From Halorubrum aquaticum (GTDB taxonomy: Archaea; Halobacteriota; Halobacteria; Halobacteriales; Haloferacaceae): a DNA stretch of 38,293 nt. Positions within the stretch are counted from its first letter, which is position 1. Each line of letters opens with the position of its first letter. The DNA is taken from contig NZ_FOPZ01000023.1 in the NCBI RefSeq assembly GCF_900113615.1, positions 1 through 38,293 on the forward strand, in the 5' to 3' direction. Positions 1 to 38,293 of the stretch are shown here, piece by piece. A program made the position numbers and the translations under genes. The notes beneath the pieces were generated by a model. The model ran no database searches. It had not been told where the DNA came from and saw nothing but the letters and a program-made list of their open reading frames with translations.

Positions 1-1
1 G

Positions 2-220
2 CCGCCGGTGCCGTTCTTCTCCGCGGCCGGATTCAGACCCGGACCCACCGGGGCGTTCAACGCCGCGAGCGACGACGAGTGGGTCGTCGGCGGGTCCGCG
101 TCGTTCCGGATCGCCGGGACGAACGATCCCCACGTCGCTCCCGGCGATCGGGTCGAGGTGCGCCTCGCCGTTCGCGAGCGACCGGTCGCGACGCTGGAGG
201 CGACGGCCCGTCCGGGATGA
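2..220 (+). CDS. C-terminal part of a probable type IV pilin-like protein (5' truncated by window edge)
   Basis: An open frame enters from the left edge and ends with TGA at 218-220. The visible 72 residues contain a beta-rich tail: 'GPTGAFNAASDDEW', then 'GGSASFRI' and a 'PGDRVEVRL' strand. This resembles the C-terminal beta-domain of haloarchaeal pilins with the archaeal type IV pilin N-terminal domain, where the N-terminal signal and hydrophobic helix would lie outside the window. The diagnostic N-terminus is not visible, so the family call is inference from the tail. It converges with the methyltransferase gene; the 65 bases between the two stops hold a tandem repeat. Confidence 0.45.
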   Translation, partial: PPVPFFSAAGFRPGPTGAFNAASDDEWVVGGSASFRIAGTNDPHVAPGDRVEVRLAVRERPVATLEATARPG

Positions 221-237
221 GCGTCGGCCCGGGACCC

Positions 238-310
238 CTCGGGGACCCGCGCGACGACCTACTCCTCGGGGACCCGCGCGACGACCTACTCCTCGGGGAC
301 CCGCGCGACG
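238..310. repeat. 27-bp tandem repeat, 2.7 copies, carrying a gene stop codon
   Basis: Unit copies lie at 238-264, 265-291 and 292-310 (partial) and are identical over the shared length. On the minus strand each full unit reads as nine codons in frame with the methyltransferase gene, including its TAG stop. The last residues (VARVPEE-stop) are therefore repeated after the true stop, and the third copy then diverges. This looks like slippage or duplication at the end of the gene. Confidence 0.9.
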
Positions 311-909
311 GTCGTGATCGCCCGCGGGCTCCGGGGCGTCGCGCGCTGGATGTGGTGTTCGAACGTCTCGTAGCCGGCCTCCTCGAACATCCGATCGGCC
401 TCGGCCTCGTCGTAGAAGAGCATGATCGCGTCGGCGACCCGCTGGAGGACGCGGTTGTGCGGGTAGTCGGGGCCGACGACGAGCACCTGCCCGCCCGGCT
501 TCGCGACGCGACGGAGCTCCCTGAGTCCCTCGACGGGGTTCGGCCAGTACTCGATCGAGCCGGACGACCAGACCACGTCGAAGACGTCGTCCCGGAAGGG
601 GAGTCGCTCGGCGTCGCCGCGGTAGAAGTCGACCCGATCGCGTTTCCCGAACTTCTCGAAGGCCTTCTCCATCTGGTGGACGCTCTGGTCGAGCCCGTGG
701 ACGTCGTCGGCGTGCTCCAAGAGGCCCTCGGTGCCGAATCCCGTCCCGCAGCCCACGTCGAGCACGCGGTCGTCCTCGCCGAACTCCAGCCACGAGAGCG
801 CCTCCGCCCGCATCTCCTCGTTCCAGTTGAATCGGTTGACCCGGTCGTACACCTTCGAGAGGTACTTGTAGAACAGCCGGGCGTTCGACTTGTCCTCGAG
901 GATCCCCAT
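286..909 (-). CDS. SAM-dependent methyltransferase, MPBQ/MSBQ (VTE3)-like
   Basis: A 207-residue class I methyltransferase. Motif I is 'VLDVGCGTGFGTEG', followed by 'GLDQSVHQMEKA', the post-motif region 'GDAERLPF', and the unusual 'SSGSIEYWPNPVEGLREL'. The N-terminal 'ARLFYKYLSKVYD' and the SIEYWPxP motif match the plant plastid 2-methyl-6-phytylbenzoquinone methyltransferase VTE3, a family known to have archaeal relatives. In a haloarchaeon, which makes menaquinones rather than tocopherol, the likely role is methylating a quinone or related prenylated ring; that is inference. The start is placed at the ATG of 'MGILEDK' (907-909) because family similarity begins there; an upstream in-frame start at 945 would add 12 poorly conserved residues. 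Its stop lies inside the 27-bp tandem repeat. Confidence 0.8.
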   Translation of the reverse strand: MGILEDKSNARLFYKYLSKVYDRVNRFNWNEEMRAEALSWLEFGEDDRVLDVGCGTGFGTEGLLEHADDVHGLDQSVHQMEKAFEKFGKRDRVDFYRGDAERLPFRDDVFDVVWSSGSIEYWPNPVEGLRELRRVAKPGGQVLVVGPDYPHNRVLQRVADAIMLFYDEAEADRMFEEAGYETFEHHIQRATPRSPRAITTVARVPEE

Positions 910-1072
910 TGACCGCCGGTTGGGGAGCCGACCCCATAACGACACGGATCCGGTCCGGGCCGGCGACGCTGACTCGACGGCGGGGCCGATCCCGACTCGA
1001 CGACGGAGTCGGTTCCGATCCGACGCCGTCCGGTTCCGACCGGCTTATCCGACGACCGTCCGTCCCGTCCGT

Positions 1073-1906
1073 ATGAACCCGACGACGACCGGTCGATTCC
1101 GGGTCCACGACCGCCGACCACGACCCGTCGACGGCGGCGACGGGCCCGCCGAGTTCGTCCTCGTCGAACTGCCCGAGGACGCGATCGACCCGACCGATCC
1201 GGACGCCGCGGAGGCGTACGACCCGCTGTACGCGACGGCCACCGGGTACGAGGGCGAACTCGCCGAGCGGGTCGCCGATCTCGATCCCGGTAACGTCGTC
1301 GACGCGACGCTGGCGTGGGAGGACGGCACCGCGCGGTTCACCGAGGTGACGACCGTCCGCGAGAGCCGGTTCCGGTTCGCCGACGGCGTCGAGGGGATGT
1401 TCGAGGCGGCCGTCGACGCGTGGCGGACGATCCGCGCCGACGGTGAGGCGATGGGATCGGTCACGACGCGGTCGACCGACGGCGAGCCGAACGGCGCGCT
1501 CTACCTGTTCGCCGACGGTTCCGGAACCGACACGTTCGCGGAGCTTCGGGCGGCCCGGCTCCCGGTGGAGCCGCTCGTCGATCGGGTCAACGAGACCCGA
1601 GGGGACGACGCGCCCCGAGAGGTGTTCGTGCTCCGGCCGGCCGCCCACGAGTTCGTCGCCGTCTACGTCGTCTTCGAGCGGGACGGGGTGCTCGCGAGGA
1701 CGGTCCGGGACACCTACGGACTCGGCGATGGACTGGCCGCCGGACTGGAATCTGCCGGCGTCGACACGATCGAGACGGGGGGATCCGAGGACGCCGGCGG
1801 TTCGGACGACGCGGACGACGAGGGTTCGGACGACGCGGACGACGAGGGTTCGGACGACGGACCCGACGGTGACGGATCGGAGTTCGATCTCACCGACCGG
1901 CTGTGA
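1073..1906 (+). CDS. Acidic conserved haloarchaeal protein (DUF6663-like)
   Basis: A 277-residue acidic soluble protein with no signal peptide or membrane segment. It opens with 'TTTGRFRV' and has a central 'FVLVELPEDAIDP...YDPLY' region, then a C-terminal half with 'EVFVLRPAAHEFVAVYVVFERDG'. It resembles a haloarchaea-restricted family of unknown function that I recall as DUF6663; the number is from memory. The last ~40 residues are a low-complexity Asp/Glu/Ser/Gly tail produced by a DNA tandem repeat. The start is the ATG 26 bases downstream of a TATA-like CTTATCC (1044-1050), fitting a leaderless transcript. Function unknown. Confidence 0.75.
   Translation: MNPTTTGRFRVHDRRPRPVDGGDGPAEFVLVELPEDAIDPTDPDAAEAYDPLYATATGYEGELAERVADLDPGNVVDATLAWEDGTARFTEVTTVRESRFRFADGVEGMFEAAVDAWRTIRADGEAMGSVTTRSTDGEPNGALYLFADGSGTDTFAELRAARLPVEPLVDRVNETRGDDAPREVFVLRPAAHEFVAVYVVFERDGVLARTVRDTYGLGDGLAAGLESAGVDTIETGGSEDAGGSDDADDEGSDDADDEGSDDGPDGDGSEFDLTDRL
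1799..1858 (+). repeat. 24-bp in-frame tandem repeat coding an acidic tail
   Basis: Two perfect copies (1799-1822, 1823-1846) and a half copy (to 1858) encode GSDDADDE repeats at the C-terminus of the preceding protein. The unit is a multiple of three, so copy number can vary without breaking the frame. Confidence 0.9.
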
Positions 1907-1937
1907 GCCCCCGACCTACGGCCCGTGACCGCTCGAC

Positions 1938-2936
1938 CTACAGCCAGTCCGCGTTCGGGTCCACGCGCCCGTCGGGAACCTCGCCGGTGAGAACGGCGGC
2001 GACGTCGGCGGCGGCGCTCCGGTTCAACTCCTCACGGGCGTCCTCGCTGTACCAGGCGGCGTGCGGCGTGACGACCGTGTCGTCGCGGCCGACGAGCGGG
2101 TCGTCGACGGGCGGCTCCTCGGCCAGCACGTCGAGACCCGCGGCCTTGATCGCTCCGGACTCCAGCGCCTCCACCAGCGCGTCGGCGTCGATCACTGGAC
2201 CGCGTCCGACGTTGACCACGACGGAGTGAGCCGACAGTCGCGAGAGCGCGTCGGCATCGACGATCCCTCGTGTAGACGCCGTCAACGGGGCGTACACAGC
2301 GACGTGGTCGCTCCGGTCGAACAGCGCCTCGAACCCGACCTTCTCGACGCCGCGTTCGTCCATCCGGTCGCCGTCGACGAACGGGTCGTACGCGACGAGC
2401 TCCGCGCCGAACCCCGAGAGCTGCTCGGCGGCGCGTCTCGCGATGGGGCCGAACGAGAGCAGACCGATCGTGGAACCGCTCATCCGACGGATCGGGCGTC
2501 CGTCCTCCCACGTCCAGCGACCGTCGGCGACCGCGTCGTCGTACTCGGTCACCGACCGGAGGCAGGCGAGGAGCAGCGAGAGGGAGTGGGTCGCCACCTC
2601 GTCGGTACAGTACTCCGGCACCCGCGTCACCGTCACTCCGGCGTCGGCCGCGGCGGCGACGTCGACGTCGTCGACGCCGACGGCGGCGCGGACGACGACC
2701 GCGAGCTCGTCACCCAGCGCGTCGACTGCCTCGGCGGTCACGGGGGTGTCGACGTCGACCACGACCGCGTCGAATCCCGCACCGTCCTCGAACCCGGTTC
2801 CGGCCTCGATCAGCCGCTCCGTCGATCCGAGTCGAGCGACCTCGATCTCGACCGGCTCGGCGAGGGCGTTCGAGAGGCGTTCCCGGTACGCGTCCGGGTC
2901 GATCATCGAGGACGCCGAGAGAAGCACTCGCATCAT
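1938..2936 (-). CDS. D-2-hydroxyacid dehydrogenase, CtBP-like, with degenerate NAD motif
   Basis: A 332-residue member of the D-isomer-specific 2-hydroxyacid dehydrogenase family, closest in character to the C-terminal-binding-protein branch ('VPEYCTDEVATHSLSLLLACLR'). Catalytic residues are recognisable: Arg245 in 'VNVGRG', Glu273/274 in 'LAEEPP' and His292 in 'TPHAAW'. The Rossmann fingerprint, normally GxGxxG, reads 'SFGPIA' (161-166), so the first and third glycines are replaced. Such loss is partly tolerated in this branch, but binding affinity or cofactor choice could differ. Substrate cannot be told from sequence. The start is a doubled ATG (2931-2936). A second, canonical paralogue lies at 35780-36727. 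Confidence 0.85.
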   Translation of the reverse strand: MMRVLLSASSMIDPDAYRERLSNALAEPVEIEVARLGSTERLIEAGTGFEDGAGFDAVVVDVDTPVTAEAVDALGDELAVVVRAAVGVDDVDVAAAADAGVTVTRVPEYCTDEVATHSLSLLLACLRSVTEYDDAVADGRWTWEDGRPIRRMSGSTIGLLSFGPIARRAAEQLSGFGAELVAYDPFVDGDRMDERGVEKVGFEALFDRSDHVAVYAPLTASTRGIVDADALSRLSAHSVVVNVGRGPVIDADALVEALESGAIKAAGLDVLAEEPPVDDPLVGRDDTVVTPHAAWYSEDAREELNRSAAADVAAVLTGEVPDGRVDPNADWL

Positions 2937-3067
2937 ACGCCTCGATCGGCCGAGCCCGACTTAGTCCCGTTGGATACGTGTCCGATAAAGAGAAAACAAC
3001 ACGATCGACCGTGTGGTCGCCGCCTCGTTCCGACGGCTCTTTGCGAGTGTAGCGGCTACGAGGGGTC

Positions 3068-3376
3068 GTGAGCGACGACACGACGGACAAGCCACCGATG
3101 CTCGTCCTGCTCGAATCGCTGGCGTTCTACCGGAACGTCCGCGTCGGAGCGGCGGTCGGGGCGTCGTTGGCGGTTCTGCTGTACCTCACGCGTGCGCTGG
3201 AACTCCTCGGTCCGCTCGTGGAGGTCCGTGAGTACCCGTTGGTCGGTCCCGACGTCTGGTTCGCGTTCCTGGCGTTCGTTTTCGCGGCCACGTCGGCGCT
3301 TCTGGTCGCGATAGCGCTCACCGTGTTCGAGGCGATTCGCGGGGCCCGATCGGTCGGGCGCGAGGAGCGGAACTAG
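3068..3376 (+). CDS. Small two-helix membrane protein, haloarchaeal conserved
   Basis: A 102-residue protein starting at GTG (3068). Two hydrophobic segments are visible, about residues 27-48 ('VGAAVGASLAVLLYLTRALELL') and 64-90 ('VWFAFLAFVFAATSALLVAIALTVF'), with a polar acidic N-terminus. The arrangement resembles a small haloarchaeal membrane family of unknown function. It is convergent with the regulator downstream, and the two stop codons overlap in a single palindromic CTAG (3373-3376). No partner or function can be assigned. Confidence 0.7.
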   Translation: MSDDTTDKPPMLVLLESLAFYRNVRVGAAVGASLAVLLYLTRALELLGPLVEVREYPLVGPDVWFAFLAFVFAATSALLVAIALTVFEAIRGARSVGREERN

Positions 3377-3654
3377 TCGGCCGTACAGGAGGCATCCCGT
3401 TCCTCGCTCGTGAACTCCTGGGCGGGCTCGGTGAGCTTATAGAGGTTCTGGCGGGCGTCCGCGAAGTAGACGTCCTCGTCCACCACGTCGATCCCCTCGA
3501 GCCGTTCGAGAGCGTAGCGGACGGTCCGGGCCGACAGCATCGATTCCTGAACGATCCCTTTCTGTGTCAGCGGTCCGTTGTATTCGAGTACCTTGAAGAC
3601 GAGTTTGGCGCTCGGCGGGAGGTCGTCGAGACCCTCCGTTTGGGTTCCAGCCAT
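3373..3654 (-). CDS. Winged helix-turn-helix (MarR-like) transcriptional regulator
   Basis: A 93-residue single-domain protein. 'LPPSAKLVFKVLEYNGPLTQKGIVQESMLSARTVRYALERL' (about 10-50) is a typical winged HTH: the 'TQKGIVQES' and 'SARTVRYALERL' helices form the DNA-reading unit, and 'DVYFADARQNLYKL' the wing. There is no ligand domain, so it is probably a small DNA-binding regulator or architectural protein. The start is the ATG of 'MAGTQTEG' (3652-3654), about 31 bases downstream of an AT-rich TATA-like element (3681-3690, minus strand 'ATTTATG'). Target genes are unknown. Confidence 0.78.
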   Translation of the reverse strand: MAGTQTEGLDDLPPSAKLVFKVLEYNGPLTQKGIVQESMLSARTVRYALERLEGIDVVDEDVYFADARQNLYKLTEPAQEFTSEERDASCTAD

Positions 3655-4030
3655 CGCTACGAACGGAAACCGCACACGGGCATAAATGTTGATGCAACAC
3701 CCCCGATATCGTGCGAGATACCGGATCTAATTGCCTGTTCTCCGGCGAAGTACCAGCAAGAATACCCGCTATACCGCCGGTGGACTGACCAGTCAGTCAG
3801 CGTTCGAGCCTCGCGCGCGCTCCCCACACGGACCGGAACGACGGGCGGATCGAACCGGGAGCGATCGGCCTCGATCGATCCCCCTGATCGAATGGTCCGA
3901 GACGTGATGGTTTCTGCGACGAACGCGGGGACGGGGTGACCTCCGAGCGACCGGGACGTGATCGGAGGAACGGCGGACGGAATGCGAGCGGAACGAACGG
4001 TTTTTCACGGGCGCTCGCGGATCCGTACGT
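3655..4030. other. Gene-free stretch with a short palindrome
   Basis: No convincing gene is seen in these 376 bases. The left part (3680-3800) is AT-richer and includes the promoter of the minus-strand regulator. A 14-base inverted repeat ACTGAC-CA-GTCAGT lies at 3784-3797 and could be a protein-binding site. A GGTTTTTC element at 3999-4006 sits about 29 bases before the EMC6-like start and is its likely TATA box. Confidence 0.6.
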
Positions 4031-4339
4031 ATGAGCGACGAATCGGGGATCTCCGGGCACGCCCGGAGCGTGGTCGTCACCACGATCTGCTGTCTCGCGG
4101 GGATCGCCGCGGGCGTGGTGTCGGCCGCCTACGTCGGGACCGATCCCGTCGACGCCGCCGACACGATGGCCCTCGTGGTGCTCGGGGCGTTCGTGTTCCT
4201 CCAGTATCCGGTGTACAGCGTCTTCGGGGTCGACATCACCGACTTCGGCGTCAAGGACAACTTCTACGTGGCGTTCATGACGTTCACGCTGTGGTTCATC
4301 AGCTACACGGTCCTTCTCACCTCGGCGGTGACCTTCTGA
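4031..4339 (+). CDS. EMC6-like membrane protein
   Basis: A 102-residue integral membrane protein with three predicted helices, about residues 13-35, 45-65 and 78-100. The motifs 'GVDITDFGVKDNFYVAFMTFTLWFISYTVLL' and the N-terminal 'ARSVVVTTICCLAGIAAGV' match archaeal EMC6-like proteins, relatives of a subunit of the eukaryotic ER membrane protein complex, which inserts transmembrane helices. A role in membrane-protein biogenesis is inferred from that homology. The stop (4337-4339) is followed after one base by the ATG of ABCE1, so the two are almost certainly co-transcribed and probably translationally coupled. Confidence 0.8.
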   Translation: MSDESGISGHARSVVVTTICCLAGIAAGVVSAAYVGTDPVDAADTMALVVLGAFVFLQYPVYSVFGVDITDFGVKDNFYVAFMTFTLWFISYTVLLTSAVTF

Positions 4340-4340
4340 G

Positions 4341-6161
4341 ATGGCCGACGACAGCATCGCGGTCGTGGACCTGGATCGGTGCCAGCCCGACCGCTGTAAC
4401 TACGAGTGTGCGAACTACTGTCCGCCCAACCGGACGGGAAAGGAGTGTATCACCGAGCGCGGCGAGGACGCCGACGAGGGCGACCCCGACCAGATCCGGA
4501 TCTCCGAGGAGATCTGTCTCGGCGAGACCTGCGGCATCTGCGTCGAGAAGTGTCCGTTCGACGCGATCGAGATCATCAACCTCCCCTCCGAACTCGAGGA
4601 GGAGCCCGTCCACCGGTACGGCGAGAACGCGTTCGCGCTGTACGGGCTCCCGACCCCCGAGCCCGGCAAGGTCACCGGCATCCTGGGTCCCAACGGGATC
4701 GGGAAGTCGACGGCGGTCCACGCGCTCGCCGGCGAGCGGGTCCCGAACCTCGGCGACCACGAGACGGAGCCCGACTGGGAGCGGGTCCTCGACCGCTTCC
4801 GCGGCACGGGCCTCCAGAACTACCTCGCCGCGCTCGAGGCCGGCGACGTCACCGTCTCCCGGAAGCCGCAGTACGTCGACCAGATCCCCAAGCAGTTCGA
4901 CGGCAACACCCGCGAGCTCCTCGAGCGGACCGACGAGCGCGGCGCGCTCGACGACCTCATCGACCGGCTCAACATCCGGCCGGTGATGGACCAGGACATC
5001 GATTCGATCTCCGGCGGCGAGCTCCAGCGCGTCGCCATCGCGGCGTGTCTGGCTCGTGACGCCGACTTCTACTTCCTCGACGAGATCACGCCGTACCTCG
5101 ACATCGGACAGCGGATGGTCGCGGCGCGACTCATCCAGGAGCTGGCGAACGAGCCCGGGTCCGATCGGTCGATGCTCGTGGTCGAACACGACCTCGCGAT
5201 CCTCGACCTCCTGGCCGACACCCTCCACGTCGCGTACGGGGAGCCGGGCGCGTACGGTGTCATCACGGACCCTAAATCGGTTCGAAACGGGATCAACGAG
5301 TACCTCAAGGGGTACCTCGACAACGAGAACATGCGGATCCGGCCCTCCGCCATCACCTTCGAGGAACACGCCCCGCGGGCCACCTCGAAGGGGACGCCGC
5401 TCGTGGAGTACCCGGACCTCACGAAGTCCTACGGCGAGGGCGAGTTCGGGCTCCGCGTCGAGGGCGGAACGATAAACGAGGGGGAGGTGCTCGGGATCGT
5501 CGGCCCCAACGGGATCGGGAAGTCGACGCTCGCGAAGCTGTTCGCGGGCTCTCTGGAGCCGGACACCGGCAGCCTCGAGTTCGAACTCGACATCGCGTAC
5601 AAGCCGCAGTACATCGAGATCGACCAGCCGATGCGGGTCGACGCGTTTCTCTCCTCCATCACCGACGAGTTCGGCAGCTCCTACTGGAACACGGAGGTCG
5701 CCGGGCCGCTCCAGCTCGACCGGATCATGGAACAGGACCTCACGGACCTCTCGGGCGGCGAGCGCCAGCGCGTCGCCATCGCGGCGTGTCTCTCGGAGGA
5801 CGCCGACCTCTACTTACTCGACGAGCCGTCAGCGCACCTCGACGTCGAACAGCGGGTACGCGCGACGACGGCGATCCGGCGGTACGCGGAGAACCACGAC
5901 GCGACCGTGATGGTGATCGACCACGACATCTACATGATCGACCTGCTCGCGGACCGCCTGATGGTGTTCGACGGCGAGCCGGCGGAGCGCGGTCGTGCGA
6001 CCCGGCCACAGGAGATGCGCGAGGGGATGAACGACTTCCTCGCGGACCTCGACATCACGTTCCGGCGCGACGAACGGACCGGTCGCCCGCGGATCAACAA
6101 GCCGGACTCACAGAAGGACCGTCAACAGAAGCGCGACGGCGAGTACTACTACGCGCCCTAG
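4341..6161 (+). CDS. abce1: ABCE1/RLI ribosome-recycling ATPase
   Basis: A full-length 606-residue ABCE1. The N-terminal iron-sulphur region has the RLI cysteines ('CQPDRCNYECANYC', then C36) and a ferredoxin-type cluster 'CLGETCGICVEKCP' (59-72). NBD1 has Walker A 'GPNGIGKST' (116-124), signature 'SISGGE' (222-227) and Walker B 'DFYFLDE'. NBD2 has Walker A at about 388-396, signature 'LSGGE' (470-474), 'LYLLDEP' and the His-switch 'VIDHD'. ABCE1 splits 70S/80S ribosomes after termination with aRF1/Pelota and is essential in archaea. In NBD1 the usual 'DEPSS' after Walker B is 'DEITPYLD', a mild variant. It is downstream partner of the EMC6-like gene and convergent with a stress-protein gene. 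Confidence 0.97.
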   Translation: MADDSIAVVDLDRCQPDRCNYECANYCPPNRTGKECITERGEDADEGDPDQIRISEEICLGETCGICVEKCPFDAIEIINLPSELEEEPVHRYGENAFALYGLPTPEPGKVTGILGPNGIGKSTAVHALAGERVPNLGDHETEPDWERVLDRFRGTGLQNYLAALEAGDVTVSRKPQYVDQIPKQFDGNTRELLERTDERGALDDLIDRLNIRPVMDQDIDSISGGELQRVAIAACLARDADFYFLDEITPYLDIGQRMVAARLIQELANEPGSDRSMLVVEHDLAILDLLADTLHVAYGEPGAYGVITDPKSVRNGINEYLKGYLDNENMRIRPSAITFEEHAPRATSKGTPLVEYPDLTKSYGEGEFGLRVEGGTINEGEVLGIVGPNGIGKSTLAKLFAGSLEPDTGSLEFELDIAYKPQYIEIDQPMRVDAFLSSITDEFGSSYWNTEVAGPLQLDRIMEQDLTDLSGGERQRVAIAACLSEDADLYLLDEPSAHLDVEQRVRATTAIRRYAENHDATVMVIDHDIYMIDLLADRLMVFDGEPAERGRATRPQEMREGMNDFLADLDITFRRDERTGRPRINKPDSQKDRQQKRDGEYYYAP

Positions 6162-6166
6162 GAAGC

Positions 6167-6182
6167 GAGCCGAATTCGGCTC
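6167..6182. terminator. Perfect 16-bp palindrome between convergent genes
   Basis: GAGCCGAA/TTCGGCTC lies between the ABCE1 stop (6159-6161) and the stop of the minus-strand stress protein (6181-6183), overlapping the latter. It can form a hairpin in both transcripts. It has no U-tract, so a terminator role is inference from position only. Confidence 0.45.
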
Positions 6183-6777
6183 ACCGTCCGTCGTCGACGC
6201 CGACCACCAACACCGGAACCGACCCGCCGCGCTGGACTCGCGTCGGGAGCGGTTCGGGGCGAACGAGCCGGTCCAGCCCGGTCCGACGGGCCGAGCCGAG
6301 AACGACGAGGTCGACGCCGTGAGCGTCGGCGAAGTCCAGCACCTCCTCGTGGGCGGTGCCGTAGCGGAACCACTTCTCGACGTCGACGCCGCGGTCCCGG
6401 CCGCGGGCCTCGGCGGCCTCGACGGCGGCCTCGCCCTCGCGCTCGCGGCGTTCGACCACCACGTCCCAGTGCTCGGTCGTGTCGACGACGTACAGCGCGT
6501 CCACGGTCGCGCCGTGTGCGGACGCGAGGTCGATCCCCGCCTCGACCGCCGATTCGCCGGTCTCGGTTCCGTCGGTGACGACCAGCACTCGCTCGAAGAG
6601 GCCGGCGGCCGGGACGGGATCCGCACCCGATGCCGGTTCGTCGACGGGGTTCGGTCGGCTCGCACGGTCGTCGGCGTCGCGGTCGCGGTCGACCGCGTCG
6701 AGTCCCGTTCCCTCGGGGGTCCGGACGGTCGGCTCTGCTCCGCGGCGGTTCGCGTCGGGGTCGATGTCTGCTGACAT
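6181..6777 (-). CDS. Universal stress protein (UspA family) with long disordered N-terminus
   Basis: A 198-residue protein. Residues 1-60 are an acidic, Pro/Ala/Asp-rich extension without predicted fold. The Usp domain starts at 'FERVLVVTDGTETGESAVEAGIDLA' and ends with 'VDLVVLGSARRTGLDRL...GGSVPVLVVGV'. The ATP-binding signature, usually G-2x-G-9x-G-S/T, is recognisable but altered ('GSARRTG...RGGS' with a longer gap), so nucleotide binding is uncertain. Haloarchaea carry many Usp copies, most of unknown role. The start is the ATG at 6775-6777; a shorter domain start is possible, since no strong promoter is evident just upstream, but the extension has normal acidic codon use. Confidence 0.8.
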   Translation of the reverse strand: MSADIDPDANRRGAEPTVRTPEGTGLDAVDRDRDADDRASRPNPVDEPASGADPVPAAGLFERVLVVTDGTETGESAVEAGIDLASAHGATVDALYVVDTTEHWDVVVERREREGEAAVEAAEARGRDRGVDVEKWFRYGTAHEEVLDFADAHGVDLVVLGSARRTGLDRLVRPEPLPTRVQRGGSVPVLVVGVDDGR

Positions 6778-6861
6778 GGTCGGTGGTCGACGACCGCCCG
6801 GTGGACGATCGTCCTCTCTGCCCTCAGGTCGGCTCCCGACCCAGTTAACGATTTTCGACAG

Positions 6862-6933
6862 GATAGACGATTATCATTATCTATCCCGTTTCAGTTCCTG
6901 ATAGATGATTATATTCGGATGATAGACGATCGT
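6862..6933. promoter_or_regulatory. Cluster of GATAGAYGAT repeats (candidate operator array)
   Basis: Three direct copies of GATAGA(C/T)GAT(T/C)(A/G)T lie at 6862-6874, 6900-6912 and 6921-6933. A fourth related copy on the minus strand (about 6873-6886) faces the first, giving GGATAGA-N12-TCTATCC (6861-6886). The array is in an AT-rich patch between divergently oriented genes (Usp on minus, HAH_0734-like on plus). Iterated, mixed-orientation motifs suggest a regulator binding array; the regulator is unknown. Confidence 0.5.
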
Positions 6934-7021
6934 ACGTTTCGTTCCACCCGTGAGTTCTGTACGTCCTCGATCCGGATCCGGATTCGATGGCGGCCGTCGG
7001 TGCGAGATCGGCTCCGAACGT

Positions 7022-7051
7022 GATCGGTCCGGGCGCGATCGGTCCGGGCGC
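7022..7051. repeat. 15-bp perfect tandem repeat
   Basis: The unit GATCGGTCCGGGCGC occurs twice head to tail in the intergenic region before the HAH_0734-like gene. No function is evident. Confidence 0.85.
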
Positions 7052-7118
7052 GATCCCGCAGTCCGCGGTGATCGTCCGTACCGAAGCGATTAAGCGATGA
7101 ACCCGCCAACGCCGAGAC

Positions 7119-7385
7119 ATGCGACACCTCATCGTCCGCGGCGACCCCGGCATTCGTCGGGACGCGATCATCGAGTACGAGGGCGAGGAGCTGATCTGTT
7201 TCGGGATCAGCACGCAGGGCGGGTGGCACGGCCCCGACGAGCCGCAGCTCTGGTGTACCGTCGGCACTCCCGACGAGCGGGAGGCCTACGACAAACGCGA
7301 GTACGTCCCCCACTGGCTCGACGTCGACACCGTCGACGCCGAGTCGCTCGACGTGATCAAAGCGAAGGGCGACCTCTCGGTCTAG
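7119..7385 (+). CDS. HAH_0734 family protein
   Basis: An 88-residue soluble protein of a family found widely in haloarchaea and named after the Haloarcula marismortui locus. Conserved landmarks are 'VRGDPGIRRDA', 'GGWHGPDEPQLWCTVGT', 'DEREAYDKREYVPHWLDVDT' and the hydrophobic C-terminus. Length matches the family as I remember it. Function is unknown; no catalytic motif is obvious and the protein has just two cysteines. The ATG sits about 28 bases downstream of a TATA-like CGATTAAG, consistent with a leaderless monocistronic transcript. The next gene is convergent. Confidence 0.88.
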   Translation: MRHLIVRGDPGIRRDAIIEYEGEELICFGISTQGGWHGPDEPQLWCTVGTPDEREAYDKREYVPHWLDVDTVDAESLDVIKAKGDLSV

Positions 7386-7411
7386 CGGCCGTCACTCACG
7401 CACCGGTTTCT

Positions 7412-8068
7412 TCACACCGGCGGGTCCGCGAGCCACGCCTCGACCGCGCCGGCCATCGCGCCACGCCGGTGTATCTCCCCCTTTTCTGGGTCGACGACCG
7501 TGCTCTCGGCTCCCGAGGTCTCGCCGCCGTCGATCACCGCCGCGACCCGGTCGTGCACCCGGTCGTCGAGGGCCGCGACCCGGGTGACGCTGCCGTTTCC
7601 GGAGACGTTCGCGCTGGTGGCGGTGAGCGGTCCCGTCTCTTCGAGGAGCGTGCGCGCGACCGAGTGGTCGGGGACGCGCACGCCGACGCGGTCGCGGCCG
7701 CCGGTCAGCGCGTCGGGGACCGAGGGGTCCCGCTCGACGACGACCGTCACCGGACCCGGGAGGAACGCCCGCATGAACGCGGTCGCGAGCGTCGTGGGCC
7801 GAGTGTGGCCCAACGCGGCGTCGACGCTCGTGACGCCGAGCGAGAGCGGGTCGTCGCGGTCGCGTCCCTTCGTCTCGAACACCCGCTCGACCGCGCTCGG
7901 ATCGAGTGCGTCCGCGCCCAGTCCGTACACCGTCTCCGTCGGGTAGACGACGAGGCCGCCGGACGCGATCGCGTCCGCGGCCCGCCGAATGGATTCGCGG
8001 TCTCCTCCGGTGTTCCCGTCGGCGGCGAGTCCGTCGTCCTCGGTGCCCGTGTCGGCGTCGTCGGTCAC
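7412..8068 (-). CDS. L-threonylcarbamoyladenylate synthase (Sua5/YciO/YrdC)
   Basis: A 218-residue YrdC-domain protein that makes threonylcarbamoyl-AMP from Thr, bicarbonate and ATP, the first step of the t6A37 tRNA modification. Motifs: 'GLVVYPTETVYGLGADA', 'TKGRDRDDPLSL' (KxR nucleotide-binding region), 'PGPVTVVV', 'GVRVPDHSVAR' and 'LTATSANVSG'. The length fits the short TsaC type without the C-terminal Sua5 domain. The first ~22 residues are an acidic leader. The start is taken as GTG at 8066-8068, the first start codon before the domain; upstream in-frame sequence is the shadow of the next gene. It lies 77 bases after the peroxiredoxin-like gene on the same strand. Confidence 0.92.
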   Translation of the reverse strand: MTDDADTGTEDDGLAADGNTGGDRESIRRAADAIASGGLVVYPTETVYGLGADALDPSAVERVFETKGRDRDDPLSLGVTSVDAALGHTRPTTLATAFMRAFLPGPVTVVVERDPSVPDALTGGRDRVGVRVPDHSVARTLLEETGPLTATSANVSGNGSVTRVAALDDRVHDRVAAVIDGGETSGAESTVVDPEKGEIHRRGAMAGAVEAWLADPPV

Positions 8069-8145
8069 GGGTCGTCGTAGGCGGTCGGATCGAAAAAGGA
8101 TAGCGGGTCGTTCGGGGGGCGTTTCGGGACCGCGTGGCCACGTCC

Positions 8146-8655
8146 TCACTCGAGGAGGTCGTCGATCGCCGCCTCGACAGCGTCGTAGTCGGGGAACGAA
8201 GGGTGCTCGCTCCCGACCCAGGCGTACCGGACGACGCGGTCGCCGTCGAGCAGGAACACCGCCGGCCGCGCCTCCGTGATCCCCGCCATCCCGTCGATGT
8301 CGTGGGCGACGCCGTACGCCTCGACGACCTCCGCGCTCGGGTCCGAGAAGGCCCGGACGCCGTCGCCGCGCTCGGCGAGCAGGTCCTTGTGCTCGTACGG
8401 CGAGGAGATCGAGACGCCGTAGACCGGGAGCGCGTCGGCCCACCCGCGGTCGTCGATCTCGTTGTAGACGTACGTCGTCTGGAACGCGCCGTCCATCGGG
8501 TGGAAGACGAGAAGCGTCGGTTCGTCGACGACCGACGAGAGCGAGCGGTCCTCCCAGAACTCCTCGCCGACGAGGGGGCGGGTGAACTCGGGGGCGGTCT
8601 CGCCGGCCGTCACGTGGTCGGCCTCGGGGAGCTCGACGACGTCGAAATCCGGCAT
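8146..8655 (-). CDS. Peroxiredoxin-like (thioredoxin-fold) protein with no cysteine
   Basis: A 169-residue AhpC/TSA-type thioredoxin-fold protein: 'GETAPEFTRPLVG', 'PTLLVFHPMDGAFQTT' (48-61), 'LPVYGVSISSPYEHKDLLAE', 'FSDPSAEVVEAYGV' and 'RPAVFLLDGDRVVRYAWVG' follow the peroxiredoxin order. In active enzymes the segment after 'FxP' carries the peroxidatic Cys (PxxxTxxC); here it is 'HPMDGAFQTT' and the whole protein contains no cysteine, so thiol peroxidase activity is not expected. Its ATG (8653-8655) overlaps by one base the TGA of the upstream glutaredoxin gene, implying translational coupling. It may be a redox scaffold or binding partner; that is inference. Confidence 0.82.
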   Translation of the reverse strand: MPDFDVVELPEADHVTAGETAPEFTRPLVGEEFWEDRSLSSVVDEPTLLVFHPMDGAFQTTYVYNEIDDRGWADALPVYGVSISSPYEHKDLLAERGDGVRAFSDPSAEVVEAYGVAHDIDGMAGITEARPAVFLLDGDRVVRYAWVGSEHPSFPDYDAVEAAIDDLLE

Positions 8656-8927
8656 CAGGCACCCCCCGCGGCGCCGGCGTCCTCGTAGGTACCCTCGAGG
8701 TACTCCACGATGTTGGCGCTCTCGGACATGGTCACGCCCGTCTCCCGGTCGACGATCGCCGGAACGCTTCGCGCGCCCGAGACGCGCTTGACGACGTTCC
8801 GTTCGGAGTGCATCGGCTCGACGTACCGGGACCGGTACTCGATCCCGAGGCGGTCGAGCGTCCGGACGACCCGCTCGCAGTACGGACACGCCTGGAGCCG
8901 GTACAGCGTTATCTGTGGATCCGTCAT
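8655..8927 (-). CDS. Glutaredoxin family protein
   Basis: A 90-residue glutaredoxin with an N-terminal 'ITLYRLQACPYCERVVRTL' (active site C14-P-Y-C17), the cis-proline loop 'ARSVPAIVD' and 'MSESANIVEYLEGTY', which also resembles the N-terminal domain of glutathione S-transferases. It would reduce disulphides; haloarchaea generally use gamma-glutamylcysteine rather than glutathione, so the physiological reductant is open. It is first gene of a two-gene operon with the Cys-less peroxiredoxin-like protein (TGATG overlap). The start is ATG at 8925-8927; a weak TATA-like GGTTACC lies about 28 bases upstream. Confidence 0.92.
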   Translation of the reverse strand: MTDPQITLYRLQACPYCERVVRTLDRLGIEYRSRYVEPMHSERNVVKRVSGARSVPAIVDRETGVTMSESANIVEYLEGTYEDAGAAGGA

Positions 8928-9066
8928 ACGCTCCGTTTCGGCCGCGGAAGGGGTAACCGTATCGGCCGCGGAAGTCGATCGGTTCCCGGCACCCGCTCGT
9001 CGTCGGCGCGCTCGTGGGGGCCGGAAGGTAATCTTTTAACTACGTGCCGCCGGAAGTGGTACGAGA

Positions 9067-10446
9067 ATGGGCTTGTCGTCAAGCGCGCTGACAGCCGGCC
9101 TGCTACAGCTACCGGTGCCGGGACAGAACACCGTGACCCTCCTCGGGATCCTCGCGATCATCGCGTTGATCGGTCTCTCGGCGTTCTTCTCCTCCTCGGA
9201 GATCGCGATGTTCTCGCTGCCGCAACACCGGGTCGACAGCCTCGTCGACGAGGGCGTCTCGGGGGCGAAGACGATCCGCAGCCTGAAGGAGAACCCGCAC
9301 CGGCTGCTGGTGACCATCCTCGTCGGGAACAACATCGTCAACGTGGCGATGACCTCCATCGCGACCGCGCTGTTCGGGATCTACCTCTCGCGGGGACAGG
9401 CCGTGTTGGCGACGACGTTCGGGATCACCACGCTGGTGTTGGTCTTCGGCGAGAGCGCGCCGAAGTCGTACGCCGTCGAGAACACCGAGTCGTGGGCGCT
9501 CCGGATCGCCCGTCCGCTGAAGCTCTCGGAGTACGCGCTGTACCCGCTCGTCGTCGTCTTCGACCGCCTCGTCCAGGCGATCAACACGGTGATCGGCGGC
9601 TCGGCTGCCATCGAGTCGACGTACGTCACGCGCGACGAGATCCAGGACATCATCGAGACGGGCGAACAGGAGGGCGTCATCGAGGAGGAGGAACGCGAGA
9701 TGCTCGACCGGATCTTCCGGTTCAACAACACCATCGCCAAGGAGGTGATGACCCCGCGCCTCGACGTCACCGCGGTCTCGAAGCGGGCCACCGTCGAGGA
9801 GGCGATACAGAAGTGCGTCCACGCCGACCACGAGCGCGTCCCGGTCTACGACGGCAACCTCGACAACATCGTCGGCATCATCACCGTCCGCGACCTGGTC
9901 CGCGAGCTCAACTACTCGGAGGGGGAGCCCTCCCTCGAGCGAGTCGTCAGTCCGACCCTCCACGTTCCCGAGTCGAAGAACGCCGACGAGCTGCTGGCGG
10001 AGATGCAGGACAACCGCCTCCAGATGGTGATCGTGATAGACGAGTTCGGAACGACGGAGGGGATCATCACGCTGGAGGACATGGTCGAGGAGATCGTCGG
10101 CGACATCCTGGAGGGCGACGAGCCCGAGCCGATCGAGTTCATCGAGGAGAACGTCGCGTTCGTTCAGGGGGAGGTCAACATCGACGAGGTCAACGAGATG
10201 CTCGGCATCGACCTCCCCGAGGGGGAGGAGTTCGAGACGCTCGCCGGGTTCGTGTTCAACCGCGCGGGTCGGCTCGTCGAGGAGGGCGAACAGATCGAGT
10301 TCGACGGCGTCCGGATCCGCATCGAGCGCGTCGACAACACCCGGATCATGAAGGCGCGAGTCACGGTCCTCGAGGGGGCCGAGGGGGCGTCCGAGGAACC
10401 CGCCGAGTCCGAACCCGAGGAGCTGCCGGCCGACGAACTCGAGTGA
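9067..10446 (+). CDS. Hemolysin-family/CNNM-CorC membrane protein (DUF21-CBS-CBS-CorC_C)
   Basis: A 459-residue membrane protein. Residues ~25-200 are a DUF21 domain with about four hydrophobic segments ('LLGILAIIALIGLSAFFSSSEIAMFSL', 'LLVTILVGNNIVNVAMTSI', 'TLVLVFGESAPKSYA'). A CBS pair follows ('VMTPRLDVTAVS', 'VPVYDGNLDNIVGIITVRDLV', 'MVIVIDEFGTTEGIITLEDMVEEIVGDI'), then the CorC/HlyC transporter-associated domain ('GEVNIDEVNEMLG...FETLAGFVF'). CBS pairs bind adenine nucleotides; relatives act in Mg2+ efflux or divalent-cation homeostasis. The tail is acidic. A TTTTAA box (9034-9039) lies about 30 bases before the ATG, so it is probably monocistronic. Confidence 0.92.
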   Translation: MGLSSSALTAGLLQLPVPGQNTVTLLGILAIIALIGLSAFFSSSEIAMFSLPQHRVDSLVDEGVSGAKTIRSLKENPHRLLVTILVGNNIVNVAMTSIATALFGIYLSRGQAVLATTFGITTLVLVFGESAPKSYAVENTESWALRIARPLKLSEYALYPLVVVFDRLVQAINTVIGGSAAIESTYVTRDEIQDIIETGEQEGVIEEEEREMLDRIFRFNNTIAKEVMTPRLDVTAVSKRATVEEAIQKCVHADHERVPVYDGNLDNIVGIITVRDLVRELNYSEGEPSLERVVSPTLHVPESKNADELLAEMQDNRLQMVIVIDEFGTTEGIITLEDMVEEIVGDILEGDEPEPIEFIEENVAFVQGEVNIDEVNEMLGIDLPEGEEFETLAGFVFNRAGRLVEEGEQIEFDGVRIRIERVDNTRIMKARVTVLEGAEGASEEPAESEPEELPADELE

Positions 10447-10468
10447 TCGGCGACCGCTCGACCCCCGT

Positions 10469-11200
10469 TCACACCGCGTACGCCCGCGCCGCCGAGACGA
10501 GCGCCTTCCGGTAGGCGCTCTCGGTCGGGTCCGGTCCGAGGTCCAGGAACCGTCCTTTGAAGTCGTCGACGTCGACGTCGGCGGCGTCGCTCTCGGCCGC
10601 GCGCGCGAGGTCGTACAGGCGGTGGCTCGGCTTCGCGAGGTCGTGACGCTCGACCAACGCCAGCGCGAACGCGGCGTTCACCGCCGTGATGTCCGGGTCG
10701 GCCCCGGCGGTCACCGGCGGCGCTCCGGTTCGGCTCGGGTCCGGCCGGTCCGCGACGGCGGCCGCCAGCGTCGACTCGAGGAAGCCGACGAGCTTGTCGG
10801 CGGGCGCGACGGAGAGCGTGATGTCGTCGGCGTAGATGTCCTTCATGTGATTCGCGATCTGATAACAGTGCGCGAGCTTGCGCCGCTCCACGGTCTCGCC
10901 GGCGAGCCCGAGGTACAGCGCCTCCTCGGTCGACTGGAGGTGTGAGGCGTGGCCCTCCTCGTAGCGGGCCATGTGCGAGAGCTCGTGGACCGCCAGCTCG
11001 CGGGCCATCGCGCTCGTGGCGGCGCGCCGCGAGACGTTGAGGACGTGGTGGTCGGCGTAGTGGCCGGCCCACGTCCGCTCGTCGGGGTCGTCTCGAACCT
11101 TGACGTAGACGGGGTCCTCGAGCGAGAACTCGGTTTCGAACAGGTCGGCGGCGCCGAGAAACGGGTCGGGGGGGACGTCCCCCTGTACGCGGAGATCCAT
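10469..11200 (-). CDS. DUF5781-like haloarchaeal protein, putative metallopeptidase
   Basis: A 243-residue soluble protein resembling a haloarchaea-restricted family I recall as DUF5781. 'RELAVHELSHMARYEEGHASH' contains an HExxH zinc motif (H72-E-L-S-H76) with a candidate third ligand in 'STEEALYL' (E92/E93). 'ERRKLAHCYQIANHMKDIYADDITLSV' is a second strongly family-like block. A zinc-dependent peptidase role is inferred from the motif only. Of two possible starts, ATG 11198-11200 (MDLRVQG) is chosen: a minus-strand TATA-like GACTTACC lies about 28 bases upstream of it, too close to the alternative ATG at 11213-11215. Confidence 0.82.
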   Translation of the reverse strand: MDLRVQGDVPPDPFLGAADLFETEFSLEDPVYVKVRDDPDERTWAGHYADHHVLNVSRRAATSAMARELAVHELSHMARYEEGHASHLQSTEEALYLGLAGETVERRKLAHCYQIANHMKDIYADDITLSVAPADKLVGFLESTLAAAVADRPDPSRTGAPPVTAGADPDITAVNAAFALALVERHDLAKPSHRLYDLARAAESDAADVDVDDFKGRFLDLGPDPTESAYRKALVSAARAYAV

Positions 11201-11273
11201 GCGTATTCGTACCATGCTCCCGGTCGGTAAGTCTCTTGCGCCGTCCACGCCGTCGGTCAGTCCGCTCACCACG

Positions 11274-11283
11274 TTTATGTATA
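11274..11283 (+). promoter_or_regulatory. TATA box of the BNR-propeller gene
   Basis: TTTATGTATA is centred about 26 bases before the ATG at 11304, the standard haloarchaeal spacing for a leaderless transcript. The surrounding sequence is GC-rich, so the element stands out. Confidence 0.7.
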
Positions 11284-11303
11284 GTCGATCGGTACCGAGA
11301 CGC

Positions 11304-12320
11304 ATGAAGGTATACGCGGCCTACGCCGACGGTCTCCGCGTCGTCGACCCCGACGCGGGGCGCGTCGAGACTCGCCTCGACGGTCGTCGCGTGGAGTGCG
11401 TGGCGGTCCACCGGGACGCCCCCGAACGGGTGTTCGCGGGAACGTTCGACGACGGGCTGTACCGTTCGACCGACGCGGGCGAGTCGTTCGAGCGGGTCGC
11501 CACGGACGCGCTCGGCCCTGAAGGAGCCGGCCCGGACGCGGTCACCGCGATCGCGACGAGCCCGCACGACCCGGACACGGCGTGGATCGGTACCGAGCCC
11601 TCACGGATCTATCGGACGACGGACGGCGGCCGATCCGTCGAACGCGTCGCGGGGCTGACCGACGTTCCGTCCGCGTCGGAGTGGTCGTTCCCGCCGCGCC
11701 CGGATACCCATCACGTCCGGTGGGTCGAGGGCTGTCCCGCCGATCCCGAGCGGTGGTACGTCGGGATCGAGGCGGGTGCGCTGCTCGTCACTCCCGACGG
11801 CGGCGCGACGTGGACCGACCGCCCACCGGGATCGCGGCGGGACACCCACACGATCGCGACCCACCCGAACGCCCCGAATCGGGTGTACGTCGCCGCGGGC
11901 GACGGCTACGCCGAGAGCGACGACCGGGGACGGTCCTTCGAGGTCGTGGACCGCGGCCTCGACCACGGTTACGTCTGGGGGATCGCCGTCGACCCCGGCG
12001 ACCCCGACCGAGTCCTCGTCAGCGCCGCCAGCGGCGCGAACGCCGCCCATAGCCGAGGCGAGGCCTATCTGTATCGGCGGGAGGAACGCTCCGATGGCGA
12101 CGGAAACGCGGACGCGAGCGGCTGGGAACGGCTCGACGACCGCGGGATCCCGACCGGCGAGGGGACCTACCGGGCGGTCCTGGCGTCGGGGACCGATGCG
12201 GGGGAGATCTGGGCGCTCGCCGATCACGGGCTGTACCGAACCACCGACGGCGGCGGCCGGTTCGACCGGGTCCCGGCGGACCTCCCGGAGGGGACCCCCC
12301 GAGCGCTCGCGATCGTGTGA
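11304..12320 (+). CDS. BNR/sialidase-like beta-propeller protein
   Basis: A 338-residue protein built of repeated beta-propeller blades with Asp-box (SxDxGxTW-like) motifs: 'YRSTDAGESFERV', 'YRTTDGGRSVERV', 'VTPDGGATWTD', 'AESDDRGRSFEVV' and 'YRTTDGGGRFDRV', each after a 'DPxxVYVGT'-type strand. There is no signal peptide, so it is cytoplasmic, unlike secreted sialidases, and no sialidase catalytic Arg triad is recognisable. Such proteins are common in haloarchaea and are probably binding or scaffold propellers; function unknown. The ATG is positioned by the TATA box at 11274-11283. Confidence 0.85.
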   Translation: MKVYAAYADGLRVVDPDAGRVETRLDGRRVECVAVHRDAPERVFAGTFDDGLYRSTDAGESFERVATDALGPEGAGPDAVTAIATSPHDPDTAWIGTEPSRIYRTTDGGRSVERVAGLTDVPSASEWSFPPRPDTHHVRWVEGCPADPERWYVGIEAGALLVTPDGGATWTDRPPGSRRDTHTIATHPNAPNRVYVAAGDGYAESDDRGRSFEVVDRGLDHGYVWGIAVDPGDPDRVLVSAASGANAAHSRGEAYLYRREERSDGDGNADASGWERLDDRGIPTGEGTYRAVLASGTDAGEIWALADHGLYRTTDGGGRFDRVPADLPEGTPRALAIV

Positions 12321-12371
12321 GCCCGCTCGGGGGCGGCGGTCGTTCGCGGGCGGAGCGGCCGTTCGACGCGT

Positions 12372-13118
12372 CTACGCTCGCCGGACCGCGCCGACGACGA
12401 GGTAGACGAACGGGGTGTCGAGCACGGCGATCAAGAGTTTGAGGAGGTACTGGCCGACGATCAGCGTCCCGACCGCCTCCAACGGGAGCGCGTTCCCGAC
12501 GCCGAAGACGGTCGGCGCGACGAGGAACGCCACGGACACGAAGATGACCGTGTCCATCGCCTGGCTCGTCGCCGTCGACGCGAGGTTGCGGAGCCAGAGG
12601 TTCGCGGAGCCGGTCCGGTCGCGGATCGCGTGAAAGAGCACGACGTCGACGTTCTGGCTGACGACGTACGCCAGCAGGCTGCCGGCGACGACGTTGGTCG
12701 TCGGCCCGAGCGCGGTTCCGAAGGCGGCGGCGATCTCGGGGTCGGCGCCGGGCGCGACGAGCGTCGACCACACCAGCGCGAGCACGACGAAGTTCATCGC
12801 GAACCCAACGTTGACGACGACCTGAGCGGTCCGCCGGCCGTACAGCTCGGCCAGGCAGTCGGACGCGAAGAAGGTGACCGCGTACGCGAGCGCCGCGCCG
12901 GGGAGGAGTATCTGCGGGCCGACGACGGGCAGCGCGACCGGCAGCGACAGCGCGAGCACCTTCGCGGCGGTGACCTGCGCGGTGGCGAGCGCGGTGACGA
13001 AGAGGGCCACGAGCCCCACCGCCGCCACCGCCGGCCGCGAGAGCGGGTCGACCGCGAGGAGCCGCTCGACGCCCGCTGTCTCTCCTGTCCCCCTCGTCCC
13101 GCCGGCCCGGTCACTCAT
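12372..13118 (-). CDS. Queuosine-precursor-type transporter (VUT/YhhQ family)
   Basis: A 248-residue membrane protein with about six hydrophobic segments: 'VAAVGLVALFVTALATAQVTAAKV', 'ALAYAVTFFASDCLAELYGRR', 'VVVNVGFAMNFVVLALVWSTL', 'VVAGSLLAYVVSQNVDVVLFHAIRD', 'ATSQAMDTVIFVSVAFLV' and the C-terminal pair. 'SDCLAELYGRR' and 'QNVDVVLFHAIRD...NLASTATSQAMDT' are hallmarks of the YhhQ/VUT family, which imports 7-deazaguanine precursors such as preQ0. In an archaeon this would feed archaeosine synthesis; substrate is inference. Its ATG overlaps the end of the upstream RHH regulator by 8 bases, so they form one transcript. Confidence 0.9.
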   Translation of the reverse strand: MSDRAGGTRGTGETAGVERLLAVDPLSRPAVAAVGLVALFVTALATAQVTAAKVLALSLPVALPVVGPQILLPGAALAYAVTFFASDCLAELYGRRTAQVVVNVGFAMNFVVLALVWSTLVAPGADPEIAAAFGTALGPTTNVVAGSLLAYVVSQNVDVVLFHAIRDRTGSANLWLRNLASTATSQAMDTVIFVSVAFLVAPTVFGVGNALPLEAVGTLIVGQYLLKLLIAVLDTPFVYLVVGAVRRA

Positions 13119-13299
13119 CGGCGCCGTCCTCGTCCGTCAGCCGGCCGTGGCGCGCGTCGATCTCGTCCAGCGTGTCGAGCGTCTTGCGGATCGACGCTCG
13201 GACCGCGTCGCTGCGGTTCACGAACTTCCCCTCGTCGCCGACGTGTTCATCGAGGTCCGCCAACAGCTCCCGTGGGATCTCGACGCTTATCTTGGGCAT
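13111..13299 (-). CDS. Ribbon-helix-helix (CopG-like) transcriptional regulator
   Basis: A 62-residue protein with a complete RHH fold: ribbon 'PKISVEIPRELLADLDEHV' and helices 'FVNRSDAVRASIRKTLDTLDEID', ending in a short acidic tail. RHH dimers bind short palindromes. The gene sits just upstream of, and overlaps by 8 bases, the transporter gene, so it is a good candidate regulator of its own operon. The ATG at 13297-13299 is fixed by a strong TATA box about 25 bases upstream and by the sharp start of the family match. Confidence 0.9.
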   Translation of the reverse strand: MPKISVEIPRELLADLDEHVGDEGKFVNRSDAVRASIRKTLDTLDEIDARHGRLTDEDGADE

Positions 13300-13330
13300 A
13301 CTCGAGTACTCCTCGAAGAATATATAAAAC
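13300..13330 (-). promoter_or_regulatory. TATA box and overlapping palindromes of the RHH-transporter operon
   Basis: On the minus strand TTTTATATATTC (13319-13330) is a textbook archaeal TATA box centred about 25 bases before the RHH start. Between it and the ATG lie two overlapping palindromes, ACTCGAGT (13300-13307) and AGTACT (13305-13310), placed where a bound RHH dimer would cover the transcription start. Autoregulation is inference. Confidence 0.65.
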
Positions 13331-13589
13331 GCTGACGAGTGCGCGGTTCCCCGCGACCTCGACGCACGGGAGTCGATCCCACTCCTCCGTGCGACCGCTC
13401 GACACGCCCGGTCCGGAGCGAAGCCCTTATGATCGAACGCGCGGAAGCAACGGTAACTCGCTGGTACGGACGTCCAGCGGGCACTCGCCGCCGGGTCGGG
13501 GTTCGAAAGCGGCCATCCGAACGCCCGCCCGGGACGAGACGACATGTGGCCGGGTTCCGGCCGAATCGCAAGCGTCCGTGGACAAGACA

Positions 13590-14180
13590 ATGGCACGAAG
13601 CTTCTACTCGCACATCAAGGACGCATGGCGGTCCCCCGACGAGGGGAAACTCGCGGAACTCCAGTGGCAGCGCAAACAGGACTGGCGCGACCAGGGCGCC
13701 ATCGAGCGGGTCGACCGACCCACGCGGCTCGATAAGGCCCGCGAACTGGGTTACAAGGCGAAACAGGGCGTGATCGTCGCCCGCGTGAGCGTCCGCAAGG
13801 GCGGATCGCGAAAACAGCGACACAAGGCCGGTCGCCGCTCGAAGCGGCAGGGCGTCAACCGCCTCTCGCGGCGCAAGTCGATCCAGCGCATCGCCGAGGA
13901 GCGCGCCTCCCGGAAGTACCGCAACCTGCGCGTGCTCAACTCCTACTGGGTCGGCGAGGACGGCTCCCAGAAGTGGCACGAAGTGATCCTGATCGACCCC
14001 GCCCATCCCGCGATCGAGAACGACGAGGAGCTCAACTGGATCTGCTCGGACGACCACAAGGGTCGCGCGTTCCGCGGACTCACCTCCGCCGGCACCAAGG
14101 GTCGCGGCCAGCGCACTCGCGGCAAGGGAACCGAGAAGACCCGTCCGTCGGTCACCGGAAACGACCGGCAGGGCAAGTAG
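13590..14180 (+). CDS. rpl15e: 50S ribosomal protein L15e
   Basis: A 196-residue, strongly basic protein, the expected length for archaeal/eukaryotic eL15. Landmarks are the N-terminal 'SFYSHIKDAWRSP', 'LGYKAKQGVIVARVSVRKGG', 'RRSKRQGVNRLS', 'RNLRVLNSYWVGEDGSQKWHEVILIDP' and the Gly/Lys/Arg-rich end. It binds 23S/28S rRNA in the large subunit. The ATG is 13590-13592. The nearest TATA-like element (CTTATG, 13427-13432) is far upstream, so a leader of over 100 bases is possible; a small hairpin GGCCG-GGTTC-CGGCC (13548-13562) lies 28 bases before the start. It is convergent with a surface protein gene. Confidence 0.97.
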   Translation: MARSFYSHIKDAWRSPDEGKLAELQWQRKQDWRDQGAIERVDRPTRLDKARELGYKAKQGVIVARVSVRKGGSRKQRHKAGRRSKRQGVNRLSRRKSIQRIAEERASRKYRNLRVLNSYWVGEDGSQKWHEVILIDPAHPAIENDEELNWICSDDHKGRAFRGLTSAGTKGRGQRTRGKGTEKTRPSVTGNDRQGK

Positions 14181-14283
14181 GCCCGACGCGGGATCCGCCC
14201 GGATCGGCCCGATCGACGTCCTCCGTTTCTCGACGACGTAGTCACGACTGCGTCGATCGTCCCCGCGTCGATCGCCCCGTTGA

Positions 14284-14304
14284 CCGACCGTCGCGAGCGG
14301 TCGG
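14284..14304. terminator. Inverted repeat between convergent genes
   Basis: CCGACCG-TCGCGAG-CGGTCGG forms a 7-bp stem with a 7-base loop in the 144-base gap between L15e (+) and the surface protein (-). It could help end both transcripts; no T-rich tract follows, so the role is uncertain. Confidence 0.4.
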
Positions 14305-14324
14305 GGGAGCGTGCCCGATCCCGC

Positions 14325-16586
14325 TCACCGCGACCTGCGTCGACTCGACAGTCCGAGGAGCGAGAGCAGCGCGACGAGCGCGACGACCGGCCCGAATCCG
14401 GCCGCGCCGTCGTCGGTGAGCCCGCCGGCATCGCCGTCGGCTCCGTCCGTCCCGCCGGAGTCGTCGGTCGAGCCGTCGGCGTCCGTCGATCCGCCGGCGT
14501 CCGTCGAGCCGTCGGTCCCGTCACCGTCGCGCTCGACCGTCACCGTCGTCGAGGCCTCGTCGACGGGCCCCACGACGCCCACGGTCGCGACGTCGCCGTC
14601 GACGGACGCCGGAACCGTCACCTCGCGTTCGACGGTCGTCTCCGCGCCCACGTCCAGCCGGACCGGCTCGGTGCCGACCGTCTCGCCGTCGACCCGGAAC
14701 TCGAGTTCCGAGCCCGCGGGGATCGACGCGTCGTTGGCGACGGTCGCGGTCACGACCACCGACTCCCCGGCGGTCACGCGATCGGCATCGATGGCGATCC
14801 CGCGGACGAGCGCGTCCGCGGGATCGGAGACGACGACGGTGAGCGACTCGCTCCCGACCCGAACCGCGTACTCCCCGGCTTCCGTGAAGGCTCGCTCGAA
14901 CCGCTCCGTCGTCTCCTCGTCGGCGTCGAGCGTTCCGTTCCGGGTCTCGATCGTCTCGTCGTCGACCGAGAGCGACAGGTCGTAGCCTCCCGTCGTACCG
15001 CCGGTGTTGGAGACGTCGACCGCGAGCGCGAGCGTCTCGCCGGCGACGAGCCGGACCGGATCGTCCTCGAGCGAGCGGTTCCGGTACTCGCCGGTCGCGC
15101 GGACGCCGTCGTCGGCGAGGGCGTATCCGATCCGCGCGGGCGTCTCGCCGAACGCCTCCGCGTGGGCGTCAGCGTTCCACGTCTCGGGGGCGTCGCTCGT
15201 CGTGATCCATCGCTCTGCCGCCTCGCGGACCCCGGCGGCCGCCTCGTCGTCGCCGCTCTCCCCGGCGGCCGCCTCGACCGCGTCGAGGAACGCGCGGTTC
15301 GTGACCGGCGCGGAGTCCTCGTTGAGGTCGCGGAGGACGGTCGCGAGCGACGCTCGCCCGTCACTCGCCAGCCGTATCCGGCGGTCGATCTCGCCGGCGA
15401 CGAGCGACCCCTTTGTGTAGTCCGCGTTCCGCTCCCAACTTCCCGGGTCGGCGAGGACGGACGACGCGGCGGGGTCGCGCTCGCCGCGCGCCAGCGTCCG
15501 CTCGAAGGCGTCGAAGTCGGTCGCACCGCGGTCGAGCGCGAACAGCGCGGCGTAGTAGGTCGCGCTCGCCTCCGTGAACCACCGCGCGCTCGCCTCCGCG
15601 TCGTACGCCTGTCGGGTGTGAACGTACTCGTGGGTCCACACGTCGTCGGCGGTTCCGGTCGGCTCGCCGTCGCGGACCCACAGGTCGGCGTCGCCGGTCT
15701 GGAGACCCCTGACCGCCCAAGTCACCTCGCCGGTCGGCGCCGCGATCGCGACGACCTCGTCGTCGACGCCGCCGACCCGGAGGGAGTCCGCCGCTCCCTC
15801 GAAGACGCCGAACACCTCCTCGGGCGTCGCCTCCATCTCCGCCGCCTCGGGCACGATCAGCCGGTACCGCTGTTCGTCGCCCTCGTGGACGCGTTCCTCG
15901 TAGGGCCCGAGAAACGCGATCGCCTGGGAGGCGACGCCCTCGCCGTCGACGACGTTCTCCCGGGCGGACCGGATCCGTGGCTCGCCGGTGTACGATCCCC
16001 TGATTCGGACCCGCGGCGTTCTGACGAGCGCCCACCCGCCCGTGTCGACGAACCGGTAGGTACCGCCCGTGGCCAGCGGGCCCGATTCCTCGGTCGAGAC
16101 GTTCGCCGCCATTCCGTAGGTCAGCGACGGGCGCTCGGTCTCGCCGTCCCACACCCACGTCTCCGTCCCGTCCGCGTCGTCGGCGCGTTCGAACCCGTCG
16201 GCCTCGACCCGGTCGTCGTTCGCGGTCAGGAGCGTGATCTCGAGGCCCGTGACGCGGTCGGGAACGTGTGCCGTCGTGGTGACGCCGACGGTCCCGGCCT
16301 CGTCGGTCGCGGACAGCTCGTTCCGGACGCCGATGGTGTCCTCGTCGCCCACGTCGGCGGCGTTCGATCCCGACCCGTCGAGCGACCCCGCCGTGGCCTC
16401 CGCGGAGGCGCCGTCGACGAACTCGAACGTCCCCGTCGGTTCGGTCGGAGCACTCGGCCCATCCGGGGTACCCGGAGCGCCCGGAGCGCCGCCCGCGACG
16501 GTGATGGCTCCACAGAGGAGAAGCGAGGCGGCCAGCAACGCGACGACGACGGCGCGAACCCCGGGGGATGACCCCAACCGATGCAT
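14325..16586 (-). CDS. Secreted HExxH metallopeptidase-like surface protein with PGF-CTERM-like tail
   Basis: A 753-residue exported protein. Residues 8-33 are a hydrophobic signal peptide ('RAVVVALLAASLLLCGAITVAGG'). The central part holds 'DDVWTHEYVHTRQAY' (H319-E-x-x-H323) followed by 'ARWFTEASATYYA' (E339), a gluzincin-type zinc site similar to M1/M61 aminopeptidases. Residues ~490-700 hold two CARDB/APHP-like beta domains ('ALAVDVSNTGGTTGGYDLSL', 'SVVVTATVANDASIPAGSELEF'). Then come a Thr/Gly/Asp-rich linker, a hydrophobic segment 'GFGPVVALVALLSLLGL' and an Arg cluster, as in PGF-CTERM proteins processed by archaeosortase A, although the tripeptide is AGF rather than PGF. Probably a cell-surface peptidase; substrate unknown. 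Confidence 0.85.
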   Translation of the reverse strand: MHRLGSSPGVRAVVVALLAASLLLCGAITVAGGAPGAPGTPDGPSAPTEPTGTFEFVDGASAEATAGSLDGSGSNAADVGDEDTIGVRNELSATDEAGTVGVTTTAHVPDRVTGLEITLLTANDDRVEADGFERADDADGTETWVWDGETERPSLTYGMAANVSTEESGPLATGGTYRFVDTGGWALVRTPRVRIRGSYTGEPRIRSARENVVDGEGVASQAIAFLGPYEERVHEGDEQRYRLIVPEAAEMEATPEEVFGVFEGAADSLRVGGVDDEVVAIAAPTGEVTWAVRGLQTGDADLWVRDGEPTGTADDVWTHEYVHTRQAYDAEASARWFTEASATYYAALFALDRGATDFDAFERTLARGERDPAASSVLADPGSWERNADYTKGSLVAGEIDRRIRLASDGRASLATVLRDLNEDSAPVTNRAFLDAVEAAAGESGDDEAAAGVREAAERWITTSDAPETWNADAHAEAFGETPARIGYALADDGVRATGEYRNRSLEDDPVRLVAGETLALAVDVSNTGGTTGGYDLSLSVDDETIETRNGTLDADEETTERFERAFTEAGEYAVRVGSESLTVVVSDPADALVRGIAIDADRVTAGESVVVTATVANDASIPAGSELEFRVDGETVGTEPVRLDVGAETTVEREVTVPASVDGDVATVGVVGPVDEASTTVTVERDGDGTDGSTDAGGSTDADGSTDDSGGTDGADGDAGGLTDDGAAGFGPVVALVALLSLLGLSSRRRSR

Positions 16587-16783
16587 GGCCGATAACCGTC
16601 CGTCCCCGGTTTAGTGTTATCCCTCGGACCGACCGTCGCGGCACCCGCTCGGATCGAGAAAGGGGGGAGGGAGCGTGTGACGGGTCCCTCCATCGCCGTC
16701 GTACGCGTGCGAGTACCATAGTTATTGGCACTATTCTCCGGATCTCTCGCGTATCAATGGGACCCTTCGCGGACGCGTGACCG

Positions 16784-17725
16784 TCAGACGGCGCGGATCC
16801 GCACGGTCCAGAAGTCGCGGAACGCGTCCTCGAGAGCCGGCTCCGGGCGACCGGTCGCGTCGGTCACGTCCGTGTGGTCGGCGAACTCGCGGACCTCGCC
16901 GAGCACGCTCCGCTCGCCGACCACGACCGTCCGCTCGATCCCCCCGCCGTCCTCGCCGGCCTCGGCGTCCCCGACGTCCCCGGCGTCCTCGAGGCCGGCG
17001 AGGGCGTCACGGGCGCGCTCGAGGTGCTCGTCGATCTGGCCCTCGCGCCGGCGCTCGAAACGTCCCTGTGAGAACCCGCCCTTGGAGTGGGCTCCCTTCA
17101 CGTCGGAGGTGAACCCCTCGAAGTCGACCCGTTCGTCGTCCTCGTATATCCCCAGCGCGAACGTGTCCGACCGGACCAGCGCGAACGCGAACCGTCCCGT
17201 CGGGCGGAACCACTCGGCCGGCAGCCGAGGACGGTCGGCCCACCGGTCGAACGGCTCCGGAGCGATCGGCGTCGAGAGCGCGGCGCTCACCGCGCCCGTG
17301 TCGTCGGCGACCACGACCGCCGGCGCGGCCCGTCGGACGAGCGGCGTGCGGTCGCCGAACCCCTCGCGGACGCTCTCGGGCACCGCACCGTCGGGAACGA
17401 ACGCGGTGAGTACGCCCTCCGGGTCGTCGCTTTCGACCCCCCGAAGCCGACCGAGGACGTCGGCGAGGCGGGACCCGTACGCGTCGCTCACGCGACGGAA
17501 CTCGACCGTCTCCTCGTCGCCCTCGGCGCGCTCGACGCGGTCCTCCAGCGACTCGATCCGCTTCTCGAGGCGGTTGACGCGCTCCTCGGCCCGCTGGCGG
17601 TCCGCGACCGCGTCCGACCGCCGCTCCTCCTCGGCGGCCGCGCGCCGCTCGAGGTGCCGCTTCTCCTCTTCGAGCTCCGCGATCCGCTCTTTCAGCTCGG
17701 CGCGGCCGAGCAGCCGGTCGATCAT
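16784..17725 (-). CDS. Vms1/ANKZF1-family peptidyl-tRNA hydrolase
   Basis: A 313-residue protein. Residues 8-70 are a highly charged coiled coil ('LEEEKRHLERRAAAEEERR...RVNRLEKRIESLEDRVERAE'). The rest is an eRF1-like VLRF1 domain with 'AEWFRPTGRFAFALVRSDTFALGIYEDDE' and 'VKGAHSKGGFSQGRFERRREGQ'. The GGFSQ (216-220) occupies the place of the catalytic glutamine loop of Vms1, which cleaves nascent peptides from tRNA on stalled 60S subunits. An archaeal role in clearing stalled ribosomes is inferred. It is followed on the same strand by nothing closer than the intergenic gap to the surface protein. Confidence 0.85.
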   Translation of the reverse strand: MIDRLLGRAELKERIAELEEEKRHLERRAAAEEERRSDAVADRQRAEERVNRLEKRIESLEDRVERAEGDEETVEFRRVSDAYGSRLADVLGRLRGVESDDPEGVLTAFVPDGAVPESVREGFGDRTPLVRRAAPAVVVADDTGAVSAALSTPIAPEPFDRWADRPRLPAEWFRPTGRFAFALVRSDTFALGIYEDDERVDFEGFTSDVKGAHSKGGFSQGRFERRREGQIDEHLERARDALAGLEDAGDVGDAEAGEDGGGIERTVVVGERSVLGEVREFADHTDVTDATGRPEPALEDAFRDFWTVRIRAV

Positions 17726-17809
17726 GGCGGAGGGTCCCGCGCCGCCCTCAAAGGTGCGTCGACCGTCGACTCCGTCCCTGGTCGGCGTTCCCCGTGCGTC
17801 GGCGCGCTC

Positions 17810-18154
17810 TCAAGCGTCCACGTACGGCTCCCACCCCTCCCAGCGCAGGAGGTTCTCGGCGCGGTCGGCGTCCGCGAGCAGGACGTTCCGCCTGGACGGC
17901 AGGTCGTCGGCGGCGAGCGAGCGGGGGATAGCGAGCGTCCCGCTCGGGACGCCCTCGTCGCCGTCGACCGGGATGTGGCCCGTGTCGAGTTTCATCACCA
18001 GCGGCGCGTCGAGCCGCTCTACCCCCTCGCCGTCCGCGTACAGCTGCTCGTTGACCCGCTCGTGGTCGGCCCGCTGGATGGCGGCCCGGTCGCCGTCGTG
18101 GGGCTCCACGTACAGTTCGCCCAGGTAGTATCCGCTCGAGAAGCGTTCGAACAT
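17810..18154 (-). CDS. DUF5802-like haloarchaeal protein
   Basis: A 114-residue soluble acidic protein starting 'MFERFSSGYYLGELYVEPHDGD', with 'HERVNEQLYADGEGVERLDAPLVMKLDTGHIPVDGD' and 'LAIPRSL'. These match a small haloarchaeal family of unknown function that I recall as DUF5802. No catalytic motif, cysteine or membrane segment is seen. The start is set at ATG 18152-18154, where family similarity begins; a minus-strand TATA-like CTTATGTAG (18183-18191) lies about 33 bases upstream. An in-frame start at 18178 would extend it by eight residues but would sit inside the promoter region. Confidence 0.8.
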   Translation of the reverse strand: MFERFSSGYYLGELYVEPHDGDRAAIQRADHERVNEQLYADGEGVERLDAPLVMKLDTGHIPVDGDEGVPSGTLAIPRSLAADDLPSRRNVLLADADRAENLLRWEGWEPYVDA

Positions 18155-18277
18155 TCTGTGCGTGTTATACTCTACCACGATACTACATAAGCGTTACTCG
18201 CAAACGATCGAGCGTGGTTCCGGTCGGGTGACGACCGGACGGAGAACGGCGTTCGAGTCGCGGCCGATCGGCGTCTC

Positions 18278-19210
18278 CTACTCGCCCCCGGAGCGTCGTG
18301 CGACCTCGTGACGGCCGAACCCGTAGCGGAGCCGGTTGGCGAGCCGCCGCGAGAACCGGCCCTCGTTGCGCGAGTCGAACCGCTCGGCGAGTGCCGTGTA
18401 GATGAGCGGGACGGGGACCTCGCGTTCGAGCGCCTCCTCGACGGTCCAGGTTCCGGTCGACCCGCCCGCGACGTGGTCGGCGACGTCGCCGAGGTCGTCG
18501 CCCTCCTCGCGGAACGCCTCCTCGCACAGTTCCAGGAGCCACGAGCGGATCACCGCGCCGTTGTTCCAGGTCCGCGCGACCGACTCCATCTCGAGGTCGT
18601 ACCGGCCCTCCGCGAGCAGTTCGAACCCCTCGCCGTACGCCTGCATCAGCGCGTACTCCACGCCGTTGTGGACCATCTTCACGTAGTGACCCGAGCCGGA
18701 CTCGCCCATCCGGTCGTGGCCGTCGGGACCGGTCGCGACCGCGTCGAAGACGGGCACGAGTTCCTCGTAGGCCCACTCCGGTCCGCCGACCATCAGCGAG
18801 AAGCCCTCCTCCGCGCTCGCGGGCCCGCCGGAGGTCCCGCAGTCGAGGTAGGCCGCGTCGGTTCCCTCGGCGCGGCGGACCGACTCCTCGAAGTGGGAGT
18901 TGCCGCCGTCGACGACCACGTCCTCGCTCCCGAGGTGCGGTTCGAGGTCCGCGAGGGTGGCGTCGACCGCGTCGCCCGCGGGCACCATCAGCCAGATCCG
19001 CTTGCCGCCCTCGTTCTCCTCCCCGTCCGTCGACTCGTCGAGCCGGTCACAGAGGTCGGCTACCGAGTCCGCGGGCTCCGCACCCGCCTCCGCGGCCGCG
19101 GCGGTCGCCTCCGCCGAGAGGTCGAACGCGACCACGTCGTGGCCCGCCGCGAGGCTCCGGTCGACGACGATCCGCCCCATCCGCCCGAGTCCGATGACGC
19201 CCAGTTCCAT
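18278..19210 (-). CDS. gnd: 6-phosphogluconate dehydrogenase (decarboxylating, short type)
   Basis: A 310-residue enzyme of the oxidative pentose phosphate pathway, converting 6-phosphogluconate to ribulose-5-phosphate and CO2. The Rossmann motif is 'GLGRMG' (7-12); 'DGGNSHFEESVRR', 'YLDCGTSGGPASAEEGFSLMVGG' and the catalytic 'GHYVKMVHNGVEYA' (K178, E185) are all intact. The ~300-residue length is the short bacterial/archaeal type. An acidic surface loop is inserted at about residues 58-70. In haloarchaea this pathway supplies pentoses; cofactor preference cannot be told securely, although an acidic residue after the second strand (D30) suggests NAD+. Confidence 0.95.
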   Translation of the reverse strand: MELGVIGLGRMGRIVVDRSLAAGHDVVAFDLSAEATAAAAEAGAEPADSVADLCDRLDESTDGEENEGGKRIWLMVPAGDAVDATLADLEPHLGSEDVVVDGGNSHFEESVRRAEGTDAAYLDCGTSGGPASAEEGFSLMVGGPEWAYEELVPVFDAVATGPDGHDRMGESGSGHYVKMVHNGVEYALMQAYGEGFELLAEGRYDLEMESVARTWNNGAVIRSWLLELCEEAFREEGDDLGDVADHVAGGSTGTWTVEEALEREVPVPLIYTALAERFDSRNEGRFSRRLANRLRYGFGRHEVARRSGGE

Positions 19211-19300
19211 GCGCGAGGGGTGGCCGCCACCCTCCCTAGTGGTTCCGGTTCGGTCGGCGGCCGACCCGACTCCGGCGGCCCGCTCGCGTCCGGCGCGTCG

Positions 19301-20548
19301 CTATTCGTTTCGACCGCCGCTGCCCGCCTCGGCCTCGGCCTCCGTCTCGCCCAGATGTGCCCGCAGGGCGTCGACGTCCTTGTTGCCCGCGCCCGTGTTC
19401 AGGAGGACGACCGTGTCGTCCGGGCCGAACTCGCCCGCCTCCGCGAGCGCGAACGCGCCCGAGGCCGCCGCCGCACACGTCGCGCCGACCTCCAGGCCCT
19501 CCTCGCGGGCGACGGTGATCGCGGCGTCGAGGATCTCGCGGTCGGTCGTCGCGACCGCGCCGCCATCGGACTCACGGATCGCCTCGAGAATGAGCGGGCT
19601 CGCGCCGGGGTCGGGGATCGCGATCCCGTTACAGGCGGTGTCGACCTCGTCGTCGTCGAGGGGCTCGTGGCGGTCCGCACCCGCCTCGTAGGCGTCGACG
19701 ACGGGCGCGCAGCCGGCGGCCTGGGCGGCGTACATCGGAACGAGTTCGTCGCTCCAGCCGAGCGCGCGGGCCTCGCGGGCCGCCTTGTGCATCCCGACGA
19801 GCCCGACGCCGCCGCCGGTCGGGTAGACGACCGCGTCGGGGGCCTCCCAGTCGAGTTGCTCCAAGAGCTCCAGCGCCATCGTCTTCTTGCCCTCGTGGCG
19901 GTACGGCGTGACGAACGTCTTCGCGGAGTACCACTCGGGGTGGTCGTCCATCGCCGCGGCGTACGCCCGGCCCGCGTCGCCGATCTGCGAGTCCCCGCCG
20001 ACGGGGTCGGTCACGGTCAGGTCCGCGCCGTGGACCTCCGTCATCGCCTTCTGGGTGAACCCCGCCCGCGAGGGGAGGAAGACGTGCGCGTCGAGGCCGG
20101 CGCGGGCCGCGTACGCCGCGGCCGCCTGGCCCGCGTTGCCGGCGCTGTTCAGCGCGATCTCCTCGGCTCCGTGTTCGCGCGCCGCCGTGACCGCGAGCGA
20201 CTGCCCGCGGTCCTTGAACGTCCCCGTGGGGTTCGCGCCCTCGTCCTTCAACAGCACGCGGCCGACGCCCATCGACTCCGCGAGCGCGGGACACTCGACG
20301 AGCGGCGTTCTTCCCTCCCCGAGCGTCACCGCGGCCTCGCGGGCGAACGGCAGCAGCTCCTCGTAGCGCCACATCGACTCGCCGGGGCGGGACTCGAGGT
20401 CCGCGGGCGTCAGGTCGACTCGGTCGAGGTCGTAGCTCGGGTCCAGGATCCCGTCGCAGTCCGGACAGCGGTGCGTGGCCGTCTCGGCGTCGAACGTCTC
20501 CCCGCAGTCGACACAGGTCAGTCCCTCGAAGGCCGCGGTCGTTTCCAT
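19301..20548 (-). CDS. thrC: Threonine synthase
   Basis: A 415-residue PLP enzyme (fold type II) making threonine from O-phosphohomoserine. The N-terminus has a zinc ribbon of the archaeal/plant type (C12-x2-C15 and C28-x2-C31). The Schiff-base lysine is in 'NPTGTFKDRGQSLAV' (K112); 'NSAGNAGQAAAAYAARAGL', the PLP-phosphate loop 'YPTGGGVGLVGM' and 'LLNTGAGNKD' follow. The C-terminus is an acidic tail. The start is set at ATG 20546-20548 (METTAAFEG) just before the zinc ribbon; an upstream ATG would add five residues. It is 90 bases upstream of the 6-phosphogluconate dehydrogenase gene on the same strand. Confidence 0.95.
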   Translation of the reverse strand: METTAAFEGLTCVDCGETFDAETATHRCPDCDGILDPSYDLDRVDLTPADLESRPGESMWRYEELLPFAREAAVTLGEGRTPLVECPALAESMGVGRVLLKDEGANPTGTFKDRGQSLAVTAAREHGAEEIALNSAGNAGQAAAAYAARAGLDAHVFLPSRAGFTQKAMTEVHGADLTVTDPVGGDSQIGDAGRAYAAAMDDHPEWYSAKTFVTPYRHEGKKTMALELLEQLDWEAPDAVVYPTGGGVGLVGMHKAAREARALGWSDELVPMYAAQAAGCAPVVDAYEAGADRHEPLDDDEVDTACNGIAIPDPGASPLILEAIRESDGGAVATTDREILDAAITVAREEGLEVGATCAAAASGAFALAEAGEFGPDDTVVLLNTGAGNKDVDALRAHLGETEAEAEAGSGGRNE

Positions 20549-20637
20549 GCGCAGGGATCGCACACCGGGGGACTTCGCTCCATCGGTCGACGAAGGTTCG
20601 ATCGAACCGGGAACTCGGTCGCGTCCCGGCTCGGCGT

Positions 20638-21888
20638 TCAGTCCTCGACCGGATCCGGGATCACGTCGGCCTCGACGAGGTCGTCGAGGTCCCCGTCGGC
20701 GTAGCCGTACTCGCGGAGGACGTCCTCGGTGTGCTCGCCGAGCATGGGCGGATGTCGCCGGACCGTCACGGGCGTCCGCGAGAACTTCATCGGCGAGCCC
20801 GGGACCTCCATCGTGCCGACCTCGGGATGGTCGATCTCCAGCCGCATGTCCCGTGCCTCGATCTGCGGGTCGTCGAACAGCTCGGCCATGTCCCGGACGT
20901 GGCTCGCGGGCACGTCGTGGCCGGTGAGCGTCTCGACGGCCTCCTCCGTCGTCATCGCGGCGAACTCGGCCTCGAGCTCCGCGTCGAGCGCCTCCCGGTT
21001 GTTCACCCGCTTCTCGTTGACCTCGAACCGCTCGTCGGCCAGGAGGTCCGGCCGGTCGAGCGCGTCACACAGCCGCGGCCAGAACGAGTCCGCCGAGCAG
21101 CCGACGACGACGTAGTCGTCCTCGGTCTCGAACGCGCGGTACGGCGCGATGTTCGGGTGTTTGCTCCCCATCCGCCCGGGCGACTCGCCGCTCGCGAAGT
21201 AGTTCGCCGCCATGTAACTCATCCAGGCGGCCTGGCCGTCGAGCAGGCTCACGTCGATCTTCTGACCCGTGCCGTCGCCGAGCTCGCGCTCGAGCAGCGC
21301 GGCCAGGATCGCCTGGGTGGCGTACATCCCCGCGCCGATGTCCGCGAGCGCGACGCCGATCCGGACCGGGGGGCCGTCCTCGACGCCCGTGATCGACATC
21401 AACCCGCCCTTCGCCTGCATCACGATGTCGTACGCCGGCGCGTCGCGGTCGGGGCCCCACTCGCCGTACCCGGAGATGCCGCAGTAGATCAGTTCCGGGT
21501 TCTCCTCGACGAGGTCGGGGTAATCGAGGCCCCAGTCGGCGGTCTTGCCCACCCGGAAGTTCTCGACGACGATGTCGGCCTCGCGGGCGAGGTCGCGGAA
21601 GACGTCCCGCCCCTCCTCGCTCGCGAGGTTCAACACGACCGAGCGCTTGTTCCGGTTGACGCTCGTGTAGTAGGCGCTCTGGGCGTTCTCGCCCTCCCCG
21701 AAGGCCGGCGGCACCCACGTCCGCGTCTGGTCGCCCACGCCGGGTCGTTCGATCTTGATCACGTCCGCGCCGAGGTCGCCGAGCTGCATCGTACAGAACG
21801 GTCCCACGAGCACGCGGGAGGCGTCGAGCACCGTGACGCCGTCCAGCGGCCCGGTGTCGCCCGACGGGTCGCGCGCCTCACCGACCAT
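20638..21888 (-). CDS. CaiB/BaiF (family III) CoA-transferase
   Basis: A 416-residue family III CoA-transferase. 'LDGVTVLDASRVLVGPFCTMQLGDLGADVIKIERPGVGD' is the classic N-terminus; 'NRNKRSVVLNL', 'VVENFRVGKTADWGLDYPDL' and 'IYCGISGYGEWGP' follow, and 'APAYDIVMQAKGG' carries the catalytic aspartate (D154). Family members move CoA between carboxylic acids. In haloarchaea one member serves the methylaspartate cycle, but the substrate here cannot be told from sequence. The start is ATG 21886-21888, preceded by a purine-rich GAGG stretch; a TATA-like GCTTTATGCC lies about 49 bases upstream, giving a short leader. Divergent from the SDR gene. Confidence 0.92.
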   Translation of the reverse strand: MVGEARDPSGDTGPLDGVTVLDASRVLVGPFCTMQLGDLGADVIKIERPGVGDQTRTWVPPAFGEGENAQSAYYTSVNRNKRSVVLNLASEEGRDVFRDLAREADIVVENFRVGKTADWGLDYPDLVEENPELIYCGISGYGEWGPDRDAPAYDIVMQAKGGLMSITGVEDGPPVRIGVALADIGAGMYATQAILAALLERELGDGTGQKIDVSLLDGQAAWMSYMAANYFASGESPGRMGSKHPNIAPYRAFETEDDYVVVGCSADSFWPRLCDALDRPDLLADERFEVNEKRVNNREALDAELEAEFAAMTTEEAVETLTGHDVPASHVRDMAELFDDPQIEARDMRLEIDHPEVGTMEVPGSPMKFSRTPVTVRRHPPMLGEHTEDVLREYGYADGDLDDLVEADVIPDPVED

Positions 21889-21970
21889 GGTTGCCTCGCA
21901 TTCCTCGCATACGCGCACCTCCGAGCCGACCGGCATAAAGCCCTCGTCGCCGGCCCCGGTGGCCGAGTCG

Positions 21971-21983
21971 GTAACCATTAACT
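21971..21983 (+). promoter_or_regulatory. TATA-like element of the SDR gene
   Basis: TAACCATTAACTC is centred about 28 bases before the SDR ATG at 22006, in the 117-base divergent spacer shared with the CoA-transferase gene. It would support a leaderless transcript. Confidence 0.5.
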
Positions 21984-22005
21984 CGTCGGGTGAGACAGTC
22001 GTCGT

Positions 22006-22803
22006 ATGGATCTAGAGATCGAGGGCAACGTGGCGCTGACGACGGCGTCCAGCGACGGGCTCGGAAACGCGGCCGCGACCGCGCTCGCCCGCGAGGGCGT
22101 CAACGTCGTGATCAACGGCCGCGACGGGGACCGGCTCGCGGCGGCCGCCGAGGAGCTTCGCGAGGAGGCGGCGGGCGACGCGCGCGTCCACCCCGTTCAG
22201 GGCGACCTGACGAACGAGGACGACGTGGTCGGGCTCGTCGACGAGACGCTCGAGGAGTTCGGTCGGCTCGACCACCTCGTCACCTCCGCGGGCGGCCCGC
22301 CGTCCGGGCCGTTCCTGGACACCGACGACGACGACTGGTACCACGCGTACGACCTGCTCGTGATGAGCGTCGTCCGCCTCTGCCGTGAGGCGGCCGACCC
22401 GCTGCGGGAGGGCGACGGCGGCACCATCGTCAACGTCGCCTCCCGGTCGGTCAAGGAGGCGATAGACGGGCTCGTCCTCTCGAACTCCGTCCGCATGAGC
22501 GTGATCGGCCTGGAGAAGACGCTCTCGAAGGAACTCGCCCCGGACGTGCGCGCGAACGCCGTCCTCCCCGGCCCGCACGAGACGAGCCGGATCGAGGACC
22601 TCGTGAACCAGGCGGTCGAGCGCGGCGAGTACGACTCCTACGAGGAGGGACTCGCCGACTGGGGCGACGGCATCCCGATCGAGCGCATCGGCGACCCGAT
22701 GGAGCTCGGCAACACCGCCGCGTTCCTCTCCTCGCCGAAGGCGGGGTACATCAACGGCCAGTCGATCGTCCTCGACGGCGGTGCGGGCAGCGCGAACCTG
22801 TAA
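22006..22803 (+). CDS. Atypical short-chain dehydrogenase/reductase lacking YxxxK
   Basis: A 265-residue SDR-fold protein. The cofactor loop is 'TTASSDGLGNAAATAL' (TASxxxGLG instead of TGxxxGIG); 'GDLTNEDD' and 'LVTSAGGPPSGPF' follow (NAG replaced by SAG). The catalytic Ser is present (S146, 'NVASRS'), but 13 and 17 residues later, where Tyr and Lys are expected, there are S159 and R163 ('LVLSNSVRMSVIGLEKTL'). The 'LSN-(x)2-R' pattern is typical of a divergent SDR group often labelled 3-oxoacyl-ACP reductase, whose chemistry is unclear. The C-terminal 'GYINGQSIVLDGG' is normal. Followed 48 bases later by an AEC transporter. Confidence 0.88.
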   Translation: MDLEIEGNVALTTASSDGLGNAAATALAREGVNVVINGRDGDRLAAAAEELREEAAGDARVHPVQGDLTNEDDVVGLVDETLEEFGRLDHLVTSAGGPPSGPFLDTDDDDWYHAYDLLVMSVVRLCREAADPLREGDGGTIVNVASRSVKEAIDGLVLSNSVRMSVIGLEKTLSKELAPDVRANAVLPGPHETSRIEDLVNQAVERGEYDSYEEGLADWGDGIPIERIGDPMELGNTAAFLSSPKAGYINGQSIVLDGGAGSANL

Positions 22804-22851
22804 GGCTACACCGACCCGAACGGTCAACACCTCCGGACGAGTCCGGGCGGC

Positions 22852-23757
22852 ATGGACGTTCTCCTTCGGCTCCTCGGGATGCTCGCGGTGCTGCTCGTCG
22901 GTACCGGGCTCCGGGGCGCCGGACTGCTGAACGCCTCCCGGACCGACCGGCTCAACGCCGCCACCTACTACGTCGCGCTCCCCTCGCTCGTCTTCGTCGC
23001 GACCTACGACGGGTCGATCCCCGACCTCCTCTCCGGCGCGCTCGTCGTCGCGGTCCTCGCCTCCCTGCTGGGTACCGCCGCGGTCGCGTGGGTCCTCCAC
23101 CGGAACCGCCCGGCTTCACGGCGAAGCGTGGCGGTCGTCCAGTCGTACCACTCGAACCTCGGCTACCTCGGCCTGCCGCTCGTCGCCGCGACGTTCGGGC
23201 CGGACGTGACCGCGCTCGCGAGCGTGGTCCTCGGTGTGGCGCTGCTGGTCCAGGTGCCCCTCACCGTGACCGTGTTGAGCACGATCAACGGAACCGAAAC
23301 GAGCGTCCGGCGCGAGGCGGGCGCCCTCGCGCGAAACCCCGTCCTGATCGCGCTGGTCGCGGGGGTGTCGATCGGTGCCGTCGGGGTTCCCGTACCCGTC
23401 GCGGTCGCCGCCGGGCTGGACCTCCTCGGGTCGCTCGTGCTCCCGCTGGCGCTGCTCTGTGTCGGCGCGTCGCTCCGCGTCGACCTCCCGGTGGCCGACC
23501 CCGGCGCGACCGGGTCGGTCCTCGCGCTCAAGCTCGGGGTCGCCCCGGCGGTCGCGTGGGCGACGCTCGCCGGGTTCGGCGTCGACGCCGCGACGCTCAC
23601 CGCCGGCGTGGTCATGCTCGGGACGCCGACGGCGGTCTCGACGTACGTCTTCGCGACCGAGCTCGGCGGCGACGCCGAGTTCGCCTCCCGGAACGTGTTC
23701 GCCACGACGGTCGCGTCGATCGCGTCGCTCTACGCGATCATCCGGCTGGTCGGGTGA
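22852..23757 (+). CDS. AEC family transporter
   Basis: A 301-residue membrane protein with about ten hydrophobic helices in the two-repeat arrangement of the auxin efflux carrier/malate permease family: 'MLAVLLVGTGLRGAGLLN', 'YYVALPSLVFVAT', 'SYHSNLGYLGLPLVAATFG' (the N-(x)n-G-LP motif), 'NPVLIALVAGVSIGAVGV', 'LGSLVLPLALLCVGASLR' and 'LTAGVVMLGTPTAVSTYVFATELGGD'. Family members export or import organic acids; substrate unknown. It follows the SDR gene by 48 bases on the same strand and may be co-transcribed with it. Confidence 0.92.
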   Translation: MDVLLRLLGMLAVLLVGTGLRGAGLLNASRTDRLNAATYYVALPSLVFVATYDGSIPDLLSGALVVAVLASLLGTAAVAWVLHRNRPASRRSVAVVQSYHSNLGYLGLPLVAATFGPDVTALASVVLGVALLVQVPLTVTVLSTINGTETSVRREAGALARNPVLIALVAGVSIGAVGVPVPVAVAAGLDLLGSLVLPLALLCVGASLRVDLPVADPGATGSVLALKLGVAPAVAWATLAGFGVDAATLTAGVVMLGTPTAVSTYVFATELGGDAEFASRNVFATTVASIASLYAIIRLVG

Positions 23758-23778
23758 GCCGGAAAAACGGGGGCGGAG

Positions 23779-23943
23779 TCAGGCCGGAAGCGTGCTGATC
23801 CCGTCGATCTCCACGTAGCCGAAGCCGCACTCCGGACACCGCCACTTCGTCTTCTCCCCGAGGTGGAGGGTCGTCGCCGCCGTCCGGTAGAACGCGTGCG
23901 TCTCCCCGCAGGCCGGACAGTCCACGTCCTTTTGGAGCGCCAT
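23779..23943 (-). CDS. Small zinc-ribbon protein
   Basis: A 54-residue protein with two CxxC knuckles ('DCPACGETHAFYRT' and 'WRCPECGFGYVEIDG') about 25 residues apart, the layout of a zinc beta-ribbon. Haloarchaeal genomes encode many such micro-proteins; function unknown, and binding to nucleic acid or protein is possible. The start is ATG 23941-23943. It is convergent with the AEC transporter gene (21 bases apart). Confidence 0.8.
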   Translation of the reverse strand: MALQKDVDCPACGETHAFYRTAATTLHLGEKTKWRCPECGFGYVEIDGISTLPA

Positions 23944-23994
23944 GCGTACACGTGAGCCGACATCGGGTTTCAAGGTATTGATCCGATGGGCGGC

Positions 23995-24393
23995 CTAGAC
24001 GGCGGTGACCCACGCCTTGTACGTCGCGTCGAGCCCGTACACCTCCCGGAAGGCGCGTTCGATGAACCCCGCGACGCGGTTCGCGTCCGACCGGGCGGTG
24101 ACGACCGCGTTCGTTCCCTCCGCCTCCTCCGGGGTCACGAGCTCGTCGATCCGGAACTCGGGGAACTCGGCGAGCAGCCCCTTCAGCCGGTCCAGCTCGT
24201 CGTCGGTACAGTCCATGACGAGTTCGGTGCCCGCGAGCTGGATCCACGGCGGGACCTCCCCGCCGTCGGTGACATCGCTGTCGGGGTCGACGTCGACGGT
24301 CATCACGTCGCTCGACCGGGCGCGGTGAGCCGCCGCGGCGTCCGCGAACAGCGCCAATCGCTCCGACTCCGTCGCGGCGTCGAATCGGGTCAT
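23995..24393 (-). CDS. Conserved haloarchaeal protein of unknown function
   Basis: A 132-residue acidic soluble protein. Recognisable blocks are the N-terminal 'ERLALFADAAAAHRARSSD', 'PPWIQLAGTELVMDCTDDELDRLKGLL', 'FRIDELVTPEEAEGTNAVVTARSDANRVAGFIERAFREVYGL' in parts, and a hydrophobic 'YKAWVTAV' end. It looks like a compact alpha/beta domain and resembles a conserved haloarchaeal family, without a known activity. It is separated by 51 bases from the zinc-ribbon gene and by 48 from the next gene, all on the minus strand, so a common transcript is possible. Confidence 0.78.
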   Translation of the reverse strand: MTRFDAATESERLALFADAAAAHRARSSDVMTVDVDPDSDVTDGGEVPPWIQLAGTELVMDCTDDELDRLKGLLAEFPEFRIDELVTPEEAEGTNAVVTARSDANRVAGFIERAFREVYGLDATYKAWVTAV

Positions 24394-24441
24394 GCCGTCG
24401 TCTCGTCGCCCTCGGGACTTAAACTGCCGCGGTCGACCGGG

Positions 24442-25635
24442 CTACCGCTCGGTCTCCGCGAGCACGTCGTCGACGACCGCGAGCGTCCGCTCCGCCTCGG
24501 CGACCCGCTCGTCGATCTCGCCGCGCTCCAGTACGGCCAGGTCGTCCTCGTCGAGGGCGTCCCGCACCTCCGCGGCGCGGCGGAGCCGTTCGTACTCCTC
24601 GGAACGGGCCAGATCGCGGATCGACCGGAGGTCGGCGACCGTCCCGTCGTCGGCGATCCGCGAAACGAGCGGGATCAGCTCGTCGATCTCGTAGGCCAGC
24701 TCGTCGCCGGGGGCCGGCGGCCACTCGAGCGTCAGCGGCTCCGCGTCGATCCGGTCGAGGAACGTCCGGTGGACGGCCACCGCGGTCCGGAGCGCCCCCA
24801 CGTCCTCGACGTAGTGTTCGAGCTTCGAGTTGGAGTAGTCGGCGTACTCGAGGAGGGTGGGGATCGGCTCCTCGCCGGCGGGATGCTCGTCGACGTACTC
24901 GCGGAGGTCAGCGGGCGGGAGGTCGGCGTCGACGAAGGGGGTCGCGTCCGCGCGCTCGAGGAAGTCGAGGACCTCACGGGCCGATTCCGAGGAGTAGAAC
25001 TCGCGGAACGCCTCGCGGACCGCCTCGTCGTACGCCTCGATCGGCTCGCGGAGCCGGGAGACGTCGGCGTCGAGGTCGGCGTCCGCCATGTCGGCGACCT
25101 CGCGGAGTTCGGAGAGTCGGTCGGCGAGCGCGCCGCGGGCGTCGGTGGCTGACTTCCGGGCGCTTCGATACGTGTCGATCGCGTCGTCGCGGTCGGCGAG
25201 CAGGTCGACGTAGTCGCCGGCGGGTTCGAGCGCCTCGCGCGCTGCCGCGAAGTCGCTCTCGGAGAGCCGCCGCTTGTCGACGGCCTCGTCGGCGGCGGCG
25301 AACGCGTCCGCCGCGGGGACGTCGTCGTCGACGTCGACCGCATTCGCGAACGCTCCCTCGAACTGGACGTAGGAGCCGAAATCGCCCGTGCCGACCGCGT
25401 CCTCCTCGTACTGGTCGAGCACGCGGTGTGCCCGGCGGTAGGCGTCGGCGGCGGTCTCGACCCGGTCCTCGCCGAGGTCCGCGATCCGCGATTCGAGCCG
25501 ACGGAGCTCGTCGTACCGCTCGCGTAGCTCCGCGGCCGCCTCGCCGGCGGACCGGATCGCGTCGGCGTCGGGATCGGCGGCACGATCCGCGTCGGAGTCG
25601 GCGTCCGCGGCGGGACCGGTTTCCGGGGGGACCAT
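24442..25635 (-). CDS. Coiled-coil haloarchaeal protein (DUF7118-like)
   Basis: A 397-residue, very acidic, alpha-helical protein with long heptad-like stretches ('AAAELRERYDELRRLESRIADLGEDRVE', 'AADAYRRAHRVLDQYEEDAVGTGDFGSYVQFEGAF', 'DDAIDTYRSARKSATDARGALADRLSELREVA') and a C-terminal helix pair ending 'VAEAERTLAVVDDVLAE'. No signal peptide or catalytic motif is visible. It resembles a haloarchaeal family I recall as DUF7118. Its ATG (25633-25635) overlaps the TGA of hisI by one base, so it is translated from the hisI transcript; the reason for that linkage is unknown. Confidence 0.8.
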   Translation of the reverse strand: MVPPETGPAADADSDADRAADPDADAIRSAGEAAAELRERYDELRRLESRIADLGEDRVETAADAYRRAHRVLDQYEEDAVGTGDFGSYVQFEGAFANAVDVDDDVPAADAFAAADEAVDKRRLSESDFAAAREALEPAGDYVDLLADRDDAIDTYRSARKSATDARGALADRLSELREVADMADADLDADVSRLREPIEAYDEAVREAFREFYSSESAREVLDFLERADATPFVDADLPPADLREYVDEHPAGEEPIPTLLEYADYSNSKLEHYVEDVGALRTAVAVHRTFLDRIDAEPLTLEWPPAPGDELAYEIDELIPLVSRIADDGTVADLRSIRDLARSEEYERLRRAAEVRDALDEDDLAVLERGEIDERVAEAERTLAVVDDVLAETER

Positions 25636-26015
25636 CAGTACACCTCGTCGGGGTCGAACACTCGCTCGCCGACGTTCTCGCCGTCGATCGTGCGGTGGAA
25701 ACACGACCGGTGGCCGGTGTGACACGCGCCGACCGACTGGTCGACGAGGTACAACAGGGTGTCGGCGTCACAGTCGACGCGGACCTCCTCGACGGCCTGG
25801 GTGTGTCCCGAGGAGCCGCCCTTGTGCCACAGCTCCTCGCGCGATCTGGAGTAGTAGTGGGCCTCGCCCGTCTCGCGGGTCAACTCGAGGGCCTCCGGGG
25901 AGACGTACGCCAGCATCAGCACCTCGCCGTCCTCGGCGTCCTGTGCGATGGCGGGGACCAGCCCGTCCTCGCCGAAGTCCACCGCCACGTCGGTGTCCGC
26001 GTCGGCCTCGCTCAT
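25635..26015 (-). CDS. hisI: Phosphoribosyl-AMP cyclohydrolase
   Basis: A 126-residue HisI, opening the adenine ring of PR-AMP in histidine synthesis (step 3). All hallmarks are present: '[17 protein letters not shown]', '[21 protein letters not shown]', the metal-binding '[13 protein letters not shown]' and the C-terminal '[12 protein letters not shown]'. It is a stand-alone enzyme without a fused HisE domain. No other his gene is in the window, which fits the scattered his genes of haloarchaea. First gene of an overlapping pair with the coiled-coil protein. Confidence 0.96.
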
Positions 26016-26349
26016 ACGTCGCCGGAGGCGGGCCCCTCGAATAGGCCTTTTGTTAACGTGTCAGAGAACCGTTCGCACACGTCCCATCGGATCACGAGTG
26101 AACTGCTCAACATCCACCTTTTTCTCGTCGGGTTCCCGGCGCTCACTGCGTTCGCTTCGGGAACCACTCCTCGAAAAACCTGGAGGGAAAAAGCCGACTT
26201 CGCCGTCTTCGACGGCTCCGTCGGTGAACCGCTCACTCCGTTCGCGGACGCTTACTACAGGGGACTCACGGATCGTTCAGCACAGAAGACTCACGGATCG
26301 TTCAGTACAGAGGAAGACCTTTTCATATGGATGGGAGTAATGAGGGCAG
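26016..26349. other. Gene-free stretch with palindromes and tandem repeat
   Basis: No gene is supported in these 334 bases between hisI and the first island gene. They contain GGTTCCCG...CGGGAACC (26131-26138 / 26158-26165) and CCGC...GCGG (26230-26233 / 26244-26247), whose loops both hold GCTCACT(G/C)CGTTCGC (26141-26155, 26231-26245). A 25-bp tandem repeat follows. The sequence looks like the extragenic palindromic elements seen near mobile DNA in haloarchaea. Confidence 0.55.
26263..26312. repeat. 25-bp tandem repeat, two copies
   Basis: Copies at 26263-26287 and 26288-26312 (23 of 25 bases identical; core ACTCACGGATCGTTCAG) end seven bases before the TATA box of the small membrane protein gene. 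They could be upstream regulatory sites or a duplication left by an insertion. Confidence 0.85.
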
Positions 26350-26547
26350 ATGTCTGACACTGAGTTCCCGTCCTCATGGACTGACCCCCGATACGTTGCG
26401 GCTATCGTCAGCGTGATCGCTACCGGCGCACTCTACTTTTATGCTGCCCTCACGCAATCTGGGCTAACTATAGAAGAAATCACGCTTGTGATATTCGCTA
26501 TTCTTCTCCCGACATCAATCGCATACGAAATCGCTCGCCGTTTGTGA
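26350..26547 (+). CDS. Small two-helix membrane protein (island gene 1)
   Basis: A 65-residue protein with two hydrophobic segments: 'YVAAIVSVIATGALYFYAAL' (about 15-34) and 'ITLVIFAILLPTSIAYEI' (44-61), a short polar N-terminus and 'ARRL' at the end. Codon use is markedly AT-richer than the neighbours (for example 'cta act ata gaa gaa'). A TATA element CTTTTCATAT (26319-26328) lies 26 bases before the ATG, right after the tandem repeat. No homologue is recognised; it could be an immunity, holin-like or stress micro-protein. Confidence 0.65.
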   Translation: MSDTEFPSSWTDPRYVAAIVSVIATGALYFYAALTQSGLTIEEITLVIFAILLPTSIAYEIARRL

Positions 26548-26643
26548 ACTAACTATAGCAATCCGCTTCATTGACACACCCACCTATCGATTGTTTCGGT
26601 AGCGGTAGTGTCGAACCAATAGTATTTCAACAGAGTCCAATTC

Positions 26644-26766
26644 CTATGAATGGCGAACGCATCGATACAGCAGGACAAAGAGTCCCGAGGTGACTGCGGC
26701 AGCGTCCGTTACGAGCGCAATCCATGGCTCTCGAAGCAGGTAGCCGAGGGCAGCGGCAGCCACCAC
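26644..26766 (-). CDS. Possible 40-residue membrane micro-protein (island gene 2)
   Basis: A short minus-strand frame from GTG (26764-26766) to TAG (26644-26646). It encodes a hydrophobic hairpin: 'VAAAALGYLLREPWIALVT' followed by 'DAAAVTSGLFVLLYRCVRHS'. A TATA-like AAAATAG (26794-26800) lies about 31 bases upstream. The plus strand also has a 95-codon open frame here, but its product lacks hydrophobic or family character and overlaps the next gene. It may instead be a remnant of a larger membrane protein. Confidence 0.35.
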   Translation of the reverse strand: MVAAAALGYLLREPWIALVTDAAAVTSGLFVLLYRCVRHS

Positions 26767-26828
26767 ACCGCACTACCACGTCTAAACAATGACCTATTTT
26801 GTGGACAGTCGAGCCAAGAATTTGGGAG

Positions 26829-26838
26829 ACATATATTT
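26829..26838 (+). promoter_or_regulatory. TATA box of the 58-residue membrane protein gene
   Basis: ACATATATTT is centred about 27 bases before the ATG at 26861, the usual spacing for a leaderless haloarchaeal gene. It is the main reason to believe in the short gene downstream. Confidence 0.65.
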
Positions 26839-26860
26839 GTGCTGCTGGGTATTATGACGT

Positions 26861-27037
26861 ATGAGATGGGAAATTTGGACGCTTGCGGGATTATACGTGC
26901 TCGTCGGAATCGGACTGTTCTACAGCTTGGCTATTGACTCGGACGAACTGTTTCTCACCGTGACTGCCGCAGTGTTTGCCCTGATGGGCCCGATGGCATA
27001 CCTCGTATATAAAAAGCAGATTAGTGACGGAGAGTGA
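26861..27037 (+). CDS. 58-residue two-helix membrane protein (island gene 3)
   Basis: An ATG-to-TGA frame of 59 codons. The product has helix 1 'IWTLAGLYVLVGIGLFYSLA' (5-24), a short acidic loop 'DSDE' and helix 2 'LFLTVTAAVFALMGPMAYLVY' (30-50), ending 'KKQISDGE', which fits the positive-inside rule for a cytoplasmic C-terminus. A clear TATA box supports the start. The overlapping frame (ending 26937) lacks such features. Function unknown; gene order and composition tie it to the neighbouring island genes. It ends 11 bases before the stop of the convergent island gene 4. Confidence 0.65.
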   Translation: MRWEIWTLAGLYVLVGIGLFYSLAIDSDELFLTVTAAVFALMGPMAYLVYKKQISDGE

Positions 27038-27048
27038 GTGGTCGCAAG

Positions 27049-27264
27049 TCAGATTGAATCGGCATCAGGCCGCGTCTTCTGTGCCATATACACGAGTAAT
27101 CCGACTATCCCAAAGAATCCATATACGACTCCACGAAGTCGTGGGGACGATTGCTCTCGTTTGGTAGCGTCCCGGGCGACATAATAGCCCACCGTTGGCC
27201 AAAAAATCAGTTGGTAGAGGCCGAAGCGGATGAGCAAACCATTATATGCGGTAAGTATGTCCAC
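27049..27264 (-). CDS. Small membrane protein (island gene 4)
   Basis: A 71-residue protein with 'LLIRFGLYQLIFWPTVGYYVARDATKR' and 'GVVYGFFGIVGLLVYMAQ' hydrophobic parts separated by a basic loop 'KREQSSPRLRG'. The arrangement recalls the short PLDc_N-like two-helix proteins of archaea ('YxxRDAxKRG'), but the match is weak. The start is GTG 27262-27264, six bases after the stop of the upstream gene on the same strand, so the two form an operon. AT-rich codon use. Confidence 0.65.
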   Translation of the reverse strand: MDILTAYNGLLIRFGLYQLIFWPTVGYYVARDATKREQSSPRLRGVVYGFFGIVGLLVYMAQKTRPDADSI

Positions 27265-27270
27265 GCGTAC

Positions 27271-27630
27271 CTACTTCCCACTGGCCCGTTCACCGGCATC
27301 TTGGATTTTACCGTAGGCAGGCGCAAGCACGTAATCGACTACCCCGAGCGCGACGATGAATCCCGCCAGTCGAAGTCCGCTGAAGCCGGTATCGGTCCAT
27401 AGATCCATGAGGACAACCAGCCCAGCCACCCCGATTCCGACCCCGATCCCGACAGTCAACTCCCGTCGATATTCACCCCACCAGACGATGATACCAGCAC
27501 CCAGCAGCACGATACCACTCACAACTGCATCAATACCAAATGACAGTCCACCGAAGGCGAGCCCACCCAGTATCAGTCCGATCCCGACCCGTCGAAGTTG
27601 TTCGACTGGATCAAGTTCCTGCTCACTCAT
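27271..27630 (-). CDS. Four-helix membrane protein (island gene 5)
   Basis: A 119-residue membrane protein: 'VGIGLILGGLAFGGLSFGIDAVVSGIVLLGAGIIVWW' in two helices, 'LTVGIGVGIGVAGLVVLMDLW' and 'LRLAGFIVALGVVDYVLAPAYG', with short loops and a charged tail. Start ATG 27628-27630 (MSEQELDP). The composition is lower in GC than the chromosome around it. It is the first gene of a two-gene minus-strand operon with island gene 4. No family recognised; a Gly-rich helix packing suggests an oligomeric or channel-like bundle, which is speculation. Confidence 0.7.
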   Translation of the reverse strand: MSEQELDPVEQLRRVGIGLILGGLAFGGLSFGIDAVVSGIVLLGAGIIVWWGEYRRELTVGIGVGIGVAGLVVLMDLWTDTGFSGLRLAGFIVALGVVDYVLAPAYGKIQDAGERASGK

Positions 27631-27793
27631 ACCAGACACTTCATCACACGAGCACAAAGCACTAAGGTAATTATAGAATCTTAGCGGTCAATACGCACGT
27701 CGACTCTGACAGAGGATTCACTAATACAGATCCTGGATGAAATTGACGTCCGCTCGCTCTCGCTCCCGAGCGTGTGGCGCGGCCACCATCCGC

Positions 27794-28270
27794 CTACTCC
27801 CGGCGCAACACGAGCGCGTCGCCGTCGGCGTACGCGCCCGGTCGGCGGTCCACGACGTCGAACCCGCACGTCTCGTAGAGCGCGAGCGCGGCGTCGTTCC
27901 CGGGATGGGCTTGGAGCGTCACGGGGCCGGTCGCGTCGTCGACGACCGCCGCGAGGAGCCCGCGGGCGCGACCCTCCCGGCGGAAGTCGGGCGCGACGAC
28001 GAGTTCGGCGAGGTGACAGCCGGACCGGGTCGGCGCGTCCACCGGGAGCGCGTAGCCGACGACGGGACCGCCCCCGGCGGTTGAACCGCCCGCGTCGTCG
28101 GCTGCGCGGCCGTCAGCGACGCTCACGAAGCCGGAGTCGACGGCGATCCCGTACTCGAGCAGGTCCGGGCTCGGCTCCCGGAGGTGGGCCTGGAGCGTCC
28201 GAACCCGGTCGGCGTCGGCGGGGCGGATCGGCCGGACCCGCGGGTCGGAGTGGTCCTCCAGGTCGGTCAT
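27794..28270 (-). CDS. GNAT-family N-acetyltransferase
   Basis: A 158-residue acetyl-CoA-dependent acetyltransferase of the RimI-like GNAT type. 'VRPIRPADADRVRTLQAHL' starts the domain, 'CHLAELVVAPDFRREGRARGLL' is motif A (acetyl-CoA pyrophosphate loop R-R-E-G-R-A) and 'GNDAALALYETCGFDVVDRR' is motif B. An acidic Gly/Ala/Asp-rich loop is inserted at about residues 53-68. Target (protein N-terminus or small molecule) unknown. The ATG is four bases after the stop of the DUF92 gene, so it is the second gene of that operon. High-GC codon use resumes here after the island. Confidence 0.9.
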   Translation of the reverse strand: MTDLEDHSDPRVRPIRPADADRVRTLQAHLREPSPDLLEYGIAVDSGFVSVADGRAADDAGGSTAGGGPVVGYALPVDAPTRSGCHLAELVVAPDFRREGRARGLLAAVVDDATGPVTLQAHPGNDAALALYETCGFDVVDRRPGAYADGDALVLRRE

Positions 28271-28274
28271 CAGG

Positions 28275-29684
28275 TCACCCGACTGCGACGCCGACGCCCA
28301 CGACGCCGACGGCGACCGCGAGGGCCGCGCCGGAGAGCGTCGCGAGGAAGTTCACGGCCTGGTTCCCGATCCGGTCGCCCTCGATCAGCGCACCGAGGAC
28401 GCTGTCGACCGTCATCCCGACGACGCCCGCGAGGACGACGGTTCCGACGCCCGCGAGGAGGGTCCCCCCCTCGACCACCGGATCCACGACCGGTAGCGGG
28501 GCCGCGGCGAGGAGCGCGATCAGCGCCGCCCCGGCGAGCCCGGCGACCTCGCCCTGCCAGGTCACGGCCCCGTCGGTGCCGGGTTCGACCGGCCGGAGCG
28601 TCGTGATCAGCCGCGGGGCGTCGAAGAGCCCGCCGATCTCCGAGGAGAGGGTGTCCGCCATCGCGGTGGCGATCGCGCCGGCGAACGCGAGCCGGAAGAT
28701 CGACTCGGGCACGCCGACGTGGGGGGCCGCGGCGTAGCCGAGGAGCGCGACGAGCGCGACCGCGGAGTTGGCGAGGACGTTCCCCGTTCCGCGCGCACCC
28801 TGGTTCTCCTGGGCGACGCCGCGGTCCGCCTTCTCGTCGAAGCGGTACTTCGAGGCGAGCCCGCCGCCCGCGTAGAAGGCCATCAGCGTGAGGAACCAGG
28901 CCACGCCGCCGAGCACGACGGTGAGAAGCGAGAGCAACACGCCGGTGAGCATCCCCGGAACCGAGGCGGCCCCGAGCGCGTACGAGACGTACCCGAGCCC
29001 GGCCGTCACGGCGAGGGCCGCGACGACGCCGGGGGCGGTCACGGTCGGGTCCAGCGCCGTGAACCCCCACGCGACGAGCGCGACGACGACGACCGTGATG
29101 TGGGCGTCCCGCGCGTACACGAGCGATCGGACGAGCGCCGCGGTCAGGACCGCGACGGAGCCGAGGAACGCGAACTCGGGAAGCGAGCCGACGAGCGCGT
29201 CGGGCCCGGCGGCGGAGAGGGAACCGGCGGCCGGGACGGCGGGGACGGCGGTCGCGACCGCCCCGGATCCGATCTGTCCGGCGACCGCGGCGACGCCGCC
29301 GGCGACGAGGTAGCCGGCCACGAGCCGGAACTCGTCCTCGGAGCGCGTCCGGACGAGTTCGCGCCCGAGCCGACCGCCGCCGACCGCGAGCGCGGCCGCG
29401 GCGAACGCCCCGGTAGGCAGGGGAACCGGGGGGAACGTGGCGACGACGGCGAGCCCCGCGAGCGCGAGCGCGAACGCGCCGACGCCGTAGAGGCGCTCCT
29501 CCTCCCTGTCGCCCGGGAGCGCGAGGGTCTCGAACCACTCCCCGTCGCGGATCCCGAGGAGGAACACGCCGGCGGCGAGCAGGAACGGAGCGACGGCGGC
29601 GGTGCCGAGCGCCGGCGTGAGCGTCGCGAGCGCGGCCACCGCGGCGAACACGCTCGCACGTCTGACCCTCCGATACACACCCAC
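28275..29684 (-). CDS. DUF92 (TMEM19/VTE6-like) membrane protein
   Basis: A ~469-residue polytopic membrane protein. The C-terminal half is the DUF92 domain: 'MLTGVLLSLLTVVLGGVAWFLTLMAFYAGGGLASKYR', 'RGTGNVLANSAVALVALLGY', 'FAGAIATAMADTLSSEIGGLFDAPRLITTLRPVEPGTDGAVT' in parts, and 'GMTVDSVLGALIEG'. Plant DUF92 protein VTE6 is a phytyl-phosphate kinase that uses CTP-type chemistry; by analogy the haloarchaeal protein may phosphorylate isoprenoid alcohols, which is inference. The N-terminal half adds about seven further helices. The start is one of two GTG codons (29682-29684 or 29676-29678); a minus-strand TTAAG box (about 29702-29708) fits either. Confidence 0.88.
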   Translation of the reverse strand: MGVYRRVRRASVFAAVAALATLTPALGTAAVAPFLLAAGVFLLGIRDGEWFETLALPGDREEERLYGVGAFALALAGLAVVATFPPVPLPTGAFAAAALAVGGGRLGRELVRTRSEDEFRLVAGYLVAGGVAAVAGQIGSGAVATAVPAVPAAGSLSAAGPDALVGSLPEFAFLGSVAVLTAALVRSLVYARDAHITVVVVALVAWGFTALDPTVTAPGVVAALAVTAGLGYVSYALGAASVPGMLTGVLLSLLTVVLGGVAWFLTLMAFYAGGGLASKYRFDEKADRGVAQENQGARGTGNVLANSAVALVALLGYAAAPHVGVPESIFRLAFAGAIATAMADTLSSEIGGLFDAPRLITTLRPVEPGTDGAVTWQGEVAGLAGAALIALLAAAPLPVVDPVVEGGTLLAGVGTVVLAGVVGMTVDSVLGALIEGDRIGNQAVNFLATLSGAALAVAVGVVGVGVAVG

Positions 29685-29822
29685 GAGTATCCGCGACGAC
29701 CACTTAACCCTCCCGACAGCGGGGCGACGCACCCGTTCGATGGGCGAGGAAGAACCGACGACGGCGGCGAGCCGACGGGCTCGGCAGTACTCGTAACCGG
29801 GCGGGAACGAACCGGTCGCCGC

Positions 29823-29933
29823 TCAGTACCGGTACTCGTTGAACTGGACCGCGTGACCCTCGATGACCGGAACGGTGGCCTCGTCGTCGGCGTCGTCGTC
29901 TCCGGCCGTGTCGTGTGAGTCAACCGCTGTCAT
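29823..29933 (-). CDS. 36-residue acidic micro-protein
   Basis: An ATG (29931-29933) to TGA (29823-29825) frame encoding a very acidic N-terminal half ('DSHDTAGDDDADDEA') and an ordered-looking C-terminus 'VPVIEGHAVQFNEYRY'. A minus-strand TATA box AGTTTATGTA (29956-29965) is centred 27 bases upstream, exactly right for a leaderless gene. The opposite strand is also open here, but that follows from the complementary acidic/valine codons. Function unknown; the aromatic end could be a binding or degradation motif. It is isolated, 137 bases downstream (in strand terms) of the HAD gene's start region and before DUF92. Confidence 0.6.
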   Translation of the reverse strand: MTAVDSHDTAGDDDADDEATVPVIEGHAVQFNEYRY

Positions 29934-29955
29934 ACGCTGGTAGTTACCGTACTGC

Positions 29956-29965
29956 TACATAAACT
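29956..29965 (-). promoter_or_regulatory. TATA box of the 36-residue micro-protein
   Basis: Minus strand AGTTTATGTA, 27 bases from the start codon to the box centre, in otherwise GC-rich DNA. It lies just beyond the 3' end of the HAD hydrolase gene, showing that the micro-protein has its own promoter. Confidence 0.65.
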
Positions 29966-30005
29966 ATGCGGAAAGAACGTCCGGTACTCTACGGTTCCCT
30001 TCCGT

Positions 30006-30785
30006 TCAGTCGAGCACGCGGTCGATCTCGCCGAGGTGGTCGAGGACGTGGTCGGGTTCGACGTCGCTCTCGGCCAGATCGGCCTCGTCGGTGACGCCCG
30101 AGAGCACGAGGGCGGTGGTCATTCCGGCGCGCGCGCCGAGTTCGATGTCGGTGTCGAGGCGGTCGCCGACGACGAGACACTCCTCGGGCGGGTACGGGAG
30201 CCGCTCGCGGACGGCCTCGATGGCGGGATCGGAGGGTTTCCCGAGGACGACGTCGGGGTCGCGTTCGGCGACGGCCGCGACCGCCCGGATCACCGCGCCG
30301 GACCCGGGAACGTCCCGCTCGGCCGCGGGAATGACCACGTCGGGGTCCGTCCCGATGAACGGGATCCCGCGGTCGAGCGCCCACAGGGCCGTACAGAGGT
30401 CGTCGTAGTCGAACGACCGGTCGATCGAGGCGACGAGGGCGTCCGCGGCGTCGACGTCGTCCGTCGTCGAGAGCCCCGCGTCGGCGAACTGCTCGAGCAG
30501 GCCGGGGGCGCCGAGACAGAGCAGGTCGTCGTCGGGGTGGTGCTCGCGGAGGTACGCCGTGGTCACGCTCCCGGCGGTGACCACGTCCGCGGCGGTCGCG
30601 TCGTACCCCGCCGCGCCCAGTCGGTCGACGTACGCTGACGGGGCCTTCGTCGGGTTGTTCGAGACGAACAGCGTCTCGATGCCGGCCTCGCGAAGCCGGC
30701 GATAGCCCGACGGCGCGCCGGGGATCGGGTCGTTGCCCCGCACGACCGTCCCGTCGACGTCGAGGACGGCACCGGAGAACTCCAT
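30006..30785 (-). CDS. HAD-superfamily IIA hydrolase (NagD/phosphoglycolate-phosphatase-like)
   Basis: A 259-residue phosphatase. Motif I is 'GAVLDVDGTVVRGNDPI' with the nucleophile Asp; motif II is 'LFVSNNPTKAPSAYV', the 'SNN' type of subclass IIA; 'VLGKPSDPAIEAV' carries the motif III lysine and 'CLVVGDRLDTDIELGARAGMTTALVLSGVT' motif IV. The C2a cap domain lies between. Family members dephosphorylate small sugar or nucleotide phosphates such as p-nitrophenyl phosphate, 2-phosphoglycolate or UMP. Start ATG 30783-30785, where the domain begins. It is divergent from GTP cyclohydrolase III with a 212-base spacer in which no further gene is seen. Confidence 0.92.
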   Translation of the reverse strand: MEFSGAVLDVDGTVVRGNDPIPGAPSGYRRLREAGIETLFVSNNPTKAPSAYVDRLGAAGYDATAADVVTAGSVTTAYLREHHPDDDLLCLGAPGLLEQFADAGLSTTDDVDAADALVASIDRSFDYDDLCTALWALDRGIPFIGTDPDVVIPAAERDVPGSGAVIRAVAAVAERDPDVVLGKPSDPAIEAVRERLPYPPEECLVVGDRLDTDIELGARAGMTTALVLSGVTDEADLAESDVEPDHVLDHLGEIDRVLD

Positions 30786-30997
30786 GTCTCCCCCTGGGTC
30801 GCCGTCGTCGTAGGAGTTGCGCTCGCCGGCGGGTCGGGCGTCGGCCCGTCCGGTCCGACCGTCGGGCACGCTCGGGCCAGTCCGACGGCCGGGCGCGTTC
30901 CGACCCGTGTGGCCCGGGACCGTTCCAACATCGGGATCGGTCGCAGCTTCGGGATAACGGAAGGGTAAAGCGGCACCGGTCCGAATCGAGGTGTACT

Positions 30998-31771
30998 GTG
31001 ACGACGACCCAGGTGACCCTCGTCCAGATCGACAACTACGGGCCGTGGACGGTGACGCCGGAGCCGCGCCGGGAGATGGACCTCCAGAGCCTCCAGTCCC
31101 GGCTCTTCGCCGACATCGCCGAGTTCCTCGGCCACCGGGACGGGTACGCCTTCTTCACCCGCTTCGACAACATGATCGCGGTGACGAACGGGGTCGACGG
31201 CGACGCCCACGCCACGCTTCAGGAATCGATCGGCAACCGCTATCCGGTGACCGTCAGCCTCGGGACCGCCGTGGGCGAGCGGCCGATCGACGCCCTCGAG
31301 GCGGCCAACGGCCGGCTCCAGACCGAAGGGAGCGCACAGGACGAGGGCCGGACCGAGGTGCTCGCCGGCGAGTACCTGACCGAGACGAACCCCGGAGACG
31401 TCCAGATCGCCCACTTCGACGTGGTGAACGTGACCGGCAAGTACACCGACCGGCTCAACGAGTTCGACACGTTCATCGACATCGAGCGGGCGTACGCGTC
31501 CCTGATGCGACACCTCCGGCGGGAACACGGCGCGCTCTCCTTCTTCGTCGGCGGCGACAACGTGATCGCCGTCTGCCCGGACATGCCCGAGTCCGCGTTC
31601 GCGGACGCGGTCGACCACGTCGTCGCCGACGTCGACGTGGAGCTTCAGGTCGGCGTCGGTCGCGGGGCCTCCGCCCACGAGGCGGGCTTCGCCGCGAAAC
31701 ACGCCCTGGAGGACTGTCGCCACGCCGGGACCGCGGTCGAGCTGTTCGGCGCGCCCGCCGCGAGCGACTGA
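30998..31771 (+). CDS. gch3: GTP cyclohydrolase III (GCH3/ArfA)
   Basis: A 257-residue enzyme converting GTP to the formylamino-pyrimidine (FAPy) phosphate, the archaeal entry step to riboflavin and coenzyme F420 synthesis. The N-terminal 'TLVQIDNYGPWTVTPEPRREMDLQSLQSRLFADIAEF' and 'GYAFFTRFDNMIAVTNG' and the C-terminal 'GALSFFVGGDNVIAVCPD' are hallmark repeats of this cyclase-like fold, with metal-binding Asp residues in 'QIDNYG' and 'GGDN'. It starts with GTG (30998). The stop is one base before the ATG of a glycosyltransferase, so the two are coupled. Confidence 0.95.
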   Translation: MTTTQVTLVQIDNYGPWTVTPEPRREMDLQSLQSRLFADIAEFLGHRDGYAFFTRFDNMIAVTNGVDGDAHATLQESIGNRYPVTVSLGTAVGERPIDALEAANGRLQTEGSAQDEGRTEVLAGEYLTETNPGDVQIAHFDVVNVTGKYTDRLNEFDTFIDIERAYASLMRHLRREHGALSFFVGGDNVIAVCPDMPESAFADAVDHVVADVDVELQVGVGRGASAHEAGFAAKHALEDCRHAGTAVELFGAPAASD

Positions 31772-31772
31772 G

Positions 31773-32963
31773 ATGGGCGGCCGGGGCGGCGGCTCCGAGG
31801 GCGACGCCCTCGATGCCGACGAGGTGGCCGATACTCCCCACGTCGGGATCGTCGTCTACGGCGACCTCGACGCCCGCTCCGGAGGATTCCTCTACGACCG
31901 GCGGCTCGCAGACCACCTCGGGGACCACGGCTGGACGGTCGAGGTCGTCTCGCTGCCCGAGCGCCCCTACCGACGATCGCTTCTCACGAACCTCGCTCCC
32001 GGACTGGTCGAGCGGCTCGAACGCGTCGACGTCGTCCTCGAGGACGCCTACTGCGGCCCGTCGCTGTTCCTCGCGAACCGCCGGCTCGAGACGCCCGTGG
32101 TCGCGTTGGTCCACTACCTCCGGTCCGCGGTCGTCGGCGAGTCCGTCGGCGACCGGGCAGTTCGGGCGATTGAACGCGACTACCTCCGGACCGCGGACGC
32201 GTACGTGTTCAACAGTCGCCCGACGCGGGACGCGGTCGCCGAACTGTGTGGGGTCGACGACGACGAGGAGCAGATCACGTTTCCGGGCGTCGTCGCGCCC
32301 CCCGCCGGCGATCGGCTCGGGACGGCACCGGCGCTCTCGGGGGACCGACTGGCTCGGGACCCGTTCCGGGTGGTCGCCGTCGGCAACGTCACCCCGCGGA
32401 AGGGGATCGCGACCCTGATCCGCGGACTGTCGCTCCTCGACGACGGGATCGACTGGCGACTCCGCGTCGTCGGCGACGTCGGCGTCGCGCCCGACCACGT
32501 CGCGTCGTTGCGGGCGCTCGCCGACCGCCGCGGGGTCACGGACCTGGTCGAGTTCGCCGGCCGCGTCGACGACGACGCGCTCCGGGAGGAACTGCGCTCG
32601 GCGCACGTCCTCGCGGTCCCGTCCCGGTACGAACCGTTCGGGATCGTCTACCTCGAGGGGATGGCGTTCGGGCTGCCGGCGATCGCCTCGGCGAACGGCG
32701 GGGCGAGCGACTTCGTCGGCGACCACAACGGCGCGCTCGTTCCGCCGGGCGACGCCGAGGCAGTCGCGGACGCTATCGGGTCGCTGGCGCGCGACCGCGA
32801 ACGACTCCGGCGGCTGAGCGAGGCGGCGCGCGAGACCTTCCGGGAACACCCCACCTGGGAGGAGACCTGCGATCGCGTTCGGCGGTTCCTCCGCGGGATC
32901 GTCGAGGACGACTCGGGTTCCGGATCGACCGAAGTTGCCGGATCACGGGAACATCAGATGTGA
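31773..32963 (+). CDS. Glycosyltransferase family 4-type (GT-B)
   Basis: A 396-residue GT-B glycosyltransferase. The acceptor domain has 'VGIVVYGDLDARSGGFLYDRRLADHL' and 'VVALVHYLRSAVVGES'; the donor domain has 'FRVVAVGNVTPRKGIATLIRGL', 'WRLRVVGDVG' and the EX7E motif 'EPFGIVYLE' (E287, E295), followed by 'GLPAIASANGGASDFV'. It would transfer a sugar from a nucleotide donor to an unknown acceptor on the cytoplasmic face. Linkage to GTP cyclohydrolase III (one-base gap) raises the possibility that the acceptor is a pterin, flavin or F420 derivative; this is inference. Tail is Ser/Gly/acidic. Confidence 0.92.
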   Translation: MGGRGGGSEGDALDADEVADTPHVGIVVYGDLDARSGGFLYDRRLADHLGDHGWTVEVVSLPERPYRRSLLTNLAPGLVERLERVDVVLEDAYCGPSLFLANRRLETPVVALVHYLRSAVVGESVGDRAVRAIERDYLRTADAYVFNSRPTRDAVAELCGVDDDEEQITFPGVVAPPAGDRLGTAPALSGDRLARDPFRVVAVGNVTPRKGIATLIRGLSLLDDGIDWRLRVVGDVGVAPDHVASLRALADRRGVTDLVEFAGRVDDDALREELRSAHVLAVPSRYEPFGIVYLEGMAFGLPAIASANGGASDFVGDHNGALVPPGDAEAVADAIGSLARDRERLRRLSEAARETFREHPTWEETCDRVRRFLRGIVEDDSGSGSTEVAGSREHQM

Positions 32964-32978
32964 TAACTCGCGTGTGAC

Positions 32979-32987
32979 CTTTTTATG
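32979..32987 (+). promoter_or_regulatory. TATA box of the 76-residue Cys/His protein
   Basis: CTTTTTATG is centred about 30 bases before the ATG at 33013 and lies just after the glycosyltransferase stop, marking a separate transcript. Confidence 0.6.
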
Positions 32988-33012
32988 TCCATGCTGGCAA
33001 CGGCCGGATAGC

Positions 33013-33243
33013 ATGTCAGAAGAGATAGTTTTCGTCTGTACGGCGGAGGGGTGTGACGCCGGGCCGTGGGAGGGCGCTCACGACGCGATGGCCCACTGCG
33101 AGCAGAACCCTGACCACGGGTACACCGGCCGACCGCGCTCGGAGGTGGACGGAGTTATCCCCGCGACCGCGGTCGAGAAGCGCGACAACCGGAACCTCCA
33201 ACACAAGGGGCACCCGGAGGGCGCGTTGGCGAACGACGACTGA
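33013..33243 (+). CDS. Small Cys/His-containing haloarchaeal protein
   Basis: A 76-residue protein: 'IVFVCTAEGCDAGPWEGAHDAMAHCEQNPDHGYTGRP'. Three cysteines and four histidines in about 30 residues (C-x4-C, then H...HC...H) suggest a zinc-finger-like knuckle, perhaps C2H2. The C-terminal half is basic and polar ('VEKRDNRNLQHKGHPEG'). It has its own TATA box. The upstream in-frame extension to 32935 is not used, because the family-like part begins at MSEE. Function unknown. Confidence 0.75.
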   Translation: MSEEIVFVCTAEGCDAGPWEGAHDAMAHCEQNPDHGYTGRPRSEVDGVIPATAVEKRDNRNLQHKGHPEGALANDD

Positions 33244-33268
33244 GTTCGCCGGTCTCTCCCCGTCGGTC

Positions 33269-33475
33269 TCAGTCCTCCTCGAACAGCCCGAGGTCCTCGG
33301 CGACGAGGTCGGCCAACTGGTCCTTGAGCCCCGGGTCGACCTCGGCCACCTCCTCGCCGTCGTGTTTCCCCTCGTTGTGCCGGGAGAGCGCGTCGGCCAC
33401 GTCCGAGAGCGGGATCCGCGTCTCCGTCTCGCAGTCGGTACACACGATCGGGACGGTCGGCTCCTCGGAAGACAT
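33269..33475 (-). CDS. Small CxxC protein, haloarchaeal conserved
   Basis: A 68-residue acidic protein with one 'VCTDCETETRIPL' knuckle followed by 'DVADALSRHNEGKHDGEEVAEVDPGLKDQLADLVAEDLGL'. The CxxC plus 'RHN-x3-H' could complete a C2H2-type zinc site (C12, C15, H32, H37). It resembles small haloarchaeal zinc-finger proteins. A minus-strand TATA-like ACTATAT (33500-33506) is centred about 27 bases before the start. Convergent with the Cys/His protein gene, 25 bases apart. Confidence 0.75.
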   Translation of the reverse strand: MSSEEPTVPIVCTDCETETRIPLSDVADALSRHNEGKHDGEEVAEVDPGLKDQLADLVAEDLGLFEED

Positions 33476-33559
33476 CGCTCGGAGAGTGGTGGGTGGCCGA
33501 TATAGTCCTTCGGGGACGCGACTCGAAAACCCCTAAGTCACGGCGACCCAAGCCGACGT

Positions 33560-35158
33560 ATGGTCGAGGCACCAGCGACGGAGGAAGGGTGGTTCGCGCT
33601 GCACGAGTTCCGGTCGATCGACTGGGACGCGTGGCGGAACGCGCCCGACCGGAAGCGGGAGCGGGCCGTCGAGGAGGGCCGGTCGTACCTGCTCCATCGT
33701 GAGAAGCTCGCGGCCGCCGACGCCGGCGACTCCGCGGTCTTCTCCGTGCTCGGGCACAAGGCCGACCTCCTCACGATCCACTTCCGTCCGACGCTCGACG
33801 AGCTGTCGACGATCGAGCGCGGCTTCGAGAACACCGCGCTCGCGGAGTTCACGACGAAGGAGTCGTCGTACGTCTCGGTCACCGAGGTGTCGGGGTACGT
33901 CTCGGACGCCTACTTCGAGGGCGACGAGGAGGACGTCGACGAGGGACTCCGACGGTACATCGAGGGGAAGCTGAAACCGGAGATGCCGGACGATGAGTAC
34001 GTCTCCTTCTACCCGATGAGCAAGCGTCGCGGGGAGGAGTACAACTGGTACGACCTCTCCTTCGAGGAGCGCGCCGAGCTGATGTCCGGCCACGGCGACA
34101 CCGGTCGCGAGTACGCCGGGAGGATCAAACAGGTGATCGCCTCCTCCGTCGGCTTCGACGACCACGAGTGGGGCGTGACGCTGTTCGGCTCGGACCCGAC
34201 CGACATCAAGGACATCGTCTACGAGATGCGCTTCGACGAGGCCTCCTCGCGGTACGGCGAGTTCGGGCGGTTCTACGTCGGCCGCCGGTTCCCGCCGCGC
34301 GACCTCGGCGCGTACCTCGCCGGCGAGGCGGTCCCGACCGGCGAGAACGACGCGAACGGCCATCACGCCGGAGACGATTCGGCCCACGGTCACCACGGCG
34401 GGGACGATTCGGGTCACGGCCACCACGGCGACGAGGGAGACACGCACGGGCATCACGGCGGCGGCTCGGCTCACGGCGACCATCCCCACGACGAGGACGC
34501 CGGCGGCGAGGGCGACCACCCGCACGGCGGCGAGGACGCGGGATCCCCTGACGCGGACGATGCTCCTGCCGCCGATGACGGGATCCGCGGCGAGCTCGCC
34601 GACCTCGACATCTACGCCGGCAAGCCCCACGGCGAGGACGTGTTCGCCACGGTGCTGTACAGCGAGGCCGACGTCGACGAGCTGTTCGGGGAGGTCGAGG
34701 GGCTCCGCGCCAACTTCGACCACTACGGCACCCACGTGAAGACCGCGGTCTACGAGGGCCGGTCGACCGACCGCGCCGCCGTCGTCTCGCTCTGGGAGAC
34801 CGCCTCGGCGGCCGAGACCGCCGCCGGGTTCCTCTCCGAGCTTCCCGAGGTCGTGGGCCGCGCCGGCGAGGAGTCCGGATTCGGGACGATGGGGATGTTC
34901 TACACGGTCAAGCCCGAACACCGGGAGGACTTCACCGACACGTTCGACGAGATCGGCGAGGCGCTCGCCGGAATGGACGGCCACATCGAGACCGACCTGA
35001 TGGTGAACGTCGAGGACGAGAACGACATGTTCATCGCTAGCCAGTGGCACGCGAAGGACGACGCGATGGAGTTCTTCGGCTCCGAGGAGTTCCGCGAGAC
35101 CGTCCAGTGGGGTCGCGAGGTCCTCGCGGACCGGCCGCGACACGTCTTCTTGGCCTGA
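33560..35158 (+). CDS. pitA: PitA-type haem protein: chlorite dismutase/coproheme decarboxylase-like domain fused to an ABM domain
   Basis: A 532-residue three-part protein. Residues 1-250 are a ChdC/HemQ-like domain: 'EGWFALHEFRSIDW', 'YVSFYPMSKRR' (Y151, the tyrosine used by ChdC), 'ELMSGHGDTGREYAGRIKQVI' (H178 aligns with the axial haem ligand) and 'EWGVTLFGSDPTDIKDIVYEMRFDEASSRYGEFGRFYVG' in parts. Residues 261-340 are a Gly/Asp/His linker with 16 histidines, a likely metal-binding tether. Residues ~348-532 are an antibiotic-biosynthesis-monooxygenase-like (ferredoxin-fold) region ending 'RHVFLA'. Haloferax volcanii PitA has this same fusion. Probably acts in haem or porphyrin chemistry in the cytoplasm; the exact reaction is not settled. 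Confidence 0.93.
   Translation: MVEAPATEEGWFALHEFRSIDWDAWRNAPDRKRERAVEEGRSYLLHREKLAAADAGDSAVFSVLGHKADLLTIHFRPTLDELSTIERGFENTALAEFTTKESSYVSVTEVSGYVSDAYFEGDEEDVDEGLRRYIEGKLKPEMPDDEYVSFYPMSKRRGEEYNWYDLSFEERAELMSGHGDTGREYAGRIKQVIASSVGFDDHEWGVTLFGSDPTDIKDIVYEMRFDEASSRYGEFGRFYVGRRFPPRDLGAYLAGEAVPTGENDANGHHAGDDSAHGHHGGDDSGHGHHGDEGDTHGHHGGGSAHGDHPHDEDAGGEGDHPHGGEDAGSPDADDAPAADDGIRGELADLDIYAGKPHGEDVFATVLYSEADVDELFGEVEGLRANFDHYGTHVKTAVYEGRSTDRAAVVSLWETASAAETAAGFLSELPEVVGRAGEESGFGTMGMFYTVKPEHREDFTDTFDEIGEALAGMDGHIETDLMVNVEDENDMFIASQWHAKDDAMEFFGSEEFRETVQWGREVLADRPRHVFLA
34360..34530 (+). repeat. Imperfect in-frame repeats coding the His-rich linker
   Basis: About four degenerate 30-base units encode G-D-D-S-x-H-G-H-H-G-type decapeptides inside pitA, followed by looser His/Asp/Gly sequence. 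The periodicity points to growth by tandem duplication with the histidine spacing kept. Confidence 0.75.
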
Positions 35159-35174
35159 CGGGTCGTCCCGATCC

Positions 35175-35237
35175 GGGCCGGCGGAGCGTCCCGACCGCTC
35201 CCGGGCCGCGTCGTGCCGGGTCGGCGGAGCGTCCCGA
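35175..35237. repeat. 20-bp direct repeat upstream of the stress protein gene
   Basis: GGGCCGGCGGAGCGTCCCGA (35175-35194) recurs at 35218-35237 with one mismatch, 43 bases apart, just before the TTTTAA box (35254-35259) of the downstream gene. It could be a paired regulator site or a simple duplication. Confidence 0.75.
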
Positions 35238-35284
35238 TCCCGCGACCGCCCCCTTTTAACTTCCGCGTCGGCGAACGGTCGGCC

Positions 35285-35749
35285 ATGTTCGACACGATCG
35301 TGGTCGCGACGGACGGCTCCGACAGCGTGGGTCGGGCGGTCGACGTCGCGGTCGACGTGGCCGCCCGCTTCGACGCGACGGTCCACGCGCTGTACGTCCT
35401 CGACACCGGCGAGGTCGAGTCGTCGCCCGACGAGGTGCGCGAGGACCTCCGGGACGCGCTCGACGACCACGGGGAGCGCGCGCTCGCGGACGTCGTCGAG
35501 CGCGGCACGGAACGGGACGACGGTCTCGACGTCGTGACCGACGTACGCGAGGGACGGCCGGCCAGGGAGGTCGTCTCGTACGCCGACGAGATCGACGCCG
35601 ACCTCGTCGTCACCGGGACGCGCGGGCGACACGGGGAGAACCGGTTTCTCATCGGGTCGGTCGCCGAGAACGTCGTCAGGACCTGTCGCGTTCCCGTGTT
35701 GACGGTTCGCCGGCTGACCGACGAGGACCCCCGACGAGTCACGTTCTGA
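35285..35749 (+). CDS. Universal stress protein (UspA family)
   Basis: A 154-residue canonical Usp. It begins 'MFDTIVVATDGSDSVGRAVDVAVDVA' and has the complete ATP-binding signature 'GTRGRHGENRFLIGSVAENVV' (G-2x-G-9x-G-S), so it should bind ATP, unlike the degenerate paralogue at 6181-6777. The start is ATG 35285, 28 bases downstream of TTTTAA (35254-35259). Convergent with the D-2-hydroxyacid dehydrogenase gene (30 bases apart). The specific stress role is unknown. Confidence 0.93.
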   Translation: MFDTIVVATDGSDSVGRAVDVAVDVAARFDATVHALYVLDTGEVESSPDEVREDLRDALDDHGERALADVVERGTERDDGLDVVTDVREGRPAREVVSYADEIDADLVVTGTRGRHGENRFLIGSVAENVVRTCRVPVLTVRRLTDEDPRRVTF

Positions 35750-35779
35750 GCGGCCGACGGCGGCGGCTCGAAACCCGTC

Positions 35780-36727
35780 TCAGAACACCCGGTTCCGGAG
35801 TTCCTCGCCGGCGGCCAGCCGCTCGAGGTTCTCCGTGAGGACGTCGGCGACGCGGTCGAAGTACTCGGGCGTGTGCCCGGCGTTGTGCGGCGTGATCGTG
35901 ACGTCCGAGAGCCCCCACAGCGGGTGGTCCTCGGGGAGCGGCTCGGGGTCGGTCACGTCGAGGGCGGCCCCGCGGATCCGGTTGTTCCGGAGCGCGGAGA
36001 CGAGCGCGTCGGTGTCGACGACGCGGCCGCGCGCGACGTTGACGAGCACGGCGTCCGAACGCATGGTCCGGAGGACGTCGCCGTCGACCAGCCCCTCCGT
36101 CGCGTCCGAGAGCGGACAGGCGAGGACGACGTACTCGGCGTCGGCGACCGCCTCGTGGATCCGGTCGAAGCCGACCACCTCGTCGGTCGGACCGCCCTTC
36201 TCCGGCGTGTAGCGGACGCCGACCGTCTCCACGTCGAACGCGGAGAGCCGGTCGACGATCGTCTCCCCGATGGCTCCGAGGCCGACGACGGCGACGCGAG
36301 AGCCGTACACCTCCGTCGTGGGGTACGAACGCCACTCGCGGCGCTGCTTCTGGCGCTGTGCGCGGGGGAACCCGCGCGCGTGGCCGATCATCGATCCGAC
36401 GACGTACTCGGCGATGTTCGGCCCGTGGACGCCGGAGGCGTTCGTCACCGCGACGCCGTGCTCCTCGAACGCCTCGCGGGGGAGGTGGCCCGTCCCCGCG
36501 TACACGCAGGCGAAGAGTTCCAGGTTCTCGGCGGCCGCGAGGTCGTCCTCCTCGGCCGTGAAGCCGGTCGCGACCCGCGCCCGCGAGAGGTACTCGCGCT
36601 CCTCGGCGGGCGTCCGTGCGAGCGCGACCTCGCGGTCGGGGAGTCGCTCGCGGAGTATCTCGGCGTAGTCGCTGCCCTCGATGCCGTGGATCTTCTGTCG
36701 CAGGACGACGACGTCCGGGTCCGTCAT
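35780..36727 (-). CDS. D-2-hydroxyacid dehydrogenase (canonical)
   Basis: A 315-residue NAD(P)H-dependent D-isomer-specific 2-hydroxyacid dehydrogenase. The NAD motif is intact ('VAVVGLGAIGETIV'), and the catalytic set is present: Arg in 'VNVARGRVVDTDAL', Glu in 'DVTDPEPLPEDHPLW', His in 'TITPHNAGHTPEY'. The N-terminal 'VVVLRQKIHGIEGSDYAEIL' and 'GVHGPNIAEYVVGSMI' resemble the D-2-hydroxyacid dehydrogenase characterised in Haloferax. It interconverts 2-ketoacids and D-2-hydroxyacids. Start ATG 36725-36727 (MTDPDVVVL). Same strand as, and 181 bases after, the trans-sulfuration gene. Confidence 0.92.
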   Translation of the reverse strand: MTDPDVVVLRQKIHGIEGSDYAEILRERLPDREVALARTPAEEREYLSRARVATGFTAEEDDLAAAENLELFACVYAGTGHLPREAFEEHGVAVTNASGVHGPNIAEYVVGSMIGHARGFPRAQRQKQRREWRSYPTTEVYGSRVAVVGLGAIGETIVDRLSAFDVETVGVRYTPEKGGPTDEVVGFDRIHEAVADAEYVVLACPLSDATEGLVDGDVLRTMRSDAVLVNVARGRVVDTDALVSALRNNRIRGAALDVTDPEPLPEDHPLWGLSDVTITPHNAGHTPEYFDRVADVLTENLERLAAGEELRNRVF

Positions 36728-36821
36728 GTCCGTGCGGACGGTGAGGGAGCGTAAAAGGCTCGCCACCGCGGCCTCTACTTCCGGGTCCGGGTCACCGCGA
36801 CCGGCGAGGTCCGGTCGACGA

Positions 36822-36872
36822 CCGACGACGATCGATGACCGACGATGATCGATGACCGACGACCGACGACGG
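36822..36872. repeat. 17-bp tandem repeat with partial copies
   Basis: CCGACGA(C/T)GATCGATGA occurs at 36822-36838 and 36839-36855, followed by truncated copies (36856-36862, 36863-36872), in the 181-base gap between two minus-strand genes. No gene or clear regulatory site is otherwise seen in the gap. Confidence 0.8.
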
Positions 36873-36908
36873 ACCGCGGACGGGTTCGATCCGCGGGAAC
36901 CCGCCCGC

Positions 36909-38105
36909 TCACTCCAGAGCCGCGTCGAACGCCCGCTGGAGGTCGGTTTTCATGTCGTCGACGTGCTCGATCCCGACGGAGACGCGGATCAGCCCGTCGG
37001 TGAGCCCGGCGGCGAGCCGCTCCTCGCGCGGGATCGCGGCGTGGGTCATCGCGGCCGGCTGCTCGATGAGGCTCTCGACGCCGCCGAGCGACTCCGCGAG
37101 CGTGAACACCTCCGTCTCCTCCACGACCGTCGAGGCCTCCTCCAGGGTGCCGTCGAACTCGAAGGAGAGCATCCCGCCGAAGTCGTCCATCTGTTCCGCG
37201 GCGACCTCGTGGTGCGGGTGCGACTCCAGACCGGGGTAGTAGACGCGGCTCACGTCGTCGTGGCCCTGGAGCCACTCCGCGAGTTCCGCCGCGTTCTCGC
37301 AGTGGCGGTCCATCCGCACGGGGAGCGTCTTCGTGCCCCGCAACACGAGGAACGCGTCGAACGGGCCGGGCGTCGCGCCGACCGAGTTCTGATAGAAGCC
37401 GATCCGCTCGTCCAACTCGGCGTCGTCGACGATGAGCGCCCCGCCGATGGTGTCGGAGTGGCCGCCGAGGTACTTCGTGAGCGACTGGCAGACGACGTCC
37501 GCGCCGTGCTCGAGCGGGCGCTGGAGGTACGGCGTCGCGAACGTGTTGTCGACCGCACACAGCGCGTCGCCCTCGTGGGCGATCCCCGCGAGCGCGCCGA
37601 TGTCGTTCACGTTCATCAGCGGGTTCGTGGGCGTCTCGACCCAGACCAACTCCGTGTTCGGCCGCATCGCCTCGCGGACCGCGTCGTGGTCGGTGGTGTC
37701 GACGAAGGTGGTGTCGACGTCGTACTCGTCGTACACCTGCGTGAGGATCCGGTGGGTGCCGCCGTAGACGTCGTCGCCGGCGACGACGTGGTCGCCCGAG
37801 GAGAGCAGGTTGAGGACCGTGTTTATCGCGCCCATTCCGGAGGAGAAACAGCGGGCGTGGCTCCCCGACTCCAGCGACGCGAGGTTCTCCTCGAGGTCGG
37901 TGCGCGTGGGGTTCCCGGTCCGGGAGTACTCGTAACCGCGGTGGTCCCCCGGGCCGTCCTGCTTATACGTCGAGTTGGCGTGGATCGGGGTCATCAGCGC
38001 GCCCGTCTTCGGGTCCGGCTCCTGGCCGGCGTGGATCGCCCGCGTCTCGAACCGGGAGTCGTCGACGTCGGCGTCGCCGTCGTCCGCTGGGTCGTGATCG
38101 CTCAT
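36909..38105 (-). CDS. Trans-sulfuration PLP enzyme (cystathionine gamma-synthase/lyase family)
   Basis: A 398-residue Cys/Met-metabolism PLP enzyme (fold type I). 'FETRAIHAGQEPDPKTGALMTPIHANSTYKQ', 'YEYSRTGNPTRTDLEENLASLE' and 'CFSSGMGAINTVLNLL' lead to the PLP lysine K211 in 'VVCQSLTKYLGGHSDTIGG'; 'SVGATPGPFDAFLVLRGTKTLPVRM' and 'SLGGVESLIEQPAAMTHA' follow. The family includes cystathionine gamma-synthase, gamma-lyase and O-acetylhomoserine sulfhydrylase; sequence alone does not decide which. An acidic 17-residue leader precedes the domain. Start ATG 38103-38105, the first before the domain; an extension to 38222 would run into the tRNA-like sequence. Confidence 0.92.
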   Translation of the reverse strand: MSDHDPADDGDADVDDSRFETRAIHAGQEPDPKTGALMTPIHANSTYKQDGPGDHRGYEYSRTGNPTRTDLEENLASLESGSHARCFSSGMGAINTVLNLLSSGDHVVAGDDVYGGTHRILTQVYDEYDVDTTFVDTTDHDAVREAMRPNTELVWVETPTNPLMNVNDIGALAGIAHEGDALCAVDNTFATPYLQRPLEHGADVVCQSLTKYLGGHSDTIGGALIVDDAELDERIGFYQNSVGATPGPFDAFLVLRGTKTLPVRMDRHCENAAELAEWLQGHDDVSRVYYPGLESHPHHEVAAEQMDDFGGMLSFEFDGTLEEASTVVEETEVFTLAESLGGVESLIEQPAAMTHAAIPREERLAAGLTDGLIRVSVGIEHVDDMKTDLQRAFDAALE

Positions 38106-38198
38106 GCGTGGGTCCTCGGCGGCCGGGGTCGTCACTCTTGTCCTTCCGGTCGGTGACGGGAACGAAGCCGACGGCTCCGAGGTCGGCTCCGCGAGAAG

Positions 38199-38256
38199 TG
38201 CTCGGTCAGGGATTTGAACCACGGTCGTTCCGCTTCGTCACTCTCTGATTCAAATC
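38199..38256 (-). other. tRNA 3'-end-like sequence with inverted repeat (possible att scar)
   Basis: On the minus strand 38199-38220 reads GGTTCAAATCCCTGACCGAGCA, which looks like a T-loop (TTCAAAT), 3' T-stem strand and acceptor strand of a tRNA. No matching 5' acceptor (GCTCGGT) or anticodon arm lies in the 73 bases available upstream, and the T-stem pairs imperfectly. GATTTGAA (38211-38218) also faces TTCAAATC (38249-38256). A charged minus-strand frame enters from the right edge and stops at 38206-38208. This may be a tRNA fragment left by an integrated element, or chance. Confidence 0.35.
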
Positions 38257-38293
38257 GCCGACGCTGCGCGTCTGCTCGTCACGTCGTTCCTCG

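Follow-up and report, generated by a model that had tools for sequence, protein, structure and literature searches.

The window analysed here is a contig of 38,293 nucleotides from Halorubrum aquaticum, whose genome comprises 3.18 Mb in 40 contigs. Within this contig of ∼70% GC there is a low-GC patch (∼50–55% GC) at 26319–27660, with hisI as its left neighbour (25635–26015, minus strand) and a GNAT acetyltransferase gene as its right neighbour (27794–28270, minus strand). In 600-bp windows, the GC content of this island was 0.505–0.545, compared to 0.69–0.76 to the left and right, confirming the deviant base composition that had been noted in the initial annotation. That annotation also described five hydrophobic ORFs of 65, 40, 58, 71 and 119 residues, facing both ways and including one operon pair. 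Listing and translating the ORFs placed all five as described, and all were hydrophobic. P1 (65 aa; 26350–26547) and P3 (58 aa; 26861–27037) lie on the plus strand, and P2 (40 aa; 26644–26766), P4 (71 aa; 27049–27264) and P5 (119 aa; 27271–27630) on the minus strand. P5 and P4 form the operon-like pair, with P5 upstream and 6 bp between the two. By eye, TATA-like octamers were seen ∼23–30 nt before the ATG codons of P1 and P3 and ∼45 nt before P5.

A somewhat wider region, 26294–27701 (1408 bp), matches plasmid NZ_CP147875.1 of Haloplanus sp. GX21 with 97.9% identity and no indels. The low-GC unit is thus real, but its bounds lie slightly outside those first assigned to it. The gap between hisI and the GNAT gene, a synteny comparison proposed in the initial annotation, was <170 bp in 24 of the 26 related loci of the genus where both genes were found. 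The site holds ∼0.5 kb of other DNA in two close relatives and different genes in two. Given the plasmid identity and the usual adjacency of hisI and the GNAT gene in the genus, the island is, as judged from these alignments, a recent plasmid-linked insertion and not a resident system.

No convincing inverted repeats were found around the whole island. A dispersed repeat of ∼146 bp lies just to its left (26108–26262) and has ∼18 more matches in the same genome, at 79–95% identity. Two 25-nt direct repeats, 88% identical, occupy 26257–26306, abutting the left edge and running into the block; the repeated motif resembles intergenic sequences 5′ of hisI in relatives. The site 5′ of hisI is itself variable in close relatives (L133 and L134), with lipoprotein-like and PQQ-like genes in G110 and a carA-like gene in G126.

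Homologs of the island proteins were counted in 170 genomes of the family, the genome of the window included. P1 was found in 25, P4 in 18, P3 in 13 and P5 in 9 of these, and all four have cross-genus homologs. Where dS was measurable, dN/dS was 0.05–0.09 for P1, 0.25 for P3, 0.14 for P4 and 0.10–0.23 for P5. The window and GX21 sequences differ at 15 of 1074 coding positions and at 14 of 334 non-coding positions (Fisher p = 0.003); P4 starts with GTG in the window and with ATG in GX21. From the cross-genus homologs, the low dN/dS values and the smaller share of coding differences, P1, P3, P4 and P5 are taken to be real genes under purifying selection. The 40-residue ORF fared differently. P2 gave only weak matches, in 4 of the 170 genomes (again including that of the window), and showed no synonymous and two non-synonymous changes. 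It is similar to the C-terminal portion of a plasmid ORF for a 61-aa membrane protein (116 bp at 71.6% DNA identity), of which it is probably a shortened remnant, and its status as a gene is unsupported. Four of the five proposed protein genes therefore stand.

The best relatives of the island proteins are plasmid-borne, and several lie within insertion sequences (IS). Relatives of P3 occur in identical multi-copy 1.2-kb elements that correspond to ISHla2 of Halorubrum lacusprofundi, where the P3-like gene is placed between the transposase and the right TIR (TIRs GGCTCTGTTGAAATCCT/AGGATTTCAACAAAGCC). Homologs of P4 in Halomarina BCD28 and of P5 in a Halobacterium DL1 plasmid, in Halobaculum and at locus L011 are cargo in the same arrangement, and at locus L029 a P4 homolog is the sole gene between two TIRs. 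Some copies of these elements have TSDs, and the elements carrying the homologs have an IS5-type DDE transposase and TIRs. These homologs of P3, P4 and P5 are passenger genes, being non-transposition genes between TIRs; the window copies are orphans. Further small membrane-protein genes near loci with P1–P5 relatives also match IS cargos. One ISHla2 copy is truncated and keeps just the P3-like gene and the right TIR.

A comparable remnant lies beside P1 in the window. At 26608–26637 (minus strand) there is an IS5-family right end comprising a TIR and subterminal bases, with a 17-bp TIR match carrying two mismatches, for which 0.02 occurrences are expected by chance in the window. The remnant lies 73 nt past the P1 stop codon, a spacing common to the window, GX21, L041 and L042, and the TIR of L042 is perfect. 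The GX21 copy of this end matches, at 28 of 28 bases, the corresponding end of an IS from Halobaculum that carries P5 (G018). Most P1 homologs have no TIR. The island itself contains this one TIR remnant and has no transposase, no second TIR and no TSD, and is therefore not an IS5 element. The best transposase relative in the same genome is 44% identical and is located away from the island. Of six related IS5 copies in that genome, five are compact, with an inverted repeat ≤∼50 bp from the transposase end and no cargo.

To survey the elements that carry such cargo, we started from 253 transposase matches and examined the best 80, all of which were haloarchaeal. The transposase is of the IS5 type (NCBIfam NF033579, 216.8 bits against a cut-off of 140) and also matches Pfam DDE_Tnp_1. 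At 58 of the 80 loci both TIRs were found, the left arm varying little (55–61 bp, usually 55), and 28 of these 58 elements have 8-bp TSDs. The remaining 22 loci had no usable TIR pair under our rule, several lying at contig ends and several having a right TIR farther away. Homology between elements ends ∼20 bp past the transposase stop codon and returns 20–60 bp from the right end. The compartment between the transposase and the right TIR was analysed in 55 elements, where it measured 150–1300 bp; two elements had short compartments. The longest ORF was scored in each, a rule that may pick a spurious frame, and encoded at least two TM segments in 30 of 55 compartments, compared to 1 of 52 right flanks and 0 of 55 shuffled sequences. 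For at least one TM segment, the figures were 35/55, 7/52 and 4.3/55, respectively.

The compartments fell into 48 distinct clusters among the 55 elements. Elements whose transposase genes are >85% identical in DNA sequence form 374 pairs, of which no more than 8 have ≥100 bp of compartment sequence in common. The stretch from the transposase to the right TIR is thus an exchangeable slot, set opposite a near-constant left arm. Other compartments hold lipoprotein, thioredoxin and methyltransferase genes, and a Pfam scan of ten non-membrane or unclear cargos matched eight: maltose acetyltransferase, DUF5615, a PLP enzyme, TrmO, an O-methyltransferase, SnoaL, thioredoxin and phosphatidylserine decarboxylase. 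The DUF5615 match is a PIN-like gene in the compartment of locus L193 and may be a toxin-type cargo.

The reading that we consider probable is that the island consists of orphaned cargo genes of one haloarchaeal IS5 group, and that the block was moved with plasmids. The genes would belong to the cargo pool of a group of elements built from a near-constant left module (TIR GGCTCTGTTGAAATCCT, a usually 55-bp arm and the transposase) and a short constant right end, with the intervening gene differing in nearly every one of the 55 elements and most often encoding a small membrane protein. Truncation of an element would leave a cargo gene and the right TIR alone, as in the ISHla2 remnant that keeps P3 and as we infer for P1 in the window. 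Such truncation could allow arrays of orphaned cargo to accumulate on plasmids, and these arrays would then move in blocks. The direction of transfer and the route of entry are likewise inferred: the block of small membrane-protein genes would have arrived recently with, or from, a plasmid.

The main alternative runs in the reverse direction and is a substantial, although clearly less probable, possibility: the small membrane-protein genes would be native to plasmid islands and be picked up occasionally by IS, making the window an ordinary plasmid fragment in which the TIR remnant is incidental. It draws on clusters that have no TIRs nearby, namely the P3, P4 and P5 relatives on the DL31 plasmid, where P3 faces P4, and the clusters of P4, a long P3 and P1 on other plasmids, as well as on the many TIR-free P1 copies. 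Against it are the TIR remnant 73 nt past P1 at several loci, the truncated ISHla2 retaining cargo and TIR alone, P4 alone between two TIRs at L029, and the presence of cargo in nearly all members of the IS group. Both processes, IS depositing genes and IS capturing plasmid genes, may operate; clusters such as the TIR-free P3/P4 pair of DL31 and the P4/P3-long/P1 groups may have been the source of genes in the elements and not their deposit.

More generally, the case appears evenly balanced for an IS5-type group that nearly always carries one exchangeable cargo gene and leaves genes behind in the manner of a cassette system, building the small-membrane-protein islands of plasmids; some mechanism would swap the cargo and keep the transposase and ends. 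This would supply a concrete vehicle for many orphan small membrane-protein genes of haloarchaeal plasmids. As nearly all elements of the group have a cargo slot and its content hardly ever recurs, the way in which a simple IS captures and swaps single genes can be tested in laboratory haloarchaea, as can the value of small membrane proteins to the element or the host.

Insertion sequences carrying passenger genes are known under the concept of the transporter IS. The elements described here (of which ISHla2 is the named example) resemble these in having TIRs, an IS5-family transposase, a gene unneeded for transposition and, in many copies, TSDs. They differ in that almost all of them carry cargo, in that this cargo is exchanged between transposases that are near-identical, and in that it consists mostly of small membrane-protein genes. 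With integron gene cassettes the haloarchaeal group shares a constant mobile module and an interchangeable single-gene slot; in contrast, no integrase or attC was identified in it, and every element is a transposon in itself. Archaeal ‘dark matter islands’ (PMC4158269) are likewise clusters in which small membrane genes and mobilome genes evolve fast, whereas here there is a concrete IS5-group vehicle with TIRs. Hlac_3088, carried as a passenger by a transposon of Halorubrum lacusprofundi, the species of ISHla2, is also predicted to encode a membrane-anchored protein and has a proposed role in virus exclusion (PMC10544981); it is a single case. In the open-licence papers searched, we found no description of a cargo-swapping IS5 group.

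A third explanation, which we regard as unlikely, is that P5, P4 and P3 cooperate as a dedicated membrane-acting immunity, exclusion or toxin–antidote module, the kind of function that the initial annotation had suggested. Gene arrangement provides some basis for it. Besides the 6-bp P5–P4 spacing, there is a 4-bp overlap between P5 and P3, in the order P5 then P3 on the DL31 plasmid and with the P3-like gene leading in G120; P3 faces P4 in the window as on DL31, and the genes are under purifying selection. Subsets of the genes are thus found side by side more than once, this facing P3/P4 pair being one case and P5 next to P3 or P4 another, so some functional link is possible. However, the genes occur mostly singly and with a patchy distribution, and the IS cargo pool includes thioredoxin, methyltransferase, SnoaL and other enzymes. 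The profile searches recommended for each protein were also negative: P1–P5 gave nothing above cut-off in Pfam, NCBIfam or PADLOC. No evidence for a toxin–antidote, immunity or other defence role was obtained. What remains of the proposed undescribed system is a foreign, mobile-element-linked set of genes that merits following up; it is not one five-gene system, as the genes occur singly or in varied combinations.

P4 is predicted to fold as a helical membrane protein (pLDDT 81), and the predicted structure of P5 is of low confidence (mean pLDDT 59). Our assignment of function is tentative and open to considerable doubt: the products would be helical membrane proteins, probably non-essential accessory proteins of the envelope, some of them paired (P5 with P4 or P5 with P3), since P5 shares an operon with either partner and the two products may act together in the membrane.

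Derivation from a virus, with the island as a provirus remnant, is very improbable. Low GC content and small membrane proteins would fit the virus-derived module that had been envisaged, but P4 and P5 have no match in the phage collection, P1–P5 gave nothing above cut-off against PHROGs (best E ∼0.001, with an uncharacterised family) and the closest relatives are on plasmids. Least credible is that the ORFs arose by chance in AT-richer DNA and owe their hydrophobicity to base composition: T-rich codons do favour hydrophobic residues and P2 fits chance or decay, but the dN/dS values of 0.05–0.25 refute this for the other four of the five ORFs, and no shuffled IS compartment gave a longest ORF with two TM segments.

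Plasmid loci with relatives of P1, P3 and P4 or of P5 (L083–L085, L088 and L143) have as a neighbour a gene that matches an OB fold weakly (below cut-off), and often a TFB gene as well, forming a recurring plasmid habitat of membrane-protein genes of this type.
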